NCBI RefSeq assembly: GCF_028617075.1
Contig: NZ_JAQKGV010000008.1
Location: forward strand, 62,001-126,000
From: Rubrobacter calidifluminis
Lineage (GTDB): Bacteria; Actinomycetota; Rubrobacteria; Rubrobacterales; Rubrobacteraceae
Direction of reading: 5' to 3'
DNA: 64,000 bases
Shown here: positions 1-64,000 of the stretch, piece by piece
Numbering within the stretch: the first letter of the stretch is position 1
Layout of the letters: each line of letters opens with the position of its first letter
The notes under the pieces: generated by a model
Seen by the model: only the letters and a program-made list of their open reading frames with translations
What the model was told of the DNA's origin: nothing
The model's database searches: none
Position numbers and translations under genes: made by a program

Positions 1-267
1 CTTCCCGGAGGGACCACCGAGCTCCAGCCTCGCCGTCCCGGATACGATGCAGAGCACCTCGTGGGAGACGGAGTGGTAGTGGTGGTAGGAGAAGACCCCG
101 TTGACCCAGGCCCCACCCCAGCCGTTCTCGCGCAGGAGCTCCCTGCAGCGCCCGGGGTCGCGGTACTCTTCGCCGAGCGCCCGCGGGTAGTAGAGCAGCG
201 GAAGCCCGGGGTTGTTCGGGATGCGCCCGTCGTCCTCGAAGCGGTACTCTTCGACCCGCCGGTCCAT
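1..267 (-). CDS. Cupin-fold protein, YjlB-like (3' end cut by window edge)
   Basis: Reading the minus strand from an ATG at 267 gives 89 uninterrupted codons that run off the window edge, so the C-terminus is missing. The protein has Asp/Glu-rich early residues, then a Tyr-His-His-Tyr-His segment followed by a Ser-His-Glu-Val-Leu stretch and a Gly-Thr-Ala turn. That is the metal-binding first motif of a cupin barrel, and the spacing is like the YjlB family. The start lies 1 base past the stop of the peptidase gene (269), so the two are almost certainly co-translated. Function is unknown: cupins of this type are usually small metal-binding enzymes or sensors. Confidence 0.72.
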   Translation of the reverse strand, partial: MDRRVEEYRFEDDGRIPNNPGLPLLYYPRALGEEYRDPGRCRELLRENGWGGAWVNGVFSYHHYHSVSHEVLCIVSGTARLELGGPSGK

Positions 268-268
268 C

Positions 269-1861
269 CTACCCCAGCGCCTCCACGAACCTCGTGGTGT
301 CCGGTGGTTCCCCGGTGGCGCGTTCTACAGTGGCTCGCCAGCTCTCGCGGGCTCCGGGCCCGAAGAGCGCCTCGACCAGGTAGAGCCCGGCGGAGCGGCT
401 CTCGTAGAAGGGGCCGCGGGTGACGTAGGTCTCCAGGTGGTGCCGGAGCTGGGCGGCGATGAGGTGCCCGAGCACGTAGTTGTGGTAGTAGACGGGGGAG
501 ACGGCGAGGTGGATCTTGGCCGCCCAGTCGTGCTCTCTGCGTCCCTCCGGCCGCTTCACGAGCTGCAACTCCTCGACGAGGTCCCACCACAGCTCGTTCA
601 GGTCGTCCCTGTCCGGGTCGGCGTACAGCTCCCGCTCGAAGCGGTACATCACCAGCGCCCAGCGCACGAAGACGAGCCGGGCGGCCCTCTCGCGCTCTTC
701 GAGTTTCTTCTGGTCCCGCACGGCCTCTTCCGCTCCCGCGATCGAGGAGAGCCAGCCGGCCTCGGTGGCCAGCGCACCCATCATCAGCGCGATGGCCTCC
801 GTCGTGCTGGTGTGGGCCACCGAGCGCAGGAAGTAGGGGAGGGAGGGGTTTATGTTGCGGTCGTAGGCGGCGTGGCCGAGCTCGTGCAGGAGCGTCTCCA
901 TCCAGTACGCGTCCGGGCGGAGGTTGGCGAGCACCCGGACGTCGTAGGGATACTCCCGGCCGATGGAGATGCAGAAGGCGTGCTGGCTCTTGCCGGGGCG
1001 CTCGTACAGGTCGCTCCGGGCGAGCACCCCCCGCACGTCGAGCCCCATCGCGTCGTAGGTGGCGAGCGCGAGCTCCTCTATCTTCCTCCCCTGGAGGTAG
1101 CGGTCCACGTCGAGGTCGGGGTCCTCCGGCGGCTCCTGGAAGAAGGGGTCCGGAAGGTGCCAGGGCCTGGTCTCTCCCGTCCCGAAGCGCCGCCGCGTCT
1201 CGGCGTCCATCTTCTCTCGCAGCCTTCTGAAGGGGGCTTCGGTCGCCTCTTGCAGACGGCGCATGGTCTCTTCGAGCCAGAGGGGTTCTATCTCCTGCAG
1301 CCTCAGGGCCCTCTCGTAGTGGTTCTCGTAGCCCTGCTCGCGGGCGAGGCGGTTGCGCAGCCGGGCGAGTTCGCGCACCACGCCCTCGACCTCGCGCCCG
1401 ACGCTCCTGGAGGCCTCCCACGCCGCCCGGCGTTCGTCCTCGTCTTCCGAGAAACGCAGTATCTGCCGGATCTCGTTGTCCCCGATCTTTCGCCCGTCCA
1501 CGGTCCCGCGGTGGTTGCCGAAGATCGCGCCCGCCTCCGCCTCGAGCTCCTCGACGCGCCCGAGCAGCCTCCGATCTCCCTGCCTGGCGGCGAACTCGGC
1601 GTGGAGCACCTCGACCTGCCGCCGCAGCACCGGGCGCTCGATGGAGCTTCGTTCCCCGTACCAGCGGACGATCTTCTCGAAGGCCGCCGGGTCCGCGAAG
1701 AGCTCGTCGTGGGCCCTCGCCGCGCGCACGGCCTCCGCACGGGCCTCCCCGGTGCCGGTGGTCTCGAGCCTCCACCACGCCTCGTCCGCCGCCCTCTCCA
1801 GCGGCGCGGCCCGCTCTTCGAGCGAGGCGATGAAGCTCTCTATCTCGGAGGATACGGGCAG
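269..1861 (-). CDS. Zinc metallopeptidase, M2/M3-like gluzincin (probable CTG start)
   Basis: A 530-residue protein if started at CTG 1861, or 486 if started at GTG 1729. It carries a His-Glu-Leu-Gly-His zinc motif followed by a Thr-Glu-Ala-Ile-Ala segment about 25 residues later that supplies the third ligand Glu. This is the gluzincin arrangement of M2 (ACE-like) and M3 (oligoendopeptidase) families. No signal peptide is evident, so a cytoplasmic oligopeptidase is likely. The 44 codons upstream of GTG 1729 read as good helical coding sequence and contain no ATG, GTG or TTG. AGGAGGGG (1873-1866) sits 6 bases before CTG 1861, which I take as the start. It follows the DnaJ gene by 10 bases and precedes the cupin by 1. 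Confidence 0.85.
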   Translation of the reverse strand: MPVSSEIESFIASLEERAAPLERAADEAWWRLETTGTGEARAEAVRAARAHDELFADPAAFEKIVRWYGERSSIERPVLRRQVEVLHAEFAARQGDRRLLGRVEELEAEAGAIFGNHRGTVDGRKIGDNEIRQILRFSEDEDERRAAWEASRSVGREVEGVVRELARLRNRLAREQGYENHYERALRLQEIEPLWLEETMRRLQEATEAPFRRLREKMDAETRRRFGTGETRPWHLPDPFFQEPPEDPDLDVDRYLQGRKIEELALATYDAMGLDVRGVLARSDLYERPGKSQHAFCISIGREYPYDVRVLANLRPDAYWMETLLHELGHAAYDRNINPSLPYFLRSVAHTSTTEAIALMMGALATEAGWLSSIAGAEEAVRDQKKLEERERAARLVFVRWALVMYRFERELYADPDRDDLNELWWDLVEELQLVKRPEGRREHDWAAKIHLAVSPVYYHNYVLGHLIAAQLRHHLETYVTRGPFYESRSAGLYLVEALFGPGARESWRATVERATGEPPDTTRFVEALG

Positions 1862-1871
1862 ATCTCCCCTC

Positions 1872-2636
1872 CTAGCGCCGGCTCCGCTCGCGGCGGCTTC
1901 CGGCGTAGATCCAGAGCAGGAACACCACTATCCCGAGCGCGGCGAACTGCAGGAGCCCCTGCGGCCCCCCGCTCTGCCCGACGACGAGCGCGGCGATGAA
2001 GACGAGCGCGACCGCGATATACCCCGCGCTCCGGAACGCGAGATATGAGGCGATGAGGCCGACGAGCGCGTAGACGACCGGCATGTACGGCCCGAGCGCC
2101 GCCGTCCAGGTGAACGACCCCCGCCCTATCCCCTCCGCCCACAAACCGAGCTGACCGGCGGCGATGAACGCGAGGAAGGCGAGGACGAACGTGATCGTCC
2201 CGCTCTTCCACGTCGCCGGCTCGGGGTCGAAGCGGTGCGGCTCGTACCAGCGGGCCTCGCGCACCACGTAGCGCCTCTGCCTCCGCACCCGCGGCTCCTT
2301 GCGCCGCAACCTTCCCCGGAGCCTCTCCCCGAGAGAGGGCCCGGACCGCTCGCGCTCCTCGCGCCGGGCGGCGAGCTCGTCCTCGAGGCGGCTGAAGTCC
2401 AGCTCCGAGAGCTGGTCTGCGGCGTAGGCCAGGTCGAGCTCCTCGTCGTGGCGTCTGCGGCGCTCGGGGTCGGAGAGCACCTCGTGCGCCTCCTGCAGCA
2501 GCGAGAACTCCTCCGGGCTCCCTCCCCGGTCGGGATGGCGCTCCTTGGCCAGACGGCGGTACGCCTCGTGGATCTCCTCCTGCGACGCGTTGCGGGAGAC
2601 CCCGAGAACCTCGTAGTAGTTGACTCGATCCGACAT
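1872..2636 (-). CDS. DnaJ-domain membrane protein
   Basis: A 254-residue protein. Residues 7-70 form a J domain with the His-Pro-Asp tripeptide at 34-36, the part that stimulates the ATPase of DnaK. A basic linker rich in Arg follows (about 90-140). Three or four hydrophobic segments occupy about 150-240, and a short Arg-rich tail ends the protein. It therefore probably anchors a J domain at the cytoplasmic face of the membrane, unlike canonical DnaJ, which has a Gly/Phe region and zinc centre that are absent here. The substrate is unknown. The ATG at 2636 was preferred to upstream starts because the J domain begins right after it. The gene starts 13 bases after the queG stop. Confidence 0.85.
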   Translation of the reverse strand: MSDRVNYYEVLGVSRNASQEEIHEAYRRLAKERHPDRGGSPEEFSLLQEAHEVLSDPERRRRHDEELDLAYAADQLSELDFSRLEDELAARREERERSGPSLGERLRGRLRRKEPRVRRQRRYVVREARWYEPHRFDPEPATWKSGTITFVLAFLAFIAAGQLGLWAEGIGRGSFTWTAALGPYMPVVYALVGLIASYLAFRSAGYIAVALVFIAALVVGQSGGPQGLLQFAALGIVVFLLWIYAGSRRERSRR

Positions 2637-2646
2637 GCTACGACCT

Positions 2647-2652
2647 ATTCTA
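2647..2652 (-). promoter_or_regulatory. Candidate -10 box for the DnaJ gene, overlapping the queG stop
   Basis: TAGAAT on the minus strand ends 10 bases before the ATG at 2636 and straddles the queG stop at 2650. No Shine-Dalgarno sequence lies between box and start. A transcript beginning about 7 bases downstream would have a leader of only a few bases. I see no convincing -35. Confidence 0.35.
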
Positions 2653-3798
2653 ACCCACCCTACCTTCCCGGTTCGCCTCCAGCGCGAGGCGTATCTCCTG
2701 CAGGCACCACCCATCCTCCTCCGTCTCCGCCGCGCTCCGCAGGGCCTCCCCGGCCTCCTTGCCCCCGATCTCGCCGAGCGCCCACGCCGCGTGCCCCCGC
2801 ACGAGCGCGGACCCGTCCTCCCGCAGGCACCTTACGAGCGCGGGGACGGCCTCGGTGAGCTTCAGGTTGCCCGCGACGACGCAGCAGTTGCGCAGCAGCC
2901 CCTCCCGCCCGGCGCGGGTAAGCGGGGTGTGGCCGAACCGGCGCCCGAACTCTTCCTCGCTCTGGATCCCGAGCACCTCGATTATCTTCAGGTACGGCCC
3001 CGCCCCGGCCCCGGCGGAGAACTCCGGCCAGCGGCTCCTCTTCGCCTTGCGCCGGTTGTACGGGCAGACCTGCTGGCAGACGTCGCACCCGAAGGCCCAC
3101 TCCCCGATCTTCGGACGCAGCTCGCGCGGGATCTCACCGCGGTTCTCGATCGTAAGATACGAGATGCAAAGCCGCGCGTCGACCACCCCGGGGGCCTTTA
3201 TCGCGCCGGTGGGGCAGGCGTCGATGCACCTCCTGCACCGCCCGCAGGTCCCCTCCCCGGGCTCGTCCGGTTCGATCTCGAGGTCCACCAGAAGCTCCGC
3301 GATGAAGAAGTACGAGCCCATCTCGCCGTTTATCAGGCACGAGTTGCGCCCGAAGAACCCGAGCCCCGCCCGCTGCGCCGCCGAGCGCTCCAACAGCGGT
3401 ACCGCGTCCGTGAACGCCCGCGCCTTCACCCGACACCCGAGCGCCTCCTCCAGCCTCGCCCTGAGCCCAAAGAGGCGCCCCTTTATCACCCGATGGTAGT
3501 CCTCCCCCCACGCGTACCGCGCCACCTTCCCCCAACCTCCGGGGTTCTCCGGATGATCGCCGGGGTAGTACGAAACCCCTAAAGAGATGACGCTCCGCGC
3601 GCTCTTCTGCAGGCGCCTCGGGTCCGAGAGCAGCTCCACCGGCCGGCGCATGTACCCCATCCCCGCCGCCATCCCCGCCTCCTGCCAACGCCGCAGCCGC
3701 TCACCTCCCTCCTCTAGCCGCCCCGCCCGCGTAACCCCCACCAGCTCGAAGCCCGCCTCCCGCGCCAGCTCCTCTATCATCTCCCGCACCTCCGACAT
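2650..3798 (-). CDS. queG: Epoxyqueuosine reductase
   Basis: A 382-residue protein. QueG reduces epoxyqueuosine to queuosine in the wobble position of GUN tRNAs, using cobalamin and two 4Fe-4S clusters. The clusters' cysteines are visible: C185, C188, C191 with C195, and C238, C241 with C245. The conserved Asp of the active site is in the Phe-Thr-Asp-Ala segment at 129-132. Residues about 300-375 are a HEAT-like repeat tail, as in the long form of the family. There is no queA, tgt or queuosine transporter in the window. It is transcribed away from the NAD operon. The protein starts at ATG 3798 with a TAGAAT box 6 bases upstream and no Shine-Dalgarno, so it may be leaderless. Confidence 0.95.
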   Translation of the reverse strand: MSEVREMIEELAREAGFELVGVTRAGRLEEGGERLRRWQEAGMAAGMGYMRRPVELLSDPRRLQKSARSVISLGVSYYPGDHPENPGGWGKVARYAWGEDYHRVIKGRLFGLRARLEEALGCRVKARAFTDAVPLLERSAAQRAGLGFFGRNSCLINGEMGSYFFIAELLVDLEIEPDEPGEGTCGRCRRCIDACPTGAIKAPGVVDARLCISYLTIENRGEIPRELRPKIGEWAFGCDVCQQVCPYNRRKAKRSRWPEFSAGAGAGPYLKIIEVLGIQSEEEFGRRFGHTPLTRAGREGLLRNCCVVAGNLKLTEAVPALVRCLREDGSALVRGHAAWALGEIGGKEAGEALRSAAETEEDGWCLQEIRLALEANREGRVG

Positions 3799-3804
3799 GC
3801 CCCG

Positions 3805-3810
3805 ATTCTA
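3805..3810 (-). promoter_or_regulatory. Candidate -10 box for a leaderless queG transcript
   Basis: TAGAAT on the minus strand ends 6 bases before ATG 3798. Transcription starting at the usual distance would begin on or next to the start codon. There is no ribosome site in the gap and no clear -35 17 bases upstream. Confidence 0.4.
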
Positions 3811-3854
3811 ACTTGCCCCGGCCGGTCCCCCATGCGATACTAAATATAACGATA

Positions 3855-3880
3855 TGTTACAAGCAGCTTACTTTGTAACA
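3855..3880. promoter_or_regulatory. Inverted-repeat operator candidate in front of nadA
   Basis: TGTTACAA (3855-3862) and TTGTAACA (3873-3880) form a perfect 8-base inverted repeat with a 10-base spacer. A third copy of the half-site, CGTTACAA, lies at 3908-3915, in direct orientation with the left arm and ending in the Shine-Dalgarno of nadA. The local sequence is AT-rich in an otherwise GC-rich genome. I infer a repressor site for the NAD operon. I do not recognise it as the NiaR, NrtR, NadR or NadQ motif. Confidence 0.55.
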
Positions 3881-3924
3881 AAATTTTGTGGCAATCGGGC
3901 AGGCTGACGTTACAAGGAGGCGGA

Positions 3925-4862
3925 ATGCGGGTGATGGAGGGGCTCGATCTCTTCGAGGAGGTCGGGAGGCTCAAGGAGGAGTTGAACGCGGTCATCCTGG
4001 CGCACTATTACCAGGAGCCGGACATACAGGACGTGGCGGACTTCATCGGGGACTCACTGGCGCTGGCGCAGAAGGCGCAGCGGACGGACGCCGACGTGAT
4101 CGTCTTCTGCGGGGTGCACTTCATGGCGGAGACCGCGAAGATCCTCAACCCGGAAAAGAAGGTGATCCTGCCGGACCTCGAAGCGGGGTGCTCGCTCGCC
4201 GACAGCTGTCCGGCGGAGCAGTTCGAGGAGTTCCTCCGGCGGCATCCGGGGCACGCCGTGGTCTCCTACGTGAACACCTCGGCTGCGGTCAAGGCGCTCT
4301 CGGACATCATCTGCACCTCCTCCAACGCCGAGAAGATCATCGCGACGATCCCGGAGGACGTTCCCATAGTCTTCGCCCCGGACAGGCACCTCGGGCGCTA
4401 CGTACAGCAGAAGACCGGTCGGAAGATGGTCCTCTGGCCCGGGACGTGCATGGTGCACGTGCAGTTCTCGGAGAAGAAGATCCGGCAGCTCAAGGTACGC
4501 CATCCGGAGGCCGAGGTGCTGGCCCATCCCGAGTGCGAGGAGCGGGTGCTCGCGCTCGCCGACCACGTCGGGAGCACCTCGAGCCTGCTGCGGCGGGTCA
4601 CCGAGAGCCCGGCCAGAACGTTCATCGTGGCGACCGAGCCCGGCATCATCCACCAGATGCAGAAGGCCGCCCCGGAGAAGACCTTCATCCGCGCGCCCGG
4701 GGAGGGGCCCGCGTGCGAGGCGTGCAGCGAGTGTCCGCACATGCGCCGCAACACGCTCGAGAAGCTCCTCTCGTGCATGAGGGAGCTCTCCCCGGAGATA
4801 GAGATCGACGAGGAGCTGCGCCTCAGGGCCCTCCGGCCCATCGAGCGGATGCTGGAGGTCGG

Positions 4863-4866
<4 letters not shown>
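3925..4866 (+). CDS. nadA: Quinolinate synthase A
   Basis: A 313-residue protein. NadA condenses iminoaspartate (from NadB) with dihydroxyacetone phosphate to quinolinate, using an oxygen-sensitive 4Fe-4S cluster. The family signature near the N-terminus (Ala-His-Tyr-Tyr-Gln) is present. The conserved cysteines lie in Ala-Gly-Cys-Ser-Leu-Ala, in Pro-Gly-Thr-Cys-Met and in a Cys-Glu-Ala-Cys-Ser-Glu-Cys-Pro segment near the C-terminus. ATG 3925 was chosen because AAGGAGG (3914-3920) ends 4 bases before it; an ATG at 3934 is less well spaced. Its stop overlaps the nadC ATG, so it is the first gene of a coupled nadA-nadC-nadB-desulfurase operon. Confidence 0.96.
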
Positions 4867-5728
<862 letters not shown>

Positions 5729-5735
<7 letters not shown>

Positions 5736-7201
5736 GGTTCGACCTCGTCGTCGTGGGTGGAGGGATCGCCGGGTGCGCCGCCGCGCTCGCTGCCGCCCGC
5801 GAGGGTGCCCGCGTCGCGCTCCTCACCCGCCACCCCGATACCGAAGAGTCCAACACCCGCTACGCGCAGGGTGGGATCATCCACCCCGACCCCGACGAGC
5901 CCCCCGAGCTTTTGATCCACGACATCCTCGAGGCCGGGGGTGGAGAGCCGGAGGCTGCCCGCCTCCTCGCCGCCGAGGGGCCGGAGCTGGTCGAGCGCCT
6001 CCTCATAGAAGAGCTCGGCGTCCCCTTCGACCGGGACGAGGGCAGGGCCCTGCACCGCACCCGCGAGGCGGCCCACTCGACCGCGAGGGTCATCCACCGC
6101 CGGGACACGACGGGGGCGGCGATCCAGGAAGCCCTCACCCGTGCCGTCCTCGCGCAGGAGGGTGTCCGGGTGTTCGCCGGGGTGCGGGCGCTCTCGCTGC
6201 TCTCCGGGGAGGGAGGTTGCGGTGGGGTCGTGGCCCTCTACCGGGGCGAGATCCTGGGCATCGTCGGCCGTACCGTCCTCGCGACCGGAGGACTCGGCGC
6301 GCTCTACCGGCACACGACCAACCCGCCCGGAGCGCTCGGCGAGGGGATCGCGCTCGCGCTCCGGGCGGGGGCGAAGGTCGCGGACCTGCACTACGTCCAG
6401 TTCCACCCGACCGCGCTCTACGAGAAGGAGGGAGAGCGGCGCTTCCTCGTCTCCGAGGCCGTGCGCGGGGAGGGGGCGGTGCTCGTCGGGGAGGACGGCG
6501 AGGAGATCGTCGACCACCCGCTCGGCTCTCTCGCCCCGCGCGACGTGGTAGCCCGCGCGGTATGGAGCGCGATGGCCGAGAGCGACCCTCCATGCGTCTA
6601 CCTGGACGCCACCGGACACCCCCCGGGTCGGTTCGCGGCGCGCTTCCCCGCCATCTACGCTCGCTGCCGCGAGATCGGGATAGACCCGGAGCGGGAGAGG
6701 ATCCCGGTCGTCCCCGCCGCCCACTACTCCTGCGGCGGCGTGGAGGTGGACGCGAACGGCCGAACGACGCTGGAGGGGCTGTGGGCCGCCGGGGAGGTCG
6801 CGAGGACCGGGCTGCACGGCGCGAACCGCCTGGCCTCGACTTCGCTCCTGGAGGGGCTCGTGTGGGGCTGGCGCGCCGGCAGGGACGCGGCGTCGTCCGG
6901 GTGCGCCCGGCCGCCGCTCCCTCTCCCCCAGATCGCCCCGCCCGCCCCAGCGCCAGAGGCGGCCTGGCGCAGGCTCCGGGAGGTGATGTGGGAGCGTGGG
7001 GGCATCCTGCGCACCGCCGCGGGGCTGCAGCGGGGAATCGAAGAGTTCGAGGGGCTGCGGGAGCGTTACGGGAGGACGGAGCTCGGCTCACCGCTGCTCG
7101 TCGCCCGGGCCATCCTCGAAGGAGCTCTCGCCGAGGGCGAGAGCCGCGGCTGCCACCACAGGGAGGACGCGCCGGTGGGGAGCGGGGTGCGCGGTGCGTG
7201 A
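5729..7201 (+). CDS. nadB: L-aspartate oxidase
   Basis: A 490-residue FAD enzyme that oxidises L-aspartate to iminoaspartate, the substrate of NadA. The dinucleotide-binding Gly-x-Gly-x-x-Gly is at residues 9-14, the Asn-Thr-Arg-Tyr-Ala-Gln-Gly-Gly segment lies at about 43-50, and the succinate-dehydrogenase-type His-Pro-Thr-Ala motif is at about 227. The C-terminal FAD-contact segment Gly-Ala-Asn-Arg-Leu-Ala-Ser is also present. The protein is somewhat shorter than the E. coli enzyme. GTG 5729 overlaps the nadC stop. The end overlaps the start of the desulfurase by 8 bases. Confidence 0.96.
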
Positions 7202-8339
7202 TCCCGTCTACCTCGACTACAACGCGACCACCCCGCTCGACGGGCGGGTCCTCGAGGCGATGCTCCCCTACCTGAAGGAGCACTTCGGCAACCCCTCCTC
7301 GGCCACCCACGCCTACGGGTGGAGCGCCGAGGCTGCCGTCGAGGCCGCGCGGGAGGAACTCGCCGCCGCCATAGGCGCCTCCCCCGAAGAGATCTTCTTC
7401 ACCAGCGGCGCGACCGAGGCGGACAACTGGGCGCTCTTTGGGACGCTCGGGCCCGGAGACCGCCTCGTCACCTCCCCGACGGAACACGAGGCGATCCTGG
7501 AGAGCGCCCTCGCCCTCGCCCGGCGCGGGGTGGAGGTCGTCCTGCTCCCCGTCGATCGTCACGGGGTGGTGAGCCCCGACGCGCTGCGCGAGGCTCTCGG
7601 GGAGGGGGCCGCCCTCGTCTCCATCATGCTCGCCAACAACGAGACCGGCACCGTGAACCCCGTGCGCGAGCTCGCGGAGGTAGCGCACGAGCATATGGTC
7701 CCCTTCCACACCGACGCCGCGCAGGCGCTCGGCAAGCTCCCGCTCGACGTCGGTGTGCTCGGGGTGGACATGATGAGTCTCTCCGCCCACAAGTGCTGCG
7801 GGCCCAAAGGGGTGGGTGCCCTGTACATCCGGCGCCGTCCACGGCGGGTGCACCCCGCCCCGCTCCTCTACGGCGGCGGTCAGGAACGGGGGCTCAGGAG
7901 CGGGACGCTCAACGTCCCCGGGATAGCAGGCTTCGGCCGGGCGGCCACTCTCGCCGCGGAGTCGCTGCCCGGGGAGGCAGAGCGGATGAGAGATCTGCGG
8001 GATTTGCTGTGGCGGGAGCTCTCCGGGCGGGTGCCGGACATGCTTCTGAACGGAGACCCCGAAAGACGTCTCCCCAACACCCTTAACGTCTCCTTCTCTG
8101 GGGTTGCCGCCTCGGATCTTCTGGCGGAGCTCACCGCGGTCGCGGCCTCCTCGGGTTCGGCCTGCGCCTCATCCGACCCCGGTCCCTCGCACGTGTTGCT
8201 CGCGATGGGTCTCGGAGAGGAGCGGGCCCGCTCCTCCATCAGGCTCAGCCTGGGGCGTTTCACCACCCGCGAGGATGTCCTGCGGGCCGCGGAGGATATT
8301 GTCCGGGCGGTGGGGACACTGCGGACCCTCTCAGGGTGA
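7194..8339 (+). CDS. Cysteine desulfurase, NifS/IscS-like
   Basis: A 381-residue PLP enzyme that removes sulfur from cysteine as an enzyme-bound persulfide. The PLP lysine lies in Ser-Ala-His-Lys-Cys-Cys-Gly-Pro-Lys-Gly (about residue 200). The active-site cysteine lies in Ser-Ser-Gly-Ser-Ala-Cys-Ala (about 323). GTG 7194 was taken as the start because the Tyr-Leu-Asp-Tyr-Asn family opening follows at once and the gene then overlaps nadB by 8 bases. As the fourth gene of the nad operon it most likely builds or repairs the 4Fe-4S cluster of NadA. A NifS-like gene beside nadBCA is known in Bacillus (there acting on NadA). Confidence 0.92.
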   Translation: MRDPVYLDYNATTPLDGRVLEAMLPYLKEHFGNPSSATHAYGWSAEAAVEAAREELAAAIGASPEEIFFTSGATEADNWALFGTLGPGDRLVTSPTEHEAILESALALARRGVEVVLLPVDRHGVVSPDALREALGEGAALVSIMLANNETGTVNPVRELAEVAHEHMVPFHTDAAQALGKLPLDVGVLGVDMMSLSAHKCCGPKGVGALYIRRRPRRVHPAPLLYGGGQERGLRSGTLNVPGIAGFGRAATLAAESLPGEAERMRDLRDLLWRELSGRVPDMLLNGDPERRLPNTLNVSFSGVAASDLLAELTAVAASSGSACASSDPGPSHVLLAMGLGEERARSSIRLSLGRFTTREDVLRAAEDIVRAVGTLRTLSG

Positions 8340-8440
8340 CCTCTCGCGCCGGAGGGCACAGATGGCGCCGTCCGGGGGAGCGCACGTGGCCTGAGGCGGG
8401 TATATTTTTAGGGCCCGAGAGGAAACCGAAGGAGGGAGCG

Positions 8441-9832
8441 ATGCCCATAACCAGCGTGAACCCGGCGACCGGGGAGGAGATCAAGAGCTTCGACGAGCTC
8501 GACGGGCGACAGCTAGACGAGAAGTTAGAGCTCGCCGCGAAGACCTTCCGCGAGTACCGCAGGACCCCGCTCTCCGAGCGCCGCGAGAAACTGTTGCGGG
8601 CGGCGGAGATCCTCGACGAGGAGGCCGGAGAGTTCGGGCGCATCATAACCTCCGAGATGGGTAAGACGCTCGCCTCCGCCGAGGGTGAGGTGCACAAGTG
8701 CGCCCGCGGCTGCCGCTACTACGCAGAGACCGCGCAGAGGTTCCTCGCCGACGAGGAGATAGAGCTCGAGGGAAGGGCCTTCGTCCGCTACCAGCCGATC
8801 GGCCCGATCCTGGCGGTGATGCCGTGGAATTTCCCGTTCTGGCAGGTCTTCCGGCACGCGGCCCCGGCGCTCATGGCGGGCAACGTCATCCTGCTCAAGC
8901 ACGCTTCGAACGTCCCGCAGTGCGCCCTGGCCATAGAGGACGTCATCCGCCGCGCCGGATTCCCGGAGGGAGCCTTCCAGACGCTGCTCGTGGGCTCCTC
9001 GCGGGTGGCGGAGATAATAGAGGACGAGAGGGTCAGGGCCGTGACCCTCACCGGGAGCGAGGGGGCGGGGAAGAGCGTCGGGAGCGCGGCCGGGAAGAAT
9101 ATAAAGAAGAGCGTGCTGGAGCTCGGCGGTTCCGACCCGTTCATCGTGATGCCCTCGGCGGATCTCGACCGCGCGGTGAGCACCGCGGTGACCGCCAGGA
9201 CGCTCAACAACGGCCAGTCGTGCATCAACGCCAAGCGGATCATCGTGCACCAGGACGTAGCCGACGAGTTCACCCGCCGCTACGTCGAGCAGATGCAGGC
9301 GCTTAAGGTCGGCGACCCGATGCAGGAGGAGACGGACATGGGGCCGCTCGCGATGCCCCAGATCCTGGAGGACGTCGACGCCCAGGTCAGGAAGAGCGTC
9401 GAGATGGGGGCGAAGGTCCTGACCGGGGGCAAGCCCGTCGACGGGCCCGGCAACTTCTACCCGCCGACGGTCCTCACCGACATCCCCGAAGATTCCCCGG
9501 CCTACCGGGAGGAGATCTTCGGTCCCGTGGCCTCCCTGTTCGTCGTGCGGGACATAGACGAGGCGATCCGCATCGCCAACGACTCGTCCTTCGGGCTCGG
9601 CTCCTCGGCCTGGACCAACGACCCCGAAGAGCAGGAGCGATTCATAGACGAGATAGAGGCCGGGATGGTCTACATCAACAAGATGACCGAGTCCACCCCC
9701 GAGGCTCCCTTCGGCGGGGTGAAGAACAGCGGCTACGGACGCGAGCTCTCGCACTTCGGCATCCACGAGTTCATGAACGCGAAGACCGTCTGGATCGGGG
9801 ACGGCGGGAGCGCGGCGGGCGCCGTGGAGTGA
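8441..9832 (+). CDS. NAD(P)-dependent succinate-semialdehyde dehydrogenase-like aldehyde dehydrogenase
   Basis: A 463-residue aldehyde dehydrogenase, the usual length for the short GabD group. Catalytic residues are visible: the nucleophile C261 in Gly-Gln-Ser-Cys, the general base E227 in Glu-Leu-Gly-Gly, the oxyanion Asn in Pro-Trp-Asn (N130) and cofactor-binding K153. Substrate choice cannot be read from sequence. Succinate semialdehyde is the best guess from overall similarity. ATG 8441 is preceded by GGAGGG at 8431-8436. The gene stands alone, with its own AT-rich TATATT box at 8401-8406 but no good -35. Confidence 0.88.
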   Translation: MPITSVNPATGEEIKSFDELDGRQLDEKLELAAKTFREYRRTPLSERREKLLRAAEILDEEAGEFGRIITSEMGKTLASAEGEVHKCARGCRYYAETAQRFLADEEIELEGRAFVRYQPIGPILAVMPWNFPFWQVFRHAAPALMAGNVILLKHASNVPQCALAIEDVIRRAGFPEGAFQTLLVGSSRVAEIIEDERVRAVTLTGSEGAGKSVGSAAGKNIKKSVLELGGSDPFIVMPSADLDRAVSTAVTARTLNNGQSCINAKRIIVHQDVADEFTRRYVEQMQALKVGDPMQEETDMGPLAMPQILEDVDAQVRKSVEMGAKVLTGGKPVDGPGNFYPPTVLTDIPEDSPAYREEIFGPVASLFVVRDIDEAIRIANDSSFGLGSSAWTNDPEEQERFIDEIEAGMVYINKMTESTPEAPFGGVKNSGYGRELSHFGIHEFMNAKTVWIGDGGSAAGAVE

Positions 9833-9838
9833 AAGCTC

Positions 9839-9868
9839 TTGCACCGGCCGGGAGGGAGGTAGTATAAC
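9839..9868 (+). promoter_or_regulatory. Sigma-70-type promoter for the 9922 membrane protein
   Basis: TTGCAC (9839-9844), an 18-base spacer and TATAAC (9863-9868). It is the cleanest housekeeping promoter in the window. A transcript would start near 9875, leaving a leader of about 47 bases with a GGGAGG ribosome site. Confidence 0.6.
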
Positions 9869-9921
9869 CTCTCTGCTACGTTGAGGATCGTGCAGGCCAG
9901 AGAGCGCGCCGGGAGGAACCC

Positions 9922-10482
9922 GTGAGCTATACGCTCAGGTTCATAGGCCTCGGCGCGCTCTATGGTTTCGCTTTCGCGCTCGTCAAGGCACTCTTCCCGG
10001 AGCCCTTCATCCTCTTCGTGCTGAAGGGCGGACAGAGCAGCGAGGGCAACCTGGCTTTCGTCTCGATCTTCTATATAACGGCGGGCTTCATAGCCGGGCT
10101 TATCGCCGGTCCCCTCTTCGGCGGGCTGCTCCGGCTGCGGCGCTCCAGAGCCGGCGACGCCTACTTCGAGCCGAAGCCGACGATGCGCATAATCCTGAGC
10201 CTGCTGTTCGCGCTGCTCATGGGCCTGATCTCCGGCCTGATCATCCTCGGGGCCTACTACACCGGCGTGCTGCCGCCCGGGAAGATCCTCGACCCGTTCC
10301 CCTCGGTCCACAACGTCCTGTTCCCGATAGAACCTGCGCTGGTCGTGATCTGGGCCATCGCCCGTGACGTTCTGCCGGCGGGGTTCACCGGGCTCCTGCT
10401 CGCGCCCATAGGCGGCGGACCGCTCCTCCGGCTGTACGCCGCGGGTAGACACCTGGCGCAGAAGCACTACGAGGATTTCTAG
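9922..10482 (+). CDS. Small integral membrane protein, unknown function
   Basis: A 186-residue protein with four likely membrane segments at about 5-25, 45-70, 90-115 and 130-165. A basic loop (Arg-Leu-Arg-Arg-Ser-Arg) lies between the second and third. GTG 9922 has GGGAGG 5 bases upstream, and a strong promoter precedes it. I do not recognise the family and see no catalytic or transport motif. Its stop lies 12 bases from the stop of the convergent minus-strand gene. Confidence 0.75.
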   Translation: MSYTLRFIGLGALYGFAFALVKALFPEPFILFVLKGGQSSEGNLAFVSIFYITAGFIAGLIAGPLFGGLLRLRRSRAGDAYFEPKPTMRIILSLLFALLMGLISGLIILGAYYTGVLPPGKILDPFPSVHNVLFPIEPALVVIWAIARDVLPAGFTGLLLAPIGGGPLLRLYAAGRHLAQKHYEDF

Positions 10483-10498
10483 GGGAGCAGGCTCCTAG
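10479..10498. terminator. Short bidirectional hairpin shared by two convergent genes
   Basis: GGAGC (10484-10488) and GCTCC (10491-10495) are flanked by CTAG on both sides (10479-10482 and 10495-10498). Both stop codons of the convergent pair are inside the element. It has no U tract, so termination would be weak or factor-dependent. Confidence 0.35.
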
Positions 10499-10743
10499 AG
10501 GATGTTGACGAGCGGAGAGAGCTTGCACTCGTTGAGGCCGTAGCTCCTGCGGCCCCTGACCGGACGCACCAGGTACTCCAGGCAGTTGCCCCGGCAATCC
10601 ACCCTGCCGCAGGGGTTCTCGGTGGTACCGAGGTTCTCGACGACCTCGACGACAGGGTTTTTGCGCTCCTGCGGGCGCACGTCTTTGCGCAGGGCATACT
10701 CGCCCTCCTCGAAGTACCACCGGCCGTAGCGGAACTCTGCCAT
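10495..10743 (-). CDS. Small cysteine-containing protein, unknown function
   Basis: An 82-residue protein from ATG 10743. It begins with an aromatic stretch (Phe-Arg-Tyr-Gly-Arg-Trp-Tyr-Phe-Glu) and has a central cluster Cys-Gly-Arg-Val-Asp-Cys-Arg-Gly-Asn-Cys, with a fourth Cys near the C-terminus. The cysteines could bind a metal. No clear Shine-Dalgarno precedes this ATG, and in-frame starts at 10761 (GTG) and 10788 (ATG) cannot be excluded. I do not recognise the family. The high third-position GC and sensible composition support it being real. Confidence 0.6.
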   Translation of the reverse strand: MAEFRYGRWYFEEGEYALRKDVRPQERKNPVVEVVENLGTTENPCGRVDCRGNCLEYLVRPVRGRRSYGLNECKLSPLVNIL

Positions 10744-10837
10744 ACACCGGTAATTGTACACCAGCGATTTGATCCAGGTCACATCCACCGCAGGACCAGT
10801 GCTGTCAGAATGGGCCGGTAAGTAAGGAGAGGACGGT

Positions 10838-11665
10838 ATGAGAGTCTACATCTCGGCGGACATGGAGGGTGTGACGGGGGTGACCCACCCGGACGACGTC
10901 ATCCCGGGGCGCCCTCGCTACGAGGCTTTCAGGAAGCTCCTCACTGCGGACGTGAACGCCGCCATCGAGGGAGCGCGGCGGGCCGGTGCGCGAGAGTTCC
11001 TGGTCAACGAGGCGCACGACGGGATGCGCAACCTTCTCCTCGAGCGGCTAGATCCCGAGGCGGAGGTGATCGTGGGTTCCCGCAAGCCTCTCTCGATGAT
11101 GGAGGGCTGCAACGAGGCGGACGTGGTCTTCTTCGTCGGCTACCATTCGGCGGCCGGGACGGGCGGCATCCTGAGTCACACCTTCACCGGTCCCTCGACG
11201 CTCGTGAGGCTGGAGCTGAACGGCGAGGTGTGCAGCGAGGGCCGGATGAACGCTGCCCTCGCCGGGCTCGCGGGCATCCCGGTGGGCCTGGTGACGGGAG
11301 ACGACCTGATCTGCGCCGAATCCGAGGCCCTCTACCCGGGCGTCCGCACCGCCTGCGTCAAGACCGCCGTAGACCGCTACACCGCCCGCTGCCTCTCGCC
11401 GGAGGCGGCCCGCGAGCGTATCTGCCGGGCGGCCTTCGAGGCCGTGAGTCGCCGGGGGGATCTCTCGCCCTACGCCCCGGAGGGTCCGTACACCTTCACT
11501 GCGGAGTTCGCGAGCGCGAGCACGGCCGAGAGCGTGATGTACTTCCCCGGCCTGAAGCGGCTGGACGATCGGCGCGTCTGCTGGACGCACGAGGACTACG
11601 AGACGGCGTTCAGGATGTTCATCGGGGTGATGCGCCTCGCCCGCACCGACCCGGACTACGGATAG
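10838..11665 (+). CDS. D-aminopeptidase, M55 (DppA) family
   Basis: A 275-residue protein. DppA-type enzymes form a self-compartmentalised decamer with two zinc ions and cleave D-amino-acid-containing peptides such as D-Ala-D-Ala. The metal ligands known for B. subtilis DppA align as D8, E10, H60, H103 and E134, all present. Length is normal. No Dpp permease lies beside it, unlike in Bacillus, so a role in recycling wall peptides is only inferred. ATG 10838 has AAGGAGAGG upstream. The PhzF gene follows after 7 bases. Confidence 0.92.
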   Translation: MRVYISADMEGVTGVTHPDDVIPGRPRYEAFRKLLTADVNAAIEGARRAGAREFLVNEAHDGMRNLLLERLDPEAEVIVGSRKPLSMMEGCNEADVVFFVGYHSAAGTGGILSHTFTGPSTLVRLELNGEVCSEGRMNAALAGLAGIPVGLVTGDDLICAESEALYPGVRTACVKTAVDRYTARCLSPEAARERICRAAFEAVSRRGDLSPYAPEGPYTFTAEFASASTAESVMYFPGLKRLDDRRVCWTHEDYETAFRMFIGVMRLARTDPDYG

Positions 11666-11672
11666 AGAACCG

Positions 11673-12503
11673 ATGAGCCACACCTTCTACATCGTCGACG
11701 TCTTCGCCGAGGAGAAATACGCGGGCAACCAGCTCGCGGTGGTGCTGGAGGCCGGCGACCTCTCCTCCGGGGAGATGCAGAGGGTGGCCTCCGAGATGAA
11801 CTACTCCGAGACCTCCTTCGTTCTCTCCACGGAGAGGGACGCCCACCGGGTTCGCATCTTCACTCCCAGGGAAGAGCTTCCCTTCGCCGGTCACCCGACG
11901 CTCGGGACGGCGTATGTCATACGGCACGAGGCTCCGGAAGAGCCTGCCGGTCGCCTGGTGCTCGAGGTGCCCGCCGGGCGCATCCCGGTGGATTTCGGCG
12001 AGGAGCTCTGGATGCACCAGCTCCCTCCCGCCTTCGGAGGGGAGCACGACCGGCAGGAGACGGCCCGCTCCCTCGGGCTGAAGGAGCGCGACCTGGACCC
12101 GGAGCTGCCGGTCGAGACGGTCTCGACGGGCATCCCGGTCGTCATCGTTCCCCTGAGAGACCTGGACGCCCTCCGGCGCTGCCGACCTCTCGGGGTGAGA
12201 GAGAAGAGCGTATACGCCTTCTGCCCGGGCTCGCACGGTGACGGGCCGGGGGACCTCTCGGCCCGGATGTTCGCCGGCGGCATCGGCGTCACCGAGGACC
12301 CCGCGACCGGGAGCGCCGCCGGGTGCCTCGCCTCCTACCTGGTCGAGCATCGCGGTGGCCCGGTCGATCTCCGGGTCGAGCAGGGCTACGAGATCGGACG
12401 CCCCTCACTGCTCTACCTGCGGGCGGGAAGAGACGAAGCCGGTACGATGCGGGTCTCGGTCGGCGGCAGGGTGCAGCTGGCGGCGAGGGGAGAGCTTCTG
12501 TGA
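11673..12503 (+). CDS. PhzF-family isomerase-like protein
   Basis: A 276-residue protein of the PhzF/diaminopimelate-epimerase fold. Signature segments are Gly-Asn-Gln-Leu-Ala near the N-terminus, the catalytic Glu in Asn-Tyr-Ser-Glu-Thr-Ser-Phe (E47-region), Phe-Ala-Gly-His-Pro-Thr, and the C-terminal Asp-Pro-Ala-Thr-Gly-Ser-Ala-Ala-Gly loop. PhzF itself isomerises a phenazine precursor, but no phenazine genes are present, so the substrate is unknown. It follows the D-aminopeptidase gene by 7 bases and may be co-transcribed with it, which would fit a role in handling small amino-acid-like molecules. Confidence 0.88.
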   Translation: MSHTFYIVDVFAEEKYAGNQLAVVLEAGDLSSGEMQRVASEMNYSETSFVLSTERDAHRVRIFTPREELPFAGHPTLGTAYVIRHEAPEEPAGRLVLEVPAGRIPVDFGEELWMHQLPPAFGGEHDRQETARSLGLKERDLDPELPVETVSTGIPVVIVPLRDLDALRRCRPLGVREKSVYAFCPGSHGDGPGDLSARMFAGGIGVTEDPATGSAAGCLASYLVEHRGGPVDLRVEQGYEIGRPSLLYLRAGRDEAGTMRVSVGGRVQLAARGELL

Positions 12504-12641
12504 GGAGGTTCGAACGCCGCCGCGGCGCGCTGGCTCGAAAAACCCGCCCCGGGATCCCCCCTCGAAGAGCTACGCCTCGCGCCTCCGGGTGAACCCCCGG
12601 TAACATTTCGGTAACGCAGGGAGCTTTCGCCCCAAACCCCC

Positions 12642-12669
12642 TTGCCGGGCGCACGAAGTGTGCTAACTT
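12642..12669 (+). promoter_or_regulatory. Promoter with an inverted repeat in the spacer, upstream of the FUSC gene
   Basis: TTGCCG (12642-12647), a 16-base spacer and TAACTT (12664-12669). The spacer holds a near-perfect inverted repeat, GCGCAC-GAA-GTGTGC (12649-12663, one mismatch). A repeat in this position is typical of a repressor operator. The remaining sequence from 12504 to 12753 contains no gene that I can see. Confidence 0.5.
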
Positions 12670-12753
12670 CCAGATTCCGGTCTCTATATGCCCGGAGCAT
12701 TTATGTGAGAAGAGTGAGCTGCAGGCGAACCGGAGAAGGGAGGTGATCTCTGC

Positions 12754-13908
12754 GTGATGGGAGCGGGTGTGTTCAGGGATCTGTGGTTCAGGGCTGGTGC
12801 TCGGACGTTCCGCTACCGGATGGCGGGGGCGTTGGGGCGGCTGCGGGCGAACGGCGGGCTCATACTGCGCAAGGCCGTGGCCGCGGGTGTGGCGTGGGGT
12901 GTGGCGCACGTTTTGCTGGGGCACCAGAACCCGTCGTTTGCGGCGATCGCGGCGATCATCTCTTTGGGGGCCGCCGCCGGCAGGGAGGGGCGGCAGGCGG
13001 TCGAGCTGGTTCTCGGGGTGGCCTGCGGGCTCGCCATAGCGGACGTCTTCGTCTCGGCGATAGGCTCGGGGGCGGTCCAGATCGGGGTAGTGGTCGCGCT
13101 GGCGACGGCGGTGGCGCTCCTCATCGGGGAGAGCGAGCTCCTGGTGACGGAGGCCGCGGTCTCGGCCCTTCTGATGGTGACGCTCGTGCCGGCGAGCCCG
13201 GCGCCGTTCACCGGGCGTTTCCTGGACGCACTCATCGGCAGCGGGATGGCGCTCGCGGTGCGCGCCGTCTTCCCGGAGAACCCGCGCAGGAAGGTGCGTG
13301 AGGCGGCGCGTCCGGTCTTCGGCGAGCTCGCCGGTGTTCTTGAGGAGGTGGCCGGGGCGCTCGAGGCGGGGGATCTCGAATGGGCCGAGAGGGCGCTCGG
13401 ACGGGCGCGGGCGATGGACGGCAGGGTCGAGGATCTCAGGGAGGCGCTCTCCTCCGGGTACGGGGCGAGCCGTCTCTCCCCGGCGCGCCGGAGGGCGCTC
13501 GGCGAGCTCGGGTTCTACTCCACCGCCGCAGGACAGCTCGACCTGGCGGTGCGCAACGTGCGGGTCCTGGCGCGGGCCGCGAGGGCGCTGATAAGGAGCG
13601 GGCATCTCCGGGCGCAGGGCCTTCCCGCCGCCGTGCGGCAGCTCGCCGGGTCGGTGGGGGCTCTGGGTGTCTACCTCGAGCGGCTGGAGAACCCCGGTGA
13701 GGCCCGCGCGCTTGCCCTCGAGGCCGCCGCCGGGGCGACCGCCGTCCTTGTCGAGCACAAGGAGCTCGAGACGAGCATGCTCGTCGGGCAGATCCGGTCC
13801 ACCGCGGTGGATCTTTTGCAGGCCTCCGGAATGAGCTACACCGAGTCGCTGCAGGCGCTGGACGAGGCCGCGATAAGGCGCACCAGCGAGGTGCAATCCG
13901 CCCGTTAG
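12754..13908 (+). CDS. FUSC-family membrane protein (aromatic-acid exporter type)
   Basis: A 384-residue protein. The first 170 residues hold about five or six membrane helices with the Asn-Pro-Ser-Phe-Ala-Ala motif typical of the FUSC/ArAE family. The rest is a long helical cytoplasmic domain with coiled-coil character. Family members export aromatic carboxylic acids or similar anions. The GTG at 12754 is preceded by AAGGGAGGTGAT (12736-12747), an almost perfect match to the 16S 3' end. An ATG at 12757 is the next codon. A palindrome inside its promoter suggests control by a small-molecule-responsive repressor that is not encoded next to it. Confidence 0.82.
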   Translation: MMGAGVFRDLWFRAGARTFRYRMAGALGRLRANGGLILRKAVAAGVAWGVAHVLLGHQNPSFAAIAAIISLGAAAGREGRQAVELVLGVACGLAIADVFVSAIGSGAVQIGVVVALATAVALLIGESELLVTEAAVSALLMVTLVPASPAPFTGRFLDALIGSGMALAVRAVFPENPRRKVREAARPVFGELAGVLEEVAGALEAGDLEWAERALGRARAMDGRVEDLREALSSGYGASRLSPARRRALGELGFYSTAAGQLDLAVRNVRVLARAARALIRSGHLRAQGLPAAVRQLAGSVGALGVYLERLENPGEARALALEAAAGATAVLVEHKELETSMLVGQIRSTAVDLLQASGMSYTESLQALDEAAIRRTSEVQSAR

Positions 13909-13944
13909 AATCTTTTCCTCTGTAACCGGAGCGGGAGGTCTCGG

Positions 13945-14676
13945 ATGGAAGGTCGCGTCGCGCTCGTCACCGGGGCGGGAAACCCGCGAGGGATCGGAGC
14001 CGCCGTCTGCCGCGAGCTGGCGGACAAGGGGATGGACGTGTTCTTCTCCTGCCTGGAGGGAGAGGATCCGTCCCCCCTGCTCGCGGAGCTTAAGAGATGC
14101 GGGGTGCGCGCGGGATGTTTGCGGATCGACCTTGCGCCTCCGGACTCGGCGGAGCGGCTGCTCGATGCGGTGGAGGAGCAGATCGGTCCGCCCTCCGTCC
14201 TCGTCAACAACGCCGCCCGCTCGGAGCGCGACGGCTACGAGAACCTGGATGCCGCGACGCTCGACGCCCACTACGCGGTGAACCTGCGGGCGACGGCGCT
14301 GTTGTGCGCAGGGTTCGCCCGCCGCTTCCGGGGGACATCGGGCAGGATCGTAAACCTCACCTCCGGCCAGTCGCTCGGGCCCATGCCCGGCGAGCTCGCC
14401 TACGCCGCGACCAAGGGCGCCCTCGAGGCGTTCACCCGCACCCTCGCCGCCGAGCTCATGCACAGGGGTATCACCGCCAACGCCCTCGACCCCGGCCCGA
14501 CCGATACCGGCTGGATGTCGCCGGAGGTGAGAGAGGATCTCGCCGCCAGGTTCCCGGCTGGAAGGATGGGCCGTCCCGAGGACGCGGCGAAGGTCGTCGC
14601 GTTCCTCGCGGGGGAGGATTCGGCCTGGATCACGGGCCAGACCATCCACGCCGAGGGCGGGTTCCTGCGCGGATGA
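13945..14676 (+). CDS. Short-chain dehydrogenase/reductase
   Basis: A 243-residue classical SDR. It has the nucleotide motif Thr-Gly-Ala-Gly-Asn-Pro-Arg-Gly-Ile-Gly (9-18), Asn-Asn-Ala-Ala (about 92), the catalytic Ser near 141, Tyr-Ala-Ala-Thr-Lys (Y155, K159 region) and the Pro-Gly-Pro-Thr-Asp-Thr tail motif. The 'Gly-Asn-Pro-Arg' insert in the first loop is like several 3-oxoacyl-type reductases. Substrate unknown. Its start has GGGAGG upstream at 13932-13937. Confidence 0.88.
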   Translation: MEGRVALVTGAGNPRGIGAAVCRELADKGMDVFFSCLEGEDPSPLLAELKRCGVRAGCLRIDLAPPDSAERLLDAVEEQIGPPSVLVNNAARSERDGYENLDAATLDAHYAVNLRATALLCAGFARRFRGTSGRIVNLTSGQSLGPMPGELAYAATKGALEAFTRTLAAELMHRGITANALDPGPTDTGWMSPEVREDLAARFPAGRMGRPEDAAKVVAFLAGEDSAWITGQTIHAEGGFLRG

Positions 14677-14691
14677 TATAACGTATGCAGC

Positions 14692-15084
14692 ATGAGGCTG
14701 CCCCCCGCCTGCAGGCGCTTCCTCTCCGTCCTCCTCGCGAAGAAGGAGGACGAGCTCAACGCCTACGTCCGCGGCCCTCTCTTCCCCCGGAGGGTATTCG
14801 TGGTCCTGCTCGGCCTCTTCGTCGCATCGTCCATGCTCACCGCCGACTGGTTCGGGCTTTTGCTCCTCAACGCCGGCGGCGTCGCCCGGCAGATAGGGAT
14901 CCTCTACACTCTAAGGGTGACCTCAGTCCTGCTCGGGGCCGTCTCGTTTTCCTCCCTGCTCCTCGCGGCTCACTATGCCCGTCTCTACACCTACACCTCC
15001 GAGGAGAACGTCTTCTTCACCACCTGCTTCGCGCTGTCGTTCTTGCTCGGTTTCCCCTGCGCCCTCACCTGGGTCTTCGGATGA
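14692..15084 (+). CDS. Small membrane protein, unknown; likely truncated by a frameshift
   Basis: A 130-residue reading frame with three hydrophobic segments at about 35-55, 70-92 and 108-128. The N-terminus is amphipathic and basic. No Shine-Dalgarno precedes ATG 14692. The frame ends at TGA 15082-15084, but strongly coding sequence continues in the +2 frame immediately afterwards, so the true gene was probably longer. I do not recognise the family. Confidence 0.5.
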   Translation: MRLPPACRRFLSVLLAKKEDELNAYVRGPLFPRRVFVVLLGLFVASSMLTADWFGLLLLNAGGVARQIGILYTLRVTSVLLGAVSFSSLLLAAHYARLYTYTSEENVFFTTCFALSFLLGFPCALTWVFG

Positions 15085-15367
15085 TCCTCCCACGGCCGTT
15101 GTGCGCCCGGCCTTCTCGATCCTCTTCCGCGGATGCTCACGCCGCTCGCGACAGGACTTTTGTGGGCGCTTTCGGGGGTGTTCTTCTCGAAGCTCCAGTA
15201 CCGCGAGGGCATGCCCGGCATCCTCGACCCGCTCTACCAGCTTCCCCACGCCGTCCACTTCGGCCCCGGAGGCGTTCCCTGTTAACCTCTCGCTCGCGGT
15301 CGCCGCGTTGGCGCTGTGCTTCTCCTGCCTCGTCGGGGGATGGAGGATGCGCCGGGCGGATCTTTAG
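15085..15367 (+). pseudogene. Frame-disrupted continuation of a membrane-protein locus
   Basis: Third-position GC is high in successive, different frames. 15085-15132 reads well in frame 2 (Asp-Pro-Pro-Thr-Ala-Val-Val-Arg). 15133-15285 reads from ATG in frame 1 for 50 codons (hydrophobic start, then Leu-Gln-Tyr-Arg-Glu-Gly-Met-Pro). 15283-15367 reads in frame 2 again as a membrane helix ending in Arg-Arg-Ala-Asp-Leu and a stop. The simplest reading is one or two small membrane-protein genes broken by at least two frameshifts; sequencing error is the alternative. Confidence 0.45.
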
Positions 15368-15467
15368 GACGCCACTGGCCACACAAAGGATCAAAGTGTA
15401 TACTGCCTGTAATGCTTAGGCGAAGATTGTAACTGTAAGCACCTGGGGAGCTCACGGAGGGAAAGTC

Positions 15468-16571
15468 GTGGTCGAGTTGAAGCGGCGCAGTCTCGAGGAA
15501 GTAAAGGCGCTAAGCAAAGAGGAAGCGGTCGAGATCATGCGCCAGGCCGGCATCGTCGGGGCGGGGGGAGGAGGATTCCCGACGTACTTCAAGTACAAGA
15601 ACCCGCAGCCGATGCTGCTGGTCAACTCCACCGAGAGCGAGCCGGGCTACTGGGCGGACAAGCTGATCCACCGGATCTACATCGAAGATTTCCTGAAGCT
15701 GTACGAGGCGATGAAGGCGATCTTCGGTTTCGAGCAGATCCGGATGGGGGTGCACGAGAAGGACCGGGAGTGGTACTCCGACTACGCGGAGCACGCCGAC
15801 GGCCTCTTCGACATCGCCTACGTCCCGGACAAGTACTCTCTGGGCGAGGAGAAGACTCTGATCAAGCACGCCACGGACAAGAAGGTGCCGCGCCGCGTCG
15901 AGATGCCGGACGGCTCCAAGCGCCCTGGGCTGCCGCTGGATGCGGGGATCATCGTCAACAACACCGAGACGCTGCACAACATCTACAACGCGCTCTTCCT
16001 CGGCAAGCCGGTGACCACGAAGTTTTTGCAGGTCTTCGGGCCGGAGTTCGAGCTGAAGGTCTTCGAGGTGCCGCTCGGGGCCTCTGCGACGGAGGTCTTG
16101 AAGATCGCCGGGGTGGACGTGGAGAACTCCTCGCACCTGTCGGTCATCGACGGCGGCCCGTACCTCAACGAGATGGGCATCGAGGAGCTCGGCAAGGGCG
16201 ACTGCTTCGTCCGGCGCACGACGAACGGGTTCCTCCTGATCCCCAAGGGCGTGCCGAGCAAGGAGTTCGCCGACATAAAGACGAAGCCCCCGGAGAACGG
16301 GGTGGTCTCGCTGGTCGGCAAGGTCAGCGGGGTGAACGTGCCGCTCGGGGGGCGGTTCCTCAAGCCCGCCACCCCGCTCGTCTCAGAGGGCGAGCGCGTA
16401 TCCTACGAGCAGAAGATCGGCGATCCGGTCGACGAGGGCTTCTCGGTTGGCGTCTGGGCGAGCGCGGAAGGGGAGGTCACCGCGGTCGAGGACGAGGTTG
16501 TTTCGATCTCCTGTGGTTCCGAGTCCAGGGAAGCCGCCGAGGCCGAGGCGAGAGCCGAGGCGGCCAGGTAG
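15468..16571 (+). CDS. Stand-alone RnfC/NuoF-like protein with SLBB-type domain
   Basis: A 367-residue protein. Residues about 25-45 contain the glycine-rich Gly-Ala-Gly-Gly-Gly-Gly-Phe-Pro-Thr segment that contacts FMN in NuoF and RnfC. The Asn-Asn-Thr-Glu-Thr-Leu segment (about 165) is another family mark. An SLBB-like domain and a barrel-sandwich C-terminus follow. The 4Fe-4S cysteine motifs of true RnfC and NuoF are missing. It resembles the PrdC group of the family rather than a complex I subunit. It is not next to any rnf, nuo or reductase gene, so its electron partners are unknown. GTG 15468 has GGAGGG at 15456-15461. Confidence 0.72.
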   Translation: MVELKRRSLEEVKALSKEEAVEIMRQAGIVGAGGGGFPTYFKYKNPQPMLLVNSTESEPGYWADKLIHRIYIEDFLKLYEAMKAIFGFEQIRMGVHEKDREWYSDYAEHADGLFDIAYVPDKYSLGEEKTLIKHATDKKVPRRVEMPDGSKRPGLPLDAGIIVNNTETLHNIYNALFLGKPVTTKFLQVFGPEFELKVFEVPLGASATEVLKIAGVDVENSSHLSVIDGGPYLNEMGIEELGKGDCFVRRTTNGFLLIPKGVPSKEFADIKTKPPENGVVSLVGKVSGVNVPLGGRFLKPATPLVSEGERVSYEQKIGDPVDEGFSVGVWASAEGEVTAVEDEVVSISCGSESREAAEAEARAEAAR

Positions 16572-16595
16572 GCTTCGCCTTCCGGGTGGAGAGGA

Positions 16596-16618
16596 GCGGG
16601 GGCCTCTGGGGCCCCCGC
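16596..16618 (+). terminator. Rho-independent terminator after the RnfC-like gene
   Basis: GCGGGGGCC (16596-16604) and GGCCCCCGC (16610-16618) form a perfect 9-base-pair stem with a 5-base loop, followed by TTT. It separates the plus-strand gene ending at 16571 from the convergent mgtC-like gene ending at 16624. Confidence 0.8.
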
Positions 16619-16623
16619 TTTCG

Positions 16624-17325
16624 CTATTCCAGATCTCTGAGGCCGGTGGCCGCCACGCGCTCGACGCCGCTCTGGCGCGCGATCTCGCCGAGCGCCGCGT
16701 GCAGGTCGTGCGGCGGTCGCACCCGCACCTGCAGGTGGTAGGTCGCCCTCCCACCCTCTATCTCGGCGTCCAGCGTACGCACGGTGGCGTGGTGCGCTTC
16801 GAGGATGGAGATGAGCGGTGACGGGTCGGCGTCCGGACGAGAGAAGGAGACTTCGAGGTCGGAGACCTCCAGGCGCAGCCGGGAGATGAAGGCTGAGCGG
16901 AAGCGCCTGAGCGCGAGCAGGGCCGCGAGCACCCCGACGGTCGCCGCCGTGGCCCCGAAGAGGTATCCGGCCCCGACGGCCATGCCTATCGCGGCGGTCG
17001 TCCACAGGCTCGCCGCGGTTGTGAGCCCCCGGACGGTTACGCCCTGGCGCAGTATGGCCCCGGCACCGAGGAAGCCGATGCCGGAGACGATCTGGGCGGC
17101 TATCCTGGAAGGGTCGAAACGTACGGTCTTCTCGCCGAAGAACTCCTGAAAGCCGTAGGCCGAGACCATCGTGAAGAGGGCCGAGCCCAGCCCGAGGATG
17201 ATGTGGGTCCGAAAGCCCGCCGGCTGGTCGCGCACCTCGCGTTCGAAACCCACGGCGCCGCAGAGGACGAAGGTTGCCGCCAGGCGCAGTATTATCTCCG
17301 CGTGGGATATGGTCGGGGCGTCCAC
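16624..17325 (-). CDS. MgtC/SapB-family membrane protein
   Basis: A 233-residue protein. The family opening Gly-Phe-Glu-Arg-Glu (28-32) and the Arg-Thr-His segment are present. Five hydrophobic helices occupy residues 10-155, including the Gly-Ile-Gly-Phe-Leu-Gly-Ala-Gly motif. A soluble ACT-like domain occupies 160-233. MgtC proteins modulate F-type ATP synthase or K+/Mg2+ homeostasis at low Mg2+ and acid pH in pathogens; in free-living actinobacteria the role is not settled. It stands alone, convergent with the RnfC-like gene. Confidence 0.9.
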   Translation of the reverse strand: MDAPTISHAEIILRLAATFVLCGAVGFEREVRDQPAGFRTHIILGLGSALFTMVSAYGFQEFFGEKTVRFDPSRIAAQIVSGIGFLGAGAILRQGVTVRGLTTAASLWTTAAIGMAVGAGYLFGATAATVGVLAALLALRRFRSAFISRLRLEVSDLEVSFSRPDADPSPLISILEAHHATVRTLDAEIEGGRATYHLQVRVRPPHDLHAALGEIARQSGVERVAATGLRDLE

Positions 17326-17346
17326 CTCCTCCGCACCCCCGCCTCT

Positions 17347-17691
17347 CTAGGACCAGCGCAGGATCTCATCCAGGGCGAGGTAGAGGGTGTCGTCCTCGGG
17401 ATCGCCCGTGTAGGGAGCGACGGTGAAGCAGCCGACCTCGCCGTCCACTATGGGGCTGTCGTCGACGGTGAAGTCCACCTCCACCGGCGGCGAGCTCTTG
17501 TCACAACAGCCACTCACCAGGTCCGAGACCCCGAGACGCTCGACGGCCTCCGCCGCATAGGAGGCGCCGCCCCCCGACCAGACATAGACGCTGTGCCCGA
17601 CCTCCACGAGCCTGCTGAAGACCTCTCTGACGTACGGCCGTATACCGCTCTCCGAGATCAGGGTACCCTGTACGTCGAAGAAGACGTTCAC
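17347..17691 (-). CDS. HAD-like phosphatase-fold protein
   Basis: A 114-residue protein from GTG 17691. The first HAD motif is Phe-Phe-Asp-Val-Gln-Gly-Thr-Leu (residues 3-10), with the second Asp of the usual Asp-x-Asp replaced by Gln. Motif II (Trp-Ser-Gly-Gly) lies near 39 and a final Asp-Asp is at about 77. Loss of the second Asp usually abolishes or alters phosphatase activity. The gene starts 4 bases after the acyltransferase stop, with no ribosome site in between, so it is probably translated by coupling. Confidence 0.7.
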   Translation of the reverse strand: MNVFFDVQGTLISESGIRPYVREVFSRLVEVGHSVYVWSGGGASYAAEAVERLGVSDLVSGCCDKSSPPVEVDFTVDDSPIVDGEVGCFTVAPYTGDPEDDTLYLALDEILRWS

Positions 17692-17695
17692 CGTT

Positions 17696-18565
17696 TTATT
17701 CGCTGTCGGGATCTTCCTGCCATGGGACGCCGGGGAACAGGTTTTGTGCCTGCCTGCCAATTCGGGCCCGGAGGTCTTCGAAGGTGATGCCCCTCAGCGA
17801 AGGAAGGTCGAAATCCCGGAGCATCCTGGTCAGCACGCCGCCGCCGCCCAGCTCGACCCATTCCTCGACCCGCATGCGAGCCAGCGTCTCGACGACCTTC
17901 ACCCACCGCACCGGTGCGACCATCTGCTCCTTGAGCGCCTCCCTGACCGCCTGCGCGCTCGTCAGAACCGAGCCGTCGACCGCACTGACCATCGGGACCT
18001 CCGGTTTCCTGAACTCGATCGAGTCGAGCACCTCGCGCATCCTCTCGCCCGCCGCGGCGATGTAAGGCGAATGCGCGGGGAAGGAGACGTTCAGGCGCAC
18101 CTTGCGGCCCCTGATCTTCTCCACCGCGTCCCCGAGCGCCTCTTTGAGGCCGGAGACGACCGTCTGACGCGGCGAGTTGTAGTTGGCGACGACCGAGCCC
18201 GGCGTGTCCTCCAGCGCCCGCTCGACCTCTTCCGGAGGAGCCTTGAGGATCGCGATCATGCCTCCCGGGGTTTTCCGTGCCGCCTCGGCCAGGAACCTGT
18301 CCCTCTGGGCCACGAGCCACAGGCCGGTCTCGAAGTCGAAGCAACCCGCCGCGTAGGCCGCCGCGTATTCTCCCAGGGAGTGTCCGGCGACCACATCGGG
18401 ACGAAGGTCCAGCTCGCGGCTCTCGTTCGTATCCTGAGCGGCCCGGACGAAGTGCTTGACCTGATCGGGTATCCGCTCCCCGACTATCTCGCGTATCTTC
18501 GGGAGGAGCTCACGTGCCGGCTCGCTTGTTCTGCCACCCTGACCGGGAAATACGAACGCTCTCAT
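17696..18565 (-). CDS. Malonyl-CoA:ACP transacylase-like acyltransferase (short form)
   Basis: A 289-residue protein of the FabD fold. It has Gly-Gln-Gly near the N-terminus, the nucleophile S63 in Gly-His-Ser-Leu-Gly, the carboxylate-binding Arg (R88) and the catalytic His (H165). The gap between Gly-Gln-Gly and Gly-His-Ser-Leu-Gly is about 50 residues, against about 80 in E. coli FabD. The segment carrying the conserved 'Gln-Pro-Ala-Leu' strand is missing. No ACP or fab genes are nearby. ATG 18565 has GGAGGAAG just upstream. It may be a secondary acyltransferase rather than the housekeeping FabD. Confidence 0.78.
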   Translation of the reverse strand: MRAFVFPGQGGRTSEPARELLPKIREIVGERIPDQVKHFVRAAQDTNESRELDLRPDVVAGHSLGEYAAAYAAGCFDFETGLWLVAQRDRFLAEAARKTPGGMIAILKAPPEEVERALEDTPGSVVANYNSPRQTVVSGLKEALGDAVEKIRGRKVRLNVSFPAHSPYIAAAGERMREVLDSIEFRKPEVPMVSAVDGSVLTSAQAVREALKEQMVAPVRWVKVVETLARMRVEEWVELGGGGVLTRMLRDFDLPSLRGITFEDLRARIGRQAQNLFPGVPWQEDPDSE

Positions 18566-18665
18566 CTTCCTCCGAAACCCTTCCTGCCATTTCTCTCGAG
18601 GCTGCAGGGCCGCTCGTCGAGAGAAAACCTGAGGAAATATTTCTACCACAAACCTGGGGACGCCG

Positions 18666-19550
18666 TCAGCTGGGACAGAGCACGCGCAGGGCGCCCGGCA
18701 GCACTCGGGCGCGGTATGTGAGGGTGGGGTCGAGAAGCTCCCCGTCGGCGTGGGCCGGGACGTAGTATTCCATCTTTACCTCTACCTCGCGTGCCCTCTC
18801 CAGATGCGCCTTCGGATGTCTGAGGAAGGTGCCGCGCAGCGCCGAGGGTATGAGCCGCAACACTTCGCCGCGCGATATCTCGGTCGAGAAGACGACGTCG
18901 AAGAGCCCGTCGTCGAGACGGGCCTGGGGTGCGAGTCGGAATCGGGCGCCGTAGGTGGTACCGAGAGCGATGGCGACCAGTATCGTCTTCGTCTCGATCT
19001 TTCGGTCCCCGTCGAGGCGTAGCGTGGCCTCGTGGCAGGTGAACCCGGCGAGCAACCTGAGGACGGAGTAGGCGTAGCGTCCGGAGCCACCGAGCCAGCC
19101 CGGGGCCTTGACGACCCCGGCCGCGACCTCGGCGTCGAAGCCGATGCCGACGCCGTTGATGAAGATGGAGCCGTTGATCTCCCCGGCATCCACCGCGCGT
19201 GCCCTGCCACCGGCTATGGTCTCAAGCGCTGTTTTCATGCCGGTTCCCACGCCGAGGGCCTTCACGTAGTCGTTGCCGCTCCCGGCCGGGAGGACACCGA
19301 GCGTCTTGTCGGTGCCCACGCACGCCGAGGCGACCTCCCGCGCCGTACCATCGCCACCCACCGCGACGACCACGGAACCCTCGGGCAGCCCCGCGGCGAT
19401 GTCCGCCGCCTCGCCGGGGGCGACGCTCACATGCCAGACGGGATGGATCCCCCTTGAAGACAGAAAGCGCGAGACGTCCCCCCTGCAGGAGGCGGCCTTC
19501 CCGCGCCCCGCCGCCGGGTTCAGGACGAGATGTACTTCCTGCCGGGTCAT
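18666..19550 (-). CDS. Diacylglycerol kinase-like lipid kinase (YegS/DgkB family)
   Basis: A 294-residue protein. The catalytic domain has Asn-Pro-Ala-Ala-Gly-Arg-Gly (10-16), Gly-Gly-Asp-Gly-Thr (about 63-67) and Pro-Ala-Gly-Ser-Gly-Asn-Asp (about 86-92), the ATP and metal motifs of the family. A beta-rich second domain follows. It phosphorylates a lipid alcohol, probably diacylglycerol in membrane phospholipid turnover, though lipid choice cannot be read. ATG 19550 was chosen because the kinase fold begins there; upstream codons have non-coding composition. The gene upstream on the other strand diverges from it. Confidence 0.88.
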   Translation of the reverse strand: MTRQEVHLVLNPAAGRGKAASCRGDVSRFLSSRGIHPVWHVSVAPGEAADIAAGLPEGSVVVAVGGDGTAREVASACVGTDKTLGVLPAGSGNDYVKALGVGTGMKTALETIAGGRARAVDAGEINGSIFINGVGIGFDAEVAAGVVKAPGWLGGSGRYAYSVLRLLAGFTCHEATLRLDGDRKIETKTILVAIALGTTYGARFRLAPQARLDDGLFDVVFSTEISRGEVLRLIPSALRGTFLRHPKAHLERAREVEVKMEYYVPAHADGELLDPTLTYRARVLPGALRVLCPS

Positions 19551-19611
19551 GCTGTTCTGCGGAGGATAGCATCCTGCGGCCGCTGGCGCCCGGATGGCCC
19601 GGGGGAGTAAA

Positions 19612-20154
19612 ATGGCCTGCGCTATGGAGGGATCCGGAGGGGGATGCCGACACGGGGACGGATTGCGACCGGTGGCCGGGTTCGGCTTCAGGTGCGCCAT
19701 CTGCGGGGAGGTCATGGACCTTGATGGTCTCTCCCGCTGGGTGGCTGAAGCCGAGCGCCACCGGGATGACGCCTGCTCCAGGAGCGGTTCCTTCGCCCAC
19801 GCCGACCGCGAGTTCTGGCAGAGGGAGGTCTACCGCCGGAGACGCATTCTCTATGAGGCCCGGGAGGTGCCACCGGCCACGGTGAGGCCTGAGATGATCC
19901 TGGTGCTCTACGATGCTGCGGAGGATGTCTATCGCTGCCGAATCTTCTACAGGGAGCCCCGGCCGCCGAACATGGTCGAGAGCGTGGACGTCAGGGACAA
20001 CCCCGGGGAGCTGCTCAGGCTCAGGACCGACCCGGACCCCGGGGTGAGAATGGCGGCGGAGCGGGTGGAAGAGTTCGGGGCCGTGAGGAAGAGGGCTCTG
20101 GAGGACGGTCTGTACGCCCCCCTCCGCCGGGTGTTCTATACGAACGGGATGTGA
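19612..20154 (+). CDS. Uncharacterised protein with N-terminal cysteine motif
   Basis: A 180-residue soluble protein. A Cys-Ala-Ile-Cys motif lies at about 28-31, with additional Cys and His residues on either side (about 14 and 50-55), possibly a zinc site. The middle is helical and charged. The C-terminal half has mixed beta character. ATG 19612 follows GGGGGAG with a 4-base gap; ATG 19594 and ATG 19624 are alternatives. I do not recognise the family. Confidence 0.6.
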   Translation: MACAMEGSGGGCRHGDGLRPVAGFGFRCAICGEVMDLDGLSRWVAEAERHRDDACSRSGSFAHADREFWQREVYRRRRILYEAREVPPATVRPEMILVLYDAAEDVYRCRIFYREPRPPNMVESVDVRDNPGELLRLRTDPDPGVRMAAERVEEFGAVRKRALEDGLYAPLRRVFYTNGM

Positions 20155-20186
20155 AAGGACGGCTTCCCGGCGGGCTCCAGGGCGTC

Positions 20187-20192
20187 TAGAAT
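20187..20192 (+). promoter_or_regulatory. Candidate -10 box for the 30-residue microprotein
   Basis: TAGAAT, 40 bases before the microprotein ATG. A possible weak -35 is TTCCCG 17 bases upstream. A small hairpin (AGGCC 20194-20198, GGCCT 20205-20209) lies in the resulting leader. Confidence 0.3.
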
Positions 20193-20232
20193 AAGGCCTC
20201 TGGTGGCCTACTCGGTTGAAAGGCGTGGTGAG

Positions 20233-20325
20233 ATGAGCTCCAGCAACTTTGTGATGATAGTGGTTGTGATACTCACGATACTCTTCATCATCATAGCCGT
20301 AGGGCCCCTACTCGCCGCCTTTTGA
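20233..20325 (+). CDS. 30-residue single-pass membrane microprotein (candidate)
   Basis: ATG 20233 to TGA 20325 encodes 30 residues. It starts Met-Ser-Ser-Ser-Asn-Phe and then has an unbroken run of about 23 Ile, Val, Leu, Phe, Thr, Gly and Ala residues, with no charged residue at all. That is a textbook membrane helix. AAAGG lies 9 bases upstream and a TAGAAT box 40 bases upstream. It overlaps the 3' end of thpR on the other strand by 18 bases. Codons include several ATA, unusual for this genome. Small hydrophobic toxins or regulators look like this, but nothing else identifies it. Confidence 0.42.
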   Translation: MSSSNFVMIVVVILTILFIIIAVGPLLAAF

Positions 20326-20862
20326 GAGCTCCGCGGCTGCGAGCGTGAGGTAGGTCGCGCCCTCCGGACCCAGGACGCTCCTGACGAGCTCGACTCTGCG
20401 CGCCGTGAAACGCCGTTCTCCCGGCGGATCTCTTTCCGCCGGTCCCAGCGAGACCGGTCTCTTGCGCGCGCGCCCGAGCGTGAGGTGCGGCCTGTAGGGC
20501 CGCCGCTCTCGGGCGAAGCCCAGACCGTGCAGCGCGTGTTCGACGTCCCCGGCCAGCTCCGCAAGCTCTTTCGCACCCTCGCCCACCCCGGCCCAGACGA
20601 CCCGGGCCCGCCTGCGCGAGGGGAACGCACCGAAGCCGCTTATCTCCACGCCGAAACTTTCGTGGCGTCCGCCGATCTTCTCGATGGCGCGGCATACCTC
20701 GTCCACCCTCTCCTCCGAGACCTCTCCCAGAAACTTCAGCGTGAGATGGACCCCCTCCGGCCGCACCCAGCGGACGTCCCCGCCGACCTCCAGCATGCGG
20801 GCCGCCTCGATCAGATCGCGCCGCACCTCCTCAGGCGGGAAGACGGCCACGAACAGGCGCAT
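20308..20862 (-). CDS. thpR: RNA 2',3'-cyclic phosphodiesterase
   Basis: A 184-residue protein of the 2H phosphoesterase superfamily. The two catalytic motifs are His-Leu-Thr-Leu-Lys-Phe (about 40-45) and His-Leu-Thr-Leu-Gly-Arg (about 125-130). ThpR opens 2',3'-cyclic phosphates at RNA ends, and the family was first described as a 2'-5' RNA ligase. Length is normal. It starts 2 bases after the larB stop, so the two are co-transcribed. Confidence 0.93.
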   Translation of the reverse strand: MRLFVAVFPPEEVRRDLIEAARMLEVGGDVRWVRPEGVHLTLKFLGEVSEERVDEVCRAIEKIGGRHESFGVEISGFGAFPSRRRARVVWAGVGEGAKELAELAGDVEHALHGLGFARERRPYRPHLTLGRARKRPVSLGPAERDPPGERRFTARRVELVRSVLGPEGATYLTLAAAELSKGGE

Positions 20863-20864
20863 CC

Positions 20865-21644
20865 CTAGCGGTGGCTCCTTCTGGCGGCCCGGTTGGCGAT
20901 CATCGCCGCCACCACGCCGGCGCCCACGCCGTTGTCCACGTTGACCACCGAGAGGCCCGGCGAGCAGCTCTGCAGCATGCTCATTATCGCGGCGGTGCCG
21001 TCCCCTCCGAGCCCGTAGCCGGTCGAGGTGGGCAGGCCTACCACCGGCACCGAAACCAGCGCGCTCACCACGCTCGGGAGCGCCCCCTCCATCCCGGCGG
21101 CGACGATGACGCAGTCGGGATCGAGGCTTTCGATGTCCTCCAGGGGGCCGGCGAGGCGGTGTATCCCCGCAACGCCGACGTCGTTGAAGGTCTTGACCGC
21201 GACCCCCATCTCCCGGGCCACGGCCACGGCCTCCTCCAGGATCGGGATGTCCGAGGTCCCGGCGCTTATCGCGGCCACCCGCCCTCCGGTGGGCTCCGGC
21301 TCCCCGTCGCCGACGACGAGGGCTCTGCCCGCCCGACGCAGCGGGGTGTCGGGGAGGTCGTGCCGGATCCTCTCCTCGTGCTCCGGGGAGGCGGCGCTCA
21401 CCAGCACCCGGTCGTGGGCGCGCAGGATCTCGGCGCAGATCGCGGAGGTCTGCCGGGGGGTCTTGCCCGCCGCGTACACGATCTCCGGGACGCCCTTGCG
21501 GGACGCGCGCCCGGCGTCGAGCACGGCGAAGGGGTCCAGGTAGCGCACCTCGAACCTGCCAAGTTCCTTCTCTGCCGCCTCGGGCGAGAGCTCCCCGCGG
21601 GCCACGGCGGAGAGGATCCCGGTGATCCTCCCATCTCTGCTCAA
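20865..21644 (-). CDS. larB: Pyridinium-3,5-biscarboxylic acid mononucleotide synthase, LarB
   Basis: A 259-residue protein of the PurE-like LarB family. LarB carboxylates nicotinic acid adenine dinucleotide in the first step of the nickel-pincer cofactor. The family's N-terminal helix-rich part and the PurE-like core with Ser-Ala-Gly-Thr-Ser-Asp (about 125), Gly-Met-Glu-Gly-Ala-Leu and Ser-Thr-Gly-Tyr-Gly segments are visible. larC, larE and larA are not in the window. The NAD pathway that supplies its substrate lies 13 kb away. It leads a two-gene unit with thpR. Confidence 0.9.
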   Translation of the reverse strand: MSRDGRITGILSAVARGELSPEAAEKELGRFEVRYLDPFAVLDAGRASRKGVPEIVYAAGKTPRQTSAICAEILRAHDRVLVSAASPEHEERIRHDLPDTPLRRAGRALVVGDGEPEPTGGRVAAISAGTSDIPILEEAVAVAREMGVAVKTFNDVGVAGIHRLAGPLEDIESLDPDCVIVAAGMEGALPSVVSALVSVPVVGLPTSTGYGLGGDGTAAIMSMLQSCSPGLSVVNVDNGVGAGVVAAMIANRAARRSHR

Positions 21645-21737
21645 AGCTCCTCTCCTCTCATAAACATGTAGAATCTACCACGACCGCGAGCCGGCGGGGT
21701 CTTTTGTGCAGGTACACGGAAGGAGAACCATTCCCGC

Positions 21738-22757
21738 ATGACCGCATTGGAACTCATGATCTCGCTCGTCGCGATTCTGGTCGCGGCCTCCCTGTTCACC
21801 AACGCCGTGGAGATCGTCGGGTCGAGGCTCAACATGGGGCAGGGGGCCGTGGGGAGTGTGCTCGCCGCGGTCGGCACGGCCCTGCCGGAGACCATGATCC
21901 CGATCGTCGCGCTCATCGGTGCCTTCGTCAGCGGGGAGGACGCCGCTGCCTCCGGGGAGATAGGTATAGGCGCCATACTCGGCGCCCCGTTTCTCCTCGC
22001 CTCGCTCGCGATGTGCGTGGTCGGGGCTTCGATCGTCGCCTTCAGGGGACGCCGGGAGAACGGCGTGAGGCTGGGGATAGAGCGCGTGACGACGCGCAGG
22101 GACCTCGGTTTCTTCCTCGTCTGCTTCGCCCTGGCCGCGGCGGCGGGGCTGGTCACGCTCCCCTTCTACGCGAAGGCCGCGCTGGCCGTCCTTCTCATCG
22201 GCGCCTACGCGTTCTACGTGCAGCGCGTCCTGCGTTCCGGGGGAGCGATGCTGGAGGAGGTCCCGGAGCGACTCACCCTCTGGCGACTGGGCTCCAGACC
22301 GCCCGCGTGGGCCGCGGTGGCGCAACTTTTCGGCTCGCTCGTCGTGATGGCGCTCGGCGCCCACTTCTTCGTCGAGGGTATCGAGCGAGCCTCGCACGCC
22401 CTGGGCATCCCGGCCGGGCTCATCGCGCTCGTCCTCGCTCCGCTGGCGACCGAGCTGCCCGAGAAATTCAACTCCATACTCTGGGTTCGGGAGGGCAAGG
22501 ACACCCTGGCGCTCGGCAACATAACCGGCGCAATGGTCTTCCAGAGTACGATCCCGGTCTCCATCGGCCTTCTGCTGACCGAATGGGAACTCGGCGCGTT
22601 GAGCGCCTTCTCGGCGGCGCTGGCGCTCGTCTCCGGGTTGATGCTCTACGCGCTGCTCCGGAGCAAGCGACCGCTGCGGGCCTGGCCGCTGCTCGGCGGC
22701 GGGGCGGTCTACGCCGTCTTCGTCGTGGTGGCGGCGGTCTCCGTGGCCCTGCTCTGA
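21738..22757 (+). CDS. Sodium/calcium exchanger-family membrane protein
   Basis: A 339-residue protein with about ten membrane segments in two halves. The alpha repeats of the CaCA superfamily are visible: Gly-Thr-Ala-Leu-Pro-Glu-Thr (about 47-53) and Ala-Thr-Glu-Leu-Pro-Glu-Lys (about 236-242). Their acidic residues bind the cation. It probably exchanges Ca2+ or another cation for Na+ or H+. AAGGAG lies 13 bases before ATG 21738, somewhat far. The TerC gene follows after 3 bases, so the two form an operon of metal transporters. Confidence 0.88.
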   Translation: MTALELMISLVAILVAASLFTNAVEIVGSRLNMGQGAVGSVLAAVGTALPETMIPIVALIGAFVSGEDAAASGEIGIGAILGAPFLLASLAMCVVGASIVAFRGRRENGVRLGIERVTTRRDLGFFLVCFALAAAAGLVTLPFYAKAALAVLLIGAYAFYVQRVLRSGGAMLEEVPERLTLWRLGSRPPAWAAVAQLFGSLVVMALGAHFFVEGIERASHALGIPAGLIALVLAPLATELPEKFNSILWVREGKDTLALGNITGAMVFQSTIPVSIGLLLTEWELGALSAFSAALALVSGLMLYALLRSKRPLRAWPLLGGGAVYAVFVVVAAVSVALL

Positions 22758-22760
22758 GCC

Positions 22761-23441
22761 TTGCCGGATCTGCTTGGCAGCGAGGCCCTGCCCCGGCTCG
22801 CCGGTGTGCTCGCCGTCAACCTGCTGCTCTCCGGGGACAACGCCGTGGTGATAGCGCTCGCCGTGCGGAGGCTCAAGGGTGCGACCCGCCGGCGGGCGGT
22901 GCTGCTCGGCGCGGGCGGGGCGGTGGCGCTGCGGATCGTCTTCGCCGTCGCGGTGACGTTTCTGCTCGAGATCCCGCTGCTGCAGGCGGCGGGTGGGCTG
23001 CTCCTGTTCTGGATCGCCTGGCAGCTGGTGCAGGGAGACCAGGAGGAGGCCAAAGAGCACGTCAGCGCCGGCGGGGGGCTCTGGCAGGCTGTGAGGATCA
23101 TTATCGTGGCCGACGTGGTGATGTCGCTGGACAACGTGGTCGCGCTGGTGGGGGTCTCGGGCGGACACCTCTTCATCCTCGGCATCGGGCTTTTGCTCAC
23201 GATCCCGCTCGTGGTGTGGGGCGCGACGCTCCTGAGCTCCCTCCTCGACCGTTTCCCCTGGCTGGCTTACGCGGGCGCCGGGCTGCTGGCTTACGTGGCT
23301 GCGGAGATGATCCTGGGCGACGAGATCGTCCGGCGGTACGCCGGAGCGCTCTCGCAGGGCCTGGAGGCCCCGGTCTCGATTGCGTCGGCCGTCGTCTTCG
23401 TGGGTATCATCCTGGGCTGGAAGAGGGTGCGCGGCGGGTAG
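22761..23441 (+). CDS. TerC/YjbE-family integral membrane protein
   Basis: A 226-residue protein with about seven membrane segments. The two family motifs are Leu-Ser-Gly-Asp-Asn-Ala-Val (about 23-29) and Met-Ser-Leu-Asp-Asn-Val-Val (about 121-127), whose Asp-Asn pairs are essential in TerC proteins. Members such as MeeY/YkoY export or load Mn2+ for secreted enzymes, and others are linked to tellurite resistance. The start is TTG 22761, three bases after the exchanger's stop, with no separate ribosome site. Confidence 0.9.
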   Translation: MPDLLGSEALPRLAGVLAVNLLLSGDNAVVIALAVRRLKGATRRRAVLLGAGGAVALRIVFAVAVTFLLEIPLLQAAGGLLLFWIAWQLVQGDQEEAKEHVSAGGGLWQAVRIIIVADVVMSLDNVVALVGVSGGHLFILGIGLLLTIPLVVWGATLLSSLLDRFPWLAYAGAGLLAYVAAEMILGDEIVRRYAGALSQGLEAPVSIASAVVFVGIILGWKRVRGG

Positions 23442-23504
23442 TGGAATGCCGGCGGGATCCGTTCTCTGGTCCCGGGTCTGGAAGTTCGTGTAACATCGTC
23501 GCTG

Positions 23505-24764
23505 ATGGAGTCCTCGATCAGAGACCCCTCGCTGGCCCCCGAGGGGCACAGGAAGATGGACTGGGCCGCCCGGCACTCCCCGGTGCTGGACGCCGTACGG
23601 GGGCGCTACCTCGAGGACGGCTCGCTGAAGGATCTCGGGGTCGCGATCTGCCTCCCGATAGAGGCCAAGACCGCCCGCCTGGCCGATGTGCTCGCCGGGG
23701 CCGGAGTCCGGGTGGCCGTGGCCGCCCCGCTGCCCTTCGTCGTGCAGGACGACGTGGCGGCGGCGCTCGTGGAGCGCGGGGTGACGGTCTTCGCCTCCTC
23801 CGAGAGCCCACCGGAGGAGGCGGACCGGGACCTCGAACGGGCGCTCGATGCCGCCACGGCGGATGGCGAGGCGCTCCTGATAGACGACCGGGCGGCGCTG
23901 GTGCGCATCGCGCACACCACCCGCCGGGGGCTGCTGCCGCGCATACGCGGTGCCTCCGAAGAGACGACGAGCGGGGTCGCGAAGCTCCGGGCGATGGAGC
24001 GCGGGGGTGAGCTCCGGTTTGCCTGCATCGCCGCGAACGACGCCAGGTGCAAGCACCTCTTCGACAACCGCTACGGCACCGGACAGTCCGCGCTCGAGGC
24101 GATCATGCACGCGACGAACCTGATGCTCGGGGGCAAGCGGATGGTCGTCGCGGGTTACGGCTGGTGCGGGAGGGGTATCGCCCGGTACGCGGCCGGGCTC
24201 GGGGCGCGGGTCGTGGTCTGCGAGGTCGATCCGGTGCGCGGGCTCGAGGCGTACGCCGACGGGTTCGAGGTGCTGCCGGCGCTGGAGGCGGCAGAGGTCG
24301 GGGAGATCTTCGTAACCGCGACCGGGAACAGGGGGGTGCTGGGGCGTGAGCACTTCGCGCGGATGCGCGACGGTGCGATCCTGGCGAACGCTGGAGGGGT
24401 GGACGTGGAGATAGACGTCGAGGCGCTGAGGGCTTCGGCTTCCGAGGTCCGCCGGGCACGCCGCGACCTCAAGGAGTTCGTCATGCCCGACGGCAGGAGC
24501 CTCTTCCTCGTCGGTCGGGGGATGGTCGTGAACCTGACCGCCGGGGACGGGCACCCGGTCGAGATCATGGACCTCACCTTCGCCATACAGGCGCTCTGCG
24601 CGCATCACCTGGCCAACGAGGGTGCGTCCCTCTCCCCCTCCGTGCACCTGCTGCCGCGCGAGATAGACGACGAGGTCGCCCGCATCAAGCTCGAGGCCGT
24701 CGGGATGGGGATCGACGAGATCACCCCGGAGCAGCGGGCCTTCCTCGAGAGCTGGAGGGACTGA
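23505..24764 (+). CDS. ahcY: Adenosylhomocysteinase
   Basis: A 419-residue enzyme, the length of the short, actinobacterial and archaeal type. It splits S-adenosylhomocysteine to adenosine and homocysteine with bound NAD. Visible are the Asn-Asp-Ala-x-x-Lys segment (about 180), the Asn-Arg-Tyr-Gly-Thr-Gly-Gln-Ser motif (about 190) and the NAD motif Gly-Tyr-Gly-Trp-Cys-Gly-Arg-Gly (about 220-227). Its own promoter lies in the 63-base gap after the TerC gene (TGTAAC near 23490). Confidence 0.95.
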   Translation: MESSIRDPSLAPEGHRKMDWAARHSPVLDAVRGRYLEDGSLKDLGVAICLPIEAKTARLADVLAGAGVRVAVAAPLPFVVQDDVAAALVERGVTVFASSESPPEEADRDLERALDAATADGEALLIDDRAALVRIAHTTRRGLLPRIRGASEETTSGVAKLRAMERGGELRFACIAANDARCKHLFDNRYGTGQSALEAIMHATNLMLGGKRMVVAGYGWCGRGIARYAAGLGARVVVCEVDPVRGLEAYADGFEVLPALEAAEVGEIFVTATGNRGVLGREHFARMRDGAILANAGGVDVEIDVEALRASASEVRRARRDLKEFVMPDGRSLFLVGRGMVVNLTAGDGHPVEIMDLTFAIQALCAHHLANEGASLSPSVHLLPREIDDEVARIKLEAVGMGIDEITPEQRAFLESWRD

Positions 24765-24802
24765 TGGCCTCGGGGGCACCCGATGTGAATTTGCGGACGC
24801 GT

Positions 24803-24817
24803 CCCGTCTGAGACGGG
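24803..24817. promoter_or_regulatory. 15-base palindrome between ahcY and trxB
   Basis: CCCGTC-TGA-GACGGG is a perfect 6-base-pair inverted repeat, followed by a very AT-rich stretch (24818-24850) that probably holds the trxB promoter (TAGAAT at 24838-24843). It could be a weak terminator for ahcY (no U tract follows) or an operator for trxB. I cannot tell which. Confidence 0.4.
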
Positions 24818-24879
24818 TAATAAAATATAGAAAGATTTAGAATAAAAGAGATTTCTGCGAGAGAGGGAGTTTTTATATC

Positions 24880-25878
24880 GTGGCGGATGTGATCTATGAC
24901 GTAGCCGTAATAGGGTCCGGGCCCGCCGGGTACACGGCGGCGCTCTACGCCTCGAGGGCCAGCCTCAGGACGGTGGTCTTCCAGGGTTACGAGGCCGGGG
25001 GGCAGCTCATGCTCACCACCGAGGTCGAGAACTTCCCCGGCTACCCGGAGGGGGTGATGGGCCCCGACATGATGGAGGACTTCGAGAAGCAGGCCTCCCG
25101 CTTCGGGGCCGAGATGCGCCCGGACGAGATAGAGCGGGTCGACTTCTCCGAGAGGCCTTTCAGGCTGTGGCCCGAGGGTGAGGAGGAGCCTACCCTCGCC
25201 AGGGCGGTGATCATCGCCACCGGGGCGAGGGCCCGCTGGCTCGGGCTCGATAACGAGCAGCGCCTGATGGGCCGGGGGGTGAGCGGCTGCGCCACCTGCG
25301 ACGGGTTCTTCTTCAAGGACAAGAAGGTCGCCGTCGTGGGGGGCGGGGACACCGCGATGGAGGAGGCGCTCTACCTCACCAACCACGCCTCCGAGGTCGT
25401 GATCATCCACCGCCGGGACGAGTTCAGGGCCTCGAGGATAATGCTCGCACGGGCGAGGAAGAACGAGAAGATCTCGTTCATCACCGACACGGTCGTCGTC
25501 GACGTCCTCGGCAAGGACTCCGTCGAGGGACTGAGGCTCAGGAACGTCAAGAGCGGCGAGGAGAGCGAGCTCGCCGTCGACGGCCTCTTTGTCGCCATAG
25601 GCCACGACCCGGCCACCGCGCTCTTCAAGGGCAGCGTGGAGATGGACGAGGGCGGCTACATCCTGCAGAAGGAACACACAATGACGAGCGTGCCCGGCGT
25701 CTTCGCCGCGGGGGATGTGGCCGACCGGCGCTACCGGCAGGCCGTGACCGCCGCCGGCGACGGCTGCCGGGCCGCGATAGACGCCGAGAGGTGGCTCGCC
25801 GGGCAGGGCGAGGCCGAGGGGGCCGAGGACCCCGGCGTGTGGAACTCGGCCAAGGACAGGGACCCGGCGAACCTCTGA
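24880..25878 (+). CDS. trxB: Thioredoxin reductase
   Basis: A 332-residue flavoprotein. The FAD motif Gly-Ser-Gly-Pro-Ala-Gly is at 12-17, the redox pair Cys-Ala-Thr-Cys at about 139-142, and the NADPH motif Gly-Gly-Gly-Asp-Thr-Ala at about 158. It reduces thioredoxin with NADPH. No thioredoxin gene is adjacent. The C-terminus is about 20 residues longer than usual and acidic. GTG 24880 was taken because the flavin fold begins at once; GGGAG lies about 10 bases upstream. Confidence 0.95.
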   Translation: MADVIYDVAVIGSGPAGYTAALYASRASLRTVVFQGYEAGGQLMLTTEVENFPGYPEGVMGPDMMEDFEKQASRFGAEMRPDEIERVDFSERPFRLWPEGEEEPTLARAVIIATGARARWLGLDNEQRLMGRGVSGCATCDGFFFKDKKVAVVGGGDTAMEEALYLTNHASEVVIIHRRDEFRASRIMLARARKNEKISFITDTVVVDVLGKDSVEGLRLRNVKSGEESELAVDGLFVAIGHDPATALFKGSVEMDEGGYILQKEHTMTSVPGVFAAGDVADRRYRQAVTAAGDGCRAAIDAERWLAGQGEAEGAEDPGVWNSAKDRDPANL

Positions 25879-25888
25879 GCGAGTTTTT

Positions 25889-25922
25889 GCGCCCCTCCCC
25901 TCACTCCTTCGGGGAGGGGCGC
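25889..25922. terminator. Strong bidirectional hairpin between trxB and moaE
   Basis: GCGCCCCTCCCC (25889-25900) and GGGGAGGGGCGC (25911-25922) form a perfect 12-base-pair stem with a 10-base loop. The moaE stop codon lies in the loop and the right arm encodes its last residues. U tracts are absent on both sides. Confidence 0.7.
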
Positions 25923-26338
25923 GTCCCGGTCTGGCTCCCGACCCATACGTAGCCGTCGGACCAGACCTCACGCTTCCAGATCGGGACGATCTCCTTGATC
26001 CTCTCTATCGCGTATCTGCTCGCCGCGAAGGCATTCCTGCGCCGGGGGGCGCAGACGGCTATCGCGACGCTGGGCTCGGCGGGCTCCACCCGCCCGAGGC
26101 GGTGTACGATGGAGACCGCGCGCACGTCCCAGCGCTCTTTCACCTCTTCGGCTATCTCTTCGAGCTTGCGGTCGGCCATCGGCCGGTACGCCTCGTACTC
26201 CAGGTACTCGACGCACGCGCCCCCGGACTCGTCGACCCGGGTGGTGCCCAGGAAGACCGAGACTGCCCCGCAGTCGGGACGCCGGACCGAGTCGATGACC
26301 CCCCCGACGTCTATGGGATCTTCGGTGATCTCGATCAT
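25901..26338 (-). CDS. moaE: Molybdopterin synthase catalytic subunit
   Basis: A 145-residue protein. MoaE with MoaD adds two sulfurs to precursor Z to make molybdopterin. Visible are Gly-Ala-Val-Ser-Val-Phe-Leu-Gly-Thr-Thr-Arg, the Tyr-Glu-Ala-Tyr segment, the His-Arg-Leu-Gly motif and the conserved lysine in Pro-Ile-Trp-Lys-Arg-Glu. It starts 3 bases after the moaD stop. No other molybdenum-cofactor gene is in the window. Confidence 0.95.
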   Translation of the reverse strand: MIEITEDPIDVGGVIDSVRRPDCGAVSVFLGTTRVDESGGACVEYLEYEAYRPMADRKLEEIAEEVKERWDVRAVSIVHRLGRVEPAEPSVAIAVCAPRRRNAFAASRYAIERIKEIVPIWKREVWSDGYVWVGSQTGTRPSPKE

Positions 26339-26341
26339 CGC

Positions 26342-26590
26342 CTATCCGCCGGAGACGGGCGGCAGTACGGCGATCTCGTCCCCGGGTGAGAGGACCTCGT
26401 CCATGCCCGCGTACTCCCCGTTTACGGCGAAGGCGAGGGTCTCACCCATCTCGGAGAGGGAGGGATGGCGCCCGGCCAGAAGCTCCCAGACCTCGCCGAG
26501 CGTGGTCCCTTCCGGCGTCTCGAGATGCACCTCCCTCGTCCCCGCCCGGTCGGCTGCCGCCCCGAACAGAAGCACTCTTATCTCACCCAT
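26342..26590 (-). CDS. moaD: Molybdopterin synthase sulfur carrier subunit
   Basis: An 82-residue beta-grasp protein. It ends in Gly-Gly, the residues that are adenylated and thiocarboxylated by MoeB. The segment Phe-Ala-Val-Asn-Gly-Glu-Tyr and the Ser-Pro-Gly-Asp-Glu-Ile-Ala-Val-Leu-Pro-Pro-Val-Ser-Gly-Gly tail are typical. ATG 26590 was preferred to an in-frame TTG at 26599; neither has a strong ribosome site, so coupling to the upstream gene is possible. Confidence 0.92.
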   Translation of the reverse strand: MGEIRVLLFGAAADRAGTREVHLETPEGTTLGEVWELLAGRHPSLSEMGETLAFAVNGEYAGMDEVLSPGDEIAVLPPVSGG

Positions 26591-26616
26591 GGTCGTCAAA
26601 TGCTAGCACGTGAGGA

Positions 26617-27156
26617 TCAGGAGGCCCTCGCCTCCGGCGTCTGATCCGGACGCGAGAGCCACGCTGCGGGCAGCCACAGCTCCCTTCCGCTAGAGAAGAG
26701 CCTCACGACCGCGTTCGCGCCGTCCCCGGAGACGTAGCACACCTCGCCGCTCCCGGCCGGGGTCTCGACGCTCTCCCCGACGGAGAGCCGGGGCAGGAAG
26801 GCCTCCCGCAGCGCCTTCACGTAGGCGAGGGCGAGCGAGGTGTCGCGGTGGGCCCCCTCGTCGCGGCGGTCGGCGACGAGGATGCCCGCGATGCGGTAGA
26901 GGTTCGCCCGGCTGACCTGCGAGATCAGGGCGGCCCTGATCGTCTGCCTGACGAGCTGCTCCTCGAACTCCGAGTAGCTCTCCCCGCTGCGCCTCAGGAT
27001 GTCCATCACGCGGGGGAAGGCCCGCCCGGTCGCCTCCGTCACCGTCAGCCCGTTCATCCCCCGTTCGTAGACGTGCGGATCCAGCCTCTCGTCCTCGCTG
27101 CGGCGCGGGACGGAGAGCCAACCCTGTCGTCCTGCTGGCGTTGGTTTCTCTCTCAC
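26617..27156 (-). CDS. Uncharacterised protein, first gene of the moaD-moaE unit, probably leaderless
   Basis: A 179-residue soluble, helical protein from GTG 27156. The central part is charged and helical. The C-terminal 45 residues look like a small beta barrel with Val-Arg-Leu-Phe-Ser-Ser-Gly-Arg-Glu-Leu-Trp-Leu-Pro, in the style of an SH3-like or chromo-like module. A perfect TATAAT (27168-27163) ends 6 bases before GTG 27156, so I place the start there and expect no leader. An upstream ATG at 27228 would place the promoter inside the gene. I do not recognise the family. Its stop lies 26 bases before moaD. Confidence 0.68.
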   Translation of the reverse strand: MREKPTPAGRQGWLSVPRRSEDERLDPHVYERGMNGLTVTEATGRAFPRVMDILRRSGESYSEFEEQLVRQTIRAALISQVSRANLYRIAGILVADRRDEGAHRDTSLALAYVKALREAFLPRLSVGESVETPAGSGEVCYVSGDGANAVVRLFSSGRELWLPAAWLSRPDQTPEARAS

Positions 27157-27162
27157 GCAGGG

Positions 27163-27168
27163 ATTATA
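27163..27168 (-). promoter_or_regulatory. Perfect TATAAT of a leaderless promoter
   Basis: TATAAT on the minus strand, 6 bases before GTG 27156. The expected transcription start falls on or next to the start codon. I see no good -35. It would drive the unknown gene, moaD and moaE. Confidence 0.55.
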
Positions 27169-27299
27169 CCGCCGTGGATAGGGATGACACCGGTGAATTT
27201 CCTGCAAAAGCCGGGATTTGATCGGCATGGGAACGCCGGGAGCCTCAGGACCGGCAGGTGGAGTAAACTTTTGCTGGCGTAGGCTTTCAGGAGGTAGAG

Positions 27300-28028
27300 T
27301 TGGACTCGGGAGAGTTTCTTGAGCGTCTGAAGCGGGAGGTCATAGGACACCCTGCGCTCACGCACCCGTTCCTGGAGAGGTTCGGGGATGGGGAGGTGAG
27401 CGCCGAAGGGGTGAGGACGTTCGCGATCCAGTACTACCGTCACGTCCGGGTGAGCCGGCTGTACCTGGCCGCCCTGATCTCGAACTGCCGCGACGACGAG
27501 CCGCTGCAGCTCGCGCTGGCCTCGGTGCTCTTCGACGAGTACGGCAACCTCGATCCCGAGGAGACCCATCCCGCGCTCTACCGCAGGTTCATGCGGGCGC
27601 TGGAGATCAGCGAGGAGGAGTGGGAGGCCCCGCCGACCCTGCCCGAGATAGAGCTCTACATAAGCGCCCACTACGACTTGTGCCGCAACCCGGACATCCG
27701 GCTGGGGCTCGGGGCGATGGGACCGGCGAGCGAGTGGCCGGTCCCGCCGATCTACGCCAGGATCGCCGAAGGTCTCAAGAAGGCCGCCGGTCTCGACGAC
27801 GAGGCGCTTGAGATGTTCACCTCCCACGTCACGATGGACGTCGAGCACGCCAGGATCATGATGGAGGCCGTGGCCCCCTACGCGGAGGACGAGGAGGGCC
27901 AGCGGCGGGTGCGCGAGGGGACGATGCGCTCGCTCGACGCCCGCTCGGTGATGCTCGACGGCCTCTACAAGGCCGTCTACGGCGAGCCCGCGCCCCTCAC
28001 CGGGGCTGCGAGGGACGCGGCCGGGTAG
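27300..28028 (+). CDS. Haem-oxygenase-like (HDO/TenA-PqqC fold) protein
   Basis: A 242-residue all-helical protein. Metal-ligand-like residues are spread as in haem-oxygenase-like di-iron oxidases: Glu in Phe-Asp-Glu-Tyr-Gly (about 80), His in Glu-Glu-Thr-His-Pro (about 90), and a final His-x-x-x-Asp-x-x-x-His pattern in the Ser-His-Val-Thr-Met-Asp-Val-Glu-His segment (about 177-185). Enzymes of this type oxidise amino acids or fatty acids, or process cofactors. The exact reaction cannot be read. TTG 27300 has AGGAGGT upstream at 27290-27296. The Fpg-like gene follows after 2 bases. Confidence 0.75.
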   Translation: MDSGEFLERLKREVIGHPALTHPFLERFGDGEVSAEGVRTFAIQYYRHVRVSRLYLAALISNCRDDEPLQLALASVLFDEYGNLDPEETHPALYRRFMRALEISEEEWEAPPTLPEIELYISAHYDLCRNPDIRLGLGAMGPASEWPVPPIYARIAEGLKKAAGLDDEALEMFTSHVTMDVEHARIMMEAVAPYAEDEEGQRRVREGTMRSLDARSVMLDGLYKAVYGEPAPLTGAARDAAG

Positions 28029-28030
28029 AG

Positions 28031-28774
28031 ATGCCCGAGCTGCCCGAGGTAGAGACGATAAAGAACGACCTGTGCGGGCTCGTCGTCGGGGCGGGGATAG
28101 AGCGGGCGGAGCTGAGAGACGAGCGGCTCGTCGAGGAGCCCTCGCCGGAGGATTTCGTCCGCGGGCTCGGGGGCGTCCGGATCACCGGCGCCAGACGCCG
28201 GGCCAAGCACCTCGTCGTCGAACTCTCGTCGGGGGAGGCGCTCGTCTTCCAGCTCAAGATCGGGGGGCAGCTCTTGCTCGTCCCGCCGGTCGAGGAGCCG
28301 ACGAGGAACGTCATGCTCGTGCTGTATCTGGACGACGGGCGCCGACTCTTCCTGCGCGACCAGACCGAGTTCAGCCGGGCGCGGTTGCTCGGGCCCGAAG
28401 GGCTCGAGAACCGGCTCGCCGGGCTCGGTCCCGAGCCCTTCTCGGAGGAGTTCACGGTGGGCTACCTGCGGGAGAGGATAGGGGCGCGCCGGGCGCAGAT
28501 AAAGCCTCTTCTGCTCGACCAGAAGGTCGTCGCGGGCATCGGGAACATCTACGTCGACGAGATCCTCTTCGACGCCCGGATCCACCCGCGACGCAGGGCG
28601 AGTACGCTCTCGGTGGAGGAGTGGGCGAGGCTCCACGCCGCGATAAGGAGGAACCTGGCGGCGGGCATCGAGCACCGGGGGACGTACCTGTGTCCCGTCT
28701 GCCAGCCGGAGGATGGTGGTAAGGGGGATCAGAGTTTACCATTGGAAGTGGAGTCGAGAGAAGGAGAGGGATAA
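28031..28774 (+). CDS. Formamidopyrimidine-DNA glycosylase-like protein with half a zinc finger
   Basis: A 247-residue Fpg/Nei protein that excises oxidised purines. The N-terminal Pro2-Glu3 nucleophile and acid are present, with K59 in the beta-clamp. The helix-two-turn-helix has K158 and N172 (Gly-Ile-Gly-Asn-Ile-Tyr). The C-terminal zinc finger normally has four Cys. Here only the second pair remains (C221, C224 in Leu-Cys-Pro-Val-Cys-Gln). It directly follows the H2TH helix, with about 35 residues missing, and an unrelated acidic tail follows. A deletion is the simplest reading. The 2-base gap to the upstream gene and abutment with lpd suggest one operon. Confidence 0.82.
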   Translation: MPELPEVETIKNDLCGLVVGAGIERAELRDERLVEEPSPEDFVRGLGGVRITGARRRAKHLVVELSSGEALVFQLKIGGQLLLVPPVEEPTRNVMLVLYLDDGRRLFLRDQTEFSRARLLGPEGLENRLAGLGPEPFSEEFTVGYLRERIGARRAQIKPLLLDQKVVAGIGNIYVDEILFDARIHPRRRASTLSVEEWARLHAAIRRNLAAGIEHRGTYLCPVCQPEDGGKGDQSLPLEVESREGEG

Positions 28775-30190
28775 GTGGCAGAGAGCTTCGACCTCGTGAT
28801 CATCGGTGGAGGAAACGCAGGCTACATACCCGCGATCCGGGCCAGCCAGCTAGGGATGAGCGTCGCGCTCGTCGAGAAGCGTGAGGGGGGACACCTCGGG
28901 GGCACCTGCCTGAACGTGGGGTGCATCCCGACCAAGGCCCTTCTCCAGACGGCTTCCATGCTGAGCGACTTCAAAAACGGCGAGGAGTTCGGGATAAAGG
29001 CCGGCAAGGTGGAGTTCGACTACCCGCAGGTGGCCAAGCGGCGCGATGCGGTGGTCAACCAGCTGCGGCGCGGGGTCGCCGGCCTGATGAAGAAGAACAA
29101 GGTCCGCGTCTACAACGGCGTCGGCAGCTTCGTCGAGCCGAAGAAGGTAAAGGTCGCTCTGAACGACGGCGGCGAGGAGGAGCTCGAGGGCAGGTTCGTC
29201 CTGATAGCCTCCGGATCCGAGGTCAACACGCTGCCCGGCCTCGAGATAGACCACGAGAAGGTCATCTCCAGCGACGACGTGGTGACAGAAAACGAGAGCG
29301 TACCCTCCTCGATCATCATCCTCGGCAGCGGGGCCGTGGGGGTGGAGTTCGCGAGCATGTTCAACGACTTCGGCGCCGAGGTGACGATAGTCGAGGTGCT
29401 CGAGAGGATCGTGCCGCTGGAGGACCCGGAGGTCTCCGCCCAGCTCCAGAAGGAGTTCGAGGGACGGGGCATCCGGGTGCTCGCCGGGACCAAGGCGGAC
29501 ATAGAGAGCCTGGACAAGAGCGGCGACGGGGTGAAGATAAAGGTCGAGGGCAGGGACGGCGAACAGACGCTCGAGGCTGAGAAACTCCTCGTCGCCGTCG
29601 GGCGCAAGACCGCGATCGAAGAGCTCAACCTCGACGCCACGAAGGTCGAGGTGAGCGACCGGGGCATCATCCAGGTCGACGAGTTCTACCGTACCGCCGA
29701 GGACGGCGTGTACGCTGCGGGGGACGTGATCGGGGGCTACTGGCTCGCGCACGCCGCCGGGCACGAAGGGATCGTCGCGGTGGAGCACATGGCCGGGGAG
29801 GATCCGATGCCGCTCGATCAGGACATGATCCCGCGGGTGACCTTCTGCCGTCCGGAGATAGCTTCCTTCGGCCTCACCCGCGAGCAGGCCGAGGAGCAGG
29901 GGTATGAGGTCAAGGAGGGTAAGTTCCCCTTCCGCGCGATCGGGAAGGCCCTCATCGAGGGCGAGCCCAACGGGTTTGTCAAGGTGGTCGCCGACGCTGA
30001 GACCGACCTGATCCTGGGAATGCACGCCATCGGGCCGCACGTGACCGAGCTGATCGCGGAGGGGGTCTTCGCCAAGCTGGTCGAGGGTACACCGCAGGAG
30101 ATCGGGATGGCCGTCCACGCCCACCCGACGCTCGCCGAGGTGATGAGTGAGGCCGCGCTCGCGGTCGACGGGCACGCGATCCACTTCTAG
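28775..30190 (+). CDS. lpdA: Dihydrolipoyl dehydrogenase
   Basis: A 471-residue flavoprotein, the E3 subunit of 2-oxoacid dehydrogenase complexes, which reoxidises dihydrolipoamide with NAD+. Features are Gly-Gly-Gly-Asn-Ala-Gly-Tyr (11-17), the redox motif Gly-Gly-Thr-Cys-Leu-Asn-Val-Gly-Cys (about 42-50), the NAD motif Gly-Ser-Gly-Ala-Val-Gly (about 188) and the active-site His in His-Ala-His-Pro-Thr. GTG 28775 abuts the Fpg stop. The E1 and E2 genes (49102, 51992) lie 20 kb away, so this E3 may serve several complexes. Confidence 0.94.
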   Translation: MAESFDLVIIGGGNAGYIPAIRASQLGMSVALVEKREGGHLGGTCLNVGCIPTKALLQTASMLSDFKNGEEFGIKAGKVEFDYPQVAKRRDAVVNQLRRGVAGLMKKNKVRVYNGVGSFVEPKKVKVALNDGGEEELEGRFVLIASGSEVNTLPGLEIDHEKVISSDDVVTENESVPSSIIILGSGAVGVEFASMFNDFGAEVTIVEVLERIVPLEDPEVSAQLQKEFEGRGIRVLAGTKADIESLDKSGDGVKIKVEGRDGEQTLEAEKLLVAVGRKTAIEELNLDATKVEVSDRGIIQVDEFYRTAEDGVYAAGDVIGGYWLAHAAGHEGIVAVEHMAGEDPMPLDQDMIPRVTFCRPEIASFGLTREQAEEQGYEVKEGKFPFRAIGKALIEGEPNGFVKVVADAETDLILGMHAIGPHVTELIAEGVFAKLVEGTPQEIGMAVHAHPTLAEVMSEAALAVDGHAIHF

Positions 30191-30845
30191 CGCCTGCTCC
30201 TTCGACCCGGCCCGCGACGGGTTCGGTTTCGCCAACCCGTCCGGGCCCTCCGGGGGCCGGCTGGAGTCTTTGCTGTACGGGCGGGGGCTGTGCTTCGGGA
30301 TGGCCGCCGCCTCGCTCGCGGCCTTCTGCGGCGTGGAGCGCCGGTGGCCGCGGCCGCTCTCCCGGCTCTCTCCGGACCCTGCTCTGATCGGGGAGCTCCG
30401 GCGCTACCACCTGCTGCAGTTCCGCCCGCGGACGATTTTGCGGGTGGTGTGGGAGTGGATGCGTGCGCGCGGCGGCCGTCCCGAGCGCGTGGCCGGGCGC
30501 ATCAGGGTCGCCGGGGACCCCGACCCGCACATCCTCTGTCTCGGCCCCCGGGCCGGGCGGGGTTTCTTCGAGCGGCTCGCGCTGGCACACGCCGTCGTGC
30601 CATACCGGCTGGAGGAGGTGGAGGAGAGGCTTTTCGTCTACGTCTACGATCCGGAGTTCCCGAAGGATCGGAAGAGGAAGATCGTCTTCCGGCGCGGGGG
30701 TGGGGAGGGATTCGGGCGCTTTCGCTACGGCCGGTTCGACAGCCGGGAGGGGTGGGGGATCGTACCCCTGCAGCTCTCGGCTGTTCTGTCGATGCCTGGG
30801 CGGGCTTCGGTGTGTGATCCGGTATCCACATTGGAAGAGACGTAG
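30147..30845 (+). CDS. Papain-like cysteine-peptidase-fold protein (start uncertain)
   Basis: A 232-residue frame. Residues 19-31 (Phe-Asp-Pro-Ala-Arg-Asp-Gly-Phe-Gly-Phe-Ala-Asn-Pro) and the Gly-Leu-Cys-Phe-Gly-Met-Ala motif (about 47-53) look like the opening and nucleophile loop of small papain-fold proteins. A later Val-Tyr-Asp-Pro-Glu-Phe-Pro segment (about 168) fits the strand after the catalytic His. The only start before that fold is GTG 30147, inside the last 44 bases of lpd and in a different frame, with no ribosome site. ATG 30300 lies after the Cys motif. The protein is probably real but its N-terminus is unsettled. Function unknown. Confidence 0.55.
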   Translation: MRPRSRSTGTRSTSSACSFDPARDGFGFANPSGPSGGRLESLLYGRGLCFGMAAASLAAFCGVERRWPRPLSRLSPDPALIGELRRYHLLQFRPRTILRVVWEWMRARGGRPERVAGRIRVAGDPDPHILCLGPRAGRGFFERLALAHAVVPYRLEEVEERLFVYVYDPEFPKDRKRKIVFRRGGGEGFGRFRYGRFDSREGWGIVPLQLSAVLSMPGRASVCDPVSTLEET

Positions 30846-30874
30846 CCTGAGCGCCTCGCGCCCGCGGCTCCTGC

Positions 30875-31678
30875 TCAGGGGAGCAGCGTCTTCATCTGGT
30901 GCTGGATCAGATGTGTGGAGAGTTTCGGAGCTGCACGGTTGAGGATGCCCATCGCCACCGAGTCTCTCCCCACGTAGATGTGAAGACGGTTCTTCTGGAT
31001 ACCGTCGAGGATCACCCGGGCTGCCTCCTCGGGCGTGGTGGTGGGCAGGCGAGAGCCCTGCGCGTTGCCCGAACCCGGAGCGTCGACGTCCGAATTGGAG
31101 GCAATATCGGTTTCCACGCCTCCTGGCATCACCACTGAGACCCCGACGTGAGTCTCGAGGAGCTCGGCGTACAGGCCCTCGGTCATCAGCTTCACCGCCG
31201 CCTTGGTGGCGCCGTAGATGGTCTGGCCGGGTACGGGCAGGAAACCCCCCATGCTCGAGACGGTGGCTAGGTGTGCTTCGGGACGATTGAGCAGGTACGG
31301 AAGGAATGCCTTGACTACGTGGATAGTGCCCCACAGGTTGACGCTCAGCACCCGTTCGATCGTCTCGTATTCTAGATCGTTGAGCCGAACGAATGGCTGG
31401 ATGATGCCGGCGACGTTGACGACCACGTCGGGCGGGCCGAGAGCTTCGGTCACCCGGGCCGGCAGGGCTTCGACGGCCGCCCGATCGGTGATGTCGACCA
31501 CGAAGGTGACGAGCCGGTCCCCGGCCGAGGCCAGGCGGACAGTCCCTTCAAGGCTTTCCCTCCTGATGTCCACCGCCGCCACACAACCCCCGCGCCGCAG
31601 TGCTTCCAGCACCACCTGGCGCCCGATCCCGTTTCCGCCGCCGGTCACGACCAGAACCTTGCCACGAACGTCCATCAT
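30875..31678 (-). CDS. Short-chain dehydrogenase/reductase of the regulated cassette
   Basis: A 267-residue classical SDR. It has Thr-Gly-Gly-Gly-Asn-Gly-Ile-Gly (about 12-19), Asn-Val-Ala-Gly (about 90), Ser-Ser at about 141, and Tyr-Gly-Ala-Thr-Lys (about 153-157). The Asp at the end of the second strand (Ala-Val-Asp-Ile-Arg) predicts NAD(H). ATG 31678 is preceded by GGAGGAGGC; ATG 31675 is the next codon. A perfect 12-base-arm palindrome lies 39-66 bases upstream. Third positions are less GC-rich than in the surrounding genome. It is downstream of, and co-oriented with, the TetR gene. Confidence 0.88.
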   Translation of the reverse strand: MMDVRGKVLVVTGGGNGIGRQVVLEALRRGGCVAAVDIRRESLEGTVRLASAGDRLVTFVVDITDRAAVEALPARVTEALGPPDVVVNVAGIIQPFVRLNDLEYETIERVLSVNLWGTIHVVKAFLPYLLNRPEAHLATVSSMGGFLPVPGQTIYGATKAAVKLMTEGLYAELLETHVGVSVVMPGGVETDIASNSDVDAPGSGNAQGSRLPTTTPEEAARVILDGIQKNRLHIYVGRDSVAMGILNRAAPKLSTHLIQHQMKTLLP

Positions 31679-31716
31679 GCCTCCTCCGGATCCCCCACTG
31701 CGATGCCATGTTACCA

Positions 31717-31744
31717 GATCACCGGACAACGCTGTCCGGTGATC
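31717..31744. promoter_or_regulatory. Operator 1: perfect palindrome upstream of the SDR
   Basis: GATCACCGGACA (31717-31728) and TGTCCGGTGATC (31733-31744) are a perfect 12-base inverted repeat with a 4-base spacer. The inner core ACCGGACA N4 TGTCCGGT is identical to that of the site at 32328-32347. It lies between the TetR stop and the SDR start. I infer the TetR protein binds it. Confidence 0.75.
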
Positions 31745-31759
31745 CGATCAATCCGTCGG

Positions 31760-32323
31760 CTACACCAGGCCCTTGCGGACCAGCGACCACGCCCGATCGG
31801 CCACCTGGCGTCTTTGCTCCAGCGGAGTTCGAGCGACGAGCGTGGCGATCATGGCCACGCTCAGGAAGAGATCTTCAGCGGTAGTGTCGGACGCGACCTC
31901 ACCACGCTCGATAGCGGGCTGGACCTTGGCCGCCAGCGCCTGGATGACCCGATCGGTGACCGCGGTCAGCCGTTCGTCATCGGTGGTCGGGGCGATCATG
32001 TCGATAAAGGCCACCGATTCGATGGACCGGTCCGTGATGCACTCCAGCAACTCCCCGAGTGTCACTGCCGGATCCGAGGCCAGGCGTTCCAGCTCGGCGA
32101 CGTTGTCTTCGAACGCTGCCAGCGCCAGTTCAATGCGGTCAGGGAAGTGCCGGTAGAGACTGCCCTGCCCCACCCCGGCAGCCTTTGCTACCGCGCTCAA
32201 CGGTGCCTCCAGACCCCCGGTTGCGAATACCCTTCGCGCAGCTTTTACCAGCGCTGAACGGTTCTCGGCCGCAGCACCCGGCCCCCGATTTCCCCTACGC
32301 TTCACCACGATGTATGGTAGCAT
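31760..32323 (-). CDS. TetR-family transcriptional regulator
   Basis: A 187-residue protein from ATG 32323, or 181 from GTG 32305. The N-terminal helix-turn-helix is clear: Leu-Ser-Ala-Val-Ala-Lys-Ala-Ala-Gly-Val-Gly-Gln-Gly-Ser-Leu-Tyr-Arg-His-Phe (about 40-58), the TetR recognition region. The C-terminal ligand domain is unassigned. Neither start has a ribosome site. A TACCAT box 6 bases upstream of the 32305 GTG pair makes a leaderless start possible. The operator at 32328 lies directly in front of the gene, so autoregulation is expected. Confidence 0.88.
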   Translation of the reverse strand: MLPYIVVKRRGNRGPGAAAENRSALVKAARRVFATGGLEAPLSAVAKAAGVGQGSLYRHFPDRIELALAAFEDNVAELERLASDPAVTLGELLECITDRSIESVAFIDMIAPTTDDERLTAVTDRVIQALAAKVQPAIERGEVASDTTAEDLFLSVAMIATLVARTPLEQRRQVADRAWSLVRKGLV

Positions 32324-32327
32324 GGCA

Positions 32328-32347
32328 ACCGGACACATCTGTCCGGT
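32328..32347. promoter_or_regulatory. Operator 2: palindrome between the TetR gene and the flavoenzyme
   Basis: ACCGGACA (32328-32335) and TGTCCGGT (32340-32347) with spacer CATC. On the plus strand it fills the 18-base gap between TGGCAA (32323-32328) and TATATG (32347-32352), a weak -35/-10 pair for the flavoenzyme. On the minus strand it begins 4 bases before the TetR ATG. It is thus placed to repress both. Confidence 0.75.
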
Positions 32348-32363
32348 ATATGGAGGAGTGTGG

Positions 32364-34049
32364 ATGGTGGGATCCTGGGACCGTGAGGTCGATGTGCTGG
32401 TGGTGGGAACCGGTGCGGCGGGGCTTTCTGCGGCCGTCACTGCGGCCGATGCCGGCCTTGAGACGCTGGTTATAGAAAGCACCGGCAAGTGGGGAGGGAC
32501 GACCAACCTCAGCGGTGGAGGTTTGTGGATGCCCGCCAATCCGCTGATGACGACCTTTGGGGTCTCCGATTCGGTGGATGAAGCGCTAACCTACATGGAA
32601 GCCTGCATCGGCGACGTCGGGCCTGCGAGTTCTCCGGAGCGGCGTCGGGCGTTCGTCGAGTCGGTGCCGGAGGTGTTCCGATTCCTTGAGCGGCTTGGTG
32701 TGAGATGGACCGCTGCCAGGGACTATCCCGACTACTACCCGGATCTGCCGGGCGCCAAGATCGGGCGCTCGATCGAAGTCGAGCCGTTCGACGTTCGCGT
32801 GCTTGGGGACTGGTTCGAACGTTCGCGCAGTCGGGAGAGTGGTCTTCCTCCCGTTCCCCTCAAGACCGACGATGTTTGGCTGTTGTCCCGAGCCTGGTCG
32901 ACCCGTGATGGCTTCGCCAGAGGGGTCAGGCTGGTAGGTCGCACGTTGAGTGGCTTTGCCAGGGGGAAGCGATTGTATGGGATGGGCGCCGGGTTGGTGG
33001 CCAGCCTTATGGCGATCGTTTGCAGACAGGGCACCGAGGTATTGCTCTCTTCGCCGCTGACTGAGCTCGTGGTGGAGAACGGTTCGGTAGTCGGTGCGGT
33101 GTCCCGCCGTTCCGACGGGTTCTCGGCCAGGATCCGCACCCGGCGGGGCGTGGTCCTCGCCGCAGGGGGCTTCGCTCACAATGAGATTATGCGCAAGGAG
33201 AACCACGGCATCCCCGGTTACAGCTCGGCGGCGGACGGAGACGTGGGATCGGTGATCCGGATCGCGGCCGGGCTGGGTGCCCAGCTGGCCCTGATGGACG
33301 ACGCCTGGTGGGGTTTGTCGGTGCCCGATCCCGGCGGCAAGCCGGCGTTCGTGCTCGCTGAGCGCTCCATGCCGTTCAGCATAATCGTGGACCAGAGAGG
33401 CGACCGGTACATGAACGAGTCTGCCAGCTACATTGACGTCGGGCACGCCATGCTGGAGCGCGACAAGGTGACGCCGGCCGTACCGTCGTGGCTCATCGTG
33501 GACGCCCGTCACCGGAGACGGTATCTGTTCAGTGCCTTTATGCGGGGCACCGCCAGGCTGCGGGAGGCAGGGATCGTCAAGAAGGCCGACACTATCGAAG
33601 ACCTGGCACGAAAGCTGCAGATGGATCCTGCACGGCTTCGGGCCACCGTCGATCGGTTCAACGGGTTCGCCCGCACGGGAGTCGATGTCGACTTCGGACG
33701 CGGCAACACCGCCTACGACAACTACTACGGCGATCCCACCGTCAAGCCGAATCCAAATCTCGGACCGCTGGAGAAGGCACCGTTCACCGCGGTTCAGCTG
33801 GTACCCGGAGATCTGGGAACCAAAGGCGGCTTACTGACCGACGCCGATGGCCGGGTCCTCGACACCTCGGGAAACGTTATCCCCGGCCTGTATGCGGCTG
33901 GAAACACCACCGCCTCGGTCATGGGGCGGACCTATCCCGGTCCGGGTTCGACGATCGCCCCGGCGGTGATCTTTGCCCACCGGGCGGCACGGCATCTCGC
34001 CGGCGGTGGGAGCTGGGCGGCGGGCACGCGAAGCGCGACCGGCGGATGA
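32364..34049 (+). CDS. FAD-dependent oxidoreductase, 3-ketosteroid 1-dehydrogenase-like
   Basis: A 561-residue flavoprotein of the fumarate-reductase/KstD group. The FAD motif Gly-Thr-Gly-Ala-Ala-Gly is at about 15-20, Gly-Gly-Thr-Thr at 44-47, and the C-terminal FAD segment Gly-Leu-Tyr-Ala-Ala-Gly-Asn-Thr, with Tyr-Pro-Gly-Pro-Gly-Ser-Thr-Ile, ends the fold as in KstD. KstD inserts a C1-C2 double bond in 3-ketosteroids. The substrate could equally be another cyclic ketone. ATG 32364 has GGAGGAG at 32352-32358. In the first 77 codons after the ATG, 23 end in A or T, against 6 of the first 77 in trxB, so the gene probably came by transfer. Confidence 0.83.
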
Positions 34050-34206
34050 ACTCGCCGCGATACTTCACCGGCGTCGGAGGTCGAGGACGGGCCGTACCCG
34101 TAAGTTGTTCGAGATCGGGGGTGCGTGTCCTTACGATGGGACATGGCGGCTGCGATGTTTCTTGCGGTACCATATGCTGGCAGGTCGAGGGAGACAGAGG
34201 AGAGCC

Positions 34207-35235
34207 GTGGTCCGCAGGAGAAAGATCGAGCTGAAGGTCCTGGAGGACGGGACCCGCACCTACACGATACGCCACCGATGGGAGGACCGCCCGGTCGCCC
34301 CGCCACCCGACGGGCGTCCCACCGAGTATCTGCCGTTCCGGCAGGAGAAGGGGGCGCACGGGCGTCCCGCCTGGCTCAAGGCGCGCGTCCCGGACGGCCC
34401 GGGCTACCGGGACATCAGGCAGACCATGCGCGGTCTCTCGCTGCACACCGTTTGCGAGGAGGCCCGCTGTCCGAACATCGGTGAGTGCTGGAACAACCGC
34501 ACGGCGACGTTCATGATCCTGGGCAACGTCTGCACCCGCTCGTGCGGCTTCTGCGCGGTGCTCACCGGCAAACCGCAGGGGCTCGACCTGGAGGAGCCAA
34601 AAAGGGTCGCCCACGCGGCGAAGGAGATGGGGCTCAAACACGCGGTGATCACCAGCGTGAACCGCGACGAGCTGCCCGACGGTGGGGCATCGGTCTTCGC
34701 GGCGACGATCCGCGAGATACGCAAGGCCATCCCCGGGTGTGCCGTGGAGGTTCTCACGCCGGACTTCAAGGGCGACCGCGACGCGATAAAGACCGTCATA
34801 GACGCGAAGCCCGACACCTTCAACCACAACATCGAGACCGTCCCGCGCCTCTACCCGGCGGTGCGCCCGCAGGCGAAGTACGAGCGCTCGCTCGAGGTGT
34901 TGCGCTACGCGAAGGAGCTCGACCCGGACGTCCTGACCAAGAGTGGATTCATGGTGGGCCTCGGGGAGGTTGAGGAGGAGATCCACCAGACGATGCGCGA
35001 CCTCAGGGAGCACGGGGTGGACATCCTCACGATCGGCCAGTACCTGAGGCCGACCGAGAACCACCTGCCGATGGCCCGCTACTACGAGCCGAGGGAGTTC
35101 GCGCTGCTCAGGCGTTACGCTCTCGACGTGCTCGGCTTCAAGCACGTCGAGAGCGGTCCCCTCGTGAGGAGCTCCTACCACGCCCACGAGCAGACTGAGG
35201 AGGCGCGCCGCGGCGCGCTCGGTGCCCGCGCCTGA
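34207..35235 (+). CDS. lipA: Lipoyl synthase
   Basis: A 342-residue radical-SAM enzyme that inserts two sulfurs into octanoyl groups on lipoyl domains. The auxiliary cluster uses C83, C88, C94 and the C-terminal Ser in Arg-Ser-Ser-Tyr. The radical-SAM cluster uses C109, C113 and C116. GTG 34207 was chosen because a Shine-Dalgarno-like GAGGAGAG precedes it and earlier starts lie in poor-composition sequence. The N-terminus is about 50 residues longer than the usual 'Lys/Arg-Pro-x-Trp-Leu' opening. It overlaps lipB by 14 bases. Confidence 0.95.
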
Positions 35236-35896
35236 GACCGTGCTCGAGAGCAGGGAGGAAGCGCTCGAGGTCCGGCGGCTTCCGGGGTTGACGCCCTACG
35301 CCGAGGCGTGGGAGCTGCAGCGGGAGCTGGTGAGAAAGAGGAGGGCGGACGAGATCCCGGACACCCTCCTCCTGCTGGAACACCCGCCGGTCTACACGGT
35401 GGGCCGGGCGGCGAAGGACGCCTCGAACCTGGGGGCCGGGGAGGAATACCTGCGCTCTTTGGGGGCGGAGGTATTCTGGATCGACCGCGGCGGGGACGCG
35501 ACCTTCCACGGTCCGGGCCAGATCGTCGGGTACCCCATAATCCGGCTGAAGGTGCGCGACACCCACCGCTACCTGAGGGACCTGGAGGAGGTCGTGATCC
35601 GCACGATGGCCCGCTACGGGCTATCTGGCTGGCGGCACCCGGAGTACACCGGGGTCTGGGTGGGGGACAAAAAGATCTGCGCGATCGGGGTGAAGTTCTC
35701 CTCCGGCTGGATCACCTCTCACGGCTTCGCGCTTAACGTGAACACGGATCTCTCCTGGTTCGACCGCATAACCCCCTGCGGCATCCGCGAGTACGGCGTG
35801 ACGAGCCTGGCGCGGGAGCTCGGACGAGATCTCCCGCTCTCGGAGGTCGAACGGGAGATCGTCCTTCGTTTCCGGGAGGTCTTCGGCCTGCGCTAG
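35222..35896 (+). CDS. lipB: Octanoyl-(acyl carrier protein):protein N-octanoyltransferase
   Basis: A 224-residue enzyme that moves octanoate from ACP to the lysine of lipoyl domains, the substrate step before LipA. The family signatures [12 protein letters not shown], the Lys in Ala-Ile-Gly-Val-Lys-Phe and the nucleophile in Ile-Thr-Pro-Cys-Gly-Ile are all present. GTG 35222 lies inside the end of lipA, so translation is coupled. The stop shares a CTAG with the convergent gene. Confidence 0.95.
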
Positions 35897-36417
35897 GCGT
35901 TCCCGATCAGGACGCCCGAGGCGAAGACCAGCCCACCGCCGACCATCACCTGCAACGCGCTCATCCAGAAGCTCATGCTGAAGTAGCGGTAGCGGATGAG
36001 CGAGATGACGAGCAGCTCGGCACCGACGACACCGAAGGCCACGTAGAGCGCGAGCGTCACGTGCGGGATCAGGAACGGCAGCGTGTGAAAGATCCCGCCG
36101 ATGAAGGTCGCAACGCCGGTGATCACCCCGCGTACCATCGGGTTGCCCCGCCCGGTCAGCGACCCGTCGTCCGAGAGGCCCTCGGAGAACGCCATGCTTA
36201 TCCCCGCCCCCACGGCCGCCGCCAGACCCACCAAGAGCGTGTACCGGCTGTCGTGCGTGGCGAAGGCCGCAGCGAAGATCGGAGCCAGCGTCGAGACCGA
36301 CCCGTCCATCAGGCCAACCAGCGAAGGCTGCACCACCTTCAGCACGAAGTCCTTGTTGTGCCCCGATGTGGTCATCTCATTGCTACCAAAGCCCAATCTC
36401 TCCAGTATCGGTGCCAT
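35893..36417 (-). CDS. VIT1/CCC1-family transporter-like membrane protein
   Basis: A 174-residue protein with five likely membrane segments. It has the family marks Gly-Leu-Met-Asp-Gly-Ser-Val-Ser (about 35-42) and Gly-Ile-Ser-Met-Ala-Phe-Ser-Glu. VIT/CCC1 proteins carry Fe2+ or Mn2+ out of the cytosol. ATG 36417 has AGGAGGCG upstream. The promoter carries a palindrome over its -35, which fits metal-dependent control. It ends on a CTAG shared with lipB. Confidence 0.87.
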
Positions 36418-36457
36418 CCGACGCCTCCTGCTCTCTCCTTCGGCTCGCCACGCAGCA

Positions 36458-36508
36458 ATTCTAAACGGGATTCAGGATAAATCAAGAACAGTTCTTATTC
36501 TTGTTTAT
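36458..36508 (-). promoter_or_regulatory. Promoter of the VIT-type gene with an overlapping palindrome
   Basis: On the minus strand TTGATT (36485-36480), a 16-base spacer and TAGAAT (36463-36458). An imperfect palindrome covers 36477-36508: ATAAA-T-CAAGAA, 9-base centre, TTCTTG-TTTAT. Its downstream arm overlaps the -35. The placement suggests a repressor, possibly metal-sensing. I cannot match it to a Fur, DtxR or MntR consensus. Confidence 0.55.
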
Positions 36509-36529
36509 GAGAGTCGTTTGCAGTAAGGG

Positions 36530-36790
36530 TCAGAGGCGGCGGCCGGAGAGCAGGCGGTAGAGGACGAGGAGGAAAATGGCGCCGAGGACGGAGACGGCGA
36601 TGCTGCCGGTGTCGAAGCGGGTGGTGTAGGCGGGGTTTATGAAGTGGCTGTAGGCGTAGCCGCCGATGATGGCGCCGGCTATCCCGATGAGGGTGGTAAG
36701 GATGCAGCCGCCGGGGTCGCGGCCTGGGGTGAGGAGTTTGGCGATGACGCCGACGATGAAGCCGAAGACTATCCAGGCGACGATACTCAT
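36530..36790 (-). CDS. GlsB/YeaQ/YmgE-family small membrane protein
   Basis: An 86-residue protein with three membrane segments and the Gly-Arg-Asp-Pro-Gly-Gly motif (about 23-28) typical of the family ('transglycosylase-associated protein'). Members are often stress-induced; the molecular role is not known. ATG 36790 is preceded by GAGGAGGAG. It sits between the Pat gene and the VIT-type gene, all on the minus strand. Confidence 0.9.
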   Translation of the reverse strand: MSIVAWIVFGFIVGVIAKLLTPGRDPGGCILTTLIGIAGAIIGGYAYSHFINPAYTTRFDTGSIAVSVLGAIFLLVLYRLLSGRRL

Positions 36791-36883
36791 CCGTCTCCTC
36801 CTCGGGTGGTTTTGGACATGAGGCTACATGATAGCCCGGATATGGGGGTATGGCGGGCGCCCGTGCTGGGGCGCCCGCCGGGT

Positions 36884-39670
36884 TCAGACAGCCTGACGCA
36901 GGTCGAGGTCGGCTTTCATGACCATCTCCTGGGTGTCTCGGCGGAGCTTGAAGCCGAGGTCCCTGCTGAGGCGCTGCATCGGGCGGTTGTCGAAGAGGAT
37001 GTCGGCGGTGATGTGCTCGAGGCCTTCTTCGCGGCCGACCTCGAGGAGCTTCTGAAGCAGGAGCCGACCGAGGCCGCGGCGCTGGAAGCGGTCGCTTATG
37101 AGGATCGAGAACTCGGCTTCTTCGGGGGCGAAGGGTCTGCGGCTCAGGCGTCCGACGCCCATGATCTCGCGCTCGCCGGTCGCGGGGTTGCGGCGTTCGG
37201 CGACGAGGGCCATCTCCTTGTCGTAGTCGATGAAGCAGATGCGGGTGAGGCGTTCGTGGGCTATGCGCTGGTTGAGGCCGAGCATGTGGAAGTAGCGCAT
37301 GTAGACGCTCTCTTCCGAGAGGGTCTCGTGGAATCTGACCATGAGCGGCTCGTCTTCGGGGCGTATGGGGCGTATGGTCACCGGCTCGCCGTCCCTGGTC
37401 TGCTCGTGGAAGACGTAGTGGGTGGGGTAGGGGCGGATCGCCGGGTGCGGGAGGTCCTCCTCGGCGGTGTCGGGGTCGTGCAGCACGATGCGGGCGTCGA
37501 GGGCTATCTGGATCTCGGAGGAGACGAGCAGCGGGTTTATGTCCAGCTCCCGGATCCAGGGTTGTTCGACGATGAGGTGGGAGAAGCGCACCAGCAGCCG
37601 CTCGAGCGCCGGCAGGTCCACCGGGTCCCGTCCGCGCACGCCCTTGAGCGCCCGGTAGATCCTGGTCCGCTCCATCGTGCGTCGGGCCAGGGTGGTGGTG
37701 AGCGGCGGGAGGGCGAGCGCCCGGTCGCGGTAGACCTCGACCAGAGAGCCGCCCGATCCGAAGAGCAGGACGGGCCCGAACTGGGGGTCGATGCTGCTGC
37801 CGACGATCAGCTCGTAGCCGTCGGTCTCGACCATCCTCTGCACCGTGGCGCCGTCGAAGCCTTCGGGTATGCTCCGCTCCATCTCCTCGTACGCCCGGCG
37901 CACCTCGTCGGCGCTGCGCAGGTCCAGGCGTACACCGCCCACGTCGGTCTTGTGGGTTATCGTCTCGGAGTTGAGCTTGAGCACGACCGGGTACTCCATC
38001 CTCTCGGCGTGCTCTGCCGCCTCACGGGCGCTCCTGGCGAGACGTGTCTCCACCACGGGGATGCCGTAGGCTGCGAGGACCTCCTTGGCCTCGTACTCGG
38101 TGAGGAGCGTCCTGCCCCGGCTCCTTACGTCTTCGATCACCTCGCGCACCCGCTCACGGTCTATCTCCCCGCCCGCCACGTCCACGGCGAGCTCCGGGGT
38201 CTCGTAGATGCCGCGCAGGTTGTAGGTGTAGCGCCACATGTTGGCGAAGGCGCGGGCGGCGGAGTCCGGAAAGTCGAAGGTGGGGATTCCGGCACCGTTG
38301 AGGATGGAAGTACCGGCGGCGACGTCGGTGCCTCCCATCCAGCTGGCCAGCATCGGCTTGCCGGTCTTTCTGGCGTACGGGGCGAGCTTCTCGGCGGTAG
38401 CGGTGGGGTCTGTCATGTCCTGCGGGGTGAGGACGACAAGCAGGCCGTCGCTGTTCGGGTCGCCGGCGGCTATCTCGAGCGCCCGGGCGTAGCGCTCGGG
38501 GTCGGCGTCACCCAGGATGTCCACCGGGTTGTTGTGGCTCCAGGCCGGGGGCAGTATGTCGTCGAGGGCCTTCCTGGTCTCGGGGGAGAGTTCGGTGAGC
38601 CTGCCGCCCCCGGCGATGAGGGCGTCGGTGGCGAGCACGCCGGGCCCTCCGGCGTTGGTGAGCACCGTGAGGTTTGGCCCCTTCGGGCGCGGCTGCTTGC
38701 CGAGCACCTCGGCCATCGAGAACAGCTCGGAGATGTCGTTCACCCGTAGGACGCCGCTGCGCCGGAAGGCGGCGTCGAGCACTTCGTCGGAGCCGGTGAG
38801 GGAGCCGGTGTGCGAGGCGGCGGCCCTCCCGGCGGCGGCCGTACGGCCAGGCTTTATGACGATGATCGGCTTGGTCATCGCGACCTCGCGCGCCGCGGAG
38901 AGGAACGAACGGGCGTCCCCGACGCTCTCCATGTAGATGACGATGCTCTGGGTGTGGGGGTCGTCCCCGAGGTACTGGATTAGGTCTCCCCAGCTGACGT
39001 CCATCATCGAGCCGACGGAGACGAAGGCCGAGAACCCCACGTTCTCCTGGAAGCTGCGGTCCAGAATCGCGGTCATGAGCGCCCCGCTCTGGCTCAAAAG
39101 CCCGACGTTGCCGGGACGGGCCATCCCCTTGGCGAAGGTGGCGTTGAGCCCGGTGTGCGGGTTCATGACCCCGAGGCAGTTGGGCCCGATGACGCGCATG
39201 CGGCCCCTGCGGGCCTCCTCCATGACCCGACGCTCGAGCCCGGCTCCCTCCGGTCCGATCTCTTTGAACCCGGCGGAGATCACGATCGCCCCGCCGACCC
39301 CGGCTTCGGCGCACTCACGTATGACCCCCGGTACCGAGGGCGCGGGAGAGACCACGACCGCGAGATCCACACGCGTCGGTACCTCGGAGATGCTCGGATA
39401 GGCCTTTATCCCGAGCACGTTCTCCCGGTGCGGGTTCACCGGAAAGACCGTCCCCCCGAAGGGGTTGCTGATCAGATTCCACATCAGCGTCCGCCCCACG
39501 CTCCCCACCCGCTCCGTGGCCCCTATCACCGCCACGGCCCCTGGACGGAAGATCGCATCCAGCGGCTGCCGCTCGTAGCCCAGCACGTCGTGCGCCGGAT
39601 CCCCACCCTTCATCCTGCTCATCTCTCTCCCATCTCCAGTTCCCGAACTCCTGGAATTTAACTCCTGCAT
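36884..39670 (-). CDS. Pat-like protein acetyltransferase: acyl-CoA-ligase (ADP-forming) domains fused to GNAT
   Basis: A 928-residue fusion. In order: CoA-binding domain (about 35-155, with Gly-Ala-Thr-Glu), succinyl-CoA-ligase-like domain (about 160-470, with Ser-Gln-Ser-Gly-Ala and Ser-His-Thr-Gly-Ser), ATP-grasp domain (about 510-720, with Val-Leu-Lys and Glu-Leu-Asp-Ile-Asn-Pro-Leu) and a C-terminal GNAT (about 750-905, with the Gln-Arg-Arg-Gly-Leu-Gly acetyl-CoA loop). In enteric Pat the ligase part is inactive and regulatory, and the GNAT acetylates lysines such as those of acetyl-CoA synthetase. ATG 39670 has GAGGAGGG 3 bases upstream; an ATG at 39703 lies before that site and is rejected. 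Confidence 0.88.
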
Positions 39671-39779
39671 CCGCCCTCCTCTACCTGCGTATCGTATCTT
39701 CATACTGCACTTAGATTCTTAATACACATTGCTCTGGAAGTCCGTGAACCGTTCAACGGGGTGGGGTTAGACTGAGGGT

Positions 39780-39995
39780 ATGGCCTTTTTGCGCAGGATC
39801 TTCTTTGTGGTGGTTGCGGGCGTCTATTTCCTTTTGATGTGGGGGTTTCTCACGGGGGCGGTGGCGATTCTGGGGGCCTTTGCGGTGCGGGCTTTTGGGG
39901 TCGAGGGGGTGGAGGTGCCCGTTCTGCTGGCCTCTGCTTTGATCGCGTTTTTCCTCAGCGCGGCCCTCTTGAGGTTCCTGCGCCGCCGGGCATGA
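39780..39995 (+). CDS. Small two-helix membrane protein, unknown
   Basis: A 71-residue protein with two membrane helices at about 8-35 and 46-64 and a basic C-terminus (Arg-Phe-Leu-Arg-Arg-Arg). GAGGG lies 4 bases before ATG 39780. Its stop codon lies at the foot of a strong terminator. I do not recognise a family. Confidence 0.62.
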   Translation: MAFLRRIFFVVVAGVYFLLMWGFLTGAVAILGAFAVRAFGVEGVEVPVLLASALIAFFLSAALLRFLRRRA

Positions 39996-40027
39996 AGGAG
40001 GCGACGGGGTAGCCCGTCGCCTCCTTC
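39994..40027. terminator. 15-base-pair bidirectional terminator
   Basis: GAAGGAGGCGACGGG (39994-40008) and its exact complement (40013-40027) flank the loop GTAG. It lies between the convergent genes ending at 39995 and 40051, and its left arm begins inside the stop codon of the former. Confidence 0.82.
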
Positions 40028-40050
40028 GGGGTGGCTGGGTCTCTGAGCCT

Positions 40051-41079
40051 TTAGGCGGCCTCCTTCTCCAGCTCCTCGGTGTAGCTGCCGGAGCGGGCGG
40101 CGCTGTTCATCTTCGCCCGGTGGCGGAAGATCTTCTGGGCCTTCTCGACGTTCTCGGGCTTGCCGGCCCAGATCTCCATCGGCTGCTGCTGCAGGGCGCG
40201 GGCGTAGGAGAAGGAGAGCTCCCACGGCAGGCGGCCCTTGTAGATGCGGTTCATCGCGTTGAGGTGCTCGGTCGCCTGGATGTCACCCTGGCCGCCGGAG
40301 AGGAAGACGACGCCGGGCACCGCCGCCGGGACGCTGCGGAGCAGGCACTCCACCGTGGCGCGGGCCACCTCCTCCACGCCGGACTGGACCGGGGCCTCCT
40401 TGCCCGAGATGACCATGTTCGGCTTCAGGAGCGTACCGGTGAGCTCGACCCGCTGCTCGTAGAGCTGCTGGTAGGTCGTCTTGAGCATCCACTCGGTCAC
40501 CTCGAAGCACTGCTCGATCGAGTGGTCGCCGTCGATGAGGACCTCCGGCTCGACGATCGGCACCAGGTCCGCCTCCTGGCAGAGCGCCGCGTAGCGGGCC
40601 AGGGCGTGGGCGTTGGCCTCGATGCAGCGGCGGGTCGGGATGCCGTCGCCGATCGCGATAACCGCGCGCCACTTGGCGAAACGCGCGCCCATCCCCCGGT
40701 ACTCGGCGAGGCGGTCTCTGAGGCCGTCCAGGCCCTCGGTCACCTTCTCTCCCGGGGAGAGCGCCATGTCCTTCGCGCCCTTGTCCACCTTGATGCCCGG
40801 GATTATCCCCTGGTTCTCGAGCACCTTCGGCAGCGGGGTACCGTCGGAGGCCTTCTGGCGGATCGTCTCGTCGAAGAGGATCACGCCGGAGAGATATTCC
40901 CCGATGCCCTCGGTGGTGAACAGCATCTCGCGGTAGGCGCGGCGGGTGTCCTCGGTCGACTCGATGCCGACCGCCTTGAAGCGCTTCTCGATCGTACCGA
41001 AGCTCTCGTCGGCCGCGAGGATGCCCTTGCCCGGCGCCACCAGGGCCCGGGCGGTCTTCTCCAGTTCCTGCAGGTTCAC
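40051..41079 (-). CDS. Fructose-bisphosphate aldolase class I
   Basis: A 342-residue class I aldolase of the eukaryote-like type. The family's N-terminal Gly-Ile-Leu-Ala-Ala-Asp-Glu-Ser (19-26) and the Schiff-base lysine in Leu-Leu-Lys-Pro-Asn-Met (about 221) are present. A Leu-Ser-Gly-Gly-Gln segment binds phosphate. It cleaves fructose 1,6-bisphosphate in glycolysis without metal. The tail is unusually Ala- and Glu-rich. Upstream (41080-41165) a 14-base palindrome ATAGA-CTAA-TCTAT (41134-41147) lies near a TTGCCG box. Confidence 0.94.
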   Translation of the reverse strand: MNLQELEKTARALVAPGKGILAADESFGTIEKRFKAVGIESTEDTRRAYREMLFTTEGIGEYLSGVILFDETIRQKASDGTPLPKVLENQGIIPGIKVDKGAKDMALSPGEKVTEGLDGLRDRLAEYRGMGARFAKWRAVIAIGDGIPTRRCIEANAHALARYAALCQEADLVPIVEPEVLIDGDHSIEQCFEVTEWMLKTTYQQLYEQRVELTGTLLKPNMVISGKEAPVQSGVEEVARATVECLLRSVPAAVPGVVFLSGGQGDIQATEHLNAMNRIYKGRLPWELSFSYARALQQQPMEIWAGKPENVEKAQKIFRHRAKMNSAARSGSYTEELEKEAA

Positions 41080-41133
41080 TCTCGCCTCCTTCTCTTCTGG
41101 CTAACGCTTTTTCTTCGAAGGCCCAAGCAATTC

Positions 41134-41147
41134 ATAGACTAATCTAT
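41134..41147. promoter_or_regulatory. Short palindrome upstream of the aldolase
   Basis: ATAGA (41134-41138), CTAA, TCTAT (41143-41147), in an AT-rich block before the class I aldolase (minus) and the YyaL gene (plus). On the minus strand TTGCCG lies 13 bases upstream of it. It may be an operator, but chance is possible in AT-rich sequence. Confidence 0.28.
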
Positions 41148-41253
41148 TTTATTCCCCGGCAAAACTCCAATCCCAAACTCTCCGCGGGGATAGTAGCCGA
41201 CCGTGTGATACGTTTTGGAGAAGAGTCCCAGGCGAGCACAGGAGAGGCGCACA

Positions 41254-43305
<2,052 letters not shown>

Positions 43306-43315
43306 CCGGGCGGCC

Positions 43316-44521
43316 TCAGACCTCCTCCAGGGCCCGGGCGATGTCCTCTTTTATGTCCTCCGGATGCTCTATGCCGACCGAGACGCGCACCAGGTTCTCG
43401 CCGACCCCGAGGCGCTCCCGGCGCGAGGGTGGGAGGTCCCGGTGGGATGAGGTGGCCGGATGGGTGGCCAGCGTGTAGACGTCCCCCAGGCTCGGGGTGC
43501 GCACGCACACCTCGAGCGCGTTCAGGAACCGGAAGACCCCCTCGCGCCCTTCGGTGTCCAGCTCGAAGGAGAGCAGCCCGCTCGGCCCCGAGAGGGTACG
43601 CCGGGCGACCTCGCGGTCCGGGTGGTCCTCCATCGAGAGGTGGTTCACCCGGCGCACCTTCGGGTGCTCCGCGAGGAAACCCGCCAGCCGGGTGGAGTTC
43701 TCGCACTGGCGCTCCACGCGCAGCGGCAGCGTCTTGAGCCCCCGCAGGGCGAGCCAGGCCTCGAACGGGCCGAGGATGCCCCCGGTGAGCTTGCGCACCT
43801 GGTCGAGGGCCGCGTCGTAGGGGGGACCGGCGGTGACCACACCGGCCGTCAGATCCCCGTGCCCCGAGAGGTACTTGGTCGCGCTGTGGACGACGATGTC
43901 CGCGCCGAGCTCCAGCGGGCGCTGCAGGTAAGGGGTGCCGAAGGTGTTGTCCACGATCAGGGCGGCTCCGGCGGAGCGTGAGAGCTCCGCCAGGCGCGGC
44001 ACGTCGGCGACCCGCAGCAGGGGGTTCGAGATCGACTCTACGACGAGCGCGCGGGGGTTGAGCTCCTCGACCCGCCTCTGCAGGCTCTTCAGATCGTAGA
44101 AGTCAGCGAAGCGCACCTCGACCCCGCTCGAACCGAAGATCTGTACCAGGAGCGTCGCGGTCGAGCCGTAGAGCTGTTCGGCGGCCAGCACGCGCCCCCC
44201 GGGAGAGAGCTCGGCCGCGAGAAGCGCCGCGTGCAGCGCGGCCATGCCCGAGGCGAAGGCGAAGGAGCGCGCCCCGCCCCGTGGGCTCTCCAGGGCGGCG
44301 ATGGCCTCCTCGAAGGCGGTGACGGTCGGGTTGCCGTAGCGGGTGTAGCTGTAGCCCGCCTCCTCGCCGCCGAGCACCCGGTCGGTGGTCTGCACGTCCG
44401 GGTGCCAGAAGGTGGTCGAGGCGTAGATGGGCGTCGAGATGGGGTTGCTGGTGTCGGGCTCCCGCCCACCGCCGCCGCGCCGCTCGCCGGCGTGGACGGC
44501 TCTGGTCTCGAAGCGTCTCAA
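43316..44521 (-). CDS. PLP-dependent Cys/Met-metabolism enzyme (cystathionine gamma-synthase/lyase or O-acetylhomoserine sulfhydrylase group)
   Basis: A 401-residue trans-sulfuration family enzyme. The PLP lysine is in His-Ser-Ala-Thr-Lys-Tyr (about 208). The Tyr-Ser-Tyr-Thr-Arg-Tyr-Gly-Asn-Pro-Thr segment (about 57-66) and Val-Asp-Asn-Thr-Phe are family marks. The exact reaction among gamma-synthase, gamma-lyase and methionine gamma-lyase cannot be separated by eye. The start is TTG 44521, with AGGAGAG about 10 bases upstream. It lies 51 bases after the membrane gene. Confidence 0.87.
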   Translation of the reverse strand: MRRFETRAVHAGERRGGGGREPDTSNPISTPIYASTTFWHPDVQTTDRVLGGEEAGYSYTRYGNPTVTAFEEAIAALESPRGGARSFAFASGMAALHAALLAAELSPGGRVLAAEQLYGSTATLLVQIFGSSGVEVRFADFYDLKSLQRRVEELNPRALVVESISNPLLRVADVPRLAELSRSAGAALIVDNTFGTPYLQRPLELGADIVVHSATKYLSGHGDLTAGVVTAGPPYDAALDQVRKLTGGILGPFEAWLALRGLKTLPLRVERQCENSTRLAGFLAEHPKVRRVNHLSMEDHPDREVARRTLSGPSGLLSFELDTEGREGVFRFLNALEVCVRTPSLGDVYTLATHPATSSHRDLPPSRRERLGVGENLVRVSVGIEHPEDIKEDIARALEEV

Positions 44522-44572
44522 AAAGGGTCACTCTCCTCTCGCGATGCTGCTCCGGACAGGGGAATTCGTATG

Positions 44573-46624
44573 TTAAACCACGCCGCCCGGCGTTTGGGCG
44601 TTCTTCGGGGCGAAGATCACGATGGCCCGGTTCTCGTACACCCTGCGGTAATCCGGGGCGTCCGCGAAGGCGCGCCAGTTGACGCCGGGGTACCGCTTGT
44701 ATATGACGATGTACCGCACGTCGTTTTCCCGCAGGAACCTCGCGGTGCGCCCGCCCCTGGGATGGTGCAGCACCCACTGCGAGACGAGGAGAGGTCTCTT
44801 GCCAGCGGTCGGCAGGGAGCGGGGGTGCTCTATGCGGTGCTCGCGGTAGGACTGCAGCCCGGTGTAGCCGCCCAGCGCGAGGACCGCCCGGTTGGAGATC
44901 CCACGCCCCAGGTACGGGGTCGAGATTATGTTGCCCCCGCGGTTGTGTTCCCTCAACCACGCTCCGGCACGTGCCAGGGAGGGGGTGAGGACCGCCTGCC
45001 CCGGCAGCCGCGCGGCATCCAGGCCGAGCGCGGCCTGGATCACCACGACGGTGCAGAGCAGGACGAGGGTGGTCTTCGAGAGCAGCCGGGGTAGGCCGGC
45101 CTGCCAGGCCGGGCGTACGAGCGAGACCGAGGCGAACGCCGCCGCCGCGACGAGCGGGATACTCAGGTCGCGGCTGAAGCGCTCGGGGAACCCCGAGAGA
45201 GAGGTCCGGCTGCCGGCGAAGAGGATCAGGACCCACAGCAGCAGCGTGGCCCGCGCGGCGATCTCCTTGCGGGAGGGGGTATGCAGCGCCAGGAGCAGCA
45301 GACCGAGCAGACCGAGCCAGAGGACGGGGGGTGAGAGCTCCGCGAGCGTGCCACGGAAGTCCGGCGGGCTCTGGCTGCCGATCGTCACGGCGACGGCCCG
45401 GCCGGTTCCTCCTGGGCTGCTGATACCAGAGAGGAGATGTGGCAGGTCGTAGGTCCTCCAGGCCCAGAGCACCGAGAGTACGGCCGTGAGCGAGAGGGAG
45501 AGGACGAGTGTGAGAGCCTCCCTGCGCTGGGCGGTGAAGAGCAGGTAGGGCACGATCAGCACCGAGACGCAGGCCAGGAGGAGGGCCATGTAGAGCGTCC
45601 CGACCGGGTGGTACAGAACGACTGAGGAACCGAGGAGCCCGGAGAGCAGCGCACGCCGGGCCGAGGGGTTCCGGTAGAGGTCGAGCAGCGCCGCGACCGC
45701 CAGCACCATCAGGAAGTAGGCGGAGAAGAAATTCGGGTAGCGTGCCTGGGCGAAGTCGTCGTAGGAACTGCTGGCGACGACCCCCGAGAGGAATGCTGCC
45801 GCCACCCCGAACTCCCAGCCCCACAGGCGGCGGGACAGCGCGTAGGCCGCCAGCGCCCCGAGGGCCGGCAATGCCGGGGCGAGTACCGGGAAGAGCTCCA
45901 GCGGGGTGAGCCTTCCGAGGCGGCAGATCACGGCCGTAAGCGTCGGGAAGCCGGGCGGGTAGATGAGATAGGAGGAGTAGGAACCGTGCCAGAGCATCTG
46001 CTCGGCCATCACGGCGTGGGAAAACTGGTCGCCGCCGCGCAGGTAGGGCCAGTCGTGGACCACTGGTCCCCAATAGCCGCGCGCGAGCGTCACGAGCAGC
46101 GCCGCCGAGAGGAGCCCCGCGGAGAGCAGCGGCTTCCGCGGGCTCTCGAAGGTTCCAGCGGTCTGTCCGCCCCCCAGAGCCCCGCTCGCGACCACCCCCG
46201 CGACGACAAGCAGCACTACGATGGGTGGCGCCGAGGTCGCGGGGGAGATGAAGCCCAGCATGGAGATGACGACGAGCGCCAGCGCCATCCCGAGGGCGCC
46301 CATCGAGAACCCGCCGAACGGGGGTGGGGTGGAGAGCAGCGGCTGCTCCTGGGCCCGGGCCGGGCCCAGGAGCAGCCGCGCCCCGAGCCCGCAGAGGAAG
46401 ACCGCAAGTACCGCCGCGAGCGCCACCGGAAGCGTCACCCCGCCGCCCGTGATCCAGGAGATGGCTAGGGTGGCTGCGGGGACGAGCAGGGAGGAGATGG
46501 CCGCCGAGCAGGCCAGACGCTCGGGGACGTCGCGCCTGCCGGAGAGGGTTCGCTCCCAGAAGTATCCCGGGAGCAGGCCTGCCAGTAGCGCCGCCAGGAT
46601 GGCCCTCGTCAGCTGATCGGCCAA
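44573..46624 (-). CDS. Large polytopic membrane protein, GT-C-like glycosyltransferase (inferred)
   Basis: A 683-residue protein with about 14 membrane helices and a C-terminal soluble domain (about 555-683). The first large external loop contains Arg-Gly-Gly-Asp-Gln-Phe-Ser-His (about 199-206), at the position where GT-C transferases have an Asp-containing catalytic motif. Such enzymes use polyprenyl-phosphate sugars outside the membrane. Which sugar or acceptor is unknown. It lies 21 bases after a second protein of the same design, so they probably work together. Confidence 0.72.
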   Translation of the reverse strand: MADQLTRAILAALLAGLLPGYFWERTLSGRRDVPERLACSAAISSLLVPAATLAISWITGGGVTLPVALAAVLAVFLCGLGARLLLGPARAQEQPLLSTPPPFGGFSMGALGMALALVVISMLGFISPATSAPPIVVLLVVAGVVASGALGGGQTAGTFESPRKPLLSAGLLSAALLVTLARGYWGPVVHDWPYLRGGDQFSHAVMAEQMLWHGSYSSYLIYPPGFPTLTAVICRLGRLTPLELFPVLAPALPALGALAAYALSRRLWGWEFGVAAAFLSGVVASSSYDDFAQARYPNFFSAYFLMVLAVAALLDLYRNPSARRALLSGLLGSSVVLYHPVGTLYMALLLACVSVLIVPYLLFTAQRREALTLVLSLSLTAVLSVLWAWRTYDLPHLLSGISSPGGTGRAVAVTIGSQSPPDFRGTLAELSPPVLWLGLLGLLLLALHTPSRKEIAARATLLLWVLILFAGSRTSLSGFPERFSRDLSIPLVAAAAFASVSLVRPAWQAGLPRLLSKTTLVLLCTVVVIQAALGLDAARLPGQAVLTPSLARAGAWLREHNRGGNIISTPYLGRGISNRAVLALGGYTGLQSYREHRIEHPRSLPTAGKRPLLVSQWVLHHPRGGRTARFLRENDVRYIVIYKRYPGVNWRAFADAPDYRRVYENRAIVIFAPKNAQTPGGVV

Positions 46625-46645
46625 GCAAGCCTCCCGGTCCCTGGG

Positions 46646-48805
46646 TCAGGGGTTGGCCGGCGGGCTGACGCCGAGGTGGCCGGCCAGGGTCCGGTAGTCC
46701 ACCCTGTAGAGGCTGTACCGCTGGCTCGGGGTTGGAATGTGTACGAAGCCCGGCAGGTGCATCATCTGGTCGTTCAGCGGGGTCTCGGCGTAGACCAGGA
46801 CGTACTTTACGTGATAGTGGCGCAGTATACGGTATGCCTCGAGCAGCGTCGGACCCGAGTAGAACTTGTGCACGTCGAGGTCGCGTCGGGGGACCCTGAT
46901 CTTGTCGCCGGAGAGTTTCTCGAGCTGACCCAGATGTTCCAGGATCGGGTCTCCGCGAAAGCTGATCACGTTGAGGTAGGAGGAGTAAGCCGGGATAGCG
47001 ATGTTGTCGTGGTCCGGAGCCATCACGACCGCCGGCTGGCGGATGTTGTGCTGCATCCAGCGGAAGATCGGGTCGAAGAAGAAGGAACGGTCGAGCGGGG
47101 GCGGGCCGCTGTCTATCTCACGCGCGCCGCTCGTGGCGGCTGGTGCGGCAAACCCGGCGAGCACGACCACGAGCACCACGGCGAGCAGGCCGCTCGAGAG
47201 CCCCCGCAGTCCCCTCCCAGTCAGGGTGCCGGAGAGACGCCGGAGGAGCTCGGACGCCATCCAGGCGTCGGTCAGGACGGTGGCCAGCGGTATCGGCCAG
47301 GCCATCCGGTATAGCTGGCCGGGGGCTATCACGTCGTTGCCGACGAAGGTCGCCAGAGGGGGTAGATAGCACACCAGCGTCGAGACGGCGAGGGTGCCGA
47401 GGAGGAGCCGGGCCGGGAGGCTCCGGCGGAGACGCAGGGCCAGGAAGGGCACGCCGGCCACGTAGCCCAGCGCTATGGCCGGTATGAGCAGCAGGTACGG
47501 GTGCATGATGTAAAGCCCGTCTCCCAGCCTGAAGATGTGCCGCCACTCCGGGCGGACGAAGACCATGTTCGCCAGCACCTCGGGTGGGGTGCCGCCTATG
47601 TCGGCGTCGTAGAGCTTGGCTGTCGGCGGGATCCCCCTGAAGAGGACGTAGAGGAGCGGACCCAGCGCCAGACTCACGAACGGCAGCGCGAGCCCTGCGG
47701 TTTCGAGCCAGGCTTTCCGCTCCCTCAGTCCGCACAGAAGGTGTACGATCCCGAAACCACCGACCGAGATGGCTATGACTGCCAGGCCGACCGGGTGGAC
47801 CGTAACGACGGCCCAGCACAGAAACGCGAAGCCCAGCAGGTGGCGGACTCGCCGGGTCCGGACGAAGCAGAGGGCGAGCGCGAGCGCAACCGGCAGGAAG
47901 AGATAGCGGGTGAGGAACTTGTCCTGCACCACGCGCGCCACGATTTCACCGCCGAGGCTCTGCGGGGTGGGCTCCAGCTGGCCCAGGAGGAACAGTACGT
48001 AGAAGGTGGCAGCGAGGAGCGCCGTCCGGTGGCCGCCGAAGAGGGCGACCCCCAGGGCGTAGAACGCCAGGAGGGCCACCACCACGAGCGTCGGCTCCAG
48101 GTAGTGCAACACCAGCGTGACCGGGTCGATGCCGGCGACGCGCGAGAGGGCTGCCTGCTCCAACAGCCACCCGTTTATCTTCACCCGGGAGATGGCCGCC
48201 ACCCTCTCCCCGAAATACGGGTCGTAGAGGGTCAGGTGCCGGGTGTTCAGGTATTCACGGATCCATGCCAGGTAGTCCCAGGTATCCCCGTCCACCATGG
48301 GGTACCTGATGTGGGCCAGGTAACCCAGCGTGATCGCCCCGCACGTAAACGGGACCCAGAGCCACCAGGCTGCCTCCGAGAGGTCCTCCCCGGAGACCGT
48401 CCGTGCGGTGTCGGACGCTGGGCGCTTGATCAGGACGTCCACCAGCGAGAACGCGATCGCTAGCGCCACGACTACGCCGCAGAGGAAGAGGTAGGCGGAG
48501 AGGCTCTCGTGCAGGATCAGGAACGGAACCCCCAGCACGCCGAAAAGCGAGACGCTGAAGGCGAAGGACGCCGGGATGGCCCCTGCCCCGCCTAACGCCT
48601 GTGAGAACCACCTCTCGTAGATCACGTACCCCGGGATCAGAAACAGAACCAGCGCCGCCCCGAAGCGGAGCATCGGCAGCCCGTGCAGCGTCTGCTGGAG
48701 CGGACCCACGGCTGTCCAAGACGCCACCGCGAGCGGTAACAGGAGGATGTTCGGGAGCCACCGGGCCCCGCCGTGTTTCCTCGATACACCTGCAGAACTC
48801 TTCAA
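46646..48805 (-). CDS. Large polytopic membrane protein, GT-C-like glycosyltransferase (inferred), partner of the next gene
   Basis: A 719-residue protein with about 14 membrane helices. The first external loop has Val-Asp-Gly-Asp-Thr-Trp-Asp-Tyr (about 173-180), like the Asp-containing loop of GT-C enzymes. A soluble C-terminal domain holds Tyr-Val-Leu-Val-Tyr and a His-rich stretch. TTG 48805 is taken as start because GAGAGAGG lies about 8 bases upstream; no ATG or GTG in frame fits better. A TATTAT box at 48896-48891 could be its promoter. Confidence 0.7.
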   Translation of the reverse strand: MKSSAGVSRKHGGARWLPNILLLPLAVASWTAVGPLQQTLHGLPMLRFGAALVLFLIPGYVIYERWFSQALGGAGAIPASFAFSVSLFGVLGVPFLILHESLSAYLFLCGVVVALAIAFSLVDVLIKRPASDTARTVSGEDLSEAAWWLWVPFTCGAITLGYLAHIRYPMVDGDTWDYLAWIREYLNTRHLTLYDPYFGERVAAISRVKINGWLLEQAALSRVAGIDPVTLVLHYLEPTLVVVALLAFYALGVALFGGHRTALLAATFYVLFLLGQLEPTPQSLGGEIVARVVQDKFLTRYLFLPVALALALCFVRTRRVRHLLGFAFLCWAVVTVHPVGLAVIAISVGGFGIVHLLCGLRERKAWLETAGLALPFVSLALGPLLYVLFRGIPPTAKLYDADIGGTPPEVLANMVFVRPEWRHIFRLGDGLYIMHPYLLLIPAIALGYVAGVPFLALRLRRSLPARLLLGTLAVSTLVCYLPPLATFVGNDVIAPGQLYRMAWPIPLATVLTDAWMASELLRRLSGTLTGRGLRGLSSGLLAVVLVVVLAGFAAPAATSGAREIDSGPPPLDRSFFFDPIFRWMQHNIRQPAVVMAPDHDNIAIPAYSSYLNVISFRGDPILEHLGQLEKLSGDKIRVPRRDLDVHKFYSGPTLLEAYRILRHYHVKYVLVYAETPLNDQMMHLPGFVHIPTPSQRYSLYRVDYRTLAGHLGVSPPANP

Positions 48806-49101
48806 CCTCGCAGCCTCTCTCGACGACGGTCGGACCCTCGAGCGGCCGCCACCACACGGCCGGCCGGGATGGAGGAGCCATATCCGGGTAATAATACGAT
48901 GTGAGAGGGCGTACGTTACGGACGGGAGACCGCTACATGGAAGTGAGTTATCATTAAGAAGGCAAGGGCCGTTGTCTGTCTACCTCGACAAAACGGGGCG
49001 GTTGCGAGATGGCGCGGGATGGGCTTCGCGCCCCGGTGGGCACCAGAGAAGAGTCCATGCCGCACGGAGAGATCTTACGACGTGTGAGGGTGTGATCCGC
49101 T
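48806..49101. other. Divergent intergenic region between the membrane genes and sucA
   Basis: About 296 bases without a convincing gene. It holds a minus-strand TATTAT box (48896-48891). A TTGTC...GACAA inverted repeat (48972-48991) lies on the sucA side, with a GC-rich GGCGCG...CGCGCC stem (49011-49033). It must contain the promoters of both flanking units. Confidence 0.4.
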
Positions 49102-51942
49102 TTGTCTGAGATATCCGAGAGAGAGTTTTACGGGCCGAACCTGGGATACGTGCTCGAGCTCTACGAGCGGTTCAAGGAAGACCCCGACTCCGTCGACGAA
49201 CAGACCCGCAGGCTGTTCGAGCACTGGAGGCCGCGCGAGGTCTCGCTCGACGGGCAGGGCACGGTCGCCGCGGCTCCGGCGGCGGACGTCGAGAAGATCG
49301 TCGGGGCGACCAAGTTCATCCGGCACATAAGGGATTTCGGTCACATGGCCGCGCACCTGGACCCGCTCGGGAGCGAACCGCCCGGCGATCCCACGCTCGA
49401 CCCGGCTTTCTACAGGATAAGCGAGGAGGATCTCGCGGAGCTTCCCTCCTCGATCGTCGACGGGCCGGTCGCCGGGAGGACCTCGACGGCGAAGGAGGCC
49501 GCGGACGAGCTGCGCCGGCTCTACTGCTCGACCACCGGGTACGACTTCGGGCACGTCCATGATCCAGAGGAGCGCTTCTGGTTGCGCGAGGCGGTGGAGA
49601 GCGAGCGCTTCGGCGGGAAGCTGGATGCCGGGGAGGCGAAGCGGCTCCTGAAGCGCCTGACGCGCGTTGACACCTTCGAGAAATTCTTGCATCGGACGTT
49701 CCTCGGGCAGAAGCGCTTCTCGGTCGAAGGCAACGACATGGTCGTGCCGATGCTCGATCGGCTGCTCGAGCTCGCGGCCGACTCGGGGATACCGGGGGCG
49801 GTCCTCGGGATGGCCCACCGCGGCAGACTCAACGTGCTCGCCCACGTCCTGGGCAAGCCCTACGAGAAGATCTTCGCCGAGTTCCAGCAGCCGGAGAAGG
49901 GCGAGCAGCCCTCCGTGGCCGAGAGCCCGGGAGAGGGCTGGGTCGGGGACGTGAAGTACCACCTCGGAATCCGGGGCTACCACCTCGAAGAGGGTGAGGA
50001 GGACAGCCGGGTCGAGGTCACCCTCGCCCCCAACCCGAGCCACCTCGAGCATGTCAACCCGGTCGTCGAGGGGATGGCCCGCGCGGCGCAGGAGGATCGC
50101 GGGAAACCAGGAGCCCCGGAGCAGGATGTGGACGCCTCGCTGCCGATCCTGCTGCACGGCGACGCGGCGTTCCCCGGCGAGGGGGTGGCCGCGGAGACGC
50201 TGAACCTCTCGCGCCTGAGGGGGTATGCGACGGGCGGCACGATCCACATCATCACCAACAACCAGCTCGGCTTCACCACCGAGAAGGAGGACGCCTACTC
50301 GACGACCTACGCCAGCGACCTGGCCAAGGGCTTCGAGATCCCGGTCGTCCACGTCAACGCCGACGATCCGGAGGCGTGCCTGGCGGCGGTGAGCATGGCG
50401 TATGCCTACCGGCAGAGATTCCACAAGGACTTCCTGATCGACCTGGTGGGCTACCGGCGCTACGGGCACAACGAGGGGGACGAACCCTCCTACACCCAGC
50501 CGCTGATGTACGAAAAGATAAGGACCCACCCCTCGGTGCGCGAGATCTGGGCGAAGGAGCTCGAGGAGCGGGGCATTATCGAGGAAGGGGAGGCCGAGCG
50601 GCTGGTCGAGGAAGTCTACTCGAGGATGCAGGAGATCCACAAGAACCCCTCCCTCGGGAGAGCCGAGGAGGAGGGGATGGGGGATGCGCCCTACACCCCG
50701 CTGGTGGAGATCCCCGAGACCGCCGTCCCGGCCGGGAGGCTCGAGGCCCTCAACGAGGCGATGCTCGAGAGGCCTGAGGGGTTCAACCCAAACCCCAAGC
50801 TCGAGCGGCTCTTCCGGCGCAACCGGGGCAGCCTGGAGCAGATAGACTGGGCCCACGCCGAGGCGCTGGCCTTCGCCTCGCTCATCGAGGACGGCGTGCC
50901 GATCCGGCTTACGGGCGAGGACACCGAGCGGGGCACCTTCTCGCAGCGCCACGCGGTGCTGCACGACGTGGAGACCGGCGAGCGCTACGTGCCGCTGCAG
51001 AACATCCCGCAGGCGAAGGCGTCCTTCGCGGTGTACAACAGCCCGCTCTCGGAGGTCGCGACGATGGGCTTCGAGTACGGCTACTCGGTGGGGTCGCCGG
51101 AGGCGCTCGTGCTGTGGGAGGCACAGTACGGGGACTTCGCCAACGTCGGGCAGGCGATGATAGACCAGTTCGTCGTCAGCGGGCAGGCCAAGTGGGGGCA
51201 GGCCTCCGGGCTGGTTATGCTGCTGCCGCACGGGTACGAGGGGCAGGGGCCCGAGCACTCCTCGGCCCGGCTCGAGCGCTACCTGCAGCTGGCGGCGCGG
51301 GAGAACATCCGGGTGGCCAACTGCACCACCGCCGCGCAGTACTTCCACCTCCTGCGGGCGCAGGCGATGCTCACCGACAACCGCAGGCCGCTCATCCTCA
51401 TGACGCCGAAGAGCCTCCTGCGCCACCCGATGGCCGCCTCGACGCTGGAGGAGCTCGCGAGCGGCAGGTTCCAGCCGGTGCTGGACGACGCGGAGGCGCG
51501 GGAGAGGGCGGACTCGATCGAGCGCCTCATCCTCTGCTCGGGCAAGTTCTACACGGAGCTCGTCGGCAGCGAGTACAGGGACGAGGCCGAGGACACGGCG
51601 GTCGCGCGGGTGGAGCTGCTCTACCCGTTCCCGGAGGAGCAGCTGCGGGAGGTGATCGGAGGATACCCCAACCTGCGCGAGATACTCTGGGTGCAGGAGG
51701 AGCCGAAGAACATGGGCGCCTGGAGCTTCATGGAGCCCAGGCTGCGCGAGCTGGTCTCCGGGGGGCTCCCGATAATCTACGTCGGCAAGCCGGCGCGCCC
51801 GAGCCCGGCGCAGGGCTCTGCGAAGTTCCACCGCCGGGAGCACGCCGAGATCGTGAGCCGGGCCTTCCGGGGCGAGGACGACGGAAGGAAGGCCGAGGCC
51901 GCGGTCAGAGGGACGCAGGCCCGCACCACACAGGGGGCCTGA
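49102..51942 (+). CDS. sucA: 2-oxoglutarate dehydrogenase E1 component
   Basis: A 946-residue thiamine-diphosphate enzyme that decarboxylates 2-oxoglutarate in the TCA cycle. Visible are Met-Ala-His-Arg-Gly-Arg-Leu-Asn (about 235), the Gly-Asp-Ala-Ala-Phe thiamine motif (about 353), the His-Asn-Glu-Gly-Asp-Glu segment (about 455) and a pyrimidine-binding half. Unlike mycobacterial Kgd it lacks an N-terminal E2-like acyltransferase, and E2 is a separate gene. The start is TTG 49102 with GAGGGTGTGATC upstream. sucB follows after 49 bases. Confidence 0.95.
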   Translation: MSEISEREFYGPNLGYVLELYERFKEDPDSVDEQTRRLFEHWRPREVSLDGQGTVAAAPAADVEKIVGATKFIRHIRDFGHMAAHLDPLGSEPPGDPTLDPAFYRISEEDLAELPSSIVDGPVAGRTSTAKEAADELRRLYCSTTGYDFGHVHDPEERFWLREAVESERFGGKLDAGEAKRLLKRLTRVDTFEKFLHRTFLGQKRFSVEGNDMVVPMLDRLLELAADSGIPGAVLGMAHRGRLNVLAHVLGKPYEKIFAEFQQPEKGEQPSVAESPGEGWVGDVKYHLGIRGYHLEEGEEDSRVEVTLAPNPSHLEHVNPVVEGMARAAQEDRGKPGAPEQDVDASLPILLHGDAAFPGEGVAAETLNLSRLRGYATGGTIHIITNNQLGFTTEKEDAYSTTYASDLAKGFEIPVVHVNADDPEACLAAVSMAYAYRQRFHKDFLIDLVGYRRYGHNEGDEPSYTQPLMYEKIRTHPSVREIWAKELEERGIIEEGEAERLVEEVYSRMQEIHKNPSLGRAEEEGMGDAPYTPLVEIPETAVPAGRLEALNEAMLERPEGFNPNPKLERLFRRNRGSLEQIDWAHAEALAFASLIEDGVPIRLTGEDTERGTFSQRHAVLHDVETGERYVPLQNIPQAKASFAVYNSPLSEVATMGFEYGYSVGSPEALVLWEAQYGDFANVGQAMIDQFVVSGQAKWGQASGLVMLLPHGYEGQGPEHSSARLERYLQLAARENIRVANCTTAAQYFHLLRAQAMLTDNRRPLILMTPKSLLRHPMAASTLEELASGRFQPVLDDAEARERADSIERLILCSGKFYTELVGSEYRDEAEDTAVARVELLYPFPEEQLREVIGGYPNLREILWVQEEPKNMGAWSFMEPRLRELVSGGLPIIYVGKPARPSPAQGSAKFHRREHAEIVSRAFRGEDDGRKAEAAVRGTQARTTQGA

Positions 51943-51991
51943 GGGCCCGTAGCGGAGAGTTTTGGTAGCGAGAGTCTAGGAGAGGTGAGAA

Positions 51992-53266
51992 TTGCCCGCT
52001 GATATACACGTGCCCGAGCTCGGAGAATCGGTCACCGACGCCACCGTTGGCCGCTGGCTGAAGAAGGAGGGCGAGGCGGTGAAGGCCGGGGAGCCCCTGG
52101 TGGAGCTCGAGACCGACAAGATCAACTTCGAGGTCGAGGCGGAGCAGGACGGGGTCCTGCAGAAGATCGCCAAGGGCGAGGGCGAGACGGTGAACGTCGG
52201 CGAGGTTATCGGGACGATCGCCGAGGGCGACGGGGCTCAGCCCGCGGCCGAGGAAGAGACCGCCGAAGCTCAGGAACGGGAGGAGCCGGAGGCCGCGCCG
52301 GCCGAAATCGGGGAGGCGACCAACGGCCACCGGGAGGCCGAGGAGGGGGCCCGGCGGGCCTCTCCGGCGGTGAGGAAGCTAGCCCGGGAGTACGGGGTCG
52401 ACCTCTCGGAGATCGAGGGCTCGGGCTCCGGCGGGCGCATCACCCGGGAGGACGTGGAGCGGGTGATCCGGGAGCAGGCGCGCCCCGCTCCGGAGGAGGC
52501 GCCGCAGGCCGATGGCCACGCCGAGACCGCCCCCGCGCCGCGTCCGGCCCCTGCCGCCGCGGAGGGACGCCCCGAGGAGCGGGTACGTCTCTCGCGCCGG
52601 AGGCTCACGATCGCCCAGCGGCTCGTGCAGTCGCAGCACGAGGCCGCGATGCTCACCACGTTCAACGAGGTGGACATGTCGGCGGTGATGGAGCTCAGGC
52701 GCAGGAGGCGGGAGTCGTTCCAGGAGCGCACCGGGGCGCGGCTCGGGTTCATGAGCTTCTTCACCAAGGCCTCGGTCGCGGCGCTCAAGGCGTTCCCGCA
52801 GGTCAACGCCGAGCTCGACGGCAACGAGCTCGTCCTCAAGAAGTACTACGACATCGGGGTCGCCGTCTCGACCGACGAGGGCCTCGTGGTGCCGGTCGTG
52901 CGCGATGCCGACCGCAAGAACTTCGCCGAGATAGAGCAGGAGATCGCGGAGCTCGCGACGAAGGCCAGGGAGGGGAGGCTCACGCTCGAGGATCTGCGCG
53001 GCGGGACGTTCACGATCACCAACGGCGGCATCTTCGGCTCGCTGATGTCCACCCCGATCCTGACCACCCCGCAGGTGGCGATCCTGGGGATGCACAAGAT
53101 CCAGGAGCGCCCGGTCGTCGTCGACGGGGAGGTCGTGGTGCGCCCGATGATGTACCTGGCGCTCTCCTACGATCACCGGGTGATCGACGGGGCGGAGGCG
53201 GTGAGCTTCCTGGTCAGGATCAAGGAGCTCATCGAGGATCCGGAGGCGCTGCTGCTGGAAGGGTAG
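51992..53266 (+). CDS. sucB: Dihydrolipoamide succinyltransferase (2-oxoglutarate dehydrogenase E2)
   Basis: A 424-residue protein. The lipoyl domain (1-77) has the modified lysine in Glu-Thr-Asp-Lys-Ile. An Ala/Glu/Pro-rich linker follows (80-125), then a peripheral-subunit-binding domain with Ser-Pro-Ala-Val-Arg-Lys-Leu-Ala (about 128) and the catalytic core ending in Asp-His-Arg-Val-Ile-Asp-Gly. TTG 51992 has AGGAGAGGT upstream. The lipoyl lysine would be modified by LipB and LipA from 34-36 kb, and the E3 partner is probably the lpd at 28775. Confidence 0.95.
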
Positions 53267-53289
53267 GGAGAACGGGTTTGCTGGGGTGC

Positions 53290-53322
53290 GGCGAGAGGGC
53301 CCTCCGGGCCCCTCTCGCCTTT
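53290..53322 (+). terminator. Terminator after sucB
   Basis: GGCGAGAGGG (53290-53299) pairs with CCCTCTCGCC (53310-53319) around a CC/GG-rich inner stem, followed by TTT. It follows sucB by 23 bases and precedes the OsmC gene. Confidence 0.7.
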
Positions 53323-53339
53323 CTGGGAGAGGAGAAGAG

Positions 53340-53837
53340 ATGGACCTGAGGTCGGTGCAGAGGCCGTTGAAGAAGCGCTACCGCGAGGAGCCGGGCTCCT
53401 CGAAGGTGACGCTCTCGGCCAGGGCGAGCCGGCAGGAGACGCCGGTCTCCTGCTCGGTGGACATAGGCCGGGCGGTCTACGCGGCGGAGGCTCACGCCGG
53501 GGTGGGCGGGAGCGGGCAGACCGCCTGCTCGGGTGATCTTTTGCTCGGGGCGCTCGCGGCCTGCGCGCAGCTCACCTGCCAGATGGTCGCGGAGAACATG
53601 GGTCTCGACGCCAGGCGCATAGAGGTCGGGGTGGAGGGTGACCTCGACCTCGCCGGGACGATGGGGATCTCGGAGGAGGTGTCGGTGGGCTTCGAGCGCA
53701 TCCGGGTCGGCTTCGAGGTCGACGCGCCGGGGGCGACCGAGGAGGAGCTCGCCGCCCTCCGGGAGAAGACCGAGCGCTACTGCGTGGTGATGCAGACGCT
53801 CCTCGATCCGCCCCGTATAGAGACCAGATGGGGGTAG
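53340..53837 (+). CDS. OsmC-family protein
   Basis: A 165-residue protein. A conserved Cys lies in Val-Ser-Cys-Ser-Val (about 40) and another in Ala-Ala-Cys-Ala-Gln (about 80), at the positions of the two OsmC/Ohr peroxidatic and resolving cysteines. The residues around them are not a perfect match to classic OsmC, so peroxidase activity is likely but not certain. ATG 53340 has GAGGAGAAG upstream. The end overlaps meaB by 10 bases. Confidence 0.82.
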   Translation: MDLRSVQRPLKKRYREEPGSSKVTLSARASRQETPVSCSVDIGRAVYAAEAHAGVGGSGQTACSGDLLLGALAACAQLTCQMVAENMGLDARRIEVGVEGDLDLAGTMGISEEVSVGFERIRVGFEVDAPGATEEELAALREKTERYCVVMQTLLDPPRIETRWG

Positions 53838-54784
53838 AGAGGACCGATACGGGGACGCTGGCCGGGAGGCTGCTCGCCGGCGACAGGCGGGCGCTGGCGC
53901 GGGCGATCTCGAAGATAGAGCGCGAGGACCCCGAGGTGACCGGGCTCTTCTCCGAGATCTTCCCGCACACCGGGGGGGCGGTGACGGTGGGGTTCACCGG
54001 GCCGCCGGGCGTGGGCAAGAGCAGCCTGCTCGCCCGCCTGATAAAGCTCTACCGCGCCGAGGGGAAGAAGGTCGGGGTGGTCTCCGTCGACCCCTCGAGC
54101 CCCTTCTCGCACGGGGCGATCCTGGGCGACCGCATCCGGCTCTCGGACCACTTCCTCGACCCCGGGGTGTTCATCCGCTCGATGGGGAGCCGGGGGCATC
54201 TGGGCGGGCTCGCCGCCGGTTCGAGGCTCGCCGGGATGGCGATGGAGGCCTACGGCTGCGACGTGGTCCTCTACGAGACGGTGGGCGTCGGCCAGGGTGA
54301 GGTCGAGGTCGCCTCGGCCGCGGAGACGGTGGTCCTCGCGATCCAGCCGGGCGCCGGGGACGCGGTGCAGGCGCTCAAGGCCGGCGTCATGGAGATAGCG
54401 GACGTCTTCTGCGTGAACAAGGCGGACCACCCGCAGGCCACCCTCGCCAAGCGCGAGCTGCGCCAGATGCTCGAGATCGGGCACGAGCTCGACCCGGAGG
54501 CCCCGATCCCGCCGATCGTCATGACCCGCGGGGACACCGGCGAGGGGATCGAAGAGCTCAAATCCGAGATAGAGGGGCACCGGAGGCGCCTCGAGGATAG
54601 CGGGGAGCTGGAGAAGCGGAGGCGTGCCTCGCTGCGGGAGTTCGTCGTCTCCTGGGCTACCGGACGGCTGGAGAGGGAGATCAAAGAACGGCTCGCCCGC
54701 GAGGACGCAAAGATAATGGAGGAGGTCTACGCCCGCAGGCTCGATCCGATCTCGGCTTCCGAGCGGATCTTCCGGGAGGTCTAG
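53828..54784 (+). CDS. meaB: MeaB-type GTPase (methylmalonyl-CoA mutase chaperone family)
   Basis: A 318-residue G3E GTPase. The Walker A motif Gly-Pro-Pro-Gly-Val-Gly-Lys-Ser is at about 57-64, Asp-Pro-Ser-Ser in switch I at about 89, Glu-Thr-Val-Gly-Val-Gly at about 151, and Asn-Lys-Ala-Asp at about 197. MeaB guards the B12-dependent mutase and gates cofactor loading. No mutase gene is adjacent. The gene downstream encodes a B12-type binding protein, which fits a cobalamin theme. ATG 53828 overlaps the OsmC stop. Confidence 0.92.
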   Translation: MGVERTDTGTLAGRLLAGDRRALARAISKIEREDPEVTGLFSEIFPHTGGAVTVGFTGPPGVGKSSLLARLIKLYRAEGKKVGVVSVDPSSPFSHGAILGDRIRLSDHFLDPGVFIRSMGSRGHLGGLAAGSRLAGMAMEAYGCDVVLYETVGVGQGEVEVASAAETVVLAIQPGAGDAVQALKAGVMEIADVFCVNKADHPQATLAKRELRQMLEIGHELDPEAPIPPIVMTRGDTGEGIEELKSEIEGHRRRLEDSGELEKRRRASLREFVVSWATGRLEREIKERLAREDAKIMEEVYARRLDPISASERIFREV

Positions 54785-54789
54785 AGGCC

Positions 54790-55542
54790 CTGGCGCCCCG
54801 GCGGATAGTGAGCCTGGTCCCATCGCTGACCGAGGCGCTCTTCGCCTTCGGCGCCGGCGGGCGGGTCGTCGGGCGCACCCGCTACTGCACCCAGCCGCCA
54901 CACGAGGTCGGCCGGGTGGAGAAGGTTGGAGGGACCAAGAAGGTGGACCTCGATCGCCTCCTCTCGCTCGAGCCGGACCTCGTCGTCGCGGTGAGGGAGG
55001 AGAACCGCCGGGAGGACGTCGAGGCGATCGTTGAGGCCGGCGTCGAGATCTTCCTGGGCGAACCCGCGACGGTCGCGGGGGCGCTCGCGATGCTGCGGGA
55101 GCTCGCGCGGAGGGTGGAGGCCCCGCGCGCGGACGTCTTCCTGGGGCGTATCGAGCATGTGCTACGCATCCTCGAATCCTCGCGCCCGGAGCGTCCCCGG
55201 CGGGTCTTCGCCCCGATCTGGAAGAACCCGTACATGAGCGTTGGGGGCGACACCTACGCGGGGGACGTGATCCGGGTGTGCGGCGGCGAGAACGTCTTCG
55301 CCGGGCGTGGGCGCTACCCGCGGGTGACGCCGGGGGAGATAGAGGAGACCTCACCCGAGGTGATACTGCTCCCCGACGAGCCCTATCCCTTCTCTGCCGC
55401 GGACCTGCCGGAGTTCTACGCGCTGGACGTTCCCGCCGCCCGCTCGGGGCGCGTCTACCCGATCGACGGCAAGCTCCTCACCTGGTACGGTCCCCGGATG
55501 GCTCCGGCCCTGATGCAGCTCTCCGCGATACTGTGCCGGTGA
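54790..55542 (+). CDS. BtuF-like cobalamin-binding protein without a signal peptide (probable CTG start)
   Basis: A 250-residue protein of the periplasmic-binding-protein helical-backbone fold. The opening Arg-Arg-Ile-Val-Ser-Leu-Val-Pro-Ser-Leu-Thr-Glu is the canonical N-terminus of BtuF-like proteins. GTG 54808 would delete Arg-Arg-Ile and lies 27 bases from the nearest ribosome site. CTG 54790 is in frame and 9 bases after GGGAGGT (54774-54780). No signal peptide or ABC permease is present, so it is probably cytoplasmic, like many short 'cobalamin-binding' relatives. It follows meaB directly. The end overlaps the convergent CoA-transferase gene by 65 bases. Confidence 0.78.
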   Translation: MAPRRIVSLVPSLTEALFAFGAGGRVVGRTRYCTQPPHEVGRVEKVGGTKKVDLDRLLSLEPDLVVAVREENRREDVEAIVEAGVEIFLGEPATVAGALAMLRELARRVEAPRADVFLGRIEHVLRILESSRPERPRRVFAPIWKNPYMSVGGDTYAGDVIRVCGGENVFAGRGRYPRVTPGEIEETSPEVILLPDEPYPFSAADLPEFYALDVPAARSGRVYPIDGKLLTWYGPRMAPALMQLSAILCR

Positions 55543-56395
55543 GGCCGGGAGCACCCCTCACCCTGGAGAGCGGCAGGTCGCGCTCCCGGGCCCACCGCTC
55601 CCACTCCCGGGCGCTCCTGCGGGAGAAGGCTTCCTGCAGGGCTTCGTGGCTCAGTTCCTCGAGGCCGAGTTCTCCTGCGAGGCGGCTCTGGAAGTGGGGC
55701 TCGAGCGCGGCGAGGGCGACCCACCCATCCTGCGTACGGTAGAGCCCGTACCCCGCGAAGGCTCCCCCGAGGAGGCCGCCGGGAGCGGTCAGGCCGTAGC
55801 GCAGCGGTGCAGCGAAGGAGGCGGCTGCCTCCTGCAGCGGGACGGCGGCGAACGCGCCTTCTTCTCCGCCGCGCTCTCGTTCGAGAAGCAGCGCGAGAGC
55901 CGCGCTCACCGCCCTCTCGGCGCCGGCGAGGTCGGCGAGCAGGGTGCGCGGGAGATGCGGCGGATCGAGGAGCCCGAGGGAGGCCTGGTAGGTGAGGTCG
56001 TGGCCGGGGCGGTTCTCCTCCGGGGGCGGGTGACCGGTTATCGCGACGTGCGAGAGGCGCGGGTATCGGGCGTGCAGATCCTCCCACCCGAGCCCGAGGC
56101 GCCGCAGCGCGGCGGGCCGGCTCGAGGTGAGGAGGAGATCCGCCCCGGCGAGCAGCCCTTCGAGGCTCTCTCTGTCCTCCCGCCGCTTCAGGTCCAGCCT
56201 CAGCACCCGCTGCCCCGCCGTCAGGTCGCGGTACCAGAGCGGGCAGTAACGCCCGAGCGGGTCGCCTTCGGGCGGCTCGACCCTGCTCACCTCCGCGCCC
56301 ATCGAGTGCAGCCTGGAGGCGGCGACCGGGCCGGGGATGTTGAGGCACAGGCTCACCGCGCGCACCCCGCGCAGGATGCCTGCCGGAGCCGACAC
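55478..56395 (-). CDS. CaiB/BaiF-type CoA-transferase (class III)
   Basis: A 305-residue protein, shorter than the usual 380-400. It has the N-terminal Pro-Gly-Pro-Val-Ala segment and the catalytic Asp in Leu-Leu-Ala-Asp-Leu-Ala-Gly (about 158). The final residues (Arg-Arg-Ala-Ala-Ser onward) lie in the 65-base overlap with the BtuF-like gene and have weak coding character. The usual C-terminal domain may therefore be truncated. It starts 6 bases after the acyl-CoA ligase gene. Together they may activate a common organic acid. Confidence 0.75.
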   Translation of the reverse strand: MSAPAGILRGVRAVSLCLNIPGPVAASRLHSMGAEVSRVEPPEGDPLGRYCPLWYRDLTAGQRVLRLDLKRREDRESLEGLLAGADLLLTSSRPAALRRLGLGWEDLHARYPRLSHVAITGHPPPEENRPGHDLTYQASLGLLDPPHLPRTLLADLAGAERAVSAALALLLERERGGEEGAFAAVPLQEAAASFAAPLRYGLTAPGGLLGGAFAGYGLYRTQDGWVALAALEPHFQSRLAGELGLEELSHEALQEAFSRRSAREWERWARERDLPLSRVRGAPGLTGTVSRRAASGPEPSGDRTR

Positions 56396-56401
56396 GCCCT
56401 C

Positions 56402-58012
56402 TCAGGCTCCGGCGTACTCCCGCTGCCGGAGCACGACGCGGCGGATCTTGCCGCTCGCGGTCTTGGGCAGCTCGTCGACGAACTCTATCCTGCGCGGGTA
56501 CTTGTACGGGGCGCTCTGGCGCTTGCAGAACTCCTGGATGTCGCGGGCGAGCTCCTCGGAGGGCTCGTACCCTTCCCCGAGCACCACGAAAGCCTTCACC
56601 ACGCTCCCGCGGTCCTCGTCGGGGGAGGCTACGACCCCGCTCTCCACCACGGCCGGGTGTTCGATCAGGGTGCTCTCCACCTCGAACGGTCCGATCGTGT
56701 AGCCGGCCGAGATGATCACGTCGTCCGCCCTGCCGACGAACCAGAAGTACCCGTCCTCGTCGCGGTAGGCCCGGTCGCCGGTTATGTAGTAGTCCCCTCT
56801 GTGGGAGGCGGCCGTCTGCTCCGGCTGGCGGTAGTACTCTCTGAAGAGCGCGGGCATCCCCCGGCGCAAAGCGATGTCTCCCGGCTCCCCCGGAGCGCAC
56901 TCGTTCCCGTCCTCGTCTATGACCCTCACGTCGCAGCCGGGGGAGGGCAAACCCATCGAGCCGGGTCTCACCTCCACGCCGGGGAAGTTGCCGACGATGA
57001 GCGTGTTCTCCGTCTGCCCGTAGCCGTCGTAGATCGTGATCCCGTGCAGCGCGCGCCAGCGCTCTATGACGGCCGGGTTCAGCGGCTCCCCCGCCGAGAC
57101 CGCGTGGCGGATCTTCGAGAGGTCGGCCTCCTCCAGCTCCTTCGTCTTCGCCAGAAGCCGGTACTCTGTCGGGGCCTGGCAGAGGACGGTGATGTCGTGG
57201 CGCTGCAGCAGTTCGATCCGCTCCTTCGAGTCGAAGGGGCCCTCGTGGAAGAAGATCTCGGTGCCCCAGCTCCAGGGGCCGAGGATGACGTTCCAGATGC
57301 TCTTGGCCCAGCCGGTCCCGGAGGTGCACCACAGGCGGTCGCCCTCCTGCAGGTCGAGCCAGTAGCGGGACTGCATCCGCTTGGCGTGGGTGTAGCCGTG
57401 GGTGTGCAGCACGCCCTTGGGATGCCTGGTGGTGCCCGAGGTGTAGAGCAGGAACGCCGGCTCGTCCGCGGCGGTGTCTTCGGCGGAGAACTCCTCGGAG
57501 GCGGCCCCGGTGATCTCCGCGAAGCTCTCCCAGCCCTCGCGGCCTTCCCCGAGGAGTACTAAGTTCCGGATCGAGGGTGCATCCTGGCGCATCCTCTCCA
57601 CCTCCGGAGCACCGTCGGCGTCCGAGACGACCATCACCGCCTCCGAATGGTTCGCCCGATACTCCAGGTCGCCCGCGCGGAGCATCGGGGAGCAGGGGAT
57701 GGCCACCGCCCCGAGCTTCAGCAGCCCGACGAGCACCGCGTGCCACTCCGGAACCTTGCCGAGCAGGACCATCACCCGGTCGCCCCTCTTCACGCCGAGC
57801 TCGCGGGCGGCGTTCGCGAAGCGGTTCGAGATGCGGGCGAAGTCCGCGAAGGTGAGATGGCGCTCCCCGCCGCTCGTGCCCAGCCAGAGCATGGCCGGGC
57901 GTCCTTCGTCCTCGGCCCAGCGGTCGACCACGTCTCGACCGAAGTTGAAGCGCTCGGGGGTCTCCCACGCGAAGCCTGCATAGGTTTTCGTGTAATCACC
58001 GATGTTGGCCAC
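56402..58012 (-). CDS. AMP-dependent acyl-CoA synthetase/ligase
   Basis: A 536-residue adenylate-forming enzyme that makes an acyl-AMP and then acyl-CoA. The P-loop is Leu-Leu-Tyr-Thr-Ser-Gly-Thr-Thr-Arg-His-Pro-Lys-Gly (about 188-200); Arg replaces the usual Gly after Thr-Thr. Other marks are Tyr-Gly-Gln-Thr-Glu (about 330), Thr-Gly-Asp (about 412) and the catalytic Lys in Thr-Ala-Ser-Gly-Lys-Ile-Arg-Arg. The layout is like medium-chain acyl-CoA synthetases; substrate unknown. GTG 58012 has AAAGGAGGAG upstream. Confidence 0.9.
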   Translation of the reverse strand: MANIGDYTKTYAGFAWETPERFNFGRDVVDRWAEDEGRPAMLWLGTSGGERHLTFADFARISNRFANAARELGVKRGDRVMVLLGKVPEWHAVLVGLLKLGAVAIPCSPMLRAGDLEYRANHSEAVMVVSDADGAPEVERMRQDAPSIRNLVLLGEGREGWESFAEITGAASEEFSAEDTAADEPAFLLYTSGTTRHPKGVLHTHGYTHAKRMQSRYWLDLQEGDRLWCTSGTGWAKSIWNVILGPWSWGTEIFFHEGPFDSKERIELLQRHDITVLCQAPTEYRLLAKTKELEEADLSKIRHAVSAGEPLNPAVIERWRALHGITIYDGYGQTENTLIVGNFPGVEVRPGSMGLPSPGCDVRVIDEDGNECAPGEPGDIALRRGMPALFREYYRQPEQTAASHRGDYYITGDRAYRDEDGYFWFVGRADDVIISAGYTIGPFEVESTLIEHPAVVESGVVASPDEDRGSVVKAFVVLGEGYEPSEELARDIQEFCKRQSAPYKYPRRIEFVDELPKTASGKIRRVVLRQREYAGA

Positions 58013-58088
58013 GGCTCCTCCTTTTCTCTTTCCCCTGGCTGTACATTCTATACCTGCGGGGAAAGATGCATGCTTTGAGGCTGGAAGT

Positions 58089-58652
58089 TCAGCGGTTGCG
58101 GCTGGACTTCACGCGGCGGACCTTCTTCGGGTGGGCCTGGTGTTTGCCGATGATCGAGATCGTCCCGTCCATCTCCAGCACGGCGGTCTCGACGTCGGCG
58201 GTGGAGTCGATCCCGTGTTCCCGGATCGCCTCCTCCAAGTCCGCCAGGCTCACCTCCTCCCGCCGCAGGTTATCGTCGAGCACCCGTCCCCGGTAGACGA
58301 GCATGACCGGCTGGCGTTCCAGATGCCTCCTCAACCAGGTGTTGCGGGCCACCAGGTGGTTGAGCGTGAGGAGTATGACCGCGCCGAGGAGGCCGCCAGT
58401 CAGGCTGACGTCCGGACCTATCATGGCGTTCTGCACGACGTTCGAGATCAGGAGCAGCACGACCAGGTCGAAGGGCGTCATCTGTCCCAGGGTGCGTCTG
58501 CCGGCCAGGTAGAGGAACAGGAGCAAAACCAGGTAGACGATGGCGACCCGGATGGCGGTGAAGAGGATCGTCGCCGGATCGCCGAGCATCTGCGAGAGGT
58601 GGCCCGAGAGGGATCCGGTCACCATCAGTGCGGCTGCGGGGGTGCTCATCAT
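58089..58652 (-). CDS. DUF421/YetF-like membrane protein
   Basis: A 187-residue protein. Three membrane helices lie at about 30-105, with the Gly-Arg-Arg-Thr-Leu-Gly-Gln-Met-Thr-Pro-Phe-Asp motif (about 51-62) typical of YetF-like proteins. A soluble domain with Arg-Glu-Glu-Val-Ser-Leu-Ala-Asp-Leu follows. The C-terminus is strongly basic. YetF proteins are involved in spore germination or stress in Bacillus; the general role is unknown. ATG 58652 and 58649 are both possible starts. Confidence 0.85.
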   Translation of the reverse strand: MMSTPAAALMVTGSLSGHLSQMLGDPATILFTAIRVAIVYLVLLLFLYLAGRRTLGQMTPFDLVVLLLISNVVQNAMIGPDVSLTGGLLGAVILLTLNHLVARNTWLRRHLERQPVMLVYRGRVLDDNLRREEVSLADLEEAIREHGIDSTADVETAVLEMDGTISIIGKHQAHPKKVRRVKSSRNR

Positions 58653-58710
58653 ACGCTCCAGTGGCTCATTCTACGCCGGGGGGTGGATTTTGGGATAATG
58701 AAGCGAGTTT

Positions 58711-60201
58711 ATGGACTCGCCGGGGTTTCACCACCCGTCCTCCGCACGGCCCGCCCGAAGTGTGGGGTCCAGGGCGTCCTACGACGCGGTTATCGTGGGG
58801 GCGGGGCCGAACGGGCTCGCGGCGGCCGTCGAGCTGGCGCGGCGGGGGCTCCCGGTCGCGGTCTTCGAGGCTGCGGAGGTTCCTGGAGGGGGCTGCCGCT
58901 CGCAGGAGGTGACGCTCCCGGGCTTCGTGCACGATCTCGGGTCCGCGATCCACCCGCTCGGGTACTCCTCCCCTTTCTTCCGGACGCTGCCGCTCGGGGA
59001 GCACGGTCTCGAGTGGGTCCACCCCCCGGTCCCCCTCGCCCACCCGCTCGAAGGCGGGGAGGCCGTGCTGCTCTGGCGCTCGGTGGAGGAGACCGCCCGC
59101 AACCTCGGGGAGGACGCCTCAGCCTACCGCGACCTCATGAGCCCCATCACGGGCGACTGGGAGAAGATAGCGGGCGCCGTCCTCGGTCCGCCGCGAATGC
59201 CCCGGCACCCGCTCGCGCTCGGCGCCTTCGGGATGTATGCCATGAGGTCGGCGCGCGCGCTCGCGGAGGGTCTCTTCCGCGGGGAGCGGGCGCGGGCCCT
59301 CTTCGCCGGTTGCGCCGCCCACTCGTTTCTCCCGCTGGAGCAGAGGCCTTCTGCCGCCTTCGGGCTCGTGCTCGCGGCGCTCGGGCACGCGGCGGGCTGG
59401 CCGTTCCCGAAGGGCGGGGCGCAGAGGATCACCGACGCCCTCGTCTCCTGCCTGCGTTCCCTGGGCGGGGAGGTCCACGTCGGAAGCCCCGTGAGCTCCG
59501 TGGCGGAACTTCCGGCGGCGAAGGTCGTCCTGCTGGATCTGACCCCGAGGCAGGTGCTCGGGGTGGCCGGGGAGCGCCTGCCCGCCCGCTACCGCGCGCG
59601 CCTCGCCCGCTACCGTTACGGGCCGGGCGTCTTCAAGGTCGACTACGCGCTGGAGGGGCCGGTGCCGTGGGAGGCGCGGGAGTGCGCCCTCGCGGCGACC
59701 GTACACGTCGGGGGGACGCTGGAGGAGATAGCCGGGGCCGAGGGCGCGGTGGCGCGGGGGGAGCACCCGGAGAGGCCGTTCGTCCTCGTCGCCCAGCCGA
59801 GCCTCTTCGACCCCTCGCGGGCGCCGGAGGGGCACCACACCCTCTGGGCATACTGCCACGTCCCCAACGGCTCGACCTTCGACATGACGGAGAGGATGGA
59901 GGCGCAGCTGGAACGCTTCGCCCCCGGCTTCAGGGAACGCATCCTCGCCCGCTCGACGATGAACGCCGCGGAGCTCGAACGCTGGGATGCCAACCTGGTC
60001 GGCGGGGACATAAACGGGGGGCTGATGGACCTGGGGCAGCTCTTCACCCGCCCCGTGGCGAGCCCCGTGCCGTATGCCACGCCGGCAAAGGGACTCTACA
60101 TCTGCTCCTCCTCGACCCCGCCGGGGGGCGGAGTGCACGGTATGTGCGGCTACTTCGCCGCCCGCGCCGCGCTGCGAGACCTGCGGCGGGGTAGACTGTA
60201 G
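58711..60201 (+). CDS. Phytoene-desaturase-like FAD oxidoreductase
   Basis: A 496-residue flavoprotein of the carotenoid-desaturase/CrtI-like superfamily. The dinucleotide motif Val-Gly-Ala-Gly-Pro-Asn-Gly-Leu is at about 29-36, with Pro-Gly-Gly-Gly-Cys-Arg (about 58). The C-terminal motif Ser-Ser-Thr-Pro-Pro-Gly-Gly-Gly-Val-His-Gly-Met-Cys-Gly fits the family. No carotenoid genes are adjacent, so the substrate is unknown. The first 25 residues are Pro/Ser/Arg-rich and may not be translated. A GATAAT box ends 11 bases before ATG 58711, so the transcript may be nearly leaderless. Confidence 0.84.
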   Translation: MDSPGFHHPSSARPARSVGSRASYDAVIVGAGPNGLAAAVELARRGLPVAVFEAAEVPGGGCRSQEVTLPGFVHDLGSAIHPLGYSSPFFRTLPLGEHGLEWVHPPVPLAHPLEGGEAVLLWRSVEETARNLGEDASAYRDLMSPITGDWEKIAGAVLGPPRMPRHPLALGAFGMYAMRSARALAEGLFRGERARALFAGCAAHSFLPLEQRPSAAFGLVLAALGHAAGWPFPKGGAQRITDALVSCLRSLGGEVHVGSPVSSVAELPAAKVVLLDLTPRQVLGVAGERLPARYRARLARYRYGPGVFKVDYALEGPVPWEARECALAATVHVGGTLEEIAGAEGAVARGEHPERPFVLVAQPSLFDPSRAPEGHHTLWAYCHVPNGSTFDMTERMEAQLERFAPGFRERILARSTMNAAELERWDANLVGGDINGGLMDLGQLFTRPVASPVPYATPAKGLYICSSSTPPGGGVHGMCGYFAARAALRDLRRGRL

Positions 60202-60232
60202 GTGTAGCTGGCGGCGCTCTGGAGGTGTCGAA

Positions 60233-61408
60233 GTGGAGAGAGCCGTGGTCCTGGGGGCGGCGAGAACGCCGTTCGGCAAGCTCGGTGGTGTGCTATCTGC
60301 ACTGAGCGCGCCGGAGCTGGGCGGCGCGGCGATAAGGGAGGCCGTCGACCGTGCAGGGGTCGAGGACGAAGAGATAGAACACTCGGTCTTCGGCATCGTG
60401 GTGCAGGCTGGCGTCGGCCAGATCCCTTCGCGGCAGGCCAACCGGCACGCGGGGCTCCCCTTCTCGCTCACGACCGAGACGCTGAACCAGGTGTGCGCCT
60501 CGGGCCTGAGGAGCGCGGTCCTGGCGGAGACCATGATCCGGGTCGGGGACTACCGGGTGGTCCTGGCAGGTGGGATGGAGAGCATGTCGAACGCCCCGTA
60601 TCTGCTCGAGAAGGCGCGCTGGGGGGCCCGGATGGGCGACTTCGAGGCGGTGGACGCGATGATCCACGACGGGCTCCTCGACGCCTTCGAGCACGTGCAG
60701 ATGATCCGGTTCGGAGCCGAAGGGGCGAGGCGTTACGGCCTCTCGCGCGAGGAGCAGGACGAGTGGGCGCTGCGCTCGCACCGCAGGGCGGCCGCCGCGA
60801 CCGACGAGGGCCGCCTCGCGGAGGAGATCGTCGGGGTGAAGGTGCCCGGCAGAAAGGGTCAGACCACGTTCGTGGAGCATGACGAGCCGATCCGACGCGA
60901 CACCACCCTCGAGAAGCTGGCGAAGCTGCCGCCGCTCGAGGAGGGTGGGACCGTTACCGCGGGGAACGCCCCGGGCGTCACCGACGGAGCGGGGGCCCTG
61001 GTGCTCTCGAGCGAGACGTTCGCCAGGGAGCGCGGCCTCGCGCCGCTCGGGACGATCGTCGCCCACGCCAAGGTCGCCGAGGGCCCGCCGGACCTCCTGA
61101 CGGCGCCCGGGAACGCCGCGAGGCTCGCCCTCAGGAAGGCCGGCTGGAGGGCGGAGGATCTCGACCTCGTCGAGATCAACGAGGCGTTCGCCGGCGTCGC
61201 GATCCACTCCGCGCGCATCCTCGGCGTTGACCCGGAGATCGTCAACGTCAACGGCGGGGCGCTCGCGCTCGGCCACCCGATAGGCGCCTCCGGGGCGCGC
61301 ATCCTGATGACGCTCCTCTACGAGCTGCGCCGCCGGGGCGGCGGGCGAGGGCTCGCCGCGATCTGCTCCGGCGGCGGCCAGGGGGACGCCGTGCTGGTCG
61401 AGGTCTAG
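60233..61408 (+). CDS. Acetyl-CoA acetyltransferase (thiolase)
   Basis: A 391-residue thiolase. The nucleophile is C88 in Asn-Gln-Val-Cys-Ala-Ser-Gly. The C-terminal pair Gly-His-Pro-Ile-Gly (His about 347) and Cys-Ser-Gly-Gly-Gly-Gln-Gly (Cys about 377) is present. Enzymes of this length make acetoacetyl-CoA or split it. GTG 60233 has GGAGGT 6 bases upstream; longer in-frame starts run into the preceding gene. Confidence 0.93.
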   Translation: MERAVVLGAARTPFGKLGGVLSALSAPELGGAAIREAVDRAGVEDEEIEHSVFGIVVQAGVGQIPSRQANRHAGLPFSLTTETLNQVCASGLRSAVLAETMIRVGDYRVVLAGGMESMSNAPYLLEKARWGARMGDFEAVDAMIHDGLLDAFEHVQMIRFGAEGARRYGLSREEQDEWALRSHRRAAAATDEGRLAEEIVGVKVPGRKGQTTFVEHDEPIRRDTTLEKLAKLPPLEEGGTVTAGNAPGVTDGAGALVLSSETFARERGLAPLGTIVAHAKVAEGPPDLLTAPGNAARLALRKAGWRAEDLDLVEINEAFAGVAIHSARILGVDPEIVNVNGGALALGHPIGASGARILMTLLYELRRRGGGRGLAAICSGGGQGDAVLVEV

Positions 61409-61467
61409 CGTCGCCCCCCTCCCTCTGGCACAATGGGCCTGCAACCGTAGGGAGGGGGTAATAAGCT

Positions 61468-63069
61468 ATGCAGGATGCGATCTCGCGCCGGGGCTTCCTC
61501 GGGCTCGCGGGCGGCGGGGCGGCCGGGCTCGCGCTCTGCGGCCTGGCCGCGGGGCAGAAGCCGGCGGAAGCCGCGAGCGGGGGAGGTGCTTCTCAGGAGC
61601 GCTGCGGCAGGCCTGAGGTTCCCAAACGAGAGTTTCGGGCAGTCTGGGTCGCGAGCGTCTCCAACATAGACTGGCCCTCACGTCCCGGGCTTCCGGCGCG
61701 CCGTCAGAAGCGGGAGCTCCTCGATATCCTCGATGCCGTGCGCTCGCTCGGGATGAACGCCGTCATCCTGCAGGTGCGCCCGGCGGCGGACGCGCTCTAT
61801 CCTTCCAGGTACGCGCCGTGGTCCTCTTACCTGACGGGTTGGCAGGGGAGGAGCCCCGGCTACGATCCCCTCGCCTTCGCGGTGGAGGAGGCCCACCGCA
61901 GGGGGCTGGAGCTGCACGCCTGGTTCAACCCCTACCGGGTGAGCACCGGGTCGAGCCTGCGCGGCCTCGCGCCGCGCAGCCCGGCGCGTGAGCATCCCGG
62001 CTGGGTCGTCCGCTACGGCGACGGGCTTTACTTCGACCCGGGGATCCCCGGCGTGCGGCGTCTCATCGAACGTTCGGTGATGGAGGTGGTCGGGAGGTAC
62101 GACATCGACGCCGTCCACCTCGACGATTACTTCTACCCCTATCCGGTCTCCGGGGAGGGCTTCCCCGACGGCGGCACCTTCCGCCGCTACGGGAGGCGTT
62201 TCCGGAGCAAGGCCGCCTGGCGGCGGCACAACGTGGACCTGCTCGTGGGCGGGCTCTCCCGCCAGATAAAGCGCGAAAAACGGTACGTGAAGTTCGGGGT
62301 CAGCCCTTTTGGCATCTGGCGCAACCGCTCGGAGGACCCGCGGGGCTCGGCGACCAGCGGCCTCTCCTCCTACGACGACCTCTACGCCGACAGCCGCGGG
62401 TGGGTGCGGCGAGGCTGGCTCGACTACGTCGTCCCGCAGGTCTACTGGGACTTCGGCTACGGGCCCGCCCCCTACGAGGTGCTGGTGCGGTGGTGGGCAG
62501 AGCAGGTGCGGGGTCGCGGGGTGGAGCTGTACATCGGGCAGGCGGCGTACAAGATCGGGAGCGGCGGCGCCTGGGACGACCCAAACGAGATGCCCTCGCA
62601 CGTGCGCTTCGACCGCCGCCATCCGGGGGTTAGGGGCGACGTCTACTTCAGCATGAGCGACGTGCTCAAGAACCCGCTCGGGTTCCGCGGCCGCCTCGCG
62701 CGCGACCTCTACCGGCATCCCGCGCTGATCCCGGCGATGCGCCGGCCCGGCGGTGCTCCGCCTCACCCGGTGCTGCTGCGGGCGAGGAACACCAGGCGGG
62801 GCGTAATGCTCGAGTGGCGCGCCCGGGGGAGGCCGGATGATGCGCTCTACGTCGTCTACCGCTTCGGTGGGGCGAGGAGGCCCGGAGCCTGCGACCTGCG
62901 GGACGGGCGCAACATCCTCAAGGTCGTCCCGGCCGGCCGCTCCGGGACTCTTTCCTGCTTCGACCGGACGGCCCGCCCCGGGCGCCGCTACACCTACTGC
63001 GTGAGCGCTGTGGACCGGCTCCACCACGAGAGCCCGCCGGGCGGACGGGCCGTCATCACGGTGCGTTAG
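61468..63069 (+). CDS. Tat-exported glycoside-hydrolase-like (GHL10/DUF187) protein
   Basis: A 533-residue protein. Residues 6-30 are a Tat signal (Ser-Arg-Arg-Gly-Phe-Leu-Gly followed by a hydrophobic stretch). The catalytic-domain-like part (about 55-410) starts with Arg-Ala-Val-Trp-Val-Ala-Ser-Val and contains His-Leu-Asp-Asp-Tyr-Phe-Tyr (about 214) and Phe-Gly-Val-Ser-Pro-Phe-Gly-Ile-Trp (about 275). A fibronectin-like C-terminal domain follows (about 435-533). GHL10 proteins act on cell-wall-related glycans, but substrate is not established. ATG 61468 has GGGAGGGGG upstream. Its stop overlaps the convergent CDF gene by 4 bases. Confidence 0.88.
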   Translation: MQDAISRRGFLGLAGGGAAGLALCGLAAGQKPAEAASGGGASQERCGRPEVPKREFRAVWVASVSNIDWPSRPGLPARRQKRELLDILDAVRSLGMNAVILQVRPAADALYPSRYAPWSSYLTGWQGRSPGYDPLAFAVEEAHRRGLELHAWFNPYRVSTGSSLRGLAPRSPAREHPGWVVRYGDGLYFDPGIPGVRRLIERSVMEVVGRYDIDAVHLDDYFYPYPVSGEGFPDGGTFRRYGRRFRSKAAWRRHNVDLLVGGLSRQIKREKRYVKFGVSPFGIWRNRSEDPRGSATSGLSSYDDLYADSRGWVRRGWLDYVVPQVYWDFGYGPAPYEVLVRWWAEQVRGRGVELYIGQAAYKIGSGGAWDDPNEMPSHVRFDRRHPGVRGDVYFSMSDVLKNPLGFRGRLARDLYRHPALIPAMRRPGGAPPHPVLLRARNTRRGVMLEWRARGRPDDALYVVYRFGGARRPGACDLRDGRNILKVVPAGRSGTLSCFDRTARPGRRYTYCVSAVDRLHHESPPGGRAVITVR

Positions 63070-64000
63070 TGGGGGTGGGTGAAGCGCGCTCCCTCGGTTC
63101 CGTCCTTCGTGGGGATGTCCAGGAGCTCCGGGGTCTCGTGGTCGACCTGCAGCGTGGTGTGGCTTATCCCGAAGCGTTCCTCGAGCAGCCCTTCGAGCTC
63201 GCGGCGGCGCCTGTGGCAGTCCTCGTTGCGTCCGACCAGCACGTGGGCCGAGAGGGCCGGAAAGCCGGAGGTGACCTCCCAGACGTGCAGGTCGTGGACG
63301 TTGACTATGCCCGGGTGTGAGATCATGACGTGCCCTATCTCGTCGGGGTCGAGGCCTTTGGGGGCGGCCTCCATGAAGATGCGCCCCGAGTCGCGCACCA
63401 GCCCGAAGCCCGCCCGGAGCATTATCGTGGCGATGACGAGCGCGGCCAGCGCGTCGGCGCGGTAGTAACCGCCGGTGAAGTAGATGATGCCGCCCGCGAT
63501 CGTCGTCGCGATGAACGAGTAGAGGTCGGTCAGGATGTGCTGGAAGGAACCTTCGACGTTGAGGCTCTCCCTGTTCGCCTTCGCGAGCGTGAAGGTGGCG
63601 AGCAGGTTGACCCCGATGCCGGCGAGCCCGACGACGAGGACCAGCCCGCCCTCGACCCGCGGCGGGTGCAGCAGGCGGACTATCCCCTCGTAGTAGAAGA
63701 GCGCCGAGAGCACCAGGAGGCTGACGCCGTTTATCTGGGCGCTCACTATCTCCGAGCGCTTGAGGCCGTAGGTCATGATGCCGTGGGCGGGCCTCTGCGC
63801 GAGGCGCATCGTGACGAGCGCGAGCGCGAGGGCTCCGGCGTCGGTGAGCATGTGCCCGGCGTCGGAGAGCAGCGCGAGGGAGGAGGCGAAGAAGCCCAGC
63901 ACGCCCTCGGCGAGCGTGAAAGCCCCGATCAGGCAGAGGGCCACCGCCAGGTAGCGCCGATCTGCCCCGGGATCCAGCCGGTGGTCGTGTCCTTCGTGTC
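63066..64000 (-). CDS. Cation diffusion facilitator transporter (5' end cut by window edge)
   Basis: The frame is open to the window edge, so the true start lies outside. The visible N-terminal part is His-rich (His-Glu-Gly-His-Asp-His), as in Zn2+/Co2+/Cd2+ CDF proteins. The metal site His-Met-Leu-Thr-Asp in helix 2 and His-Ile-Leu-Thr-Asp in helix 5 are present. Six membrane helices are followed by a cytoplasmic domain (about the last 90 residues) with His-Asp-Leu-His-Val-Trp-Glu. It exports divalent metals in exchange for protons. Confidence 0.92.
   Translation of the reverse strand, partial: HEGHDHRLDPGADRRYLAVALCLIGAFTLAEGVLGFFASSLALLSDAGHMLTDAGALALALVTMRLAQRPAHGIMTYGLKRSEIVSAQINGVSLLVLSALFYYEGIVRLLHPPRVEGGLVLVVGLAGIGVNLLATFTLAKANRESLNVEGSFQHILTDLYSFIATTIAGGIIYFTGGYYRADALAALVIATIMLRAGFGLVRDSGRIFMEAAPKGLDPDEIGHVMISHPGIVNVHDLHVWEVTSGFPALSAHVLVGRNEDCHRRRRELEGLLEERFGISHTTLQVDHETPELLDIPTKDGTEGARFTHPH

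Follow-up and report, generated by a model that had tools for sequence, protein, structure and literature searches.

The R. calidifluminis locus, in which a gene for a TetR-family regulator lies between those of a flavoenzyme and an SDR and is accompanied by two palindromes with a common core (Table 1), raises the question of whether these palindromes are operators of that very regulator, and of which genes and which ligand they would bring together. It is located in a stretch of 64,000 nucleotides of Rubrobacter calidifluminis DNA, hereafter the window. A first-pass annotation had proposed a small TetR regulon including both oxidoreductases, and this proposal is strongly supported here, as the operator tracks the TetR type and fronts orthologues of both enzymes. 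Our preferred reading, to which we give a probability of about 0.78, is that the regulator would be a local, self-regulating TetR repressor acting at the two sites (O1 and O2) and released by a ketosteroid-like or other polycyclic ligand.

Table 1. Features of the regulator locus (positions in the window)
Feature	Position	Strand	Description
TetR-family regulator P0003, 187 aa	31760-32323	-	TetR_N domain, conserved NRGPxAAxxNR arm, all-helical predicted fold
KstD-like FAD enzyme P0001, 561 aa	32364-34049	+	FAD_binding_2; best NCBIfam match is 3-ketosteroid-delta1-dehydrogenase, below cut-off
SDR P0002, 267 aa	30875-31678	-	Contains TGxxxGxG and YxxxK; in other genera, orthologues adjoin KstD
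O1 (operator 1)	31717-31744		Lies between TetR and SDR; perfect 12+4+12 inverted repeat with its core at 31721-31740
O2 (operator 2)	32328-32347		Core palindrome in the spacer that separates the divergent TetR and KstD genes
Horizontally acquired island, 3.4 kb	30780-34178		Contains SDR, TetR and KstD with both operators; sister genomes lack it

With regard to the regulator, its TetR_N domain (PF00440) scores 45.3 bits, above the cut-off of 24, and its AlphaFold model (pLDDT 89.7) retrieved TetR-family proteins as top PDB matches in a Foldseek search, which were of a general TetR kind and gave no hint of the ligand. The first-pass annotation had not recognised the motif as that of KstR, KstR2 or another steroid regulator, and this is indeed not a KstR/KstR2 system, since the protein reaches 30.5 bits against the KstR equivalog model, whose cut-off is 280, and the published KstR consensus operator TnnAACnnGTTnnA (PMC5348764) is unlike that of the window. 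The SDR gene follows TetR on its strand, with O1 between them, and the two motifs of the SDR read TGGGNGIG and YGATK. The flavoenzyme scores 631.6 bits against NF009478 (cut-off 789) and 549.9 bits against NF005882 (cut-off 788), and because both values lie below the NCBIfam KstD cut-offs, it is named only KstD-like. When aligned with Rhodococcus KstD1 (4c3x), it keeps all four catalytic positions, which we take to be Tyr119, Tyr318, Tyr487 and Gly491 in KstD1, within the motifs PDYY, NESxxY and YPGPG. It falls into a separate, fully supported clade (100/100), with 39-45% identity to the other actinobacterial KstDs in the tree. KshA was sought in the window's genome (G000, assembly 96% complete) with PF19298, which gave no match.

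O1 reads GATCACCGGACA ACGC TGTCCGGTGATC, with perfect 12-base arms around a 4-base spacer, and O2 reads ACCGGACA CATC TGTCCGGT; the core common to both, ACCGGACA-N4-TGTCCGGT, is perfect in each. The earlier description of O1 as a perfect 12-base inverted repeat and of O2 as a repetition of its 16 inner bases is borne out at the positions of Table 1, and the genes lie as had been claimed, with the TetR between the two sites and the SDR and KstD-like genes behind them. The centre of O1 is at -53 from the SDR start, a type of position also found in L071 (-55) and L016 (-25), while that of O2 precedes the ATG codons of TetR and KstD by 15 and 26 bp, respectively, a spacing shared by five other loci (L069, L079, L010, L047, L056). 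O2 overlaps the TetR start region and the KstD 5' leader/promoter region. It does front the KstD-like gene and adjoin TetR, but the additional claim that it fills the gap between the -35 and -10 boxes found no support in a consensus scan of 31640-32420, which revealed no sigma-70-type promoter.

Both sites are rare. With up to three mismatches to the core, the window contains O1 and O2 only, for 0.27 sites expected from shuffles, and they are also the only two perfect copies in the 3.09-Mb genome (54 contigs), for about 0.001 expected at the genome G+C. A core common elsewhere in the genome, which the first-pass annotation had named as the outcome that would speak against it, was thus not found. 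Beyond these two, the genome holds one site with two mismatches (C11:7413) and six with three, the reversed-pattern control giving four. C11:7413 was considered as a further regulon target and judged to be a chance match, the surrounding ORFs containing no recognisable oxidoreductases.

The same association was then sought in other actinobacteria. A TetR profile search, with one genome per species, gave 80 loci, each scanned from -700 to +1200 of the TetR start for the operator and for three control palindromes. The operator is present with at least 14 of 16 matches in 67 of the 80 loci and is perfect in 31, against 0 for the three controls at both thresholds, so that the core does occur beside TetR genes elsewhere, as the first-pass annotation had suggested checking. 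TetR relatives with only 39-60% identity, from other actinobacteria, carry this operator just upstream of their own start, those of distant Actinomycetota with 38-48% identity have the core beside them, and the outgroup TetRs (L006-L009 and L018) are without it. The clade extends over Streptosporangiaceae, Micromonosporaceae, Nocardiaceae, Microbacteriaceae, Pseudonocardiaceae, Streptomyces and others. Operator centres lie at -13 to -17 from most TetR starts (tblastn-anchored) and at -15 in the window, whose TetR hence shares the clade trait of an operator immediately upstream of its own gene. In a logo of 110 distinct sites, the CCGGAC half-site is near-invariant, with the outer A at 89%, the inner A at 78% and a weak C-A preference just outside; because of this, the four extra base pairs of each O1 arm are not counted in the general motif. 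When 12 genomes (88.9 Mb) were searched with at most one mismatch, 17 sites were obtained, 14 of them at TetR loci, for a single control hit. With between one and three sites in each genome at this threshold, the regulator is a local one. The three sites away from the TetR loci, which belong to G404 and G399, were rejected as candidates, no TetR, KstD or SDR homologue being located nearby. In the open-access papers searched, including those on SCO0520, no description of a regulator with the operator of the window was found.

The best evidence that the window's TetR type would own the operator is provided by an apparent regulator swap at KstD loci. A search of 351 Micromonosporaceae genomes with the KstD protein gave 30 loci, chosen without reference to operator or TetR. 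The operator of the window (type A) is found at all 14 KstD loci that have this TetR type and at none of the 16 others (Fisher's exact p = 6.9e-9 over the 30 loci, an optimistic value given the shared ancestry of the genomes). Thirteen of these 16 carry instead a divergent TetR of a different type, together with two tandem copies of TAGCCG-NN-CGGCTA between TetR and KstD (type B, TAGCCGATCGGCTA), and the remaining three have neither operator. The type-B TetR shows only weak similarity to that of the window, over the DNA-binding domain. In L177, a KstD locus without the operator, a weak match (35%) to the clade TetR lies further off. In the KstD tree, loci of the two regulator types are intermingled, and a supported, mostly type-B set (99/94) includes the window together with the type-A loci L069 and L079; the operator thus goes with the TetR rather than with the KstD. 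Judged from sequence, the operator belongs to this TetR type, fronts TetR, KstD and SDR genes, and is rare genome-wide.

The type-B arrangement deserves a description of its own. In Micromonosporaceae (L167-L178 and L180), the tandem sites, with the unrelated TetR, front close KstD orthologues, which they may control; the copy nearer to KstD is lengthened to a perfect 22-bp palindrome in L175 and L178. No described regulator was found for this second operator in the open-access literature. Two unrelated sets of TetR and operator in front of nearly the same KstD represent a clear natural example of regulator replacement.

The genes behind the type-A operator vary across the clade. Its centre is located at -18 to -59 from KstD starts (window -26) and at -25 or -55 from the starts of SDR orthologues (window -53), all tblastn-anchored. 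The two-operator design of the window recurs in an Actinomycetes MAG (L071), with one site between KstD and TetR and one before the SDR. Micromonospora pattaloongensis (L069/L165) is the nearest relative with the gene order of the window; O2 is present there and O1 is not detectable, a point against the preferred reading. An SDR orthologue adjoins KstD in L047, L056, L069, L071, L121, L165, L167, L169-L171, L188, L190, L191, L193 and L194. Counted by locus, and resting on simple gene calls made for this analysis, the targets are other SDRs (30, a loose cluster), KstD (11), a secreted protein without Pfam match (8) and, more rarely, P450 (5), GMC oxidase (3), SMP-30 proteins (3), BVMO (2) and ferredoxin reductase (2). 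On the TetR tree, at least seven changes of KstD linkage are needed, so targets have been exchanged.

Some of these other targets can be described further. In Rhodococcus and Nocardia (L084, L091, L053, L044, L057 and others), the operator precedes the gene of a secreted-looking protein of about 520-580 aa, for which the scanned representatives (L053 and L084) gave no Pfam match. SMP-30/gluconolactonase-like genes are found behind it in Streptomyces and others (L013, L014, L015 and L021), and in L021 it also lies before a BVMO-type FAD oxidoreductase. In Nonomuraea, a BVMO close to neopentalenolactone/pentalenolactone D synthase (756 bits; L074, 5172-7613) lies beside an operator-carrying TetR locus.

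As for the origin of the locus, in the sister genomes G027 and G028 (lipA 97% identical) the flanks of the island are 95-96% identical and contiguous but for about 53 bp, without the SDR-TetR-KstD block, which therefore represents a 3.4-kb gain in the lineage of the window. The empty arrangement is also found in two other genera, and the G+C content of the island is 64.4%, compared with 68.3% for the window. The other searched members of the Rubrobacter family have no TetR or KstD relative of comparable identity. The island edges bear no visible insertion sequence, integrase or target duplication. The ORF at 30147-30845, which adjoins lpd and has no Pfam or NCBIfam match, has a C-terminal end that differs from that in the sister genomes as a result of the island insertion.

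What we infer from these data concerns direct binding, the sign of regulation and the ligand. The TetR would bind the ACCGGACA-N4-TGTCCGGT palindrome as a dimer or a pair of dimers, repressing both divergent genes, its own and that of the KstD-like enzyme, from O2 and the SDR gene from O1. Repression would most likely be steric, with O2 just upstream of both start codons and O1 before the SDR. The TetR would then be released by a hydrophobic ligand on which both enzymes act, most likely a ketone or alcohol of 3-ketosteroid-like or other polycyclic (terpenoid) structure, and this release would induce Delta1-dehydrogenation and SDR oxidation or reduction of that compound. Release by a ligand is suggested by what is common in the family. 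A steroid is suggested by the KstD target and by analogy with the regulator SRTF1, whereas the P450, BVMO and SDR targets elsewhere in the clade point to a terpenoid, the two being compatible. Since other SDRs, P450s, Baeyer-Villiger monooxygenases, ferredoxin reductases, GMC oxidases and secreted proteins are among the targets, the ligand does not have to be a steroid. Full 9,10-seco steroid catabolism is disfavoured because the genome is without KshA, and biotransformation or detoxification would fit the enzyme pair better.

The main competitor retains the same repressor-operator pair, but sees the KstD-like enzyme as a general ketone desaturase and the ligand as a non-steroid cyclic ketone or a terpenoid, of the pentalenolactone-like or monoterpenoid kind. 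We consider this a serious contender, at somewhat less than even odds. It draws on a clade P450 target best matched to pentalenolactone synthase, on a BVMO target best matched to PtlE (756 bits, below the cut-off of 1100), on the SDRs and ferredoxin reductases among the targets, on the repeated emergence of KstD linkage on the TetR tree (at least seven changes forced) and on the missing KshA; it has to face the conservation of all four KstD1 catalytic residues in the window target and the place of KstD among the commonest targets (11 loci). Much less is to be said for an inverted sign, with the TetR as an activator or the ligand as a co-repressor shutting the enzymes off. Some TetR proteins activate, and the position of an operator alone leaves the sign unfixed, but a site no more than 26 bp from the KstD start and about 15 bp from the TetR start lies where transcription is normally blocked. 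Moreover, SRTF1 lets go of DNA with its ligand (PMC7062782), and we regard this inversion as unlikely.

Two further explanations would deny the regulator its operator altogether. Ownership of the palindrome by a different, genome-wide or housekeeping regulator, next to which the TetR would lie by coincidence, is very improbable, given that the operator goes with the TetR type and gives way to another one where the TetR is replaced, that it is absent from the TetR-less sister genomes, and that it is rare genome-wide. It is scarcely credible that the palindromes arose by chance or act as RNA hairpins or terminators: although GC-rich inverted repeats can form hairpins and O1 lies between tandem genes, no terminator-like site was found, the sequence itself is conserved across distant genomes beyond what pairing would demand, and only 0.001 perfect copies were expected.

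The repressor released by a ketosteroid-like or other polycyclic ligand thus remains our preferred reading. On a wider scale, we can tentatively propose, while leaning slightly against it, an actinobacterial family of local sensors of steroid/terpenoid-type polycyclic ketones, which would share one 20-bp operator code and spread among oxidoreductase genes through horizontal transfer and the exchange of regulators; the copy in the window would supply a KshA-less genome with an inducible pair of steroid-modifying enzymes. For this TetR clade, the regulator-operator code allows targets (KstD, SDR, P450, BVMO) to be listed from sequence alone; should the ligands prove to be steroids or terpenoid ketones, small-molecule biosensors comparable to SRTF1 could be drawn from the clade.

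Repression of adjacent oxidoreductase genes by a TetR protein is already known. By sequence and fold, SCO0520 (2q24) and MAB_4384 (5ovy) are among the closest solved TetR structures, with 21-32% identity in fold alignments, and the flavoenzyme shares its family and catalytic residues with KstD1 of Rhodococcus erythropolis (4c3x) and AcmB (7p18). KstR and KstR2 are likewise TetR repressors, of actinobacterial steroid catabolism, but KstR controls a large regulon, whereas the window TetR would control only adjacent genes. The closest known analogue, by gene layout and published description, is SRTF1 (KR76_27130) of Pimelobacter/Nocardioides simplex, a progesterone-responsive TetR encoded divergently from a ketosteroid dehydrogenase. 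Its 22-bp palindrome directly precedes the dehydrogenase gene, a few genes in the vicinity have additional sites, and the protein is released from DNA by its ligand (PMC7062782; PMC7807495). SRTF1 belongs to a steroid island with a 3-ketosteroid 9-alpha-hydroxylase, unlike the window TetR, whose genome is without KshA; both are divergent from a ketosteroid-dehydrogenase or ketosteroid-dehydrogenase-like gene and have a palindrome directly upstream of it.
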